Of a stretch of DNA of 46,155 bases, positions 1 to 46,155 are shown in pieces. This DNA comes from a virus. Numbering within the stretch: position 1 is the stretch's first letter; each line of letters opens with the position of its first letter. The DNA lies in IMG/VR virus record IMGVR_UViG_3300043444_000434, positions 1 to 46,155 of that record; one strand, written 5' to 3'. The notes under the pieces are model-generated. The model worked only from the letters and a program-made list of their open reading frames with translations, did no database searches and was not told where the DNA came from. The position numbers and the translations under genes were made by a program.

Positions 1-1
1 T

Positions 2-3000
2 CTTGTCACCTTGAATAATGGTCAAATGATTGAAGCTGTAAGATCAGAAGAACAATTTAAACGCATAAATGAAGATGGTAGTCTTTCTACTATTGATCCT
101 TCTACAATCTTGACAGCAAAAGATGCTCGTATTGCAGATTCTTCTAAAAGTAACAGTGGGGAACAAGTATTTCAGCCACATACAATTTTGTCTAGTTTTG
201 CAGTAAAAGCAGTTGATTCTGCTGAACAATTTGAGTTAGAAAAGAAACTAGCAGGAATGAAAAATCCTCAAGCTGGTATAAAGATTCATGCAGTAAAATT
301 AAGTGATGTTGCTGACAGACGTGTTCAACGTATTCAGGAAGTAGCTAATGAAGATGCTAAATATTCTGGATTAAAGAATAGACAACATGAGACATTTGAG
401 AATGCTACACAAACTGCAGCATTAATGGCATCACCAACTAAAAAGATTATGACTGTTTCACGACCTAAAGCTAGTGAACAACAGTTTGTTCTTGTTGGTG
501 AAATTATTGGTTCAGGAGAGAAATTCTATATTTACAGTAGTGATAATTTTGTATTTGTAAATAGTGATAATAGTACAGAACGTGTTGATTTTGCAAAACC
601 TGAACATCAAGAGTTAGTAAAATCCTTAGCTGTAAAATACAGTAAAGAGGGAAATGTATCTCTTAGTGATTCTGATGTTGCTAAACTTGCTGAATCAAGC
701 AAATTGTATCAAGATTTCAAATCTAAATTGTCAGAACAATTGACATCTCAATTTGAAACTGGAGTTAATTCTGTAGATGTTACTGCAGAATTTTTTAATA
801 ACTATGATGCATCAGGTAAAAGATCAAACGTTAGATCAAATAAAAGACTTAAGGATGCAATTGAAAGCAATCCTTCTTTAGTAAAGAAACTTGAAGTTGT
901 TACAGTTATCAATGGTACTGAAATTGTAAAAACAGAAACCATTGATGTACCCTTTATTTATAATAAGACAGGAGCTGATACTTATGAGTTACGTTCTATT
1001 TTGAATTCTAATCAACGCATTCTAGATGATAAGGGTGTTCAGTATACTCAAGAATCTTATGCTGAAAAAGTATTAGGAGTATATGGAGATAAAGTTCTTG
1101 GTTCAATTGTGAAACCAGAACATAAAAACCAAAACAATATCATACTTTCTTTTAAGGAAAATGGTAAGATCAGTTATATGACTGTCAATCCAATGTCTCA
1201 AATGGAAAGTAAAATTGAGTTTGCAAAATTCATTTTAAATGTTGCAGATACTCTTGCAAATAACAAAGGATTACTTTCACAAAATAAGTTTGCAAAAGAA
1301 AACTATACATTTAAACCTTTCAATAGTAGTAAAAACTTTGAGGGTCAAAATAGAAAACAAGCGCCATTCTATTTAAACTTTGCTTTATCTAAAGATGGAA
1401 AGTTACAAGTTGAGATTAGACCAACAAATAACGTTGCAGCAAACAACTACAAATTTATTAATGCTTCTGAGAATAAGGGTCAATTCAACTTTCCTATTCC
1501 TACAAATATTATTGACAATCTTGCAAAGGCTTTTAGAGGTGATGGACCATTGATTAAAGAAGTTGTTAAAAGCTATCCTTCACTTGCTTCATTGGATTTA
1601 AAGAATAACAAAGACCTTGAAAAGTTTTTAGATGCTATTGAAACACTAAGTCAATCTGAAACAGCATTACCAATTATTGGTAAACTGGCAAATACAATTG
1701 AAGAAAGTCAAAAAGCATTTGCTGAAATGTTAATTGCAAATGTTACAGATAAATTAGAGTCAAGAACTTCTATGTTTCCTGACTTTATGGAAAACTTAAA
1801 AAATGACTTTACATTCAATGGTGTTTTCAGACCTGAGTTTTTAGTTGCTGACTTATCAAATGGTTTAATGGTTCCAAGAGTTGAATCTTCTAAAAAAGAA
1901 GATAGAGCTGCTTTTTATAAAAATACTTTCAATATGAAAGTTGTAGAGGCAGACTATAAACGTTTTACCATTGTACCTAAATCATCAACAACTACAATTG
2001 TTCAAGATCAAGTATTAGCACCAATTACTGTTGCTGAAAAAATTCATGAACAAGGAGAATTAAACAGTACAGACAAAAATGAAACTGATCTTCCTGATAT
2101 TGAGGTATTCTCATTAGTAGAAGATTTACAAGTTAAAGTTGAATCTGACGAACAAAGACTTTCTTCAGTAGAATGGCTTAAACAAAGTTTACCTCAGTTT
2201 GGTATTGATACAGAATCTTTATCAGATCTTATTGCATTATCACAATTAGATGGTACTGTATTGGGTGCTTTTAAAGATAAAGTAATTTACTTAAATAATG
2301 CGTTGAAAGGTGAGGGTGTTGTATATCACGAAGCTTTTCATGGTGTGTTTAGACATTTACTATCAGCAACAGAAAGAAAAAATCTTATTGATGCTGTTAC
2401 ATCAAACAAAAAACATAGTGCTCAGTTTACTGAAGCAGCTTTAAAAGAGTTTGCACGTCAACGTAATTATTCATTTACACTTGATGTGTTAAAGCAGCTT
2501 AAGGCTGAAGAAATATTAGCAGATGGTTTTCAAAACTATATGCTTAAGAACACAAAACCAAAAGGAATTATTGGACAGTTAATGGCATTGCTTAAAAAGT
2601 TAATTGCAATGTTCTCAGAAAAAGGTTCTTATATTGATTCTGTTTATGGTAAAATCAAAACTGGTCAATATAGAAATGAAGTTATCTCTTCAGGTATTAT
2701 GGAGGGACAAACTGCATATAGTTTAATTCCTGGAATTAGACAAGTATCTAAAACCACTACTGGAATTATTGGTGAATCTACAAGTACTCTTAGCAGATCA
2801 GAACAAGATCAAATTGTAAATATGCTTGCTGGATTTATTATTGAAGATGGAGTAAAAGGTGAAAGTTTTTCTGATAAGTATGATCGTGTTGCAAAAGCTG
2901 TATTAGATGGTGTTTACAATATGGATGTTCTTTTAGCTAAGAACGCAGATCTTATTGCAAAAAATCCATCTCTTAAAGAAGAGATTATTAAAACAATTGG

Positions 3001-6000
3001 TCCTGTTTATTCTAACTATAGATTTATGCTTGGTGCAAGAATGAACGGTGAACAATTGTATGACATCAACTCAACAGATGATGCTTCTTACAATGAAAGA
3101 TTTAGCAAAAAGAATGTAATTGCAGAACAAGATAACAGTCTTGGTCAAGTTTCATATGAGATGCTAAAGGAAATGGTCAAAGACCATGTTAATAATGTTA
3201 ACGCTATTCTTGATGGAAGTGAAAAGTCTGCAGATAAAGAAATTCTTGAAAAAGAAATATCAGGTAAGAATGAAAATATCATATCTGATGATGATGCTGA
3301 ATTAGATGCTGAAACATCTGAATCAGCTGATTTTGATTCTTCATTCAATGAAGTTAATGCTCTTGAGTCTTTGCCTAGACAAATTAGAAAATTCTTGACC
3401 ATTGTTAAATATGATCAAGTACACCCTCAGTTAGGTATTAAAGTTCCTAGAATGATTGCAGGAGAACAAATATTTAGTTCTCTTTTACAAATTACGGCAG
3501 ACATTGATCCTAAGAATATTGTATCTCATATCAATACTACTGCAGACCAACTTATAGAAGACGGTTATACTGAATTTGGTGAGCAAATTAAAGCTGTATA
3601 CAATAAGCTTAGAGATTATACCAAAATGGTAGATGACAATGTTCCTACAACAAATAAGCAATTGTACAACATGATTGTTGATGTATTGCAAAAAACTGCT
3701 GTAGACTATGTGATGATATCACCTAAAACTGCAATTGAAACTATTGATCCAGAAAGTGGTGAAACAAGTTTTAGTACTGTAGGTTTTACAATTGTAGATA
3801 AAGTATTTGCTCAGGATATTGATAATAAGAAAAAAGACTTTTTAACTTCTGTAATTAAAAAATATAAGGAGAATAAAAACAATCCAGAATATATTGAGAA
3901 TGCTAAAAAGTTATTGAAGTTGTCAAAAACTTTAACAGGTAACTTTATTTTAAATGATGTTTCTGCTCAAAATGCTCAACTAGAAAATCTTACAAATGAT
4001 TTAACTGCAGCATTTAAAGAAATTGGCTTGAACTTTCCAAAGTCTTTGATCAGAATGTCAATTATGGCAATTGATCAAATTGACAACAAGGTTGCTTTGA
4101 ATGTTACTGGTGTGGCAAAATCTCACTATGATGCACACTCTAGATTTATTGCAGAAAAAAAATACTTAGAAAGAGATTTCTTTGTAAGTGTTAATCAAAT
4201 TTTTGACAATGTAATTCAAGGTGTTTCAACAAATGACTTTGCTATCATGTTAGATAATGCTAACAGTAATGATAAAACAGTCAATCGTTTTAATACAATC
4301 TTAAAGAAAGCATCTGAGTACATTGTAAAATATGATCCAAGCAATATTCTGCCTACAATTAGAAATGCAGAAGGCAAACCTATTTATAGATATGTAAGCA
4401 ATACCCCTGTAACATTATTGTTTCAATCAATACGTTCAAAAGGATTGCTTGCTACTTTAGAAGATGATCCTTTCTATGCGGAATTCCTAAAAGATTATTT
4501 CTTTGATAACGCAGCATTGACAGATTTACTCAATGGAAAAGATACAGATATGTCTAGAAAGGTTAAACTTTTAATGGACAATTTCAATGTTGCTTTATTT
4601 GGTGGAGTATCACAATCTGTTGGCCAAAAAACAAAAGACGGTAAGAGTTTTAAAAATATTGATAAGAGATCTTTGTATATTACAAATTATCTTGCATTCT
4701 TAAAAAGAACTACTTATTCTAGTTTTAAACAAGAGGTTGCGGAAGATGGTTCAGTAAAAGATGTAGTTACAAAAATTCAAACATATCAACGTTCTTTTTC
4801 TCAGTTAGAAGCATCACAGACAAATTATCTTGTAACAGGTATGTATAGTCCTTTTGCAAATAGTAAAGGATTGGTTCTTGATTCTAACAAACGTTTAAAA
4901 ATTGTTGGTACACTTGAAAGTGTTGTTAAACAAGAATATAATCGTATTGCAAGAGAATGGGCTAGAGCAGAACAAAACAAAAAAGATTTTGATTCTGGCA
5001 AACAAGCTCCTATCATAAATGCATACAATGGTGTTCTCAATAAAGAAGATCAATCAAAAGCAATCACTAATGATTCTAAACTAAGAGCATATAAGTTCAA
5101 TAAGCTTGCTGATTTCTTTGCTGCCAATTCTGAAATTGAAAGTAATGATGATGCTAACGGTTTGGCAGATTTTGCAAAACAAGGATTATCATATGAAGAA
5201 TTAGATACTGATATAAAAAATGCTTTACTGGATAGACTTAACATTTATGCACAAGAGCAATTGAACAAACATATTGCAATTCTTGAAGAATTAAAAATTG
5301 TAAATAAACAACAGGCTACTGCATTTGCAAACAAAAAAGGAGCTGTTGTTAATTACTATAATTCTGCATTCTTACCTTCTAAGGTTATTGTAGACAATGT
5401 TGTTGATTCTGATATATCAGAAGTTTACAAAAAAGCTTCAGACGTTTACAATGAGCGCAATGAAAAAATTACAAGTTCAAACCTTGAAGGATTAATTGCT
5501 GATTTTTACTTTAACAACTGGATGAACTCTTTATATTTCAATGAAATCATTGATGGTGACATTGCAATGAATGTTAAAGATTCAACAGACTACTTTAAGC
5601 GTAATAAAAAATTATTGGCTGGTGGTAGTAACATGAAAGAAGGTTATCATAGAGTAGCTTTCTTAAATACTATACAAGGATTTATCAGTGATAAATATCC
5701 TGAGAATGGACCATACTACTCAAAAGAAGAAATTATTAATGACTTTTCTATTTCACAAGAAGTAAAAGAATCATTGCTTTCTGACTTTGGAAGCTCTATG
5801 TATGATATTTTTGATGGCCAAAGTATTTCTTCTCTCATGCATCAAATTGATATGCATGAGTCAATGGGTAGATTGAGTCCTGAAATATTACATTCTTTAA
5901 TTGCAAAACATTATCGTGAGTTATCTGAAGCAGAGATTCGCGCAATGGAAGCAGGTAAAGTAGTAAACAACCCTAAAAAGACAATTACTGCATCAAGAAA

Positions 6001-9000
6001 CAGTTATCACAAACAATCTGAAAACTATATTGACAGATTGGATGTAAGTATTCTTGTACCAAAAACTGGGCAAACATTAAAACAAGCTCAGGAAACACTT
6101 CATGGTTTATACATGAATGTTTATTCATTGCGTTCACAAAGACAAGATGCTGTTTTAGCAAGTGAATTTGGTGAGGTTGATACAATTGATACTGAAATCA
6201 AAAGAAACATTGAAGACATCCATGAATATTTCAAACCTTTGCCTCACCGTAAAGCTTTGCATGATATTCTAAACTCAATGGAGTTTCATCAAATTGATCA
6301 ACTTATGGATACCACGGCATCTAAAAATGCTACAAGACTTCCTGTTGATTACTTTACTGAAGCTAAGAAACTTGAAAATAGTGAAGGTTATCTTAATCTA
6401 GCATTATCTGCTATGGATATAGATAACAAATACAAGTTCTTACAAGTTGAAACTTCTGGTGTTAAAGATAAAGCTAAGTTTTCTGTACAAAGCAAAGCGC
6501 TTATTGCAGCTGACTTGCAAAACTTAGATGCTATTATTCGCGCAAAAGGTGTTGACTTATCAGCATCTGAACAACAATCACTTTCAAAAATTGCAGCAAT
6601 ATTAGTTGACTATCAATCTTCATTAAAACAAATTGGTCAATCAAATCTTGCTACATTAAAAACTATCTTGAGAAAAGATGGTGACTTTGAAGTGGGTAAA
6701 ATATTTGAAATTATACGTACAAGTTTAGAAGAACAAGGCGCTCCAACATCAAGTTTGAAACTATTTGATCTTGATGCTTCTGGGAAACCAGTTCATAGTG
6801 CAAACCTTCCTGGTATACGCAATATGCTTGAGTACTACTTCTTCTCTCAATATTCTAAGAATGTTACTGATGAAAAAGGTTCAGGATTTAAAAATATACA
6901 CATTTCATCATTTGGTTATAATGTACTTGAAGATGAGAATGGTGATGTTATCACAACAGAACAATATCGTAAGAATCCTTCAGCTTATGGGATTGTAAAA
7001 TCAAGACCATTAGGTGTAACTGTAGAAGAAAAGAATGGTGTCAAAACTTATTTTGTTGAAGCCATCATGCCTAAACCTTTGTTTAAAAACAAACAGCATG
7101 AAAAATTCTATATGGACAACCTTACTAAAATGTTTGGTGTACGTATTCCTACTGAGGATAAACGTTCAATGGTTGCTATTAAAGTAGTTGACTTTATTGA
7201 TAGTTCTAATCTTAATGGCGTAATTGTACCACATTTTGTACACTTACTTGCAGGTTCTGACTTTGACGTTGACGCGTTGTATGGGCAAACATTTGCACAT
7301 TACTTTGACTTGTCAGGTAATCCAAAATTATATGGTTCATATGAAGCAGGAAAAGCAACTAACTTAAATAAGTTTGCTGAGTTTGTACAATACATGTCAA
7401 AAGATCCAGACTTAAAACCTTTAATCAAAAAAGAAATTAAGTCATTAATTGATAATCAGTCTTACAATGTAACTGAAAATGTTCTTGATGTTCTTTATCA
7501 TGCTGGATTTGATGAATCTGACTTTAATGGAGCAATGAATTTTGCTGAACTTAAATCAGATTATGATAATCTTGCAATTGAGATTGAAGAGTTGATGGAA
7601 ATCAGAGATGAGGCAAAAGAAGAGTTTGTTGATGCAATAAGAAGAAATGAAGTAGATCCTACAGATAGAACAGCATTGCAAGACAGACTTAATCTTGGTA
7701 AAGAGGTTGGAGAGTACAATGAAGAACTTGGTCAAAAGCGTAGTCAAAAGAATCAATATGGTAGAGAAGTAAGTAGAGCTAAACGCTTTACTTATGCTGG
7801 ATTAAAGACAGCTGCCACACTACAAGTATTTAGCAAACTTGGATTGCCAGCAAATGCTCAAATGTTTGAAGCAAATCCAAACTATGCATTATCTGTTAGA
7901 CCAATATTTCAAAACAAAAACTTACAAGCCAAACTTGACATTATGTCAAATGAAGCTGTTTATAAGTTCTTGTATAGAAATGAAAGATCATCAATTCAAA
8001 GATTTGAAGATATTGTAAATGCTTTTGGAATTGATCTTAAAGATTATTCTACAAAGTATAACATGTTTACTACGGATGCTGTAATTGCATCAAAGGTAGA
8101 TACTTCTATGTTTAAAGATGGTATTGGTATTACAGCAAACATTAATAAGTTCTTAGCTCTTGCTTCTCAATATGGACTTGAACTTAAGTCTGACAAAGTT
8201 ATTTGGGCATTTAAAAATGCAAACTTAGAACAAGTAAAATTAGATAAGTTTGGAACCTTGAATGCTGAAGATCAAAGAGTTATTGAAGTTATTGGTAACA
8301 TCTTAGGTATGTTTGCAGATGGTGCTAAAAAACCTATTCCTGCAGCATTACAAATGAACGAGGTCAATGCTGGTGTAACACTTGCAATGATTGGCGTTGG
8401 TTTATCACCTGAGTTTGCAGTGGCTTTTAATTTTATTCCTGAAATTAGAAAAGCAGTGCAAGATGTACAAGCTGCTAAATACGCTATTAGTGAATCTATT
8501 TCAACTAACTATACGTACTTAAGTAAAGAGATTGGCAATCAAATTAAAAACATTACAGATAAAAATAAAGATGCTCTCAAAAACTTAATCAGTGCTGGTT
8601 TAATTGATCCAAAATCTAATCCTTATAAAATCATAATTAATAAGGAAAAACTTGTTATTGATTTTAAAGCAGGTCAACTTAATCCTGCTGGTATTGCAAA
8701 CAATACTCTTAGAGTCAATGAGATTGGTTTTAATGTAACATCATTGATTGAAGTTACTGATAAAGCCACACCTGAAGAAAAAGCTACTAATAGAACTGAG
8801 TTTACTGATGATGAGCAAAAGATTATCTTGTTGCAATTATTTAAAGAACAAGCAAATCAAACTTATGATATAAGAAAAGCAGGAGCTATTATTGATTTGT
8901 TTAAGAAACTTAATCCTTCTTTTACAAACTTTGATAGATTACTTGCTAATGTTAGAACTCTCAATAGCGATGAAAGCATCTTCACTGAAGATTCAACTAA

Positions 9001-10621
9001 AAGAATTTTTGATGATAATCAAATTTGGCCAGAGTTATTAGCAGCAATTGAAGATTTAAATGATCAATCATCTAAGTTGTTCTTGGAAAGAACTGAATTC
9101 TTTTCTCCAATCAAGGCTGCTTTTGAATCTGTGTTTGTTGACAAAGCTAACATTGCAAAAATTATTACTAGTTATGTTGCGTTGAAACAATATCAACAGT
9201 TAATGCCTGGTAGTAGAAAAACAGGTACTGCAATGGATAGTCTTATTGAACAAGATGATAAAAACTTGACAGATACCTTTACACCAGAATATTGGTTTAC
9301 AAACACATTACCTGAAGAGTTAGAAGAGTTACAAAAAAAATATCCAAACAATAAGTTTTTACAATTGCTTAGACCAGATATTTCTGATAACAAAGCATTT
9401 TTAAAAACTGGTGGTTATGTAAATGAAAGAAGTATCAAGATGATTAACAAATCAAAAATCTCTGGCAAACTAGCTGATGAGATTTCTGACGATGCTACAT
9501 TTATTTTGAGAAATGAGAACATGTTTGCCAAAAAACTATTCTATCATGAATTAGCTAAAACAGGTCTTCAGTACAAGTCAGGTTCTTTCTTACAATATCT
9601 TGATCCAGGAATGATGATTCCTTTGTCTGGTTATATTCAAGACTTTATTCAAAAACTTGAGGAAACTAAAGGTAATCAATATAAGTTGATTGAAGCAATC
9701 AAGGAAGTAGTAGGTAAAGACGCTACTGAGAACGATGTTTATGATTTCTTTGATAATTTGTTTTTACAAATGGCATATGCAGCAACAAAAGAAGTTGGAA
9801 ACAATAATATCAAAATTGCTGCAGGCTTTTCAACTTCACCTATGTCTAACATAATGAAGTCTTTAAATGTAGATCCTGAAGTAAAAGATGCTCAAAAGGC
9901 AGCTATTGTGAAGGATATCTTAGAAAGATTCTCTGGTCAGTCATTAGCTGGGGCCAAAACAATTAGACTTAAATCTAAAGAGGGTACAACTAATGTAGAT
10001 GAAATTACATTTAATATGGATGTTCCTAAAGATATTGTTGGAGCTACTAAAGAAACAATGGATGAAATTGGCAAGAAGGTATCTATTACATTTGATAATT
10101 ATACCAAGAAGTATAATTTCCCACTGATTGTTTCCATTGGCTATAATAAATATCTTTTAAATGGTATTGACAATGAAATAGCTGATCATAGTTTTGGCAA
10201 AAGTGTTATCAATTCTATTATTGGAAAAGGAGAATATGTTAATCAAGGATACACTGCGCGTTATACATTGATCCCTGACCAGCTTACAACAGGTAGTTTG
10301 AGTTCTATTGGTTTTACAAAAGAAGCAGCTAAATCTTATATGGATTATGTTTCTGGTAAGAAAAAATTAGAGTATCTTGCACCTGAAAAAAAGGTTGAGG
10401 CTAAACCAGTAACTGATGTAAAAGAAGTAACTGTAAAAACTCAATTGGAGATTGACATGGATAATCTAAATCTTACAGATGATGTTGTTAATGCATTGTA
10501 TTCTGAAACTAGAAAATCCATGAGTATTGAAAACTTTAAACTTGCTGCTCAAAATGTAATTGCTAACTTAAGAGCAACAATGTCAAACAATGAAATTTTA
10601 GAAAAAATTAAGTGCTTATAA
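2..10621 (+). CDS. Giant virion RNA polymerase-like protein (5' end outside window)
   Basis: The frame is open to the left edge. The first possible start inside the window is a TTG at 11, and the codons before it are also open, so the N-terminus is missing. Residues are numbered from 11. R2378-I-P-T followed by GSDFDVD (D2417, D2419, D2421) matches in order and spacing the beta-prime double-psi barrel of multisubunit RNA polymerases (RAPT ... NADFDGD). The three Asp would bind catalytic Mg. Lysines K2283, K2289 and K2294 just upstream are candidates for the beta-like barrel. H773-E-A-F-H777 plus E833/E834 (AEEILAD) looks like a zincin metallopeptidase of the kind seen in phage polyvalent proteins. 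crAss-like phages package such polymerases in the virion and inject them to transcribe early genes. The length, above 3,500 residues, exceeds the roughly 2,200 of the phage phi14:2 enzyme. The polymerase call is well supported by motif; the protease and its role are inferred. Confidence 0.8.
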   Translation, partial: LVTLNNGQMIEAVRSEEQFKRINEDGSLSTIDPSTILTAKDARIADSSKSNSGEQVFQPHTILSSFAVKAVDSAEQFELEKKLAGMKNPQAGIKIHAVKLSDVADRRVQRIQEVANEDAKYSGLKNRQHETFENATQTAALMASPTKKIMTVSRPKASEQQFVLVGEIIGSGEKFYIYSSDNFVFVNSDNSTERVDFAKPEHQELVKSLAVKYSKEGNVSLSDSDVAKLAESSKLYQDFKSKLSEQLTSQFETGVNSVDVTAEFFNNYDASGKRSNVRSNKRLKDAIESNPSLVKKLEVVTVINGTEIVKTETIDVPFIYNKTGADTYELRSILNSNQRILDDKGVQYTQESYAEKVLGVYGDKVLGSIVKPEHKNQNNIILSFKENGKISYMTVNPMSQMESKIEFAKFILNVADTLANNKGLLSQNKFAKENYTFKPFNSSKNFEGQNRKQAPFYLNFALSKDGKLQVEIRPTNNVAANNYKFINASENKGQFNFPIPTNIIDNLAKAFRGDGPLIKEVVKSYPSLASLDLKNNKDLEKFLDAIETLSQSETALPIIGKLANTIEESQKAFAEMLIANVTDKLESRTSMFPDFMENLKNDFTFNGVFRPEFLVADLSNGLMVPRVESSKKEDRAAFYKNTFNMKVVEADYKRFTIVPKSSTTTIVQDQVLAPITVAEKIHEQGELNSTDKNETDLPDIEVFSLVEDLQVKVESDEQRLSSVEWLKQSLPQFGIDTESLSDLIALSQLDGTVLGAFKDKVIYLNNALKGEGVVYHEAFHGVFRHLLSATERKNLIDAVTSNKKHSAQFTEAALKEFARQRNYSFTLDVLKQLKAEEILADGFQNYMLKNTKPKGIIGQLMALLKKLIAMFSEKGSYIDSVYGKIKTGQYRNEVISSGIMEGQTAYSLIPGIRQVSKTTTGIIGESTSTLSRSEQDQIVNMLAGFIIEDGVKGESFSDKYDRVAKAVLDGVYNMDVLLAKNADLIAKNPSLKEEIIKTIGPVYSNYRFMLGARMNGEQLYDINSTDDASYNERFSKKNVIAEQDNSLGQVSYEMLKEMVKDHVNNVNAILDGSEKSADKEILEKEISGKNENIISDDDAELDAETSESADFDSSFNEVNALESLPRQIRKFLTIVKYDQVHPQLGIKVPRMIAGEQIFSSLLQITADIDPKNIVSHINTTADQLIEDGYTEFGEQIKAVYNKLRDYTKMVDDNVPTTNKQLYNMIVDVLQKTAVDYVMISPKTAIETIDPESGETSFSTVGFTIVDKVFAQDIDNKKKDFLTSVIKKYKENKNNPEYIENAKKLLKLSKTLTGNFILNDVSAQNAQLENLTNDLTAAFKEIGLNFPKSLIRMSIMAIDQIDNKVALNVTGVAKSHYDAHSRFIAEKKYLERDFFVSVNQIFDNVIQGVSTNDFAIMLDNANSNDKTVNRFNTILKKASEYIVKYDPSNILPTIRNAEGKPIYRYVSNTPVTLLFQSIRSKGLLATLEDDPFYAEFLKDYFFDNAALTDLLNGKDTDMSRKVKLLMDNFNVALFGGVSQSVGQKTKDGKSFKNIDKRSLYITNYLAFLKRTTYSSFKQEVAEDGSVKDVVTKIQTYQRSFSQLEASQTNYLVTGMYSPFANSKGLVLDSNKRLKIVGTLESVVKQEYNRIAREWARAEQNKKDFDSGKQAPIINAYNGVLNKEDQSKAITNDSKLRAYKFNKLADFFAANSEIESNDDANGLADFAKQGLSYEELDTDIKNALLDRLNIYAQEQLNKHIAILEELKIVNKQQATAFANKKGAVVNYYNSAFLPSKVIVDNVVDSDISEVYKKASDVYNERNEKITSSNLEGLIADFYFNNWMNSLYFNEIIDGDIAMNVKDSTDYFKRNKKLLAGGSNMKEGYHRVAFLNTIQGFISDKYPENGPYYSKEEIINDFSISQEVKESLLSDFGSSMYDIFDGQSISSLMHQIDMHESMGRLSPEILHSLIAKHYRELSEAEIRAMEAGKVVNNPKKTITASRNSYHKQSENYIDRLDVSILVPKTGQTLKQAQETLHGLYMNVYSLRSQRQDAVLASEFGEVDTIDTEIKRNIEDIHEYFKPLPHRKALHDILNSMEFHQIDQLMDTTASKNATRLPVDYFTEAKKLENSEGYLNLALSAMDIDNKYKFLQVETSGVKDKAKFSVQSKALIAADLQNLDAIIRAKGVDLSASEQQSLSKIAAILVDYQSSLKQIGQSNLATLKTILRKDGDFEVGKIFEIIRTSLEEQGAPTSSLKLFDLDASGKPVHSANLPGIRNMLEYYFFSQYSKNVTDEKGSGFKNIHISSFGYNVLEDENGDVITTEQYRKNPSAYGIVKSRPLGVTVEEKNGVKTYFVEAIMPKPLFKNKQHEKFYMDNLTKMFGVRIPTEDKRSMVAIKVVDFIDSSNLNGVIVPHFVHLLAGSDFDVDALYGQTFAHYFDLSGNPKLYGSYEAGKATNLNKFAEFVQYMSKDPDLKPLIKKEIKSLIDNQSYNVTENVLDVLYHAGFDESDFNGAMNFAELKSDYDNLAIEIEELMEIRDEAKEEFVDAIRRNEVDPTDRTALQDRLNLGKEVGEYNEELGQKRSQKNQYGREVSRAKRFTYAGLKTAATLQVFSKLGLPANAQMFEANPNYALSVRPIFQNKNLQAKLDIMSNEAVYKFLYRNERSSIQRFEDIVNAFGIDLKDYSTKYNMFTTDAVIASKVDTSMFKDGIGITANINKFLALASQYGLELKSDKVIWAFKNANLEQVKLDKFGTLNAEDQRVIEVIGNILGMFADGAKKPIPAALQMNEVNAGVTLAMIGVGLSPEFAVAFNFIPEIRKAVQDVQAAKYAISESISTNYTYLSKEIGNQIKNITDKNKDALKNLISAGLIDPKSNPYKIIINKEKLVIDFKAGQLNPAGIANNTLRVNEIGFNVTSLIEVTDKATPEEKATNRTEFTDDEQKIILLQLFKEQANQTYDIRKAGAIIDLFKKLNPSFTNFDRLLANVRTLNSDESIFTEDSTKRIFDDNQIWPELLAAIEDLNDQSSKLFLERTEFFSPIKAAFESVFVDKANIAKIITSYVALKQYQQLMPGSRKTGTAMDSLIEQDDKNLTDTFTPEYWFTNTLPEELEELQKKYPNNKFLQLLRPDISDNKAFLKTGGYVNERSIKMINKSKISGKLADEISDDATFILRNENMFAKKLFYHELAKTGLQYKSGSFLQYLDPGMMIPLSGYIQDFIQKLEETKGNQYKLIEAIKEVVGKDATENDVYDFFDNLFLQMAYAATKEVGNNNIKIAAGFSTSPMSNIMKSLNVDPEVKDAQKAAIVKDILERFSGQSLAGAKTIRLKSKEGTTNVDEITFNMDVPKDIVGATKETMDEIGKKVSITFDNYTKKYNFPLIVSIGYNKYLLNGIDNEIADHSFGKSVINSIIGKGEYVNQGYTARYTLIPDQLTTGSLSSIGFTKEAAKSYMDYVSGKKKLEYLAPEKKVEAKPVTDVKEVTVKTQLEIDMDNLNLTDDVVNALYSETRKSMSIENFKLAAQNVIANLRATMSNNEILEKIKCL

Positions 10622-10622
10622 T

Positions 10623-13600
10623 ATGAACACATGTCCAAATCCAAATAGTCCTGAGTGGAAAGAACTAGTTGCTAAACTGGGAGAAGCTCAGGCTATGACA
10701 GCTTATACTTTAAATGGTAATAATACACCATCTGTTGAACAAGCAGAAGCTATTATAAACAAACTCAAGATTCAAGAAAAGGATGAACAAATTTCTAGAT
10801 CATCAGATGAGTTTAAATTGCAAAGAGCTGTTCAGCAAAGAACATATTTAGAGCAACAAAAGTTTGATGCCAACTATAAACAAAAAGAAACAATTGACAA
10901 GTTAATTGCAATGAATGATGCTTATCAACAGTTTCTTAAGAGTAACATTGAACTTGCAAAAAATGGTCAACCAACAATTAAAACAATCAGTGTATCAAAC
11001 TTTATTGGTTCTGCAGATTTTAATGTAGACCCACATGAATATGAGGCATTTAAATTGTTTGGTACATTTATGCACGAAGTATTGGAAATTGCTCAGCTTA
11101 AATCTCTTGAGCAAAATAAAGCAATTCACAATATTTTAGATGAGGATTTCTTTAAAGAAACCTATGATAATTATACTAAGAAAAATCCTTTCTTTATTGA
11201 AAACCTTGATGAAAAGGAAATGTTTGAAATGGCTAAGCAATTGGCAATGAATGTTTCAATTTTCAATGATAAAGGTTTTAAAATTTTACCTGAGATTACA
11301 GTAATGGGAACTACACGTAGTGGTTCTAAGGTACTTGGGCGTTTAGATTTACTTTTAATTGATAGTCAAGGTACTGTAAAAGTATTTGACTTTAAGACAA
11401 AGAAAGTGCAAAATCTTATGGAAACGCCTCCTGGTGGAAAACCTCAAGCAAATCCTGATTTAGCATTTTTAAATCTTGCACATAAATCATTTGCTGTATC
11501 AAATAAAGAAGGTACATCACCTGCATTTGGAAAACAAACAAGAACTGCATATGACACATGGACATTGCAATTGAAAGTTTATGAAAACATTTTGATGCAA
11601 TCAGATATCGCAGTAAAGGATAGTTCTATTGTAGCATTGATGTATCAGACTGATGACAACAAAAAGTATTTGGGTTCAGATATTCATGTGTTTGAAGGAG
11701 ATAACTATTACAGCTATGCTGCTGTTGTTTCATTACCAGGAGATGATGGAAGATGGAGAACTATTGATACAATGAATGCTGGTAAGTTGAAAGACTTACG
11801 AGATGTTGTTGATACAGAAATTCCAACATCAGAAGTAGAAGAAAAAGAAAAGACTGCTAAAAAAGCAAAGTCTTTAGAGTTTACTCCAAGAGAAGAAGAT
11901 GACAAAGCATTGAGAGAAACACTTAAAAATGCTATTGATAATGAACTTAGTGAAACTTACAAACGTATTCAAGAATTAAAGAATGCTGATCCTGAAAAAC
12001 AAAATCCTAGACTTCAAGAAATGCTTGAAGCCAGAACAAAAAGTTTACAGGACTTTAAAGCAATTACTTCTACTATACAAAATGCAACTTCTGAGAACTT
12101 AAATTATTCAAAAAATTTAGCACTTGCTATTGAAGCAACGGCTGCTGACTTTGAAAAATTAGCTAAACTTTCAGATGAGGCTATTGTAAATTTTAAATTG
12201 GATAGAAATTCATTGACTACAAAAGAAGGTCAACAAATTTCTGAAGCATACAAGAAATCAAAATCACTTACTGTAGTTCTTGATATTATCAAAGAGATTA
12301 CAGATGAAGCAAGATCAAATCCTGAAAATAATATTACTGTAGATAGTAATATCATGAAGGTCATTTCTGGAATTGAAGCTGATAAAGAAAGAATTCAATC
12401 AAACTTTGCAAAAGCTGCAATGTATAATTCTATCAAAGTACTTCAATCAATTGGTGACAAAACATTCCAGGACGTTAACGCTGATCTTAAAGAAGCTGCT
12501 GAAGCAAAACTTATTATTCTAAAAGAACAATATGAAAAGCTTAAAAACGGTAAAGCTTTAGGTATTGGGCAAACTATCAAATCTTCTTTGTTAAGCTTTA
12601 TGAGTAAAGACTACAAACAAAAATTGGCAGAGAGAATGGGTGAAGGTAGTGATGCTTTAATGTATGAATTAGAAAAGCTTGAAAAACAAATCATTACGCA
12701 ACAAGCTATTATTGATGGTGGACTTAGTAGTGATTATGATTCTTTAGAAAGATACATTAGTGGTGTAACGGATTCTACAAGTGATTTATACTTGGGTTCT
12801 CCAACAGCATTTAATAGTAATAGTTGGTTGCAAAATATGATGCTTGACAAGTTTATAGCATCTGCATCCAACAGTGGTATTGAAATTTCAGCATTTACAA
12901 TGATGTTGAAAAATGCAGAAGGTGTTGCTAGAATGAATGTTCAGAATGATTTAGCAGCTTTAAAGTTTGATCAAAAACGAGATAAGCTTTTACAAAGGAT
13001 GACAGTTGAGCAAATCAATGCTAAGTTGTCAGAACGTAGAACATCCACTATTATAGACAAGGAAGGCAATCCTGTTGAAAAAAGTGAATTGTTCATGCTA
13101 AAACCATTCAGTGAAGAATATGAAAATACATATAGAGCATTCAGTCAAAAGATTAAACAACTTAACAAAGAGATAGAATCTGCAAAAGAAGTTTATAACT
13201 CAAGCATTAAGACGCCTGAAGAAGCTCAGAACAAACAAGCATTGCTTGACAAAATTGCTGAAAAACAAACAGAGCATAATAACTATATTAAGTGGATGAT
13301 GGAAAACTGTCATCTTCCTTATAATAAGAAATTCTATGAACTTCAGTTAAATATTCCTTTAGAAATTAGAAACCAGATTCAAGAGAAGTATTTAGAAATT
13401 GAAGTTATTACACACCAAGTTGGTAAAGGTAATGAGGTTCTTCTTGAAGAACACGATTTTGATAGACTTGAAGAATTGGAAATTGAAATTCAAAAACTTA
13501 GATCTAGCATAAAGGAAACAAATCCTAAGTATGCTGAACTAATGGCTGAGTTTAATGATCTATTTGAGTTTGATGTTAATCAAGCATACTTTGATAGAAT

Positions 13601-16523
13601 GGAATTCAATGCTAGAACAAAGTATGAAACAGAGTTTCCAGAAGAATGGGAGAAATGGAAAAAAAGAAATACTGTTACTAGACCTACTAGTGAGTGGTAT
13701 GAAGAACTAACAGCTTTATATGAGGCACGTGCTGATTTGTTTGGCTCTGATCCTGAAATTAGTGATCTTATGCAACAAAGAAGAAATATTCTTTCTCCAT
13801 ACAAAATTGGTGGTAGAATTAAACCACAATACTTAAGTCAAATTGAAATTGATCAAATCAGTGAAATTGATGCTAGAATTGAAGACATCATTGAAGCTAA
13901 AAGTAAATCTGGTGGTACATTAACTGCTGATGAAAAAAGAGCATCAAGAGAGATTAGTGATGCAATCAAACGTATTGCTTCATTACAACTTAGTGAATCT
14001 TACAATGATGCTTTTGAAGTAAAAGTTAAATCTTTATTTGAGCACAAGAACTCAATTATTAGTGCTGAGACTAAACTTGCAGAAGCAAGAACTAAAGGTG
14101 ATAAAAAAGCTATTGACGAAGCAGAGGAAGAATTGATCTTTGAGGAAACTCAATTTGGTATTCAAGAGGCTGCTTTTGAGAAATGGTATAATATGCACCA
14201 TGAAAACAAGTATCAAAGTATTTTAACAGGTTATGACATTAGAAACAATAGAGTTCCTAAAAGTTACAACTATGAGAAGATGCCTGCACCTGCTGTTAAA
14301 GAACAGTACATGGAAACAGTACCTCATCCAAAATATAAAATCAAACGATTAAAAGAGTCTTCTAAAAACCCAGACTTTTTGAAATCTCCAGATGGTATTC
14401 CAATGCCAAAAGCAATTACAAAGAATGCAGATGGTAATTATGTTATTGATCCAGCTTATCAGAACTCTTCAAACATTAATAGCAAATATGCAGACTTAAT
14501 GAATGACCAAGAATTGTTTTCATTCTATAATGACACAATGAAAATGTTCTTTAATTTACAATCAAAAGTAGAGGGACGTAAGATTGGATACATGGTCCCT
14601 GGTTATGCAGCATCTACAATTGAGAACTTAAAAGGTAAAGGTTTAAGTCAAGCTGTCAAGGATGAGTTTGAAAAATTTGTAGATAAAAATGTAAGACAGG
14701 TAGGTAGTATTGACAAAATAGAAAACACTTTTGGTGAACAAGGTGCTAGATTAAGACACAGATTTACAGAGCAGTTGCCTGAAAACATGCAAACTCAAGA
14801 TGCTATTGGTGCAGTAATTAAATATGCCACTGAAGCTCATTATAATATTGCAATGCAAGAGGTTGCTCCTCAAGCAGATATGTATATTGAACACCTTGAA
14901 TACATGGCTGAACAACTTCAAAAGAAAGTTCAACAAGGTAAACCTTTGACTGTAAAAGATGAAGCTACTGGAAAAGATGTTAAAATTGACATCTCTAAAA
15001 GATTAGCTCAATTAAATAATGTAATTGAGATATTACAGTTTGAACGTAAAAAGTTTTTATTTGGACAAACTGAAACTAATGAACAAGTAAGTAAAGCTCT
15101 TATTAAGAGAATGAATGCAATTTTTGCATATACAAGTTTAATTAGAATTGGTTTTGATACTGTAAACCAGACTAAAAATTATATTTCTGGTAACGTTCAA
15201 GCATTCATTGCTGCTGGAGGATTGGATAGTGATAAATACACTAGAGAAGATTTCATGTGGGCAAAAGCTAAGGTGTATGGTTATAATGGATTCTTGCATC
15301 AATATTTTGCAGACTGGGGTCGCGTGAGTGACGTTGGTCAAGATACAATGCTTTACCGTTTCTTTAACCCTGCACAAAAAGACTTTATCAAATATGTTTC
15401 TGAAATTTCAGGAAACAAAGGTCGTAGACTTGCAGGCAAAGCTACAAATTTCCAGGAACTTGGATTCATGATGCAAGACAAAGGTGATACTGAAATTGCA
15501 GTTACTGTAATGTATGCTGTAATGAATCACCATAAGTTTAGAGTTATTGAAAAACATGATGCTGAAGGTAATCCAATTTATCAGAAAGATGAACAAGGTA
15601 ATGATGTATATGTACCTGTACATGAGATCTATATCAAAGATAAAGATGGAATGCTTACAAGAAGAAAAGACGTAGAGTACACTCAACAAGATGAAAACAG
15701 AATTAGAAACATTATCTATTCTGAAATGAGAAGAGCTCAAGGTAACTACGCAAAAGCAGATCAAACTAAGTTTGAAGAAAACATTATTGGTAAAATGGTA
15801 TTCTTTTTTAGAAAATATCTTGTGCCTCAATTACTTAACAGATTTGGTTACTTACGTCCAAACTGGGAAGGATCTGAAGCAGCCATGGGATACTGGAGAG
15901 CATTATGGTTAGCTAAAAATGCATATGGTGCTAAAGAGATAGGAAAACACTTATTACTTGGAAGCAAGCGTATGAGTAAAAATACTGACAACAAAATGGG
16001 TCAATTCTTAACTAGAAAGGTTGGCCAAGCAAGAAGAGACATGATTGCAATGTTGATTTTAGCAGTTCTTGGAAGAATGGCTCTTATGTATGTACGTAAA
16101 AAAGATGATGATGATGAAGAGTTAGGCATGCTTGAAGGAAACGCAATTAGAGTTCTTTGGGGTGTGAAAGGTGAAACATTATCAATGTGGCCTGTAGGAG
16201 CTGGTGGAGATGAGTATATTAAAAATTTTACTACTGCCACAACGTATCTAAGAGAGTTACAAACGGCTAAGAAGTTTGCATCACATGCTTGGAACTATGG
16301 TCTTGCAATGACTTTAAATGGTGGAGAAGAACCTGATCCTGCTTATGACAGCGAATTCTACCAAGAAATCTGGAAAGATGCCTTTTATTCACGCAAGTAT
16401 GGAGCATATGAAAAAGGTGACGCTAAGATTGGTAAAGATCTTATGGACCTAACAGGTTTGAAAAACTTCAGAAATACCATAAATCCTAACTACATCATTG
16501 ATCAGATGAAAGGTAAACAATAA
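10623..16523 (+). CDS. Giant putative cargo/ejection protein with N-terminal RecB-type nuclease domain
   Basis: A 1,966-residue protein starting one base after the RNA polymerase-like gene stops, so the two are probably co-transcribed and co-packaged. The N-terminal 300 residues carry a PD-(D/E)XK pattern: an H-E pair (MHEVLEIAQ), then G239-R-L-D242, then D256-F-K258-T-K. This is typical of RecB/Cas4-like nucleases. The middle is long, charged and helical, with heptad-like stretches suggesting coiled coils. Near the C-terminus are an aromatic amphipathic segment from about residue 1725 (MVFFFRKYLVPQLL) and a hydrophobic helix at about 1807-1825 followed by KKDDDDEE, which could contact or cross a membrane. 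In crAss-like virions very large proteins fill the tail or capsid as cargo. The nuclease could act on host DNA or process phage DNA after entry. The domain call is fairly secure, the virion role is inferred, and most of the protein is unrecognised. Confidence 0.7.
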   Translation: MNTCPNPNSPEWKELVAKLGEAQAMTAYTLNGNNTPSVEQAEAIINKLKIQEKDEQISRSSDEFKLQRAVQQRTYLEQQKFDANYKQKETIDKLIAMNDAYQQFLKSNIELAKNGQPTIKTISVSNFIGSADFNVDPHEYEAFKLFGTFMHEVLEIAQLKSLEQNKAIHNILDEDFFKETYDNYTKKNPFFIENLDEKEMFEMAKQLAMNVSIFNDKGFKILPEITVMGTTRSGSKVLGRLDLLLIDSQGTVKVFDFKTKKVQNLMETPPGGKPQANPDLAFLNLAHKSFAVSNKEGTSPAFGKQTRTAYDTWTLQLKVYENILMQSDIAVKDSSIVALMYQTDDNKKYLGSDIHVFEGDNYYSYAAVVSLPGDDGRWRTIDTMNAGKLKDLRDVVDTEIPTSEVEEKEKTAKKAKSLEFTPREEDDKALRETLKNAIDNELSETYKRIQELKNADPEKQNPRLQEMLEARTKSLQDFKAITSTIQNATSENLNYSKNLALAIEATAADFEKLAKLSDEAIVNFKLDRNSLTTKEGQQISEAYKKSKSLTVVLDIIKEITDEARSNPENNITVDSNIMKVISGIEADKERIQSNFAKAAMYNSIKVLQSIGDKTFQDVNADLKEAAEAKLIILKEQYEKLKNGKALGIGQTIKSSLLSFMSKDYKQKLAERMGEGSDALMYELEKLEKQIITQQAIIDGGLSSDYDSLERYISGVTDSTSDLYLGSPTAFNSNSWLQNMMLDKFIASASNSGIEISAFTMMLKNAEGVARMNVQNDLAALKFDQKRDKLLQRMTVEQINAKLSERRTSTIIDKEGNPVEKSELFMLKPFSEEYENTYRAFSQKIKQLNKEIESAKEVYNSSIKTPEEAQNKQALLDKIAEKQTEHNNYIKWMMENCHLPYNKKFYELQLNIPLEIRNQIQEKYLEIEVITHQVGKGNEVLLEEHDFDRLEELEIEIQKLRSSIKETNPKYAELMAEFNDLFEFDVNQAYFDRMEFNARTKYETEFPEEWEKWKKRNTVTRPTSEWYEELTALYEARADLFGSDPEISDLMQQRRNILSPYKIGGRIKPQYLSQIEIDQISEIDARIEDIIEAKSKSGGTLTADEKRASREISDAIKRIASLQLSESYNDAFEVKVKSLFEHKNSIISAETKLAEARTKGDKKAIDEAEEELIFEETQFGIQEAAFEKWYNMHHENKYQSILTGYDIRNNRVPKSYNYEKMPAPAVKEQYMETVPHPKYKIKRLKESSKNPDFLKSPDGIPMPKAITKNADGNYVIDPAYQNSSNINSKYADLMNDQELFSFYNDTMKMFFNLQSKVEGRKIGYMVPGYAASTIENLKGKGLSQAVKDEFEKFVDKNVRQVGSIDKIENTFGEQGARLRHRFTEQLPENMQTQDAIGAVIKYATEAHYNIAMQEVAPQADMYIEHLEYMAEQLQKKVQQGKPLTVKDEATGKDVKIDISKRLAQLNNVIEILQFERKKFLFGQTETNEQVSKALIKRMNAIFAYTSLIRIGFDTVNQTKNYISGNVQAFIAAGGLDSDKYTREDFMWAKAKVYGYNGFLHQYFADWGRVSDVGQDTMLYRFFNPAQKDFIKYVSEISGNKGRRLAGKATNFQELGFMMQDKGDTEIAVTVMYAVMNHHKFRVIEKHDAEGNPIYQKDEQGNDVYVPVHEIYIKDKDGMLTRRKDVEYTQQDENRIRNIIYSEMRRAQGNYAKADQTKFEENIIGKMVFFFRKYLVPQLLNRFGYLRPNWEGSEAAMGYWRALWLAKNAYGAKEIGKHLLLGSKRMSKNTDNKMGQFLTRKVGQARRDMIAMLILAVLGRMALMYVRKKDDDDEELGMLEGNAIRVLWGVKGETLSMWPVGAGGDEYIKNFTTATTYLRELQTAKKFASHAWNYGLAMTLNGGEEPDPAYDSEFYQEIWKDAFYSRKYGAYEKGDAKIGKDLMDLTGLKNFRNTINPNYIIDQMKGKQ

Positions 16524-16527
16524 AAAT

Positions 16528-16555
16528 AAGGGCTGGTTAATGTACTGGCCCTTTT
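16528..16555 (+). terminator. Rho-independent terminator after the giant-protein genes
   Basis: A 10-bp stem (16528-16537 with 16544-16553, two G-T wobbles) closes a 6-base loop and ends in TTTT. It lies five bases after the stop of the 1,966-residue gene and separates the cargo genes from the fibre cluster. Confidence 0.8.
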
Positions 16556-16683
16556 AAATTCTGGAACAATTTTATAGAAATCTCTAGAATATTTGTTATA
16601 TTATAATAGAGGACCCACTTCCAATTTGTAGGGTCAAATCTGTACAAGATTGAACATTATTAACATATTTTAAATAAAACATT
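16556..16683 (+). promoter_or_regulatory. Leader region of the tail-fibre cluster
   Basis: This 128-base AT-rich gap lies between the terminator and the first fibre gene. No Bacteroidota consensus promoter is visible. It holds a TATTTG/TTATATTATAATAG tract at 16590-16609, then a small hairpin (GACCC 16612-16616 with GGGTC 16631-16635). A promoter is expected here because a terminator precedes it. Lack of a host-type box would fit a phage-specific late promoter, but that is a guess. Confidence 0.3.
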
Positions 16684-17868
16684 ATGGCATCAAAATTTTT
16701 AGTGCCTTTACAGCTCCCTGAATTATCTACTGGAACATTTAGTAACCCAGCAGCAGGTTTTGTTAAGGTCTACGTTAAAAACGGCTGGCTTGCTAAGCTA
16801 GACGCTTCAGGTACTATTTCTGATCTTGTATTAGATAGGACCTTATCAACTTTTTCTGTGGCTGCAACAGCGGCTGCTGTAACTAGTGCTGACTCAGTAA
16901 TTATTGCTTTTAACAAGATTCAGAAGAGTTTAAACTCTATCAATCTTACAGGTGCAGTAACTGGTAGTGCTTCTTATGTATCAGGTGCTCTGACAATTTC
17001 AACTACGGTCAGTGCTAATAGTGTTACATTAGGTACTCATACTGTAGGAGATTATGTTGCAGCTGTTGAAGCTGAAGCAAATGCTGGTATTGAAGTTTCA
17101 AATTCTGGTGGAGAAGGTTCAGCTCCAAGAGTTGCTTTAAAAAACTATCAAAATCTTAGTGATAATACTATTCCAATTTGGGATGGTGGACAAGGACAAT
17201 TGTCTGACTCACCAATCCAATTTAACGGTACAGATATTATCATTAATGCAAACTTTGTAGTAAACGGAACTACCACAACTGTAAACACAGAAACTGTTCT
17301 TCTTGCTGATAACATTATCACACTTAACAGTAACTATACTGGATCTAATCCAACTGAAAATGCAGGTATTGAAGTAGAAAGAGGAACATTGGCTAATGTA
17401 TCTTTACGTTGGAATGAAACTACTGATAGATGGGAATTGACTAGAAATGGTACAACATTCTATAATATTACAACTTCTGAAGATTCTCCAAATGTTGTAG
17501 CTGGTGACGGGATTGATGTTTCAATTGTAGGTAATCAAGTAACTGTATCACACGAAGATACATCTACTGCAATTTCAACTAATAATGGTGGAACAGAATA
17601 TGTTCAAAATGTTACGGTTGATGGTTTTGGTCACGTTACTGCATTGTCTTCAGCAGCACTTAAATTTGTTGCTCCTGTTGGAGATGGAATTAACACTGTA
17701 TTCCAAGTAAATCATGGTAAAGGTGAGTTTGTAATTGCACAAGTTTTTGAAACAAATAATCCTGGTGCTCAAGTTGATTGCGATATCTTAAATCTTGATG
17801 CAAACTCAATTGAATTGATATTTGCTATCAGACCTCAACCAGGTGAATACACAGTGGTTATTATCTAA
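16684..17868 (+). CDS. Tail fibre / adhesin subunit
   Basis: A 394-residue Ser/Thr/Asn/Gly-rich protein of beta-structured fibre character. Around residues 190-260 it has the block NGTTTTVNTETV ... GIEVERG (about residue 227) ... LRWNETTDRWEL, which recurs in tail-fibre proteins of T4-like and other phages. The C-terminal 65 residues (VFQVNHGKGEFV ... PGEYTVVII) look like a compact beta-sandwich that could cap the fibre or bind a receptor. It is the first of five adjacent fibre-type genes, with 48 bases before the next. It has no transmembrane helix or signal peptide, as expected for a virion protein. The fibre role is supported by composition and the recurring block; which part of the tail it builds cannot be told. 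Confidence 0.7.
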   Translation: MASKFLVPLQLPELSTGTFSNPAAGFVKVYVKNGWLAKLDASGTISDLVLDRTLSTFSVAATAAAVTSADSVIIAFNKIQKSLNSINLTGAVTGSASYVSGALTISTTVSANSVTLGTHTVGDYVAAVEAEANAGIEVSNSGGEGSAPRVALKNYQNLSDNTIPIWDGGQGQLSDSPIQFNGTDIIINANFVVNGTTTTVNTETVLLADNIITLNSNYTGSNPTENAGIEVERGTLANVSLRWNETTDRWELTRNGTTFYNITTSEDSPNVVAGDGIDVSIVGNQVTVSHEDTSTAISTNNGGTEYVQNVTVDGFGHVTALSSAALKFVAPVGDGINTVFQVNHGKGEFVIAQVFETNNPGAQVDCDILNLDANSIELIFAIRPQPGEYTVVII

Positions 17869-17916
17869 GGATATTTTTTAAACCAAAAATGTCTTATGAC
17901 ATAAACTTATCAATAC

Positions 17917-18486
17917 ATGAGTCGTAGAGTAGAAACAGATTTGTTAATAAGAGGAATGCTGTCAGTACACAACCTCCCTCAGTTGGGGGTTGTGGCTGAC
18001 AAATTTTTAGTTTATGACGGATCATCAAAAGAAGTAAAATTTAGAAGTGCTCTTCAGATGTTATCTGATTTAGGAGCAGCGTCATCTAGTATTGGTATTG
18101 ATGATGTTTTAGCAAATGATAATGTAACCAGTCTCACCCTAACACTAGGAGGTCTTTCAGTTAATGGTGCTGTAGCCTTTCCAAGTCTTAGTTCTGGTAT
18201 ATTAAAAGTTGACGCAAATGGTAATGTCTATTCTGATGCATCATCAATTGTTGATGTAACAGATTATGACTATGATATTGTAGGTACAAGAAATAGTATT
18301 AACACTGTATTTTTACTTAGATATCCATTTGTTCAGGATACAACAAGAGTTTATATAAATGGTATTAGACAAACACTAGGTGCTGGATATGATTATGATG
18401 AAATAGCTCCAAATAGAATTCAATTTCAAACACCTCCTGATGCTAATGATTTATTGACTGTTGATTACAAAATCACCATTCCATAA
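17917..18486 (+). CDS. Small tail-fibre or fibre-associated protein
   Basis: A 189-residue protein with an N-terminal segment (FLVYDGSSKEVKFRSA) typical of phage fibre proteins, a Thr/Ser/Gly-rich middle, and a C-terminal domain of about 70 residues (DYDIVGTRNSINTVF ... YINGIRQTLGAGYDY ... LTVDYKITIP). That last part has the alternating pattern of a beta-sandwich found at fibre tips. The arrangement mirrors the preceding protein on a smaller scale, which suggests an accessory fibre subunit or connector. The start is the only ATG giving the full conserved N-terminus. Structural role likely; exact function unknown. Confidence 0.6.
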   Translation: MSRRVETDLLIRGMLSVHNLPQLGVVADKFLVYDGSSKEVKFRSALQMLSDLGAASSSIGIDDVLANDNVTSLTLTLGGLSVNGAVAFPSLSSGILKVDANGNVYSDASSIVDVTDYDYDIVGTRNSINTVFLLRYPFVQDTTRVYINGIRQTLGAGYDYDEIAPNRIQFQTPPDANDLLTVDYKITIP

Positions 18487-18508
18487 CAAAAAAATAATTA
18501 GATAAGAT

Positions 18509-21500
18509 ATGTCAATAACTCTAGTTAGAAAAGCTCAGATTAGACCTCTGAACATTTCAAGAAGTGATATAAATACTACAACAACTGGTTCAGCATTAAT
18601 TACAAAAATTATTGTTGGAACAGGTCTTACGTTGTCTTCTACTGGAGTGGATGCAGGAACTGGTGATGCTACAATTGGATTAAGTATTGCTTCTGCATCA
18701 ACAATTGGTGGTGTTAAAATTGGTTCTGGTTTAACAGTTGCTGTTGATGGTACAATTAGTGTAAATTCTATTTCTGTAACATGGGGTTCTATAACAGGAT
18801 CTTTATCAAGTCAAACAGATTTACAAACTGCGTTAAACGCAAAATACAATAATCCTACAGGAACAACTTCGCAATACATTGATGGTACTGGTGCATTGCA
18901 AACATTTCCATCAGCGTTAGCTACTGGTTATGTTAGACATGAAGTAAAAGCGCAAGTTGCAATAAATAAAGGACAAGCTGTATATGTTGTAACAGCTGAT
19001 GGTACAAATATGATTGTTGGTTTAGCATCTAATGATGCTGAAACTACTTCTAGTAAAACGATGGGTTTACTTGCAGCAACAGTTGCCATTAATGGAAAAG
19101 CAGATGTTGTTACAGAAGGTCTTTTAGCAGGATTAAATACTTCAACTGCAACAATTGGTGATCCTGTGTGGTTAGGAACTAATGGTAATTTGTTATATGG
19201 TTTAGCAAATAAACCTTATGCTCCTGCCCATTTGGTATTTTTAGGAATAGTAACAAGAGTTAATAACAGTAATGGTGAAATATTTGTCAAAGTTCAAAAT
19301 GGTTTTGAATTAGATGAATTACATGATGTTCGTATTTCTGGTGCAACAACTGGTCAGTTATTAAGAAAAGATTCTGATGGACTTTGGAAAAACTGGACTG
19401 CAAACTATATTACAGCAGCTGCTCTTGTTGGATATGCAACTGAAGCGTATGTAAACAGTGCTATCACAACACTGGTAAACTCAGCTCCAGCAACATTAGA
19501 TACATTAAATGAATTAGCTGCAGCATTAGGAAATGATGCAAACTTTTCTACTACAATAAGTACAGCTTTAGGAAATAGACTTCGTGTTGATATTGGAACA
19601 CAAGGTTTAACAAGTACTCAACAAGGTTATGGTAGAACAAATTTAGGACTTGGTTCTTTGGCCGTCCTTAGTTCTATTGGTAATTCTTATATTACAGATT
19701 TAGCATGGACCAAATTAACAGGAGTTCCAACAACTATTGCTGGTTATGGAATCACTGACAGTTTAATATACGCAACAAGTACATATTCAAATCCATCATG
19801 GATTAGTTCATTGGCTTGGTCAAAAATTACTGGTGCTCCTGCATTTATTACATCTTACACTGAAACAGATACATTAGCAACTGTTACAGCCAGAGGTGCT
19901 GCAACTTCAACAGGTGTGGCATTTAATGGAGGTGCTACCGCTTCAAATTTACGTTTGAATGGTGCACCAATTTCATCAGAAGCTAGTTTATCATTAGGTG
20001 CTCATAATACAGATGAAGGTGGTCAGTTAGTTTTAAACAAAGCAACTTCATATAATTTTGCAGGTCATATTGATGTATGGCGTGATATATTAAGATTCCT
20101 TTATGGGACAGATACTGCAACTGCTGGAGTTGCAATGTCAATAAACTTATCTACCAAGCAATTTGTATTACCTGCTTATACAGCATCCAACTCATTCACA
20201 GGTACTGCAGTTGGTCACTTAGCATTTGATGCTTCAGGTAATATTATTACAGTCGCTGTACCAAGTGGTGCAGTTTCATCTGTAAATGCAGGTACTGGTG
20301 TTTCTGTAAATGCTACAACAGGAGCTGTAACAGTTTCAATTGGTCAGTCAGTTGCTACATCAGCAACTCCATCTTTTGACAAAGTATTTTTAACAAACAA
20401 TGGTAATGGTACAAACTTAAAAGTTGGTGATGATGTTTGGATTGGTGATGTCAACCAAAGTAATACTTTAGGTGTTGTTGGTCAACAAGATAGTACTTCT
20501 GGTTATATTTCATTTGGTTCTGATTGGACTACAAAATTAGGTAGAACGGGTACTGGTGATTTAACTTGGGGAGGAAATAGAATATGGACTGCTGCTAATT
20601 TAACAAACTTAAATCAATTAACAAATGGTCCTGGATACATTACAGGAATTACTTCTGCTAATGTTGTAGCAGCACTTGGTTATACACCATATAATGCTAC
20701 AAATCCAAATGGATATATAACCTCATCTTCATTAAGTTCTTATTTGCCACTTGCTGGCGGAACAATGACAGGTAACATTAACTGGGGACAAACTGATCGT
20801 GGTTTGACTTGGGGAATGAATACTGATGGAGCTTATATTAAATTTTACAATACAGGTGATGGTGATACTGATTCTAGATTAGAATATGCTACTTCTGACA
20901 ATGGTGATGAATATCATCGTTGGGTCATTGGTGGTGTTGAAAGAATGAATCTAAAAACAGAAGGTCTTAGTGTAAATGGAATTATTTACTCAACAAGTTA
21001 TGGAGATTCTACACAGTGGAATACTGCATATAGTTGGGGAAACCATGCTGGATTATACGCATCAATTACTCACACACATACATTTGCATCATTAACTTCT
21101 AAGCCAACTACTTTAGCTGGTTACGGAATTACAGATGCTGCTACATCTGCACAAGGTACAAAAGCTGATACAGCATATTCTTGGGGAAATCATGCTTCTG
21201 CAGGTTATTTGACTTCTGTAACAAATATTTCAGGTTACTCTGGAACATTACAAAGAGAAGATAACAGAACTATTTCACCAAGTGAATTGGCAGCAGGTCA
21301 ATTGAAGTTTGGATTTACTTCATGGACTAATGACAACAATTCACCATATGCAGATTTCATACACATGCGTTCATATACTGACGCAAGTGGTGGTTCTGAT
21401 AATCTTGTCATGTTCAAGAAGAGTGGTATTGGAATGAGAATCTGGCAACAGACTTGGGGATCAGCAACTGCTTACTCATCTTATGTTGATGTTTGGACAA

Positions 21501-21988
21501 CTGGTAATTTTACACAGACAAACGTCAATAACTGGACAACTGCATATGGATGGGGTAATCATGCTTCACAAGGATATATTACATCTGCAGCATTAGTTAA
21601 TTACTGGGACGTAACTTCTCCAAACCCTGTACATGTTGTTTCAACAGATATTGTTTTTGAAGCTGTAAACGTAACTTTTTTAAATGATATTACAGTACAG
21701 GGGCATATTAATGAAACATCTTCTTTAAGATACAAAGAAAACATTGTTAATCTTGGTTCAGTTTCTGATAAAGTTGCTCAATTAAGACCTGTACAATATA
21801 ATAAGATTGGATCTACAACTTCAGAAATAGGACTTATTGCTGAAGAAGTGGCTGAAATTTTCCCTGAGTTTGTAAACTACAATGCTAAAGGACAAGTAGA
21901 GTCACTAAACTATACAAGATTGTCTGTGCTTTTATTACAGACTGTTAAAGAATTATCAGATAAAATCAATAAATTAGAAACAAAATAA
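18509..21988 (+). CDS. Large tail fibre with self-cleaving S74 chaperone domain
   Basis: A 1,159-residue fibre. Repeated blocks resemble those of long tail fibres: two PTT-(I/L)-AGYGITD units near 19,740 and 21,115, a PLAGGTMTG unit near 20,750, and AYSWGNHA-type units in the last third. Residues about 145-270 hold a compact domain (AINKGQAVYVV ... GDPVWLGTNG) seen in other fibres. The C-terminus is an intramolecular chaperone of the endosialidase type (peptidase S74): S1071-S-L-R-Y-K1076-E-N-I supplies the Ser and Lys of the autocleavage site, followed by IGLIAEEVAEIFPE and a terminal coiled coil. Cleavage before S1071 would leave a trimeric fibre of about 1,070 residues and release 89. It abuts the next gene by one base. 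Probable host-binding fibre; the receptor cannot be predicted. Confidence 0.85.
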   Translation: MSITLVRKAQIRPLNISRSDINTTTTGSALITKIIVGTGLTLSSTGVDAGTGDATIGLSIASASTIGGVKIGSGLTVAVDGTISVNSISVTWGSITGSLSSQTDLQTALNAKYNNPTGTTSQYIDGTGALQTFPSALATGYVRHEVKAQVAINKGQAVYVVTADGTNMIVGLASNDAETTSSKTMGLLAATVAINGKADVVTEGLLAGLNTSTATIGDPVWLGTNGNLLYGLANKPYAPAHLVFLGIVTRVNNSNGEIFVKVQNGFELDELHDVRISGATTGQLLRKDSDGLWKNWTANYITAAALVGYATEAYVNSAITTLVNSAPATLDTLNELAAALGNDANFSTTISTALGNRLRVDIGTQGLTSTQQGYGRTNLGLGSLAVLSSIGNSYITDLAWTKLTGVPTTIAGYGITDSLIYATSTYSNPSWISSLAWSKITGAPAFITSYTETDTLATVTARGAATSTGVAFNGGATASNLRLNGAPISSEASLSLGAHNTDEGGQLVLNKATSYNFAGHIDVWRDILRFLYGTDTATAGVAMSINLSTKQFVLPAYTASNSFTGTAVGHLAFDASGNIITVAVPSGAVSSVNAGTGVSVNATTGAVTVSIGQSVATSATPSFDKVFLTNNGNGTNLKVGDDVWIGDVNQSNTLGVVGQQDSTSGYISFGSDWTTKLGRTGTGDLTWGGNRIWTAANLTNLNQLTNGPGYITGITSANVVAALGYTPYNATNPNGYITSSSLSSYLPLAGGTMTGNINWGQTDRGLTWGMNTDGAYIKFYNTGDGDTDSRLEYATSDNGDEYHRWVIGGVERMNLKTEGLSVNGIIYSTSYGDSTQWNTAYSWGNHAGLYASITHTHTFASLTSKPTTLAGYGITDAATSAQGTKADTAYSWGNHASAGYLTSVTNISGYSGTLQREDNRTISPSELAAGQLKFGFTSWTNDNNSPYADFIHMRSYTDASGGSDNLVMFKKSGIGMRIWQQTWGSATAYSSYVDVWTTGNFTQTNVNNWTTAYGWGNHASQGYITSAALVNYWDVTSPNPVHVVSTDIVFEAVNVTFLNDITVQGHINETSSLRYKENIVNLGSVSDKVAQLRPVQYNKIGSTTSEIGLIAEEVAEIFPEFVNYNAKGQVESLNYTRLSVLLLQTVKELSDKINKLETK
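21017..21580 (+). repeat. Diverged WGNHA repeat units in fibre genes
   Basis: Three diverged copies of a roughly 45-base unit encoding (W)(N/T)TAY-(S/G)-WGNHA lie at 21017-21055, 21166-21210 and 21533-21580. A fourth is in the next gene at 23520-23564. Such units are common in modular phage fibres and offer homology for recombination between the two genes. Confidence 0.6.
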
Positions 21989-21989
21989 T

Positions 21990-24900
21990 ATGGCTACTTT
22001 ATTACTTGGTACAACAGTAGGTGGTTATGCTGCCATACACGCTGGGAACATTGCGTCACAATCAGTAAACTACGCAAGTTCTGCAGGGTCAGTTGCTTGG
22101 GCTAATGTTTCAGGTAGACCTACTGCTTTGTCACAATTTACAAATGACTTGGGTAACTATGGTGGATTCTTAACATCTGCTTCTTTATCAGGTTATGCAA
22201 CTCAATCTTGGGTATCTGCACAAGGATACTTGTCAGGTTCATATATTCCTGCAGGAGGTGCTTGGTCTGCTGACTTTGCATCAAATGGTTTTACTAGACA
22301 AACTGGTGTTTCTTATTCAGGAGGTGAGTGGGTTATTCTTACTAATAATGCACAAATATCAACCTTGATTGATGGTTCTTATTTTGCTGGAGAAAGTGGT
22401 GGGTTTTATTCTTTAAACAGTTCAAGTTACTACTCTTCTAGGAAAGGATTTTACAATGATGGAACATACGCTAATTTTAATACTTCATTATATGTTAATG
22501 GAGATATTTTAATGAGCTATGCATTCTATCCAGGATACAACAATGGATCTGCTGGTAATCAAGGTTCATATTATTTTTATGGTAATACTAGCAATTCTGG
22601 TATCAGAACAAATGGAAATTTGTTAGTAAATAATGATATTTATCTTGGCACTAGAGGCCAATGGCTTTCAACATACTTAAATCAAAATGTCAGAACAGAT
22701 AGTAATCCTTCATTTAACAGTGTATACTTGGGAGGTTCTCAGGTAACGTCTTCTATGGTTAATGGATTATCAAATATGTTAGGAGTTACAACTCTTCCAT
22801 ATTCTTGTGACATTATTGTTAATGGCGATCCTAATACTTTCTATGCTGTACAATTTTGGGGAGGTGATCAAGATGTTTGGAGAAGAATCATCATTAAACG
22901 TGGATATGGAGAACAAGCTCCTTGGGATCCAATTGGAACAGGTGTTCACCATGGAGGTCTTCTTTTAGATTGGGAAGGTAACTTTGGTGGCTGGGGTGGA
23001 GCAGAATATGCTGACCGTATCAGAGTATTTAATGAATCATACACAAATGTATGTGCTGACATGTTCATATATAGCCATTCAATGGGTTATGTGTTCATGC
23101 TTAGAGGTGGTGGTGCTATCTATCATTTATTCTCTGACCAAGCAATTAATGGCTTTTATCAATCTGGTTCTCCTGATATTTTATATAATACTAGCACTTT
23201 ATCATATGATGATAACTGGTCTGGTACAAATGTATATGATGTATATGCACCAGCTCCATTAAGTCTAAGTCAAGTAAACAGTTCACGTATTGATGGTTTG
23301 AGAACTAAAAAACAATCTTTACTTGATGGTAGATATTTAAGACAAGGCGTTGATATTGGAAGTATCACAAACATTTCTGCCACAAATTTTATGGCATCAA
23401 ATGCTTTCTATTTAAATGGTACTTCATACTATTTAAATTCAACTAATGGGGGTATTTACACCAATGCTAGATTTGAATCTGCAAGTACAATTTATGCTTC
23501 AGGTGGTAATTCATCTCAATGGAATACTGCTTACGGATGGGGCAATCATGCATCAGCTGGATATGTACCTGGTAGCAGAACAATAACAATTAACGGTACT
23601 GCTTATGACTTGTCAGCAAATAGATCATGGACTGTAAGTGGATCTGACTCAACAAAACTTCCTTTAGCGGGAGGTACAATGTCAGGCAGATTAACACTTT
23701 TTAGTATTAGTGGCGTTAACCAAACTGTACCAAATGATTATGGTGCATATTTGCACTTAGGTGCTTGGGGTGTAGGTAGAACAGATCCATCTGCAGTTTT
23801 AGTAAATACTGCTTATAGAGCAGATTATGCTGATTCACTTTTTGACATGAATATATCTAGATTTACAAACAACTCTGGATATGTTACTTCTTCAGGAAGT
23901 GTTGCTTATGCAACAAGTTCTACAAGATTGTATGCATCTGATGGTACATATGTATATGGAGGAGCTAATCCTTATTATTTATACATGAACTATGATGGAG
24001 GTAGCTATTGGGAACTTAAAGTATCACCTGCTACTCCTGGAACAGTTCGTGTGGCTTATGCAAATACAGCTGGTTCAGCAACATCTTCTAGTTATTTAAC
24101 TGGTGGAGATAGTGCTGCTTACATGCTATTATATAACTCACTTTCAGGAGATTTAAATACATATAATTCTCCTGGATTATACAGTGCTGAGTATATTGGT
24201 TCTACAAATAGGCCTTTTGCACAAGGTGGACATTTCATACAAATTTCAGATGCTGGAGGTACAGATGTTAAAACACAATGGTATTATGGTTCTGCTGGAA
24301 CAGACATTGCAATGCGTATAATGTGGGGGAATGGAGCCTGGAAATCATGGAGAACATTAATTACTGATTCAAATATAGGTTCTCAGTCTGTATCATATTC
24401 AACTCAAGTAGGAATTAATTATAACAACGATTCTAACTCAACATATCAACTTCTTTGGGGTTCTGGCAATAGTGTTTATGGAACAAGTGGTGTTTATGTA
24501 AATCCATACTCTGATGTTATATATGCAAGAGGAGGTTTTATTAGTCCTGGTAATGCTTGGGGTACAGCAGACTCTGCATTTTTTCCTAATGGTATTACAA
24601 CAGCAGGTGGGGATAACTGGATTTATGGTCATACATATATTGGAAATGCTCCAGGTAATGGGAATGGTCATGAGTTTTGGGCAGATGGTAATCAACGTTC
24701 AACAGGTCATCATTATTTAGATGCAAACTATGGTCAAACTATTGTAGGTAGATATTCTTCTACAAGATATCAGGGTGTTTGGGCAATGGGTGATTCTTAT
24801 AAACTACCTATGGATGGATCTAGTACAGGATCATTATATGGTCTTGCATGGTCACATCCTAATGCAGGAGGTGTAGCAAGTAACTTGAATACTCACGGTC

Positions 24901-26060
24901 TTCTTGTAATGGAGAATGGTACATTCTTAGCTGCAATTTCTGGTTCAATTAGAGCTAGAGATGATGTACGTGCTCCTGCTATTTATGATTCTGGTTCTCG
25001 TGTAGCTATTTCAAGAGGTGAAGGTAGAAACTATGTTGATTATTCAAGATATGTTTACAATAATGGTGCTTATTCAGGATCTGGATGGATTGAACCATCT
25101 GACTTAGGTGTTAGATATGCTAATTCTGCTAATTATGCTAATTCTGCTGGTAGTGCTGGCTCTTCTTCAAATGCAGATAGATTATACCCTTTTGGAGCAT
25201 GTTACAATGATACTCATCCTGGGTATGGTTTGAGAGCTTGGTATGATTGGGCATATTGTGGTAGTTACAAAAATGGTATTACATTAGGTTCGCATCCAAG
25301 TGATCAATCATATGGTTGGCAGTTATGGCAAAACATGTGGGATGATAGAACTTACACTAGACGTTATAACGGTGGATGGCAGTCTACTAGAACATTAATG
25401 AATCATCAAGATGATCCATATGCTGCAAACATGAATCAGTATGTAAGAACATCTGATGGTCCTACTTTTACAGATGTATATAATAATAGCTGGTTTAGAA
25501 ATAATTCTAATAACACTGGTCTTTATAACCAAACAAATGGAAATCATTTTTATTCAAATGGTTCTGGAAGTTGGGGTATTACAGGTAGTGGTGGCAATGT
25601 TGAACTTCAATTTAGAAGTAACCACCAAACTACAGTAAGAGGATATGTATATGGAGATACTTCTTCTAATTTTGGTTTATTAAATGATCAAGGTGGATGG
25701 TCTGTTCGTTGTTATTCTGGTTCTGGTTATGGAGGAGCTTTATCTGGTTCTTGGACGGCTTCTGGTGACTTAATTGCATACTCTGATGAACGTGTTAAAA
25801 CAAATATTTCTACTATAGAAAACGCTTTAGAAAAAGTATTAGCGTTAAGAGGCGTTACATATGAACGTACAGATAGTGAGGATCGTTCTCAGAAAGTTGG
25901 TGTAATTGCTCAAGAAATTCAAAAGATCTTACCTCAAGTTGTACATGAACAAGACAATGGAATGTTAGGTGTATCTTATGGTAATATTGTAGGAGTTCTA
26001 ATTGAAGCTATCAAAGAGCAACAAAAAGAAATTGAAGAGTTAAAAACTAAAGTAAACTAA
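21990..26060 (+). CDS. Very large tail fibre / adhesin with second S74 chaperone domain
   Basis: A 1,356-residue fibre rich in Gly, Ser, Tyr, Asn and Trp. The N-terminus (LLLGTTVGGYAAIHAGNI) resembles fibre attachment segments. A block at about residues 717-795 (NSPGLYSAEYIG ... MRIMWGNGAWKSWRTLIT) matches the pyocin-knob pattern of tail fibres, and a similar half-copy (YGWQLWQNMWDDRTYTRR) follows further on. The C-terminal S74 domain has S1265-D-E-R-V-K1270-T-N-I, the canonical autocleavage arrangement, then VGVIAQEIQKILPQ and a helical tail. Predicted cleavage leaves about 1,264 residues and removes 92. It shares a WGNHA repeat and the chaperone with the preceding fibre but is otherwise distinct, so the phage probably carries two different trimeric fibres. 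Start ATG is one base after the previous stop. Confidence 0.85.
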   Translation: MATLLLGTTVGGYAAIHAGNIASQSVNYASSAGSVAWANVSGRPTALSQFTNDLGNYGGFLTSASLSGYATQSWVSAQGYLSGSYIPAGGAWSADFASNGFTRQTGVSYSGGEWVILTNNAQISTLIDGSYFAGESGGFYSLNSSSYYSSRKGFYNDGTYANFNTSLYVNGDILMSYAFYPGYNNGSAGNQGSYYFYGNTSNSGIRTNGNLLVNNDIYLGTRGQWLSTYLNQNVRTDSNPSFNSVYLGGSQVTSSMVNGLSNMLGVTTLPYSCDIIVNGDPNTFYAVQFWGGDQDVWRRIIIKRGYGEQAPWDPIGTGVHHGGLLLDWEGNFGGWGGAEYADRIRVFNESYTNVCADMFIYSHSMGYVFMLRGGGAIYHLFSDQAINGFYQSGSPDILYNTSTLSYDDNWSGTNVYDVYAPAPLSLSQVNSSRIDGLRTKKQSLLDGRYLRQGVDIGSITNISATNFMASNAFYLNGTSYYLNSTNGGIYTNARFESASTIYASGGNSSQWNTAYGWGNHASAGYVPGSRTITINGTAYDLSANRSWTVSGSDSTKLPLAGGTMSGRLTLFSISGVNQTVPNDYGAYLHLGAWGVGRTDPSAVLVNTAYRADYADSLFDMNISRFTNNSGYVTSSGSVAYATSSTRLYASDGTYVYGGANPYYLYMNYDGGSYWELKVSPATPGTVRVAYANTAGSATSSSYLTGGDSAAYMLLYNSLSGDLNTYNSPGLYSAEYIGSTNRPFAQGGHFIQISDAGGTDVKTQWYYGSAGTDIAMRIMWGNGAWKSWRTLITDSNIGSQSVSYSTQVGINYNNDSNSTYQLLWGSGNSVYGTSGVYVNPYSDVIYARGGFISPGNAWGTADSAFFPNGITTAGGDNWIYGHTYIGNAPGNGNGHEFWADGNQRSTGHHYLDANYGQTIVGRYSSTRYQGVWAMGDSYKLPMDGSSTGSLYGLAWSHPNAGGVASNLNTHGLLVMENGTFLAAISGSIRARDDVRAPAIYDSGSRVAISRGEGRNYVDYSRYVYNNGAYSGSGWIEPSDLGVRYANSANYANSAGSAGSSSNADRLYPFGACYNDTHPGYGLRAWYDWAYCGSYKNGITLGSHPSDQSYGWQLWQNMWDDRTYTRRYNGGWQSTRTLMNHQDDPYAANMNQYVRTSDGPTFTDVYNNSWFRNNSNNTGLYNQTNGNHFYSNGSGSWGITGSGGNVELQFRSNHQTTVRGYVYGDTSSNFGLLNDQGGWSVRCYSGSGYGGALSGSWTASGDLIAYSDERVKTNISTIENALEKVLALRGVTYERTDSEDRSQKVGVIAQEIQKILPQVVHEQDNGMLGVSYGNIVGVLIEAIKEQQKEIEELKTKVN

Positions 26061-26061
26061 T

Positions 26062-26976
26062 ATGCCAATAGGAAGTGGTTCAGTTTCAGCAACAGGTATA
26101 AATATGGAATTAGGCAGATCGTCTAATTCTAACCTGTCTATTGATACAGCAGAAAATGGAGGATATGGTGCTATAAATACTTGTAGTCCATCATATCCTA
26201 GTGCATCAAATCCTGCATCATTTAGTGAATGGAGAAACTACAATCATAGTTACGCTTGTTGTTATACTCCCGCTATTACTTCATTAAGTAATGTAACATC
26301 TTCAAGTGTAGATGTGTATTGGGTAGGTTTGACAAACTGTTCAGCATCTCATATTGAGTATAGTACAAATCAAGTAAACTGGACATCAACTTCTGGAGGA
26401 TGTACATCACCTAGAACTGTTAGTGGACTAGCTTCTAGTACAACATATTATTTTAGAATAAGAATTACTTGTACTTCAACTGGTGGTTATTCTGGATATT
26501 CCAACACAATGTCTGCTACAACATCTGGTAGTTACCCTGCATACGGGACTTATTTGTCACAATATTGTTCAGGTTGCACACTTTACTATAGATATGCAAA
26601 TGGTTCTGGTGGATCATATGATGTATCTCAAGGATGTTCTACAGTTTGTGGAGGATGTTGTTGTGCACCAGCATATGGGACTTATTTATCAGCATCATGT
26701 TCTGGTTGTGACTATTATGGATATTATGCAGATGGTTGTTATGGTTCATATGCATCACTTATACAAGCTAATTCACCATCATGTGGATGTGGTGGTAATG
26801 TAGATTGTTACGAAGGATACGCAATGGAAGGAGATTATGAATACACGCCTTGTGGTGGAAGAAGACCTGTTTATGGAACTTCTTGGTCTTGGGGAGAATA
26901 TCAAGGATGTATTGACTTTAGTATGGGAAACTTTGGTGTATATCACAATAATGAAGGTTGTCTTGCTGTAATGTAA
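26062..26976 (+). CDS. Cysteine-rich fibronectin-III tail protein
   Basis: A 304-residue protein. The N-terminal segment (VSATGINMELGRSSNSNLSI) recurs in Bacteroidota phage tail proteins. Residues 69-153 have a fibronectin type III pattern (SVDVYWVG, hydrophobic strands, LASSTTYYFRIRITC). The C-terminal half consists of short repeats, PAYGTYLSQYCSGC and PAYGTYLSASCSGC, with a partial PVYGTSWSWG. At DNA level the two full units start at 26536 and 26668. There are 22 cysteines in all, very unusual for a virion protein and suggesting disulfide or metal cross-links. It starts one base after the preceding fibre gene, so it is likely translated with it and may be a fibre-tip or surface-binding protein. 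FN3 domains on phage surfaces commonly bind carbohydrate; here that is inference. Confidence 0.7.
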   Translation: MPIGSGSVSATGINMELGRSSNSNLSIDTAENGGYGAINTCSPSYPSASNPASFSEWRNYNHSYACCYTPAITSLSNVTSSSVDVYWVGLTNCSASHIEYSTNQVNWTSTSGGCTSPRTVSGLASSTTYYFRIRITCTSTGGYSGYSNTMSATTSGSYPAYGTYLSQYCSGCTLYYRYANGSGGSYDVSQGCSTVCGGCCCAPAYGTYLSASCSGCDYYGYYADGCYGSYASLIQANSPSCGCGGNVDCYEGYAMEGDYEYTPCGGRRPVYGTSWSWGEYQGCIDFSMGNFGVYHNNEGCLAVM

Positions 26977-26994
26977 AATAAAAAAAAACAATTT

Positions 26995-27246
26995 ATGACA
27001 AATTTAAATTCATATACTATTGAAAATCACCAATATAGATTGGGAGATTTATACATGTTTGCAAATGAAGAACTTAAAATTGAATCTATTATAAGTGTAA
27101 ATGATTCAGTATTTTTCTTTTGTAGTAAAACTAATGGGAATTTTGGAATTAAAGTAGGTCCAGTGACAACTGTTCAATCTACAATCATGCCTATATATTG
27201 CATGGTATTTCATAACAGAGTAAAACTCACAATATCAACAACCTAA
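26995..27246 (+). CDS. Hypothetical small protein after fibre cluster
   Basis: An 83-residue protein of balanced composition (residues such as YRLGDLYMFANEELKIESI and FFFCSKTNGNFGIKV) that reads like a small beta-rich globular domain. It is not recognised. The start is preceded by an A-rich stretch (AAAAAAAAACAATTT), as in most genes here, and no Shine-Dalgarno is seen. It lies 18 bases after the Cys-rich tail protein and just before a host-type promoter, so it is probably the last gene of the fibre transcript. Confidence 0.55.
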   Translation: MTNLNSYTIENHQYRLGDLYMFANEELKIESIISVNDSVFFFCSKTNGNFGIKVGPVTTVQSTIMPIYCMVFHNRVKLTISTT

Positions 27247-27250
27247 TAAC

Positions 27251-27281
27251 TTGGTATTTCTGAGAAAAATTAGTATATTTA
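27251..27281 (+). promoter_or_regulatory. Host-type promoter (near consensus)
   Basis: TTGG at 27251-27254, 19 bases, then TATATTTA at 27274-27281. The Bacteroidota primary sigma consensus is TTTG-N19-21-TAnnTTTG, so each box has one mismatch. It lies 31 bases upstream of the 171-residue gene. Confidence 0.55.
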
Positions 27282-27312
27282 AATGTAGAACTCAACTAAA
27301 AAATTATAAAAA

Positions 27313-27828
27313 ATGGCACTAAAAATCACATCTGAAATTGGTACAGATCAAGGAATTACCAATGAAGCTTATGTTAGAATTGTAAACTACAACTTTAACA
27401 AAGCAGGTCAAGCAAACTTTGCTTTACAATTATTTAACTCTGAGGCTGCAGCTACTGCTTCTCCTTTTATTAATGCACCTGTAGCAGGAGGTTCTTCTGT
27501 TGCACGTAACGCACAAATTGGAGATACTTTTACTGTTGCTTTAACTAAAGAAGTACCTACTACATACACTGTACAAAAAAGTGTACCTACAGAAGTAGAA
27601 GTTACTGAAGAAGTAATTACTCCTGGAGCAGAAGGTCAAGAACCTACAACTGAACTTGTTACTAAGAAAGTTATTCAGTCTATTTTGACAGACGTTGAAG
27701 AAACAACTGTAAAAATTGTACCTGATTTATCTTCTTTAGAAGGAGTAGATATCTTTACTTTTGGCTATGAAAAGTTAAAAGCTAGATTAGAGGAAATCTT
27801 TGGTGAAGGAAACGTTGTAAACTGTTAA
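27313..27828 (+). CDS. Conserved hypothetical phage protein, possibly structural
   Basis: A 171-residue protein beginning MALKITSEIGTDQGIT, followed by an alternating hydrophobic pattern suggesting a beta-rich N-terminal domain (residues 1-75). The middle (about 80-140) is low-complexity Val/Thr/Glu (VPTEVEVTEEVITPG ... VTKKVIQSILTDVEE), an extended acidic linker. The end is a short helix with KLKARLEEIFGEG. No function is recognised. Placement directly after the fibres and under its own promoter suggests a virion or assembly protein made in quantity, but this is inference. The 49-residue basic gene follows after three bases. Confidence 0.6.
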   Translation: MALKITSEIGTDQGITNEAYVRIVNYNFNKAGQANFALQLFNSEAAATASPFINAPVAGGSSVARNAQIGDTFTVALTKEVPTTYTVQKSVPTEVEVTEEVITPGAEGQEPTTELVTKKVIQSILTDVEETTVKIVPDLSSLEGVDIFTFGYEKLKARLEEIFGEGNVVNC

Positions 27829-27831
27829 CAC

Positions 27832-27981
27832 ATGGCAGCTAAGAAAGGCGGGGCTATGAACTCTGTAGTGCACAAAGTAAAGCCCAAAGTAAGAAGACCA
27901 GGTGTTCATGCAAAAACTAAACAGTCAAGCATCAAGACATCTAAAAATTATGTAAAACCATACAGAGGACAAGGCAGATAA
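27832..27981 (+). CDS. 49-residue strongly basic peptide
   Basis: Read by hand. ATG at 27832 lies three bases after the preceding stop and the frame ends at TAA 27979-27981. The product begins MAAKKGGAM, continues VKPKVRRPGVHAKTKQS and ends KNYVKPYRGQGR. About a third of the residues are Lys, Arg or His and there is almost nothing acidic, so it should bind nucleic acid or an acidic partner. The (R)RPGVHAKTK...S..SKNY...YRGQGR pattern resembles very short basic proteins I associate with Bacteroidota phages, which supports it being real. Function unknown; DNA condensation, a capsid role or a ribosome contact are all possible. A strong host-type promoter starts directly after its stop. Confidence 0.7.
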   Translation: MAAKKGGAMNSVVHKVKPKVRRPGVHAKTKQSSIKTSKNYVKPYRGQGR

Positions 27982-27982
27982 G

Positions 27983-28013
27983 TTTGTTTCTTTAGTATAA
28001 TTTTATATCTTTG
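27983..28013 (+). promoter_or_regulatory. Perfect Bacteroidota consensus promoter
   Basis: TTTG at 27983-27986, exactly 19 bases, then TATCTTTG at 28006-28013. This is a full match to TTTG-N19-21-TAnnTTTG, used by the Bacteroidota primary sigma factor. Transcription should start near 28020, giving a leader of about 20 bases before the gene at 28043. It is the best evidence in the window for the host phylum. Confidence 0.8.
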
Positions 28014-28042
28014 TAAAAAGCTTTTTAATTAAAAATCAACTT

Positions 28043-28483
28043 ATGGCAGAATCAAAAAAAATCAAATTCAATGTTGCTGAGATCTTAACATTGGATGCTG
28101 AGTTAAATGGTACTGAAAAGTTCAAAGGTTTGTTGTCACAAAAACTTTCCTTGCCAACTAAATACCAATTAACTAAGATTGCAAAAATCACAGGTGAAGA
28201 AAAAGCAATCTTTGAAAAACTTCGCTTAGAAGTAATGAAGGAAATTCAAGAACCTGATGAAAATGGAATGATCAATATTCCTGAAGTAGAAACAATCAAA
28301 GGAGAAAATGGAGAACCAGACAGAGTTCAATTACATCCTAACTACATCAAATTCAGAGAGCAATTAGAAGAGTTGTTTGTGCAAGAAAAAGAACTTGAAC
28401 AACCAAATATTAAAATTGAAGACTTTTCTGATTTAGAAACTGAAGGAAACTTTCCTGCATTTTTTAAACTATTAGGTTTATAA
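28043..28483 (+). CDS. Hypothetical phage protein, DUF1617-like in layout
   Basis: A 146-residue acidic, helical protein. The order of elements is a short N-terminal strand, FKGLLSQKLSLPTKYQLTKI, a long charged helix with EKLRLEVMKEI, a DENG turn, then FREQLEELFVQEKELEQ and a short C-terminal IKIEDF segment. That layout resembles DUF1617-type siphophage proteins, but sequence similarity was not tested and function is unknown. It is the only gene between a perfect host-type promoter and a strong terminator, so it is probably an independent, host-polymerase-driven unit. This is odd for a gene beside late structural genes and fits an early-expressed or highly expressed protein. Confidence 0.6.
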   Translation: MAESKKIKFNVAEILTLDAELNGTEKFKGLLSQKLSLPTKYQLTKIAKITGEEKAIFEKLRLEVMKEIQEPDENGMINIPEVETIKGENGEPDRVQLHPNYIKFREQLEELFVQEKELEQPNIKIEDFSDLETEGNFPAFFKLLGL

Positions 28484-28503
28484 ATTTTTTAACTTAAGTA
28501 ATT

Positions 28504-28536
28504 AAAAGGGCCCTGATTATTCAAGGCCCTTTTTTT
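28504..28536. terminator. Bidirectional terminator between convergent operons
   Basis: AGGGCC (28507-28512) pairs with GGCCCT (28525-28530), extended by AAA/TTT at the base, with T7 following on plus and TTTT on minus. It ends the plus-strand gene at 28043 and the minus-strand thyX/HTH operon. The stem overlaps the last codons and stop of the HTH gene. Confidence 0.85.
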
Positions 28537-28675
28537 GTTGCTTATTAAATTTGACAATGTAATTGTAAACTGTTTTGTCTGTTACACCTACTTCTGCCGC
28601 AGCTTTTGTTTTATTCCCATTATGTTTTAAAAGAGCTTTTTTAATTAAGTCTTCTTTTAATTCAGGCAAGGTCAT
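28517..28675 (-). CDS. Fis-type helix-turn-helix mini-protein (52 aa)
   Basis: Found by hand. The ATG at 28675 overlaps the thyX stop as ATGA, and the stop is at 28517-28519. The 52-residue product has the pattern ALLKHNGNKTKAAAEVGV then TDKTVYNYIVKF, which is the Fis/NtrC C-terminal HTH (HTH_8): a first helix, the HNGNKTKAA turn, and a recognition helix. The domain fills almost the whole protein, so it probably binds DNA as a dimer without another domain. Coupling to thyX suggests it is made with the nucleotide genes. It could be a small regulator or architectural protein, or it could help replication. The fold call is strong; the role is unknown. Confidence 0.8.
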   Translation of the reverse strand: MTLPELKEDLIKKALLKHNGNKTKAAAEVGVTDKTVYNYIVKFNKQQKKGLE

Positions 28676-29367
28676 AATCCAAAAGCTTTAATAGTTTTCT
28701 CAAAAGGTCTACCTGGTAAGTCTTTTACAAGAAGCAGCATGTGCTGCGCAAGTTCTCTAATTTCTTTTTGGGCATGTTCTGAATCACGCAATTTTAAGAA
28801 ATGATAAAAACTTCTCCAGTTAAACATCACGTCCATAGTTATTTGCGAATTCATTGTTTTGAAAAAACGCGCTGATTCTTTAGCCCTCTTACGACCAAGA
28901 ACAGGTGTAAGATCTTTTAGACAATTGTGATATAAATAATTTGATATCTCAGTGAAGTCTTTCAATACAGTTGACCAATTATCAGCTTTAACTTTCCAAG
29001 ACAATTCATCTTCTGAATATTCATCATGTAAATATAAATCTTCAGATAATGGAAGATCTTTCCAGTCTTCGGGAATATAAGTCTTATCTTCTTTCAACTC
29101 TTTGTAGCGTGCTGACTCACCATTGATTGAAACACCTATACGATGCTTTAAAAGATGAATATGAGTAGCTTGATCTACAGTAACTAAGAAATGCAGTGAT
29201 GATTTTTCAAAAGGAGTATGATGTCCTTCTTTAGCAAGCATTTCAAGTAATTTGTCAACTCTTTCTAACTTATCTTCTGACAAGTCTCTGGAAGTACTGG
29301 TCCATGCTGATTGTGCATGAACCAAGTCTGTTCCATAGTATCCTAAAAGTTCTACTTTATTTTTCAT
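28672..29367 (-). CDS. thyX: Flavin-dependent thymidylate synthase
   Basis: A 231-residue enzyme, the usual ThyX length, making dTMP from dUMP with FAD, NADPH and methylene-tetrahydrofolate. The signature is K74-H-R-I-G-V-S-I-N-G-E-S85-A-R-Y88. Compared with the textbook RHRx7S, the first Arg is Lys and one residue is inserted before the Ser, while the NxxS-x-RY core is kept. The N-terminus (VELLGYYGTDLVHAQSAWTS) and C-terminal helices (HFLKLRDSEHAQKEIRELA) also fit. It overlaps the upstream DUF3846-like gene by TAATG and the downstream HTH gene by ATGA, so translation is probably coupled. Together with the reductase and dNMP kinase it lets the phage supply thymidylate independently of the host. 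Confidence 0.92.
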   Translation of the reverse strand: MKNKVELLGYYGTDLVHAQSAWTSTSRDLSEDKLERVDKLLEMLAKEGHHTPFEKSSLHFLVTVDQATHIHLLKHRIGVSINGESARYKELKEDKTYIPEDWKDLPLSEDLYLHDEYSEDELSWKVKADNWSTVLKDFTEISNYLYHNCLKDLTPVLGRKRAKESARFFKTMNSQITMDVMFNWRSFYHFLKLRDSEHAQKEIRELAQHMLLLVKDLPGRPFEKTIKAFGL

Positions 29368-29762
29368 TAGAATGTAAAAATTTGTGGTGGTTTGTTGTAA
29401 TGTTCTTGATATAACTGAATTTCCTCTTGATCAATAAAATTTACCATGTCAGAAATCTGTTCAATTGTGAAACTTGTATCAGTTACATCCCCGTCTTCTG
29501 TAGTCCCCATTATAAGAGCATGCCCAAACAATGGTTGTACAGGAAACAGATCAATAAAGAATGCGCCAGGTATATCTTCAGTGTTTTTCAAAAGACCTTC
29601 ATCATCTACATAAATGATTTCATTTGTTGGTTCTTCTGTTTGAGGATAAACTGTAGCAATAATATCACACTCAAGTGATTTGTAAAAGTCACTGAGCTGT
29701 GGATTTTCAAATTCCACAGACTCAATGCATTTGTTTTTCGCGTCAATGCGTATAGCTTTCAT
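29367..29762 (-). CDS. DUF3846-like hypothetical protein
   Basis: A 131-residue acidic protein. A DDEGLLKN turn followed by a hydrophobic segment FIDLFPVQPLFGHALIMGT recalls the NEEGKL ... GNALVVG pattern of DUF3846 proteins common in phages and plasmids. No catalytic motif is seen and the function of that family is not known to me. It lies 10 bases after the 206-residue gene and overlaps thyX by one base. The family assignment is tentative. Confidence 0.55.
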   Translation of the reverse strand: MKAIRIDAKNKCIESVEFENPQLSDFYKSLECDIIATVYPQTEEPTNEIIYVDDEGLLKNTEDIPGAFFIDLFPVQPLFGHALIMGTTEDGDVTDTSFTIEQISDMVNFIDQEEIQLYQEHYNKPPQIFTF

Positions 29763-29772
29763 AAATTTTTAA

Positions 29773-30393
29773 TTAAGGTCCAAAATAGTGATACCCTGAT
29801 TCCACATCATCATCATTTCCTTCTGCAATATTATAACATATTCCAGCAAGTGTTGAATTTGTGTTTTTATTTTTGTCATCCTTCTTAATAAAATATCTTG
29901 AAGTTTGCATGTAAGTATAGTCAGCAGATTCTTCAAAAGAAGCGACATACTTTTTAGTAGCTGTAAACACATCATCCCATGTGTATTCAGGATACTCTTT
30001 AAAGAACCATACAAATGCTGCAACAAGTTCTTTAGGATTAGTACGAAAAGCTAATGTAGTACCAGCTTTTTTACCAGCAGGAAATAATTGATTGTATTGA
30101 ACAATCTTATCATCCCATTCTGCTAGTGCAATTGGATTTTTCTTAGCTCTCTTGGCTTTGTTCAGAATGTGTTCACACTCTTTCAAAAGGTGTTCCCCTG
30201 CCAGGGTAATTTTGTAAACTTCATTTACACCTGTAAATTCTTTTACAAGATGTCCAGTAGTTTCAAGACGGTATTGTTCTGTCTTAAAATTTACATAGGA
30301 CGGATACATGTAATTATTAAAAGTGCAATGAAGTACAAACAATCCATTAGGGCTTACCTTGTTTTTGACTAGATAATCATATAGATCCTTCAT
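29773..30393 (-). CDS. Hypothetical protein, first gene of the thyX operon
   Basis: A 206-residue soluble protein. The N-terminal 70 residues (MKDLYDYLVKNKVSPNGLFVLHC ... YRLETTGHLV) have the helix pattern of a winged-helix-like domain. A basic helix follows at about 85-100 (NKAKRAKKNP), then an aromatic-rich part (PEYTWDDVFTATKKYV and SADYTYMQTSRYFIKKD) and an acidic tail. Upstream of the start a TAACTTTG box (minus strand, 30413-30406) resembles a host -7 element, but the nearest TTTG is only 14 bases away, so a promoter is uncertain. Its placement suggests a role in replication or its control; this is a guess. Confidence 0.6.
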   Translation of the reverse strand: MKDLYDYLVKNKVSPNGLFVLHCTFNNYMYPSYVNFKTEQYRLETTGHLVKEFTGVNEVYKITLAGEHLLKECEHILNKAKRAKKNPIALAEWDDKIVQYNQLFPAGKKAGTTLAFRTNPKELVAAFVWFFKEYPEYTWDDVFTATKKYVASFEESADYTYMQTSRYFIKKDDKNKNTNSTLAGICYNIAEGNDDDVESGYHYFGP

Positions 30394-30427
30394 GTAAATT
30401 GGTTTTTAAAATTCAAAGTTAAGAATT

Positions 30428-30450
30428 AGAGGTCGCAAATTGCGACCACT
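30428..30450 (-). terminator. Hairpin after nrdA, likely terminator
   Basis: GGTCGCAA (30431-30438) and TTGCGACC (30440-30447) form an inverted repeat around one base, usable as a 6-bp stem with a 5-base loop. It lies 15 bases after the nrdA stop on the minus strand. The following tract (CTCTAATTCTT) is only moderately T-rich, so termination may be partial. Confidence 0.5.
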
Positions 30451-30462
30451 AACTCAAATAAA

Positions 30463-32112
30463 TTATCCTGCACATGATTCACAAGAAAGAATATCTCTTG
30501 CAAATTCTTGTGCTGCGTTTTGTCCTAACTGGTAATACAAAGTTTTGATTCCCAGTTCATGAGCTTTTAACAACAAAGTATTGATATCTTTAGTAGGAGT
30601 TTGGGGGTGAATCATCAAGTTCAAACTTTGACCCTGGTCAATGTATTTTTGACGAGTTGAAGCTTGAATAATAATTTCCATCTGAGAAATTTCCATAAAA
30701 GTTCTGAATACAAGTTTTTCATCTTCTGATAAAAAGGACAAGTGTTGAACACTTCCTGCCTTTTGTAAAATTGATTCCCATACTTCCATAGTATCTTTAC
30801 CTTTTTCAGCAAGAAGTTCTTTAAGATAAGGATTCTTTACAGCATGCTTAACTTTTGCTGTCTTTTTGATGTAGTAGTTACTTGTATATGGTTCAATACT
30901 TTGTGACTGTTGACCCATGATGAAAGAAGAAGATGTGTTAGGAGCCACAGCTGTCAATGTTGTGTGACGTCTTCCATATCCTTTTAAAACTTCAGGCTCA
31001 CCATATTTCTCAGCCATTTCAGCTGACGCAGCCCAAGCTTGATCTTGAATTGTTTTAAAGATCAAGTTATTTGTCATTTTTGCTTCCATAGACTCAAAAG
31101 GAATCATTTTACTTTGCAAGTATGAGTGATATCCTGATGCTCCTATTCCAATAGCTCTATGTCTTTTGGCAAAACGTATTGCGCGTTCAATGAAAGGTTT
31201 GTTTGAATAAGCTTGAATAAATTCTTCTAGTACAGCATCTGCAATATAAACAGCAATTCTAACAGCATCTGTGTCTTTCCACTCATCAAACTTGACAAGG
31301 TTCATTCCAACAAGATCACACACAAATGATTCTTCTTCAGTAGAAGGAAGTAAAATTTCAGTACACATGTTAGAAGAATTGATGCGGGCTTCTGTATCTG
31401 TATATACATCAACAGTATTGTTATTAACGTTGTCAGAAAAGAAAATATAAGGGAATCCTGTTCTGTTTCTACTGTCAATTACCATTGCCCAAAGTTCACG
31501 CTTGTCCATATCACCAGCTTTCATTTCTTCAAGCCATTTGTCATTTACACAAACTCCAAAAGGAAAACGCTGTAGTTTATGCCCTTCACCATTGATTCTC
31601 AAAAAATCTTTAATATCACCATGAGTAATATCTAGATACGCAGCAAACTCACCGCGTCTTACATTACCTTGAGAAATTACATTTTTTGTAACATCAAACA
31701 TTTGCATAAAATGTACAGCTCCATGAGTTTCACCACCAGTTGAAATTGCTGTACCTGCTGGACGCAAATCGCCAAAATAACCAGAAGTTCCTCCTCCAAT
31801 TTTGCAAAGCATGCCTACTTCAGCATTAGCTTTTACAATAGACTCAATACTATCACTAATGTGGGTGTTAAAACATGAGATACCAGAACCACGTCCAGTT
31901 CCTACATTGCTCCAAACAGGAGATGGTAATACATAGTATCCTTTTTCAATGTAGTCTTTGACTTTTTCTGTTAATGTTTTGTCATTGTAAGTTTTGCCAA
32001 CTAGATTAGCAATTGATTCAATTCTATCTTCAATAGATTCGTTGTTGTGAAAATACCCTCTTCCCATAAATTCTTCACTGAGGGGGGTGTACCAGTCCAT
32101 TTTTGTTGCCAT
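30463..32112 (-). CDS. nrdA: Ribonucleotide reductase large subunit, short form lacking the ATP cone
   Basis: A 549-residue class I catalytic subunit that reduces ribonucleotides to deoxyribonucleotides. Every key residue is visible: C80 (GISCFNTHIS) and C265 (the redox pair), N248-M-C250-T-E252 (thiyl-radical site), Y526-Y527 (radical transfer, TLYYQ), and a C-terminal C544-E-S-C547 that takes electrons from thioredoxin or glutaredoxin. Cellular NrdA is about 750 residues. This one begins directly at the catalytic barrel (WYTPLSEEF), with no N-terminal ATP cone, so dATP feedback at that site should be absent, which would suit high dNTP demand. It follows nrdB by one base, so they form one operon. 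A hairpin terminator follows. Confidence 0.93.
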   Translation of the reverse strand: MATKMDWYTPLSEEFMGRGYFHNNESIEDRIESIANLVGKTYNDKTLTEKVKDYIEKGYYVLPSPVWSNVGTGRGSGISCFNTHISDSIESIVKANAEVGMLCKIGGGTSGYFGDLRPAGTAISTGGETHGAVHFMQMFDVTKNVISQGNVRRGEFAAYLDITHGDIKDFLRINGEGHKLQRFPFGVCVNDKWLEEMKAGDMDKRELWAMVIDSRNRTGFPYIFFSDNVNNNTVDVYTDTEARINSSNMCTEILLPSTEEESFVCDLVGMNLVKFDEWKDTDAVRIAVYIADAVLEEFIQAYSNKPFIERAIRFAKRHRAIGIGASGYHSYLQSKMIPFESMEAKMTNNLIFKTIQDQAWAASAEMAEKYGEPEVLKGYGRRHTTLTAVAPNTSSSFIMGQQSQSIEPYTSNYYIKKTAKVKHAVKNPYLKELLAEKGKDTMEVWESILQKAGSVQHLSFLSEDEKLVFRTFMEISQMEIIIQASTRQKYIDQGQSLNLMIHPQTPTKDINTLLLKAHELGIKTLYYQLGQNAAQEFARDILSCESCAG

Positions 32113-32113
32113 G

Positions 32114-33088
32114 TTAAAATAAGTCTTTACTTGTTATAGATTTTTGAAATTTAGTGTAGTTAGTTCCTTGAGTATTAAAGAAGTCATTGCGTACATATCC
32201 ATAGATTGCTTCAATCATCCAGTATAGTTCGCCTAATACTTCTTGATCAATCTCAAATAGTTCTTTGCCACCAATGGCAACTAATGATGAGTTAAACCTA
32301 GATTTGATAAACTCAATAACAGCTTCTTTAGAAACACTGTCAATGGTCCCTTCTTCAAAAATCCAGTCAATAATTTTTACTTCAGCATCAAAAGCTTTTT
32401 TACAAGCCCTGTAAATCTTGTCATAAAAATCTTGGTCAAACCATTCAGGATACTCTTTTTTAATTAAATTGATTACATGCATTCCTAACTGTGCGTGAAT
32501 AATCTCTTCTTTCATTGTTGCTTCAATCACGGTATCAACCTCTTTAAGCATGTTTTTCTTTTCAATAAAAGATTTAACAATTGCAAATTGACTAAATAAT
32601 GAAACATTTTCAATAAACATTGAGAACAATGCCAAGTTAAGAGTGTAAACTTGTTTTGCGTTTTCACCAGAGTTCTTTAAATACTTTGTAAGATAATCAA
32701 CTCTTCCTCCAATAACAGGATTCTGCAGTAACATATCAAACTCATTGTTTAAACCAAGTACTTCTAGTAATTTTGAGTAAGCTTCAGAATGGACAACTTC
32801 ATTTTCTGCAAATGTAATTCCAACTGAATTAAATTCTGGCTTAGGAATATGATCACCAAGTTTTGCCCAGAATGTCTTCACAGATACTTCAATCTGTGAG
32901 ATGGCTAATAAAGTACGCTTGATTGCTTCCTTTTCAGCATTTGTGAGTTTGTGTTTAAAGTCAAATGCATCAGAGTCAAAGTTAAACTCTTCTACATCCC
33001 AGCGACTGTGTTTAATGGCATCTCTGAATTTGATAATTTCAGGATACTCATAGGGCTTGAATGCCACACGTTTGTCAAAAATACCCAT
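32114..33088 (-). CDS. nrdB: Ribonucleotide reductase small subunit
   Basis: A 324-residue class I radical-generating subunit. Di-iron ligands appear in order: E67 (ISQIEVSV), E97-x-x-H100 (ENEVVH), E160 (MFIENVSLF), and E195-x-x-H198 (EEIIHAQ). Y104, four residues after H100, occupies the place of the stable tyrosyl radical in the E. coli protein, so the enzyme should form a Tyr radical. The C-terminus (ITSKDLF) is the expected short tail for docking to NrdA. It is the first gene of the nrd operon. Upstream lie about 100 bases with a strong hairpin and a weak promoter-like pair. Length and motifs are complete. Confidence 0.94.
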   Translation of the reverse strand: MGIFDKRVAFKPYEYPEIIKFRDAIKHSRWDVEEFNFDSDAFDFKHKLTNAEKEAIKRTLLAISQIEVSVKTFWAKLGDHIPKPEFNSVGITFAENEVVHSEAYSKLLEVLGLNNEFDMLLQNPVIGGRVDYLTKYLKNSGENAKQVYTLNLALFSMFIENVSLFSQFAIVKSFIEKKNMLKEVDTVIEATMKEEIIHAQLGMHVINLIKKEYPEWFDQDFYDKIYRACKKAFDAEVKIIDWIFEEGTIDSVSKEAVIEFIKSRFNSSLVAIGGKELFEIDQEVLGELYWMIEAIYGYVRNDFFNTQGTNYTKFQKSITSKDLF

Positions 33089-33150
33089 GGTTGTTTATAT
33101 TAATTGTTAATTTTTAAAAGGTAAAATACTGATACACAGTACGTTATTGG

Positions 33151-33187
33151 CAAAAAAACCTGGCAAAGTTTTAAAGCTTTCCAGGTT
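33151..33187 (-). terminator. Strong hairpin with T-run upstream of nrdB
   Basis: On minus, AACCTGG (33187-33181) pairs with CCAGGTT (33163-33157). The stem is extended inward by AAAG/CTTT with one bulged G, and a run of T follows directly. It has full intrinsic-terminator form but lies upstream of nrdB, not after a minus-strand gene. It could stop antisense transcription from the replication block through the lysis genes, or act as an attenuator if an nrd promoter lies further upstream. Confidence 0.65.
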
Positions 33188-33349
33188 GAATGAATGATTC
33201 TTATAGGAAGAACCACTCAAATAATATACAAATTCTAGCTGTCATTGCCAAGACAATTAGAAGCAATTTTGTCAAAATCAAAAAAGTTCATAGGGAGAAC
33301 AAAGATCATGAATTTATTTTTAAAGACAAAGAAATTATAGCAGTTTATT

Positions 33350-33380
33350 TTTGGAGTTTAGAGATAATTGACTATATTAT
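33350..33380 (+). promoter_or_regulatory. Host-like promoter for the lysis cassette
   Basis: TTTG at 33350-33353, exactly 19 bases, then TATATTAT at 33373-33380. The upstream box is perfect; the downstream box keeps TA and the next TT but lacks the final TG. Transcription would start near 33387, about 50 bases before the first lysis gene. Confidence 0.5.
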
Positions 33381-33436
33381 ATATGAGAGAGGTAGGAGTA
33401 TAATTTATTGTTTTATAAACTTATATTCTTACAAAA

Positions 33437-33778
33437 ATGGAAAAAAATAGAGGGTCTTATCCTAAAGAAGAGGTTATTAGCATACTTAAAGAGTGGGCTA
33501 GTCCTGTTCTTATTGGCATTGTAGGCATGTTACTCTGGAGAGATGTGACGGAAATGCGCAATGACGTTAAACTTTTACTTACCCAACAAAGCGCTGACAG
33601 AGTTAAAATTGAACAGCTAGAAGATGATGTAAAGATTCTTAAAAACTATGTTTTTACACAATCACAACCATCAGATCCAAATTCTGGTAATTCACCACAA
33701 AACACAAAAGAGAGACAAACGGCCATCTACAAAGATGAGGAATATGAGTTAGTACCTGTTCCTAAAAAAAGAAAATAA
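33437..33778 (+). CDS. Small membrane protein with coiled coil, lysis-associated
   Basis: A 113-residue protein with one predicted transmembrane helix at about residues 20-34 (WASPVLIGIVGMLLW), then a likely coiled coil at about 37-72 (VKLLLTQQSADRVKIEQLEDDVKIL), and a disordered, charged C-terminus ending PVPKKRK. It opens the plus-strand cassette that ends with an amidase, so a holin or holin-accessory role is plausible. The single helix plus coiled coil recalls XhlA-type proteins, though there the order is reversed. The next gene follows after six bases. Membrane call good, function inferred. Confidence 0.65.
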   Translation: MEKNRGSYPKEEVISILKEWASPVLIGIVGMLLWRDVTEMRNDVKLLLTQQSADRVKIEQLEDDVKILKNYVFTQSQPSDPNSGNSPQNTKERQTAIYKDEEYELVPVPKKRK

Positions 33779-33784
33779 TAAATC

Positions 33785-34057
33785 ATGAGAAAATATCTTA
33801 CATCATTAAGAAAGTGGATACATGAACTCACCAAAGATGAAAGAGGTGCAGTTTCTGTAAAACCTGTGATTGCTATTATAGGTGCTTTGTTTTTGTGTGT
33901 AACGATGACAATCAGTGCTATGAAACCTGATTTTAAACCTTCAGCTGATTTAATCAATGCAGTAATGGTGATTACAGCAATAGGTATGGGAGCTGACACT
34001 TTTGATAAATTCTCTTACAAGAAACCAGATAAAAAGGAACCTGACCCAGAAGTCTAA
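33785..34057 (+). CDS. Candidate holin
   Basis: A 90-residue protein with a basic N-terminal helix (KYLTSLRKWIHELTKDERG), two hydrophobic segments at about 26-45 (KPVIAIIGALFLCVTMTIS) and 57-72 (INAVMVITAIGMGAD), and a charged tail (KKPDKKEPDPEV). Size, two transmembrane segments and charged tail are typical of class II holins, which open the inner membrane so the endolysin can reach the cell wall. It sits between another small membrane protein and the spanin-like and amidase genes. No family-specific motif is recognised, so which of the two small proteins is the holin remains open. Confidence 0.6.
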   Translation: MRKYLTSLRKWIHELTKDERGAVSVKPVIAIIGALFLCVTMTISAMKPDFKPSADLINAVMVITAIGMGADTFDKFSYKKPDKKEPDPEV

Positions 34058-34075
34058 CAAAAAAAAATAAAACCA

Positions 34076-34693
34076 ATGAGCCAACGAATTTATTTAATAG
34101 TTATTGCAGTACTAGTTTTCATAATTCTTTTACAGCGATCATGTACACCTTCAGGTAATATTACTGGTCTAAAACCAGGTAAAGCTGAAGTTGTTTATGA
34201 TACAATTTGGAAAACAGTCACTAAAACAGAAACAAAACGTGTACCTTTAATTCTGAGAGACACTACTTTTCTACCTGGTGACAGTGTTTTTGTTCCAGAC
34301 ACAAATTATGACAAACTTAAAATTCAATATGAACTTTTAGCAAAGAACTATGGAACAAGAAATATATATCGTGATTCAGTACAACTGGATACTCTTGGAT
34401 TTATTGTTGTAACAGATACTATTCAATACAACAACATTAAGACTAGGTTATATAAGCACAATTATAAGTTACCAACTGTTGTAGCTACAGTGCTTCCTCA
34501 ACCACGCAGGCAATTGTATATAGGAGGTGGAATTTCTATAGACAATGGTCTTGGGTTATCTAATTTACAAACTGGTTTACTTTACAAAAACAAAAAAGAT
34601 CAGATATATGGATTGCATACTGGGATTTCTCAGAACTTGCAACCATATTTTGGCTTTTCAATGTACTGGAAAATTAAACTTAAAAAAGATTAA
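34076..34693 (+). CDS. Membrane-anchored spanin-like protein
   Basis: A 205-residue protein with an N-terminal transmembrane helix (about 5-20, IYLIVIAVLVFIILLQ), no convincing lipobox (C23 follows QRS), a Thr/Asp-rich extended region (YDTIWKTVTKTETKR ... RDTTFLPGDSVF), and a C-terminal part of about 55 residues with strand-turn repeats (LYIGGGISIDNGLG ... IYGLHTGISQNLQPYFGFSMYW). The last part reads like amphipathic hairpins of an outer-membrane protein. A protein tethered in the inner membrane, spanning the periplasm and ending in an outer-membrane-active domain would suit a one-component spanin. Its place between holin candidates and the amidase supports a lysis role. Spanin function is inferred. 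Confidence 0.6.
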   Translation: MSQRIYLIVIAVLVFIILLQRSCTPSGNITGLKPGKAEVVYDTIWKTVTKTETKRVPLILRDTTFLPGDSVFVPDTNYDKLKIQYELLAKNYGTRNIYRDSVQLDTLGFIVVTDTIQYNNIKTRLYKHNYKLPTVVATVLPQPRRQLYIGGGISIDNGLGLSNLQTGLLYKNKKDQIYGLHTGISQNLQPYFGFSMYWKIKLKKD

Positions 34694-34695
34694 CC

Positions 34696-35349
34696 ATGAA
34701 TATTAAACAAGTTGAGTTCCCAACAAGTCAATACTTTCAAGAACAGCATCCTAAAAAACAAATCTTTTTACATCACACTGCAGGTAACGCAAGTGGTGAA
34801 CAGGTATTTGCAGGATGGTCCTCTAATTCAGAAAGAATTGCAACATGTGTAGCCATTTCTGGTAAGGGAAAAAATACAGTTGATGGTCAAATTGTTCAGG
34901 GATACAGTTCTAAATTCTGGGCTTACCATCTAGGATTAAAGCAAGAGATTTTTACAAAACATGGCGTTAAGTACCAAAGCCTTGATAAGATATCAATTGG
35001 TATTGAGATTTGCAACTGGGGCCAACTTACTTTAAAAGACGGCAAGTTTTACAATTATGTCAATAGAGAAGTACCTGCAGATGAGGTTTGTACATTGGAA
35101 AAACCCTATAAAGGATACAAGTATTTTCACAATTATACAGATGCTCAAATTGCAAGTGTAAAAGAATTATTGCTCTTATGGAAGGAAACTTATCAAATTC
35201 CCTTATCTTATAATGAAGACATTTGGGACATTACTCCAAGAGCTCTTAAAGGTGAAGCGGGTATTTACACACATAACTCTGTAAGAAAAGACAAAGTTGA
35301 TATATATCCACACCCAAAAATGATAGAGATGCTGAAAAGCTTATCTTAA
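34696..35349 (+). CDS. N-acetylmuramoyl-L-alanine amidase (endolysin)
   Basis: A 217-residue amidase_2/PGRP-type enzyme cutting the amide bond between muramic acid and L-Ala in peptidoglycan. FLH26-H-T-A-G supplies the first zinc ligand. Y-T-H193 and the K200-V-D202 motif give the remaining ligands and the catalytic Lys, as in the H...KxD pattern of this family. H78 (WAYHLG) and E104 (IGIEICNWG) are also conserved features. No separate wall-binding domain or signal peptide is present, so export needs a holin. It starts two bases after the spanin-like gene and is the last gene of the plus-strand lysis cassette. A terminator follows. Confidence 0.88.
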   Translation: MNIKQVEFPTSQYFQEQHPKKQIFLHHTAGNASGEQVFAGWSSNSERIATCVAISGKGKNTVDGQIVQGYSSKFWAYHLGLKQEIFTKHGVKYQSLDKISIGIEICNWGQLTLKDGKFYNYVNREVPADEVCTLEKPYKGYKYFHNYTDAQIASVKELLLLWKETYQIPLSYNEDIWDITPRALKGEAGIYTHNSVRKDKVDIYPHPKMIEMLKSLS

Positions 35350-35405
35350 AATATTAAAAAAAGCTATACTTCAATAGTTTAGTTGGTTTCTTCTTCTGTA
35401 GAAAG

Positions 35406-35433
35406 TCCCCCTTTTCAGGGGGATTTTCGTTTT
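35406..35433 (+). terminator. Terminator of the lysis cassette
   Basis: TCCCCC (35406-35411) pairs with GGGGGA (35418-35423) around a 6-base loop, followed by TTTTCGTTTT on plus. The hairpin lies beside the stop of the convergent minus-strand gene, and the other strand has only a weak T tract. Confidence 0.8.
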
Positions 35434-35761
35434 AAACCAGTTCTACAATATCATCAGCATCAACAATTGTATACTTGTTAGGCATAGTCTCATTATGGTT
35501 AATGAAGTTTAGCATAATTGTCAGTTCAGCAATCTGAGAATAATCCAATACTTTACCAGTCTTTTCTTCCCATTTGATTCTATAACCATTTCCTGTATTA
35601 AATACAGTCATTATTATTTCATCTTGAACATGATCAGACCAGGTACTACTTTTAGACCTTCTCATAACATAGAGGTCTTCATCTGCAGGAACATGAATTG
35701 TATATTCTACATTATGTCCTTCAGGATCTAACACTAAATAAAGTTTGTTTTTGTCAAGCAT
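35432..35761 (-). CDS. Hypothetical protein
   Basis: A 109-residue acidic protein with an even strand pattern (KLYLVLDPEGHNVEYTIHV, YRIKWEEKTG) and a short helix (YSQIAELTIMLNFINHNE). No family is recognised. It is the last gene of the long minus-strand replication block, 11 bases after the dNMP kinase, and ends against the lysis terminator. Soluble, with no transmembrane helix. Confidence 0.55.
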   Translation of the reverse strand: MLDKNKLYLVLDPEGHNVEYTIHVPADEDLYVMRRSKSSTWSDHVQDEIIMTVFNTGNGYRIKWEEKTGKVLDYSQIAELTIMLNFINHNETMPNKYTIVDADDIVELV

Positions 35762-35772
35762 AGCTTTTGGAT

Positions 35773-36507
35773 TTAAAAGAATCCTTCAGTGTGAGCAGGA
35801 AAGTCTTCTTCTTCTAGTGGAGGAATAAGATTAAATGTTTCACAGAATTCTTTGGTTTTGGTAATTAATTCTTGTAATGTGCCTGTGTTGTCAATTGTGA
35901 TTTCAAAATCATAATTGTCAAGCGATGTTTCTGATGGATGATCTCCTGTGTCAGAATTTCTATTAATTCTAACAAGAAGTCCTCCTTTTTGTTTTACAGC
36001 TTCTGCTTCATTTGGAAAACGCACATCTGTAATTAACCATCTGCTTGTATTGTTATACGTTGCAAATGTGGCGTTAACCCAAGTGTTTGTATGTAATCCG
36101 TTGCGCATAGCTTCAGTTCCAAGTTTTTGTAAAAACTCACGTACACTCATCATCTCTAAAAACGTAATGTCTTTAAAAGGTTCAACAGCGTTAAGAGGAC
36201 TAGATGTTGTGGGTGTTGCCCATTCTTCACCTAAAAGTGATTTCTTAAATTCTTGGTCTTCAAATTTGTAAACAGGTATTCCTGTGAGTAATGAAGCAAC
36301 TTCTTTTAATTTGCCAGCAAATTTCTTTACTGTCCATTCTGTTTTAATAACATTTGGATTTGGCATTTTTAAATAGTGCTCAATTGTAGCGTCAGTCAAG
36401 TAAGGAGTGCTTACAATAATCTTAATTAGCTCAGCAAAAGTATCTTTTCCTGAACCAATCTTTCCTGATATTCCTATCAGTCTTACTGGTTGTTTTCTTT
36501 TTTCCAT
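35773..36507 (-). CDS. Deoxynucleoside monophosphate kinase
   Basis: A 244-residue P-loop kinase. The Walker A motif is G15-K-I-G-S-G-K21-D-T. A later WLITDVRFPNEAEA block (about residues 156-169) with the D-V-R-F-P-N-E core is characteristic of phage dNMP kinases related to T4 gene 1, which phosphorylate dGMP, dTMP and modified dCMP. It would convert ThyX-made dTMP toward dTTP, completing a dNTP pathway with the ribonucleotide reductase. Its start lies inside the end of the small basic gene upstream (25-base overlap). Confident as a nucleotide kinase; exact substrate range unknown. Confidence 0.82.
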   Translation of the reverse strand: MEKRKQPVRLIGISGKIGSGKDTFAELIKIIVSTPYLTDATIEHYLKMPNPNVIKTEWTVKKFAGKLKEVASLLTGIPVYKFEDQEFKKSLLGEEWATPTTSSPLNAVEPFKDITFLEMMSVREFLQKLGTEAMRNGLHTNTWVNATFATYNNTSRWLITDVRFPNEAEAVKQKGGLLVRINRNSDTGDHPSETSLDNYDFEITIDNTGTLQELITKTKEFCETFNLIPPLEEEDFPAHTEGFF

Positions 36508-36650
36508 TCTCTTAGTCTGGTTATTAAACTGGGTTTTGAAATGTCAAGTCTGTACCTCATTCTCAAATACCTTCTGAGAAGTCGTACTCTGTTTAATGAT
36601 GTGTTTCTGTTTTTGACTTTTAAATAAGCCTCTTTGATAATGTCTATCAT
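36483..36650 (-). CDS. Small basic hypothetical protein (55 aa)
   Basis: Read by hand. ATG at 36650, TAA at 36483-36485, overlapping the dNMP kinase start by 25 bases in another frame. The product (beginning MIDIIKEAYLKVKNRN, then RVRLLRRYLRMRYRL and TRLREWKKENNQ) has about 16 Arg/Lys in 55 residues and a helical pattern, so nucleic-acid binding is plausible. It fills the gap between the kinase and the upstream terminator. No family is recognised. Overlap with the kinase suggests translational coupling; alternatively it could be a chance frame. Confidence 0.5.
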   Translation of the reverse strand: MIDIIKEAYLKVKNRNTSLNRVRLLRRYLRMRYRLDISKPSLITRLREWKKENNQ

Positions 36651-36666
36651 TTGTTTATAGTTTATG

Positions 36667-36679
36667 GTTTACTGTAAAC
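36667..36679. promoter_or_regulatory. Palindrome upstream of the small basic gene
   Basis: GTTTAC-T-GTAAAC, a perfect 6-base inverted repeat around one base, 17 bases upstream of the 55-residue gene and just past a minus-strand terminator. Its placement suits an operator or promoter element for the kinase transcript. The size is small enough to be chance. Confidence 0.3.
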
Positions 36680-36685
36680 AATAGA

Positions 36686-36707
36686 ACAGGGGTTTTTAGG
36701 CCCCTGT
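36686..36707 (-). terminator. Terminator after the DUF932-like gene
   Basis: A perfect 7-bp stem (ACAGGGG 36686-36692 with CCCCTGT 36701-36707) with an 8-base loop, 17 bases after the stop of the 276-residue gene. On minus it is followed by TCTATTGTTT, a broken T tract. On plus TCTTTTG follows, so it may work both ways. Confidence 0.6.
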
Positions 36708-36723
36708 CTTTTGTCATTAACAA

Positions 36724-37554
36724 TTAAAATGGAGTAATTTCAAAAATTTCCTCCTCAGTTTTGACTTCATAAACTGAAGGTTCTGCTTCTACTATAGAAA
36801 TTGCTTCAGTTTCTTCATCAAAGGTGTGCTCAAGTCCAAGCATATTTGCAAAAACTTCATGAACAGCTACTTGATCATCCATCCATGTAGACGGATGAGA
36901 ATCTTTTAGTGAAAGTGTTATGTGATTATATAACGCCCAAGCACTATCAGAGTCAACTTTGTACTCAAAACTTGGTTTTTCCAACTCAGTACGAATTTGA
37001 TTGAGCTGCATTGTGTTCAAAATTTTCTTTTTGAAAAACAATTCACCTAACAAATCATGTTGAGCAGTAGATGTAAGAAGTACATCTTTCATCTTATCCT
37101 TATGTTCAACAAGGTTTTCCCAGTATAATTCTGAGTCTTTAATAAACTCGCCAATTTTACCTTCAGCTAACAAGTCAGCAGCACCTTTATGTACGCGTTT
37201 GTACGCACCAAATTTGTTATTGTTAAGCATCATACCATTGTTGCAAACTTTTACAAGTCCACCAAGGTTGAAACGAAACGCATATTGCTTGTTGTAAGAG
37301 TTTAAAAAGTTGGCAGACAACTCAATGTCTGGATCAGCTTTATAATTCATCCTGAAGGTTCCTACGGCTACCTGAGCATCATTTGAACAACGATACTCTT
37401 CACCTGTAATGATGAAACCAGCATTTGTGATTTCAGAACGCACTCTATTGATCACATTACTGTGAGCAATTGGCGTGTATGTGTCAGTTTTTGCAGGTAA
37501 TCCTGCACCAATCATTTTGGAATACGCTTGCATTCCGCTCATTGTTCTTTTCAT
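36724..37554 (-). CDS. DUF932-like phage protein
   Basis: A 276-residue protein. The N-terminal part (YTPIAHSNVINRVRSEITNAGF), the middle NSYNKQYAFRFNLGGLVKVCNNGMML, and the later KRVHKG helix follow the pattern of DUF932 proteins found in phages and plasmids near replication genes. Their biochemical role is not established to my knowledge. The C-terminus is acidic (VEAEPSVYEVKTEEEIF). It starts one base after the DNA polymerase stop, and a terminator follows, so it is the last gene of that transcript segment. The context suggests an accessory to replication or recombination. Confidence 0.65.
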   Translation of the reverse strand: MKRTMSGMQAYSKMIGAGLPAKTDTYTPIAHSNVINRVRSEITNAGFIITGEEYRCSNDAQVAVGTFRMNYKADPDIELSANFLNSYNKQYAFRFNLGGLVKVCNNGMMLNNNKFGAYKRVHKGAADLLAEGKIGEFIKDSELYWENLVEHKDKMKDVLLTSTAQHDLLGELFFKKKILNTMQLNQIRTELEKPSFEYKVDSDSAWALYNHITLSLKDSHPSTWMDDQVAVHEVFANMLGLEHTFDEETEAISIVEAEPSVYEVKTEEEIFEITPF

Positions 37555-37555
37555 A

Positions 37556-39526
37556 TTAAAAGAGAGATAATTGTGTTAATTGCATATGTGGAGGAAGAAC
37601 ATCAGATGTTTTTTCTATCTTTTTAATCTCTTCATAGATCTTATCTAGATAAAACTTTTCATCTACCTTGTATTCTTCCCATGGTTTGTCTTCAAATTTA
37701 TTGAAGATTGTTTGAAGAGCTTTTCCACTCTCCAGTTGGATTTCCCTGCCATCTGGGTTGCACTTGATAATTTTAATTCCATTCTCAGAAATATAGTAAC
37801 GCACTAACTTTTGAAGTTTGTTTGTTACATATTCACCATTTTTGAATCCTCTTTCTTCAAAATACCAGTCACCTCTAAGTTTTGCACCAACGCAATAATC
37901 ATAGATGTTGCGGTTTTCTTTTAAGAATTCTGCTGGATCTTTTCCTTTAACAAAATAAGCATACCAAGCTTTAGGAACAATCAGTAAAGATTTGTTCTTA
38001 TGTAGTGCTAATTCATCAAACTCAAAACGTCCTTTACACTTTGTTTTACCATCTTTGTATATTGCAATGTAGTTATTTACATCACCAATAATCATTTTCT
38101 GGTATTCAACAGTTTCAAGTTGTAATTGAGTTAATGCTTCCCACTCTTTGCATATGTCATAAAACTTAGATTCATGTTCCTCATCTACAAGAAATTCAAG
38201 ACCATCCGTATTTTGCATCAATGGAATTGCACCAGGAATTCTAGTTGCAATCATCTCATACAGCATACTAAGAAGTAATTGTCCATTCACAGTAATTCTG
38301 AATGTAAACTCAGGATCATATAGGAAAGAATACTTGTTCTTACTTAAACCATAAGTTGAGTTAAGAATAATCTTAAATAAGTAGTTTAGTGGAGAAGATT
38401 TTGGGTACTTCTTACGCTCTTCAAAGAACCACTCATACAGTTCACAGAACTCTTCTTTTGGTAAATGAGCAGGGGACCAGTTGTTTTTAATTGCTAAATT
38501 TGGATAAAATGAAGTAACGTCAGCACTCAGAATCTTTTTTCCAGGTGTAGCTTCATATATACCAGATTTAATACAACCATGTAGTCCACCCAATCCATAA
38601 TCTGTAGGCGTGTTTTTGAAATTCATCCTATATTTAGGACCCGCTTCTTCTTTTTCAGTGTTTATTGATGTATCAACAACTAGACTTTTGAACCAGTTGT
38701 GTACAGCTTTAAACTCAGGAGTTTGAAATTCAACAAAAGGTAAAATGATATCTCTTACAGTAACAAAAGGACGTTCTGTCTTCATTATTTTAATATCATT
38801 TTTGTTTCTTCCTAACTTATCACTCAAGAAGTGTAAGAACATTTCTTTACTTATGCGAGGTTCACTTGCACTGTGCAAAGAAAGGTTATATGTGGCACTC
38901 AGTTCAGCTCTAAGGTTGATCTGACTTGCCATTACTTGCTCTCCTTTTGGATTCTTTAGTATAAAGATTTCTTTTGTTGAGAGTACGTCATTGATACAGT
39001 AGTTAACAACCATATCCAGTGTTTCTTGATCTTCTACTGGTTGATTATGTGGATGAGGCATCTCTTCTACATTAAACCAATCCATAGAAAACTGAACCCA
39101 TTTTAGAGAAGTACGTTTTGCATTACTGTCCCAATGGTTCAGCTTAAATATATCTACACATGGAATAGTAAGCTTAAATTCTGGATAATCAAGGAATTCA
39201 CCCCTGTTAGACTTGTCAATAATAGTTTTTACATAAGCATAAATTCTTGCTGCAAATTCTTCACCCTGAAGACCAGAGTAAAAATCTAAGTTCTCAAGAA
39301 TATGTTCAGTAATCTGCGCGTCAAACGCTAAGTTATTGTAACCAAAATGCCAATCTCTATTTTGCTGATTTTCAAGTAAAAATCTAATAAACTCATAAGT
39401 ATCATTGCGTTGTTTACCAATCACAAAGATGTGTTGTTCATCAGAATCATAAGACCTAAAAACAGCAACAAAACAATTGATAATGGTTTCATAGTCCATT
39501 ATCCAGAATTTTCGCTGTCTAGTCAT
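37556..39526 (-). CDS. Family B DNA polymerase with 3'-5' exonuclease
   Basis: A 656-residue replicative polymerase, compact for family B. The proofreading domain has D11-Y-E13 (Exo I), N64/N65-L-A-F-D69 (Exo II) and Y176-C-I-N-D180 (Exo III). The polymerase domain has YGLGGLHG (310-317), motif A D336-V-T-S-F-Y341-P, motif B K385-I-I-L-N389-S-T-Y-G393, and motif C N439-T-D441-G. Motif C is NTDG in place of the usual DTDS; D336 and D441 would bind the two metals. No terminal-protein region or intein is seen. It overlaps the preceding gene by TAATG. It probably works with the DnaB-type helicase and primase encoded upstream. Confidence 0.92.
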   Translation of the reverse strand: MTRQRKFWIMDYETIINCFVAVFRSYDSDEQHIFVIGKQRNDTYEFIRFLLENQQNRDWHFGYNNLAFDAQITEHILENLDFYSGLQGEEFAARIYAYVKTIIDKSNRGEFLDYPEFKLTIPCVDIFKLNHWDSNAKRTSLKWVQFSMDWFNVEEMPHPHNQPVEDQETLDMVVNYCINDVLSTKEIFILKNPKGEQVMASQINLRAELSATYNLSLHSASEPRISKEMFLHFLSDKLGRNKNDIKIMKTERPFVTVRDIILPFVEFQTPEFKAVHNWFKSLVVDTSINTEKEEAGPKYRMNFKNTPTDYGLGGLHGCIKSGIYEATPGKKILSADVTSFYPNLAIKNNWSPAHLPKEEFCELYEWFFEERKKYPKSSPLNYLFKIILNSTYGLSKNKYSFLYDPEFTFRITVNGQLLLSMLYEMIATRIPGAIPLMQNTDGLEFLVDEEHESKFYDICKEWEALTQLQLETVEYQKMIIGDVNNYIAIYKDGKTKCKGRFEFDELALHKNKSLLIVPKAWYAYFVKGKDPAEFLKENRNIYDYCVGAKLRGDWYFEERGFKNGEYVTNKLQKLVRYYISENGIKIIKCNPDGREIQLESGKALQTIFNKFEDKPWEEYKVDEKFYLDKIYEEIKKIEKTSDVLPPHMQLTQLSLF

Positions 39527-39921
39527 TAATTTTCTGTTTCAGGATTACTTAAATCAATTGGTTCATTAATGATGTTCAATGCTTCATGATCAGAGTTCAA
39601 AGCAAACATTTGAATAAAGCGTTCAATGTCACTCTTCTTATCAATGTAGTACTCATAGTATGTTTCCATAATCCTACGTTCTTCAACATACTGCTGTCCT
39701 TCTGCACCACGCAAAGGAATTACTTGACCTTTGTCTGTTAACTTTGGAAGCATTTGTGGTTTGTCTTTTTTGTCCTTGCTAATTACAGCAAGTACACGTG
39801 TGTTTGGATCATAGATCACCTCATTAAAAGGACACTCCATTGATAATGGTAACATGCGGAAGCTTTTGCGTCCATACCAGTCTGTGCTGTACACAAACAT
39901 ACATTTTGTTTCTTTTTGCAT
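39526..39921 (-). CDS. Hypothetical protein upstream of DNA polymerase
   Basis: A 131-residue soluble protein. The N-terminal half is strand-rich (CMFVYSTDWYGRKSFRMLPL, TRVLAVISKDKKDKP) and the C-terminal half helical (RRIMETYYEYYIDKKSDIERFIQMF) with an acidic end. It is not recognised. One-base overlap with the polymerase start (TAATG) suggests equal production and possibly a physical partner, but no motif supports a specific role. Confidence 0.6.
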   Translation of the reverse strand: MQKETKCMFVYSTDWYGRKSFRMLPLSMECPFNEVIYDPNTRVLAVISKDKKDKPQMLPKLTDKGQVIPLRGAEGQQYVEERRIMETYYEYYIDKKSDIERFIQMFALNSDHEALNIINEPIDLSNPETEN

Positions 39922-39938
39922 TTTTGGTTTTTATTAAT

Positions 39939-40499
39939 TTAGTTTATAAATTCTAATCCTTGTGGGCATTCTACTGTGAATGTTTCTTTTTCAAAGTTAA
40001 CACGGTCACATAGTTCTCCCACACTTCTCATAAAATCTTCTTCTACTCCAAGAATTTCAGCATATTGCTTAAAATACTTTGCTGGAAATATAAAAGACTC
40101 AATGTACACCCATTCTGGCGTGTGTATACCGTAATAGTCAGCTAATATCTTCTTTGTGTGTGAAGACATTTTAGAATACTTACCACTCAAAAATGAATCA
40201 AAATCTTCACTTACTGAGTTAAAATCAAAGATATATACAATCTGGTTATTGTCAAGGGGTACACACATGTCTAACATCTTATGTGTTATCAAATACTCTC
40301 TCTCAAATGTTTTCCATTTTTCATCATCTGTATTCTCATAAACACAAATTAGTTTTCTAGAAGACTTGTTATAAGCACTGCCAGCCCAGCTCAAATAAGT
40401 TTGAACTGGACGTGGGTGCTTGTCTTTTTTGAAACCTAGTAGTGGATACAAAAATGTAAATGACTTTTGGAAATACTTGTCGTATATCTTAGATATCAT
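39939..40499 (-). CDS. Hypothetical protein of the replication block
   Basis: A 186-residue soluble protein rich in Tyr and Phe (YFQKSFTFLYPLLGF at the start, WVYIESFIFPAKYFKQY near 130-146). It has no nucleotide-binding or nuclease motif I can recognise. Its start overlaps the end of the RecE-like nuclease gene as ATGA, so it is translationally coupled to it and may assist the nuclease or the following polymerase. Function unknown. Confidence 0.6.
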   Translation of the reverse strand: MISKIYDKYFQKSFTFLYPLLGFKKDKHPRPVQTYLSWAGSAYNKSSRKLICVYENTDDEKWKTFEREYLITHKMLDMCVPLDNNQIVYIFDFNSVSEDFDSFLSGKYSKMSSHTKKILADYYGIHTPEWVYIESFIFPAKYFKQYAEILGVEEDFMRSVGELCDRVNFEKETFTVECPQGLEFIN

Positions 40500-41554
40500 A
40501 ATACTACTTCATTGTTGACTAAAAATTCGTAAGGTAATTCAAATGACTTGTTTTCAAAGTGAAAGTTAGCTCTCAGAATCATTTCATCTGCTTTTACTAA
40601 CCACTCTTTCATTGTATTATCAGATACTCTAATTGGTGCAATTTGCATGTACGGATCTACTACAACAAATCTGAATGTGATTTTGTAATCAGCATATTCA
40701 GGCTTGCTTAAGTAAACATGCTCAACCATTTTGTAATAAATGGCAGCTTGCATCCAGTAACGATAATACTCTATACTATCTTTAAAAGAACCAATGTCTT
40801 TTGAAGTCTTCTTTAAATCATTTACTCTGATTTCTTTATTGGCGCTGTCAAAAACAAGATTATCAATAAATCCTCTTAATCCAAACAAGAATTTTTCATC
40901 AAACATTGCAAGTTCAATTTCATTTTGTTTAGTAACACCATTAAAGCTATCACCAAAGAATCCCATTACATCCATAACAACAGGTTTGCTTTTGATTTTC
41001 TCAACTACAGATTTTGCAAAATCATAAGTATCTTGATCAATAACAGTTCTGCCAACAGATTTTTTCATGTATTCCCAATAGGCAACATGATCTTCAGTAA
41101 TAATTTTATCTAGACGTTGTGCATCAGTTTTCAATGTCTGATACAAATTCATGTCAGATAAAATATCAATGATAGCACCTGAAAATTCATGTAAATCTTC
41201 ACGCTTATCACCATCATTTTTTAATTCTTTGTAATGAGCAAACAAAGTTTGTAATAATTTTTTAGGATTATCACTTGGGGTACTGACTGAGCTTAAAACA
41301 AACTCGTCATCAAAACCTTCAGGTTTTAATAATAGACAGTGGATAAGTTTACCTTCTACCATGTTTTTATCTTCTGTGTCATCACGTTGACCTAAAACAT
41401 AGTGATTGTAAAACAAAGCAGGGCTGAATAATAACTTATTCAATCCTGAATACGACAATAAAAAAGGTTTTGAAAAAAACTCTTCTTCTTTTTGCATGCG
41501 TTCTGCAAATGCAACATCTGATGTGAATTTAGCTACTGCCATTTTTTTTAACAT
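40496..41554 (-). CDS. PD-(D/E)XK exonuclease, RecE/exonuclease VIII-like
   Basis: A 352-residue nuclease. FLLSYSGLNKLLFSPALFY, followed by VEGKLIH72CLLLKPE, is the N-terminal pattern of phage RecE-like exonucleases. The catalytic set is E212 or E214, D231 (GLRGFIDNLVFD) and D246-L-K248 (RVNDLKKTSK), and a YRYWMQAAIYYKM helix follows, as in RecB-type folds. It would resect dsDNA ends to give 3' single strands for the Sak4-like ATPase and SSB-like protein made from the same strand. The first ATG (41554) overlaps the GIY-YIG gene by 7 bases; a second at 41542 avoids the overlap and is also possible. The nuclease fold is confident; role by context. Confidence 0.8.
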   Translation of the reverse strand: MLKKMAVAKFTSDVAFAERMQKEEEFFSKPFLLSYSGLNKLLFSPALFYNHYVLGQRDDTEDKNMVEGKLIHCLLLKPEGFDDEFVLSSVSTPSDNPKKLLQTLFAHYKELKNDGDKREDLHEFSGAIIDILSDMNLYQTLKTDAQRLDKIITEDHVAYWEYMKKSVGRTVIDQDTYDFAKSVVEKIKSKPVVMDVMGFFGDSFNGVTKQNEIELAMFDEKFLFGLRGFIDNLVFDSANKEIRVNDLKKTSKDIGSFKDSIEYYRYWMQAAIYYKMVEHVYLSKPEYADYKITFRFVVVDPYMQIAPIRVSDNTMKEWLVKADEMILRANFHFENKSFELPYEFLVNNEVVL

Positions 41555-41997
41555 TTACAATTTTCCATATCTCTTGCAAAATACCTACCTAGAATATTTC
41601 CGTTATATGTGTTTTCTTTCAGCACATCATTTTTTACTTGATGTGAAAGTTCACAATAATTCAAATACTTTTTAGTACAGCATAATTCCAAGATTTCCCT
41701 TTTAAAATTTTCAGGTCCAAGTCTAGCAACATCAGATTTTAAATCAACTGATGAACCATAATAAGTCATCCAATCTGATTCTTTCACAACTTGTTTGAAT
41801 ACTTTTCTTGTACCTGTTTCAGTCTTCTCCTTTTTGGAGATTTTAGTCTTACGCTTGTGGTAAAGACTTTTTTGTCCAATATAAAACTTACCAGTTTTTA
41901 AATTGGTAATCTTATATATGAACCCTATGACTTCCTCATGATTAGGAATATCATCAACTTTTGTTACCTTTTTCTTAAGGTAGGTCCAATTTGTCAT
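41548..41997 (-). CDS. GIY-YIG endonuclease
   Basis: A 149-residue single-domain nuclease. G25-F-I-Y28 and Y39-I-G41 form the name motif (here GFIY...FYIG), a basic stretch with R49 follows (SLYHKRKTK), and E116 (NYCELSHQ) sits where the metal-binding Glu is expected, so the active site looks intact. There is no separate DNA-binding domain of the kind carried by intron-borne homing enzymes, although a Seg-type free-standing homing endonuclease remains possible. It sits inside the replication block, 37 bases after the primase gene, and overlaps the RecE-like gene. It could process recombination or replication intermediates, or promote its own spread. Confidence 0.78.
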   Translation of the reverse strand: MTNWTYLKKKVTKVDDIPNHEEVIGFIYKITNLKTGKFYIGQKSLYHKRKTKISKKEKTETGTRKVFKQVVKESDWMTYYGSSVDLKSDVARLGPENFKREILELCCTKKYLNYCELSHQVKNDVLKENTYNGNILGRYFARDMENCKC

Positions 41998-42033
41998 AAA
42001 TAAAGTGTGTGAGTCAACAAAAATAAGAAATTA

Positions 42034-43038
42034 TTAATCAACTGACTGCATATCAGCATACTTTTCTACAGCGTTTGTCAATTTTGGGACAAATTCAAGC
42101 ATTGCTTTTTGTACACCATGGATTTTTACTACATCAGCAATATCTTTTTCCAATGGTAAATAACAAAAAGGAAGCTTATACTTTTCTTCATAAGCTTTCA
42201 TTGCTTTTATACCTGCCTCATCACTATCAAATATGGTTACAACAGCATCATATATCTCTTTAAATTCAAAGATAACGTCTTCTTGTAACAAACTGTTTTC
42301 ACTATCAGGAGCCACAACATCAACATTCAGTTTCATACTCTTAATTGCCAGGCAATCTTTCAAGGATGAAGCTATGATTAATATTGGTTTGTTCTCTAAC
42401 TGCTGATAGCCTTGTATGTAATCACAGATTTTAATAAACTTCTTTTCTTTATTCTTAGGTTGGTAGATTTTGTAAAGAATACCTTCTCTTGTAAAATAAC
42501 CATATACATGTTTACTTACAATGGTAAACTCATCTTCAACCTTGTTGTCATGAGTGACTTTTTGCATGACGTATCTGTCCAAAGGCACAACATAATACTT
42601 GTTTAACAATTCGCTGTCAATATTGTATTGTGACCAGAATTCAGCATCATTCTTGGTCCAGCCTCTTGTCTTCCATCTATCAACTTTCCATTTAGAATGT
42701 TGAACTATTTTTGTTTCGCAGATCTTACCTGTTCTTATATAGTCAGAATAATCTTTAATGATTCTCTGAGAAGCTTCAAAAAAGTTAACATTCCATACGT
42801 GCATCATTAAATCAACAGGACCACCTGCTTTTCCAGTAGAAAAACATTTATATTTATATGACGCAGTTTCTTCATTGTAATAAATATACATTGAAGGAGT
42901 TTTGTCATTAATATTAAATAGACTATTGATTCTAACGCTTTGACCTGTAAGACTTTGAGATAGACCAAGATAGTTTTCAAAGATCCATTTTGCAGGAACT
43001 TCATTTACGTCATCAATAAAAGATTTGGATGAAAACAT
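42034..43038 (-). CDS. DnaG-type primase, zinc-less and with altered TOPRIM
   Basis: A 334-residue protein. The N-terminal 100 residues (NSLFNINDKTPSMYIY ... YKYKCFSTGKAGGPVDLM) follow the CHC2 zinc-ribbon domain of DnaG primases, but only C65 remains of the usual metal ligands. A TOPRIM-like domain starts near residue 217: the usual E-G-x-x-D is I-A-S-S-L-K-D228, with the Glu replaced, while D271-S-D273-E-A-G is kept. It is shorter than DnaG (about 580) and has no helicase-binding domain. It lies in the same block as the helicase and polymerase. It probably primes or once primed synthesis. The DxD site may suffice, but the missing Glu makes activity uncertain. Confidence 0.75.
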   Translation of the reverse strand: MFSSKSFIDDVNEVPAKWIFENYLGLSQSLTGQSVRINSLFNINDKTPSMYIYYNEETASYKYKCFSTGKAGGPVDLMMHVWNVNFFEASQRIIKDYSDYIRTGKICETKIVQHSKWKVDRWKTRGWTKNDAEFWSQYNIDSELLNKYYVVPLDRYVMQKVTHDNKVEDEFTIVSKHVYGYFTREGILYKIYQPKNKEKKFIKICDYIQGYQQLENKPILIIASSLKDCLAIKSMKLNVDVVAPDSENSLLQEDVIFEFKEIYDAVVTIFDSDEAGIKAMKAYEEKYKLPFCYLPLEKDIADVVKIHGVQKAMLEFVPKLTNAVEKYADMQSVD

Positions 43039-43049
43039 ATCTTACAAAA

Positions 43050-43086
43050 ATAAATAAAAAAGGGGTGAGATGTTATTCCCACCCCT
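43050..43086 (-). terminator. Terminator between SSB-like and primase genes
   Basis: A 7-bp stem (AGGGGTG 43061-43067 with CACCCCT 43080-43086, plus coordinates) followed on minus by TTTTTATTTATTTT. It splits the replication block into a helicase-Sak4-SSB unit and a primase-to-kinase unit, so the second part needs read-through, anti-termination or its own promoter. Confidence 0.8.
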
Positions 43087-43106
43087 CAATTAAGATGAAA
43101 TAATAA

Positions 43107-43883
43107 TTAAGAAGGCAAGTTCAAAGTAGCTGGTGCAGTACCACCTTCTGCAAATGTATTATTTGCAATTGGAGTTGCAGCATTAAGATTGAACATGTCA
43201 TTAGCAGGAATACCTGCAGCTTGACCGCCAAATTCTGTCACAGTTTGTGCTGGTTCTTCTACTTTCACAATGATGTGTTTAGCAGCGTTGTAAGGCAACA
43301 AGTTTACAGGATTACCTTCTGCATCTTCCAATGCTGAGTAAGGTAATAACTTACCTTCTTGCTTAGGGAAGAATAAACGGTAATTAGCTCTGTCATAACC
43401 TTCAGTAAAATACTCTTGACCAGCAACAGTAAACTGAGCCCATAAACCTGGAGCTGTGATAAATTTACGAACTGCATCAACATACTCTTCAATTGTTGCA
43501 GCTTGAATACCATTTCCAGCATTCATTGCATCAAATACACCAAGTTGTTTTGCAAGATTGTTAATCCAGCGGAACATTTGCTCATCACGTGAAATATCAC
43601 GTCCTTCATAAACATAGTCACTGAATGGATAGCGTCCAGAGCGAACATTACCAATTTGTCCTTTGTAGTTTCCTAGAGAAGGATTCATTTTGTCAATTGG
43701 CAAACCAACAAACTCTGGTCCGCGATCAGGACCTTCAAGAGTCAATACAATAAAGTAAGCCTCTTTCTTGTAAGAAGGTGCGTCAAGTTTGACATCTACA
43801 ACACGACATAAGTGTGTTCCTGGGTTGATAATTTTAGGTACGTTGTTACCTGCGTTTGGATTGAAATCACTAGATTTAAACAT
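43107..43883 (-). CDS. SSB-like single-stranded DNA-binding protein (probable)
   Basis: A 258-residue protein. The N-terminal part (NPGTHLCRVVDVKLDAP ... EAYFIVLTLEGPD) has the strand order of an OB fold, as in phage SSB or DUF669-type proteins. A helical middle (RWINNLAKQLGVFDAM ... TIEEYVDAVRKFI) follows, then a return to strands, and a low-complexity Ala/Asn/Pro-rich tail (residues 215-258). It lacks the acidic tip of bacterial SSB and ends NLPS. It lies 36 bases after the Sak4-like ATPase gene, and Sak4 recombinases are known to act with a cognate SSB, so this is the likely partner. Fold inferred. Confidence 0.6.
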   Translation of the reverse strand: MFKSSDFNPNAGNNVPKIINPGTHLCRVVDVKLDAPSYKKEAYFIVLTLEGPDRGPEFVGLPIDKMNPSLGNYKGQIGNVRSGRYPFSDYVYEGRDISRDEQMFRWINNLAKQLGVFDAMNAGNGIQAATIEEYVDAVRKFITAPGLWAQFTVAGQEYFTEGYDRANYRLFFPKQEGKLLPYSALEDAEGNPVNLLPYNAAKHIIVKVEEPAQTVTEFGGQAAGIPANDMFNLNAATPIANNTFAEGGTAPATLNLPS

Positions 43884-43919
43884 AATTATTGATTTTTAAT
43901 TGTTTACTTTTTTAAATTG

Positions 43920-44678
43920 TTAGTCTATAAATACTTTGTCCCATGAGGTTGTGACAGAACCATCTTCATTAACTTCAGAAATTACAATTTCTGCATTACG
44001 CAAATGCTCAGGACGAGCACCACATGCAATCTCATCTGTAGTTTTGAAACTCAAAATGTTTTGATTACCCTTGCGATACAAATATCCAATAGCATCTGAA
44101 TTTGAAGTTGTGATACGTTTAAGCTTACCTGTTAAGTCAAGGTCTAGTGCATTAAATTCTGCACCATTCTTTTCTAATAATGTGTCTTTAATGTGACCTA
44201 CAAGAATAACATGTGGAGCCAATTGTTTGATGTAATCAACAATTTTCTCAAAAGCTTGACGCAACCATGGATATCCTGCACCATTTGGCATATTCAGAAT
44301 TGATCCATACTCTAGTTTACCTTTTGTAAACCATGATTTACCCATAGCACTTTTAGAATATAATTCTTCAGCATAAGGAATACACATTTCTTCTAGTGCT
44401 GTGATTGTATCTACAGCAATAAATTTGTATGGTTTACCTGCTGCGATGATTGCCTGTCCAATCTTAGCAATATCAGCTACGCTGGCTGCTTTGATTTTCA
44501 TTGCATCAACATAATCAGTACCATTTTCAAGGTCAATGATTAAACAGTTATCAAGCTGTGCCAATAAAGTTGTTTTACCAACTTTAGGTTTGCTGAAGAT
44601 AATCATGTTCTTTGGACTTTTTGTGGTTGCCTTCACAATCTTTGTGGGAAGCACCAACTCATTTGTTGTTTCTGCCAT
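43920..44678 (-). CDS. Sak4-like RecA-fold recombination ATPase
   Basis: A 252-residue single-domain P-loop ATPase. The Walker A motif is S29-K-P-K-V-G-K35-T-T (Ser in place of the first Gly), Walker B is FIAVD90TITALEEM, and a VILVGHIKD segment matches motif 3. The pattern and size match AAA_24/Sak4, the short Rad51-like proteins that phages use for single-strand annealing and strand exchange. An SSB-like gene follows and a RecE-like nuclease is further along the same strand, a typical recombination set. Its start overlaps the upstream stop by TAATG. Some RecA-fold ATPases of this type may act as replication accessories instead. Confidence 0.78.
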   Translation of the reverse strand: MAETTNELVLPTKIVKATTKSPKNMIIFSKPKVGKTTLLAQLDNCLIIDLENGTDYVDAMKIKAASVADIAKIGQAIIAAGKPYKFIAVDTITALEEMCIPYAEELYSKSAMGKSWFTKGKLEYGSILNMPNGAGYPWLRQAFEKIVDYIKQLAPHVILVGHIKDTLLEKNGAEFNALDLDLTGKLKRITTSNSDAIGYLYRKGNQNILSFKTTDEIACGARPEHLRNAEIVISEVNEDGSVTTSWDKVFID

Positions 44679-45322
44679 TACTTGTTTTTAGAAATTAATT
44701 GATTTAACCATTTTTTGTTAGACATTGGCACATTTTGTATCATACAATACAAATCTCGTATTGTCAATGATGTATAGTGATTGTCTTCTTTTTCTGCAAA
44801 AGCCTCGTCAAAAGACTGTTCATTAAATGGATCTTCTAAGTTGTTAAACAAAGTGTCATTTGCACTATTGAATAATCCAGGAGCTGTTTCTTTAGAAGAA
44901 AGCGTAGGAACAATAGCTGTAATGTCACTTTTATTTACAATCTCAAGATCGCTTAACCTAACTGCAAAAGTTGAAGTAGGTAGTTTGTCAGATGGAACCT
45001 CAACGTATTTTTCAGGTTCACTTTTCCAATGTGGATTATTTTTCAACTTGTACAAAGTCCTGTGATTAGGCGTAAAATAATACTGGTCCCAATCAAACAA
45101 CTCTGTATAGTAGTCATTACCACTATTGAGTTCACTAGGAAAAAATCTTACACATGCTTCTCGTGTACCATCAGTACTAAATTCTTTACCCATATAGCAA
45201 AGTTTAGCACCAAAAGTTGGAGCATCAAGTTTTAGATCTTTAAATAGAGGTTGCCAAAATGTTTTGTACTCAGCTGTAATCTCTGAGATGTGTCTTTTAG
45301 GTTTTTCTGTTGCGTTACTCAT
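44678..45322 (-). CDS. Hypothetical protein between helicase and Sak4
   Basis: A 214-residue soluble protein. The N-terminus is charged (EKPKRHISEITAEYKTFW), the middle strand-rich with aromatic residues (YTELFDWDQYYFTPNHRTLYKLK), a linker at about 130-165 is Ser/Asn-rich, and the end is helical (TIRDLYCMIQNVPMSNKKWLNQLISKNK). No family is recognised. The C-terminal helices recall short interaction segments of replication mediators. It sits between the helicase and the Sak4 ATPase with a one-base overlap with the latter, so a helicase loader or recombination mediator role is possible but untested. Confidence 0.55.
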   Translation of the reverse strand: MSNATEKPKRHISEITAEYKTFWQPLFKDLKLDAPTFGAKLCYMGKEFSTDGTREACVRFFPSELNSGNDYYTELFDWDQYYFTPNHRTLYKLKNNPHWKSEPEKYVEVPSDKLPTSTFAVRLSDLEIVNKSDITAIVPTLSSKETAPGLFNSANDTLFNNLEDPFNEQSFDEAFAEKEDNHYTSLTIRDLYCMIQNVPMSNKKWLNQLISKNK

Positions 45323-45342
45323 TACGTTTGCGTTTTAAATTA

Positions 45343-46155
45343 TTAAGTTGTTTTCTTTGGTTTCATTCTAGGTGGAGTTGCTTCTTCAAGCCCCATTATT
45401 TTATAATTTGCGTAGTACCACTGTACACTCACATCACCAAAACGGTTCTTTAACACATGTAATGCTAAATAATTTTCCATTGATGGGTCAATAATGTACT
45501 GATGTGGGCCATACAAACTGATATTGTACTTGGCAGGTCTGTTCATGGCAATCATTACATCTGCACATTGCAGTAATGAGTCACTACCAAAAACATCAGC
45601 TTCTGTTGGATAGTTTGATAACTTTCCAGGAATCTGACGTTCAGCATTGTCAATGTCACGATTTAACTGTGTTAGTACAATAAAAATAACAGGATACCTA
45701 TTTTTGATCATTGTCATCATTGTTGCCAACTTTTCTAAAGTTTGCTGCTTGTTTGTTTCAGAAGCACCTTGTTTGATTAGAAGAGTGTGGTCCAACGTAA
45801 CAACAAATGGTTTTTTGGTTTCATGATAAAACTTCTCAATAATTTCTTGCATTTGAGCAACATTAGTAGCAGTATCAACTACATACTCTTGTCTATCAAC
45901 TTGTTTGCTTGCATACTCAGCCAATCTTTTAAAATCAACTTCTGACAAAGGTGGTAATCCATCATCTTGTGCAGACTGAATATACCTCACATTTAAGTTA
46001 GAAGCATTGGACAATTCTCTAATTGCCATGTTTCTACCAAGCATTTCAAATTGAAAATGTAAAACAGAGAAATCTTGTTCAGGATTAAGTCTTTGCAAAT
46101 CTCTAGTAATAGAAGATGCAAAAAGTGTTTTACCAACACCAGGTCTAGCACCCAC
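45343..46155 (-). CDS. DnaB-type replicative helicase, C-terminal part
   Basis: 270 residues of the RecA-like motor domain; the gene continues beyond the right edge, where the frame is open and the first codon shown is GTG. The Walker A motif is GARPGVGKT at the very start of the visible part. Walker B is VVTLDHTLL (about 115-123). The VLTQLNRDID segment (about 158-167) and a later DVFGSDSLLQCADVM segment match DnaB motifs 3 and 4. Basic residues near the end (KNRFGD) fit the DNA-binding and arginine-finger region. It would unwind DNA ahead of the family B polymerase. The missing N-terminal part would hold any primase-interaction domain. Confidence 0.85.
   Translation of the reverse strand: MGARPGVGKTLFASSITRDLQRLNPEQDFSVLHFQFEMLGRNMAIRELSNASNLNVRYIQSAQDDGLPPLSEVDFKRLAEYASKQVDRQEYVVDTATNVAQMQEIIEKFYHETKKPFVVTLDHTLLIKQGASETNKQQTLEKLATMMTMIKNRYPVIFIVLTQLNRDIDNAERQIPGKLSNYPTEADVFGSDSLLQCADVMIAMNRPAKYNISLYGPHQYIIDPSMENYLALHVLKNRFGDVSVQWYYANYKIMGLEEATPPRMKPKKTT

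Follow-up and report, generated by a model that had tools for sequence, protein, structure and literature searches.

A giant chain of the crAss-like virion RNA polymerase family on a viral contig, and cysteines at the chain ends of its transcription block

The locus and its reading frames

The window, the whole stretch of 46,155 bases that was analysed, begins within a reading frame of 3,539 codons (W1), which is open at the 5' edge and is followed on the same strand by a second giant frame (W2). Residues of W1 are numbered here from nucleotide 2.

2..10621, plus strand: W1, putative 5'-truncated giant crAss-like virion RNA polymerase chain (reading frame, complete orthologues, and tblastn matches to annotated RNA polymerase subunits)
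2327..2341, plus strand: HEAFH, zincin-like HExxH motif of W1, aa 776-780, with AEEILAD at nucleotides 2504-2524 (HE[AGS]FH lies upstream of the core in relatives)
6389..8461, plus strand: RNA polymerase core region of W1, aa 2130-2820, homologous to residues 1170-1656 of the phi14:2 virion RNA polymerase (vRNAP)
7142..7171, plus strand: RIPTEDKRSM motif of W1, kept among W1 homologues
7259..7273, plus strand: DFDVD, predicted metal-binding catalytic loop, D2420/D2422/D2424, aligned with DFDID 1361-1365 of the phi14:2 vRNAP
8114..8140, plus strand: KDGIGITAN motif of W1, collinear with KSGVGITAN of the phi14:2 vRNAP
8312..8335, plus strand: FADGAKKP motif of W1, collinear with FVDNAKDP of the phi14:2 vRNAP
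10613..10615, plus strand: penultimate cysteine of W1, the only cysteine among its 3,539 residues, on the C-terminal side of the W1/W2 junction
10623..16523, plus strand: W2, 1,966-aa partner with a PD-(D/E)XK domain (Pfam PF12705, E = 3.5e-5; hhalign to phi14:2 gp076)
10632..10634, plus strand: Cys4 of W2, on the N-terminal side of the W1/W2 junction

The true N terminus of W1 lies beyond the window. A complete orthologue, encoded by a 120-kb relative, is 3,773 aa long and carries DFDVD near residue 2,645, and ~3,773 aa are expected for W1, in which a zincin-containing subunit and a catalytic subunit form one polypeptide. Translation of nucleotides 7142-7273 on the plus strand gives RIPTEDKRSMVAIKVVDFIDSSNLNGVIVPHFVHLLAGSDFDVD, confirming the predicted RIPT...GSDFDVD and placing the motif at R2381 and D2420/D2422/D2424; the numbering of the original prediction began at the TTG at nucleotide 11 and is offset by three residues from this count. 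DxDxD appeared in 1,248 of 2,000 shuffled W1 sequences (62%) and is uninformative alone, because it is expected by chance in a protein as long as W1. The combination RxPT-x30-45-DxDxD appeared in 1 of 2,000.

Core homology and conservation of the catalytic loop

When the W1 core was compared with named phages by tblastn, crAss-like phages were matched, and the best matches were genes annotated as "putative RNAP catalytic subunit" (E values of 3e-12 to 4e-12). A W1 family profile of 12 sequences aligned by hhalign with the phi14:2 vRNAP over 468 columns (probability 96.6, E = 5.1e-10), with DFDVD on DFDID 1361-1365 and with KDGIGITAN and FADGAKKP on their counterparts. The phi14:2 protein, annotated as gp077, has the sequence of PDB entry 6VR4, the characterised virion RNA polymerase. 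The profile also aligned with Carjivirus gp44 (E = 5e-15), and an unrelated giant protein of phi14:2, used as a control, gave no alignment. Escherichia coli RpoC, a further control, gave no meaningful alignment with the profile. The proposed likeness to cellular beta-prime holds for the character of the loop, but direct homology to the cellular subunit was undetectable. Pfam, PHROG, and single-sequence PDB searches with W1 returned nothing usable, and the W1 profile returned chance matches only from PDB sequences.

A template-free AlphaFold model of W1 aa 1830-2960 reached a mean pLDDT of 64 and a pTM of 0.47, with the catalytic loop below a pLDDT of 50. Foldseek comparison of the core model with 350,542 PDB chains placed only 6VR4 below an E value of 0.001 (E = 2.4e-4, probability 1.00). 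This sole significant match would fit the double-psi barrel that had been proposed; the barrel is supported by homology, as the loop itself was modelled too poorly to show it in detail. The idea that DFDVD is a chance motif draws on the frequency of DxDxD expected at this length, but its probability is negligible, as it is refuted by the homology E values, the 468-column profile alignment with phi14:2, and the 6VR4 structural match. Judged by homology, the W1 motif forms the catalytic loop of a known enzyme type, the virion RNA polymerase of Crassvirales. The central claim of the original prediction, a beta-prime-like catalytic loop in a crAss-like virion-type polymerase, is supported by tblastn, the phi14:2 alignment, and aspartate conservation.

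Viral contigs were scanned with the window protein and its alignments, and the widest scan comprised 52 loci. DxDxD was present in all 52 (DFDVD in 19, DFDID in 19, DLDID in 10, DLDVD in 2, and DKDID in 2). The three aspartates, whose conservation had been put forward as a check, were constant, and the spacer residues varied (F/L/K and V/I). Among described phages, crAssphage gp44 and others read GSDFDVD, and jaberico and phi14:2 read DFDID. The valine in place of glycine, previously thought worthy of remark, is not unusual, as crAssphage gp44 has the same GSDFDVD and a fourth-position valine is normal in this order. Genome contigs searched for W1 relatives yielded none, and viral contigs searched with crAssphage gp44 yielded no matches.

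The window phage is assigned to the Crassvirales by proxy, because a near relative, with a W1 core 83% identical to that of the window, carries genes for a Crassvirus capsid protein (PF23898, E = 5e-33), a crAss tail ring protein, and a crAss-type portal (matches to PF23898, PF24228, and phrog_6547), all lying outside the window fragment. A tree built from the core placed the window clade in one group apart from Steigviridae and Intestiviridae (100/95; long branches, with Suoliviridae left out). The closest named relative of the portal at L091:569-3298 belongs to Leptolyngbya phage Lbo-JY46, whose recorded host is a cyanobacterium (31.5% identity over 99%). The 99 kb of that phage examined contained no RNAP-like DFD[VI]D motif. 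The DNA polymerase encoded at 37556-39526 of the window (minus strand) is most similar to those of the non-crAss phages Ab3-TPeters and BS46 (both Acinetobacter) and Nitrincola 1M3-16, which suggests that the replication polymerase of the window phage may have been exchanged with non-crAss phages.

Partition of the block and cysteines at chain ends

The length of W1 had been regarded as exceptional, a view that does not survive comparison: a review (PMC10136315) describes crAss-like RNAP genes that reach ~6,000 aa, and Carjivirus gp44 has 4,070 aa. According to a survey (PMC7886860), several giant multidomain proteins, some bearing a PDDEXK domain, make up a transcription block, and W1 is another partition of this known block, of a size ordinary for the group. 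In every one of the 43 complete relatives, HE[AGS]FH precedes the core on the same polypeptide, and its median distance to the catalytic loop is 1,672 residues. The zincin region of W1 matches the C-terminal zincin part of the RNAP-associated subunit that Kehishuvirus encodes separately (E = 1.1e-13) and is collinear with the zincin of Carjivirus gp45, a match that is weak alone (E = 0.02); its structural model was of poor quality and matched nothing in the PDB. The C-terminal part of W2 is homologous to phi14:2 gp076, the third giant virion protein (hhalign E = 1.6e-8), and its comparison with the C-terminal half of Carjivirus gp44 gave a weak, collinear hint only. Part of the W1 flanks, once described as unexplained, is accounted for by a zincin-like subunit counterpart before the core and by RNAP homology just after it; no function was assigned to the region between zincin and core or to the last ~700 residues. 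At the W1 C terminus, ~75 residues (10385-10621 of the window) are conserved beyond a hypervariable linker.

With A denoting the zincin subunit, B the RNAP, and C the third chain, the block is divided into A, B, and C in Steigviridae, into A and BC in Intestiviridae (the C part of BC resting on length, annotation, and the weak hint from the W2 comparison), into AB and C in Suoliviridae cr10_1, and into A', A''B, and C in the window clade, where a preceding protein (ORF-1, ~1.5 kaa), W1, and W2 stand in tandem. The phi14:2 vRNAP ("gp66" in the literature) shares DxDxD, RIP, KxGxGITAN, and F-D-AK-P with W1 in the same order, but it has 2,180 aa and no HExxH in its chain, whereas W1 relatives have ~3,650-4,575 aa and the zincin-like module. 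Carjivirus communis (crAssphage, Intestiviridae) has an identical GSDFDVD and a zincin upstream of the RNAP at a similar distance, but its zincin and RNAP are on separate proteins (gp45 and gp44), and annotation joins the RNAP to one more subunit. The window instead has zincin and RNAP fused, with the partner separate. The phiCrAss001-type proteins gp47, gp49, and gp50 (Kehishuvirus, Steigviridae) likewise comprise zincin-like, RNAP, and third subunits, but as three separate chains with the zincin subunit on the opposite strand. The giant protein of Suoliviridae cr10_1 (4,460 aa) carries HEAYH and GSDFDID in one polypeptide, so that the zincin-RNAP fusion is not unique to the window clade, and a separate downstream ORF has an N-terminal cysteine; unlike the window clade, with its ~1.5-kaa protein, cr10_1 has no separate preceding chain with a terminal cysteine. 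Outside the order, gp96 of Thermus phage P23-45 is a giant virion protein that unites a metallopeptidase domain with a two-barrel RNAP (DFDGD) in a single polypeptide (PMC10770324), but it is fused to the tape measure protein of a long-tailed phage, and the likeness drawn here is one of description.

The giant proteins of the block are nearly free of cysteine, and most of them have their cysteines at breaks between chains. At such breaks, one cysteine lies among the last residues of the upstream protein and another at residue 3-6 of the next protein, as at the W1/W2 junction; the same placement was found at L092:14303-18739 and at L033, L093, L107, and L013. All 40 W1 homologues that are complete at the C-terminal end have a cysteine in their last six residues, although distant C termini look unalignable. 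The protein preceding W1 also ends with a cysteine (31/31). N-terminal cysteines occur in 39/39 downstream proteins and 35/36 W1 homologues. The lone exception, at L075, starts with MAEN, as the preceding protein does; that protein appears to be fused to W1, and therefore there is no junction there. An additional split-off piece has both terminal cysteines at L055, L056, L067, and L077. The outer chain ends, in the complete W2 homologues listed and at the start of the preceding protein (one read), lack cysteine. In the same four loci with the extra piece, a tail like the W1 C terminus, ending in KCL, closes a separate small ORF.

Among 254 background ORFs of the same genomes, 8 had an N-terminal and 19 a C-terminal cysteine, a slightly stricter count than the junction test, which accepted alternative starts. 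The 35 complete W1 chains (140,392 residues) contain 93 cysteines, 69 of them terminal against 0.28 expected, a contrast whose significance is overstated by the relatedness of the sequences; 20 of the 35 have exactly two cysteines, both terminal. In phi14:2, the block has 4 cysteines in 5,398 residues: the last residue of A, residue 3 and the penultimate residue of B (the only two in the 2,180 aa of the vRNAP), and residue 3 of C. The rule extends to Kehishuvirus (cr112_1 and tikkala), Intestiviridae, including the end of gp45 and residue 3 of gp44 in Carjivirus communis, and Suoliviridae, where the cysteine lies 11 residues from the end. Intestiviridae BC chains have more internal cysteines (4 to 17), and the exceptions crAss002 and cr110 probably reflect annotated starts that precede an MSC. 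The agreement of four Crassvirales lineages with different break points is a stronger argument for the rule than the counts. Chain A of Kehishuvirus is encoded on the strand opposite to B and C and still obeys it; the rule thus concerns proteins, not gene junctions, and a nucleotide-level effect of gene junctions is ruled out. Some other structural proteins of the near relative are also cysteine poor, so that the placement, rather than the depletion, is specific. That these giant proteins are almost cysteine free except at ends where chains follow one another is new here: no report of the pattern was found in the literature searched, although the phi14:2 structure paper fell outside that search and may contain prior notice.

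Proposed function and delivery

From its homology and conservation, its place in the block, and the way the chains are divided, W1 is best explained, with high confidence, as the catalytic chain of a virion RNA polymerase of Crassvirales. The biology of this family is treated in three reports (PMC7886860, PMC10172136, and PMC10136315). W1 would be a single-chain, two-barrel enzyme in which the beta-prime-like loop DFDVD holds the catalytic Mg2+. Its residues before the core carry a zincin-like module, which other Crassvirales have within a separate RNAP-associated protein; RNAP homology continues directly past the loop, and W2 is the block's third chain. On the model of phi14:2 and crAss001, W1 would be packed in the capsid as cargo, be extruded through the tail partly unfolded along with its partners, and refold in the cytoplasm, where it would transcribe early (replication) genes independently of the host RNAP. 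According to PMC10172136 and PMC10136315, homologous proteins are virion cargo and must be partly unfolded to pass a narrow tail; one of them is an active early-gene polymerase. Catalysis, packaging, ejection, and early transcription by W1 are all predicted on this analogy.

The extreme divergence of W1 and the poor modelling of its catalytic loop would also fit a protein derived from an RNAP that no longer polymerizes and serves as a structural or ejection protein with a fossil barrel. This is improbable, as the three aspartates are kept in 52/52 loci while neighbouring residues vary and RIPTEDKRSM, KDGIGITAN, and FADGAKKP are kept too. Slightly less probable still is a non-virion polymerase made in the cell for later genes, like gp64 of P23-45, a phage that does have one enzyme of each type, virion and non-virion (PMC10770324). 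Against it, proteomics underlies the annotation of the homologous phi14:2 block proteins as virion proteins, the crAss001 homologues were found in virions (PMC10172136), and W1 of the near relative comes after structural genes on the same strand. As a virion RNA polymerase, W1 adds to a known enzyme family a deep branch that is known here from metagenomic viral contigs only. The identification is of a known kind, and what this analysis adds to it is the account of the size of W1 and the terminal-cysteine rule, which could matter more than the polymerase itself.

The rule offers a possible covalent, redox-released mechanism for the ordered exit of several 150-500-kDa proteins from a phage head by way of a narrow tail. 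The pattern of cysteines suggests, at about even odds in our judgement, that the giant transcription proteins are carried as a disulfide-linked, head-to-tail train for injection. The C-terminal cysteine of each chain would bond to the N-terminal cysteine of the next, the set would thread through the tail in fixed order, and reduction of the disulfides in the cytoplasm would separate the chains; near-complete loss of internal cysteines would prevent wrong bonds. If so, the block could be split or fused at different points between families because a peptide bond and a disulfide would be interchangeable links. Virions of crAss001 were analysed with and without reduction and contain disulfides in the tail and portal vertex, and the account of them in the available text of PMC10172136 makes no mention of the cargo termini. 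The main alternatives are a shared metal site and anchors tying each chain to the portal or capsid; a pair of thiols can bind zinc with other ligands, and such roles for the junction cysteines are conceivable but rather doubtful. The outer chain ends are likewise packed yet lack cysteine, the unalignable C termini showed no conserved partner ligands, and the near-complete internal loss is what an end-to-end disulfide system would need.

A phage thioredoxin, sought in the window by a CxxC motif, was not recognised. In contrast to the cysteine-poor W1, a cysteine-rich, fibronectin-like protein of 304 aa without a PHROG match is encoded at 26062-26976 of the window (plus strand) and adjoins the tail fibre genes. 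The structural block of the near relative encodes, at L091:12741-14342, a 533-aa protein with 37 cysteines, unusual for a phage, and with three spondin-like thrombospondin type-1 domains (PF19028, E = 2.8e-36).
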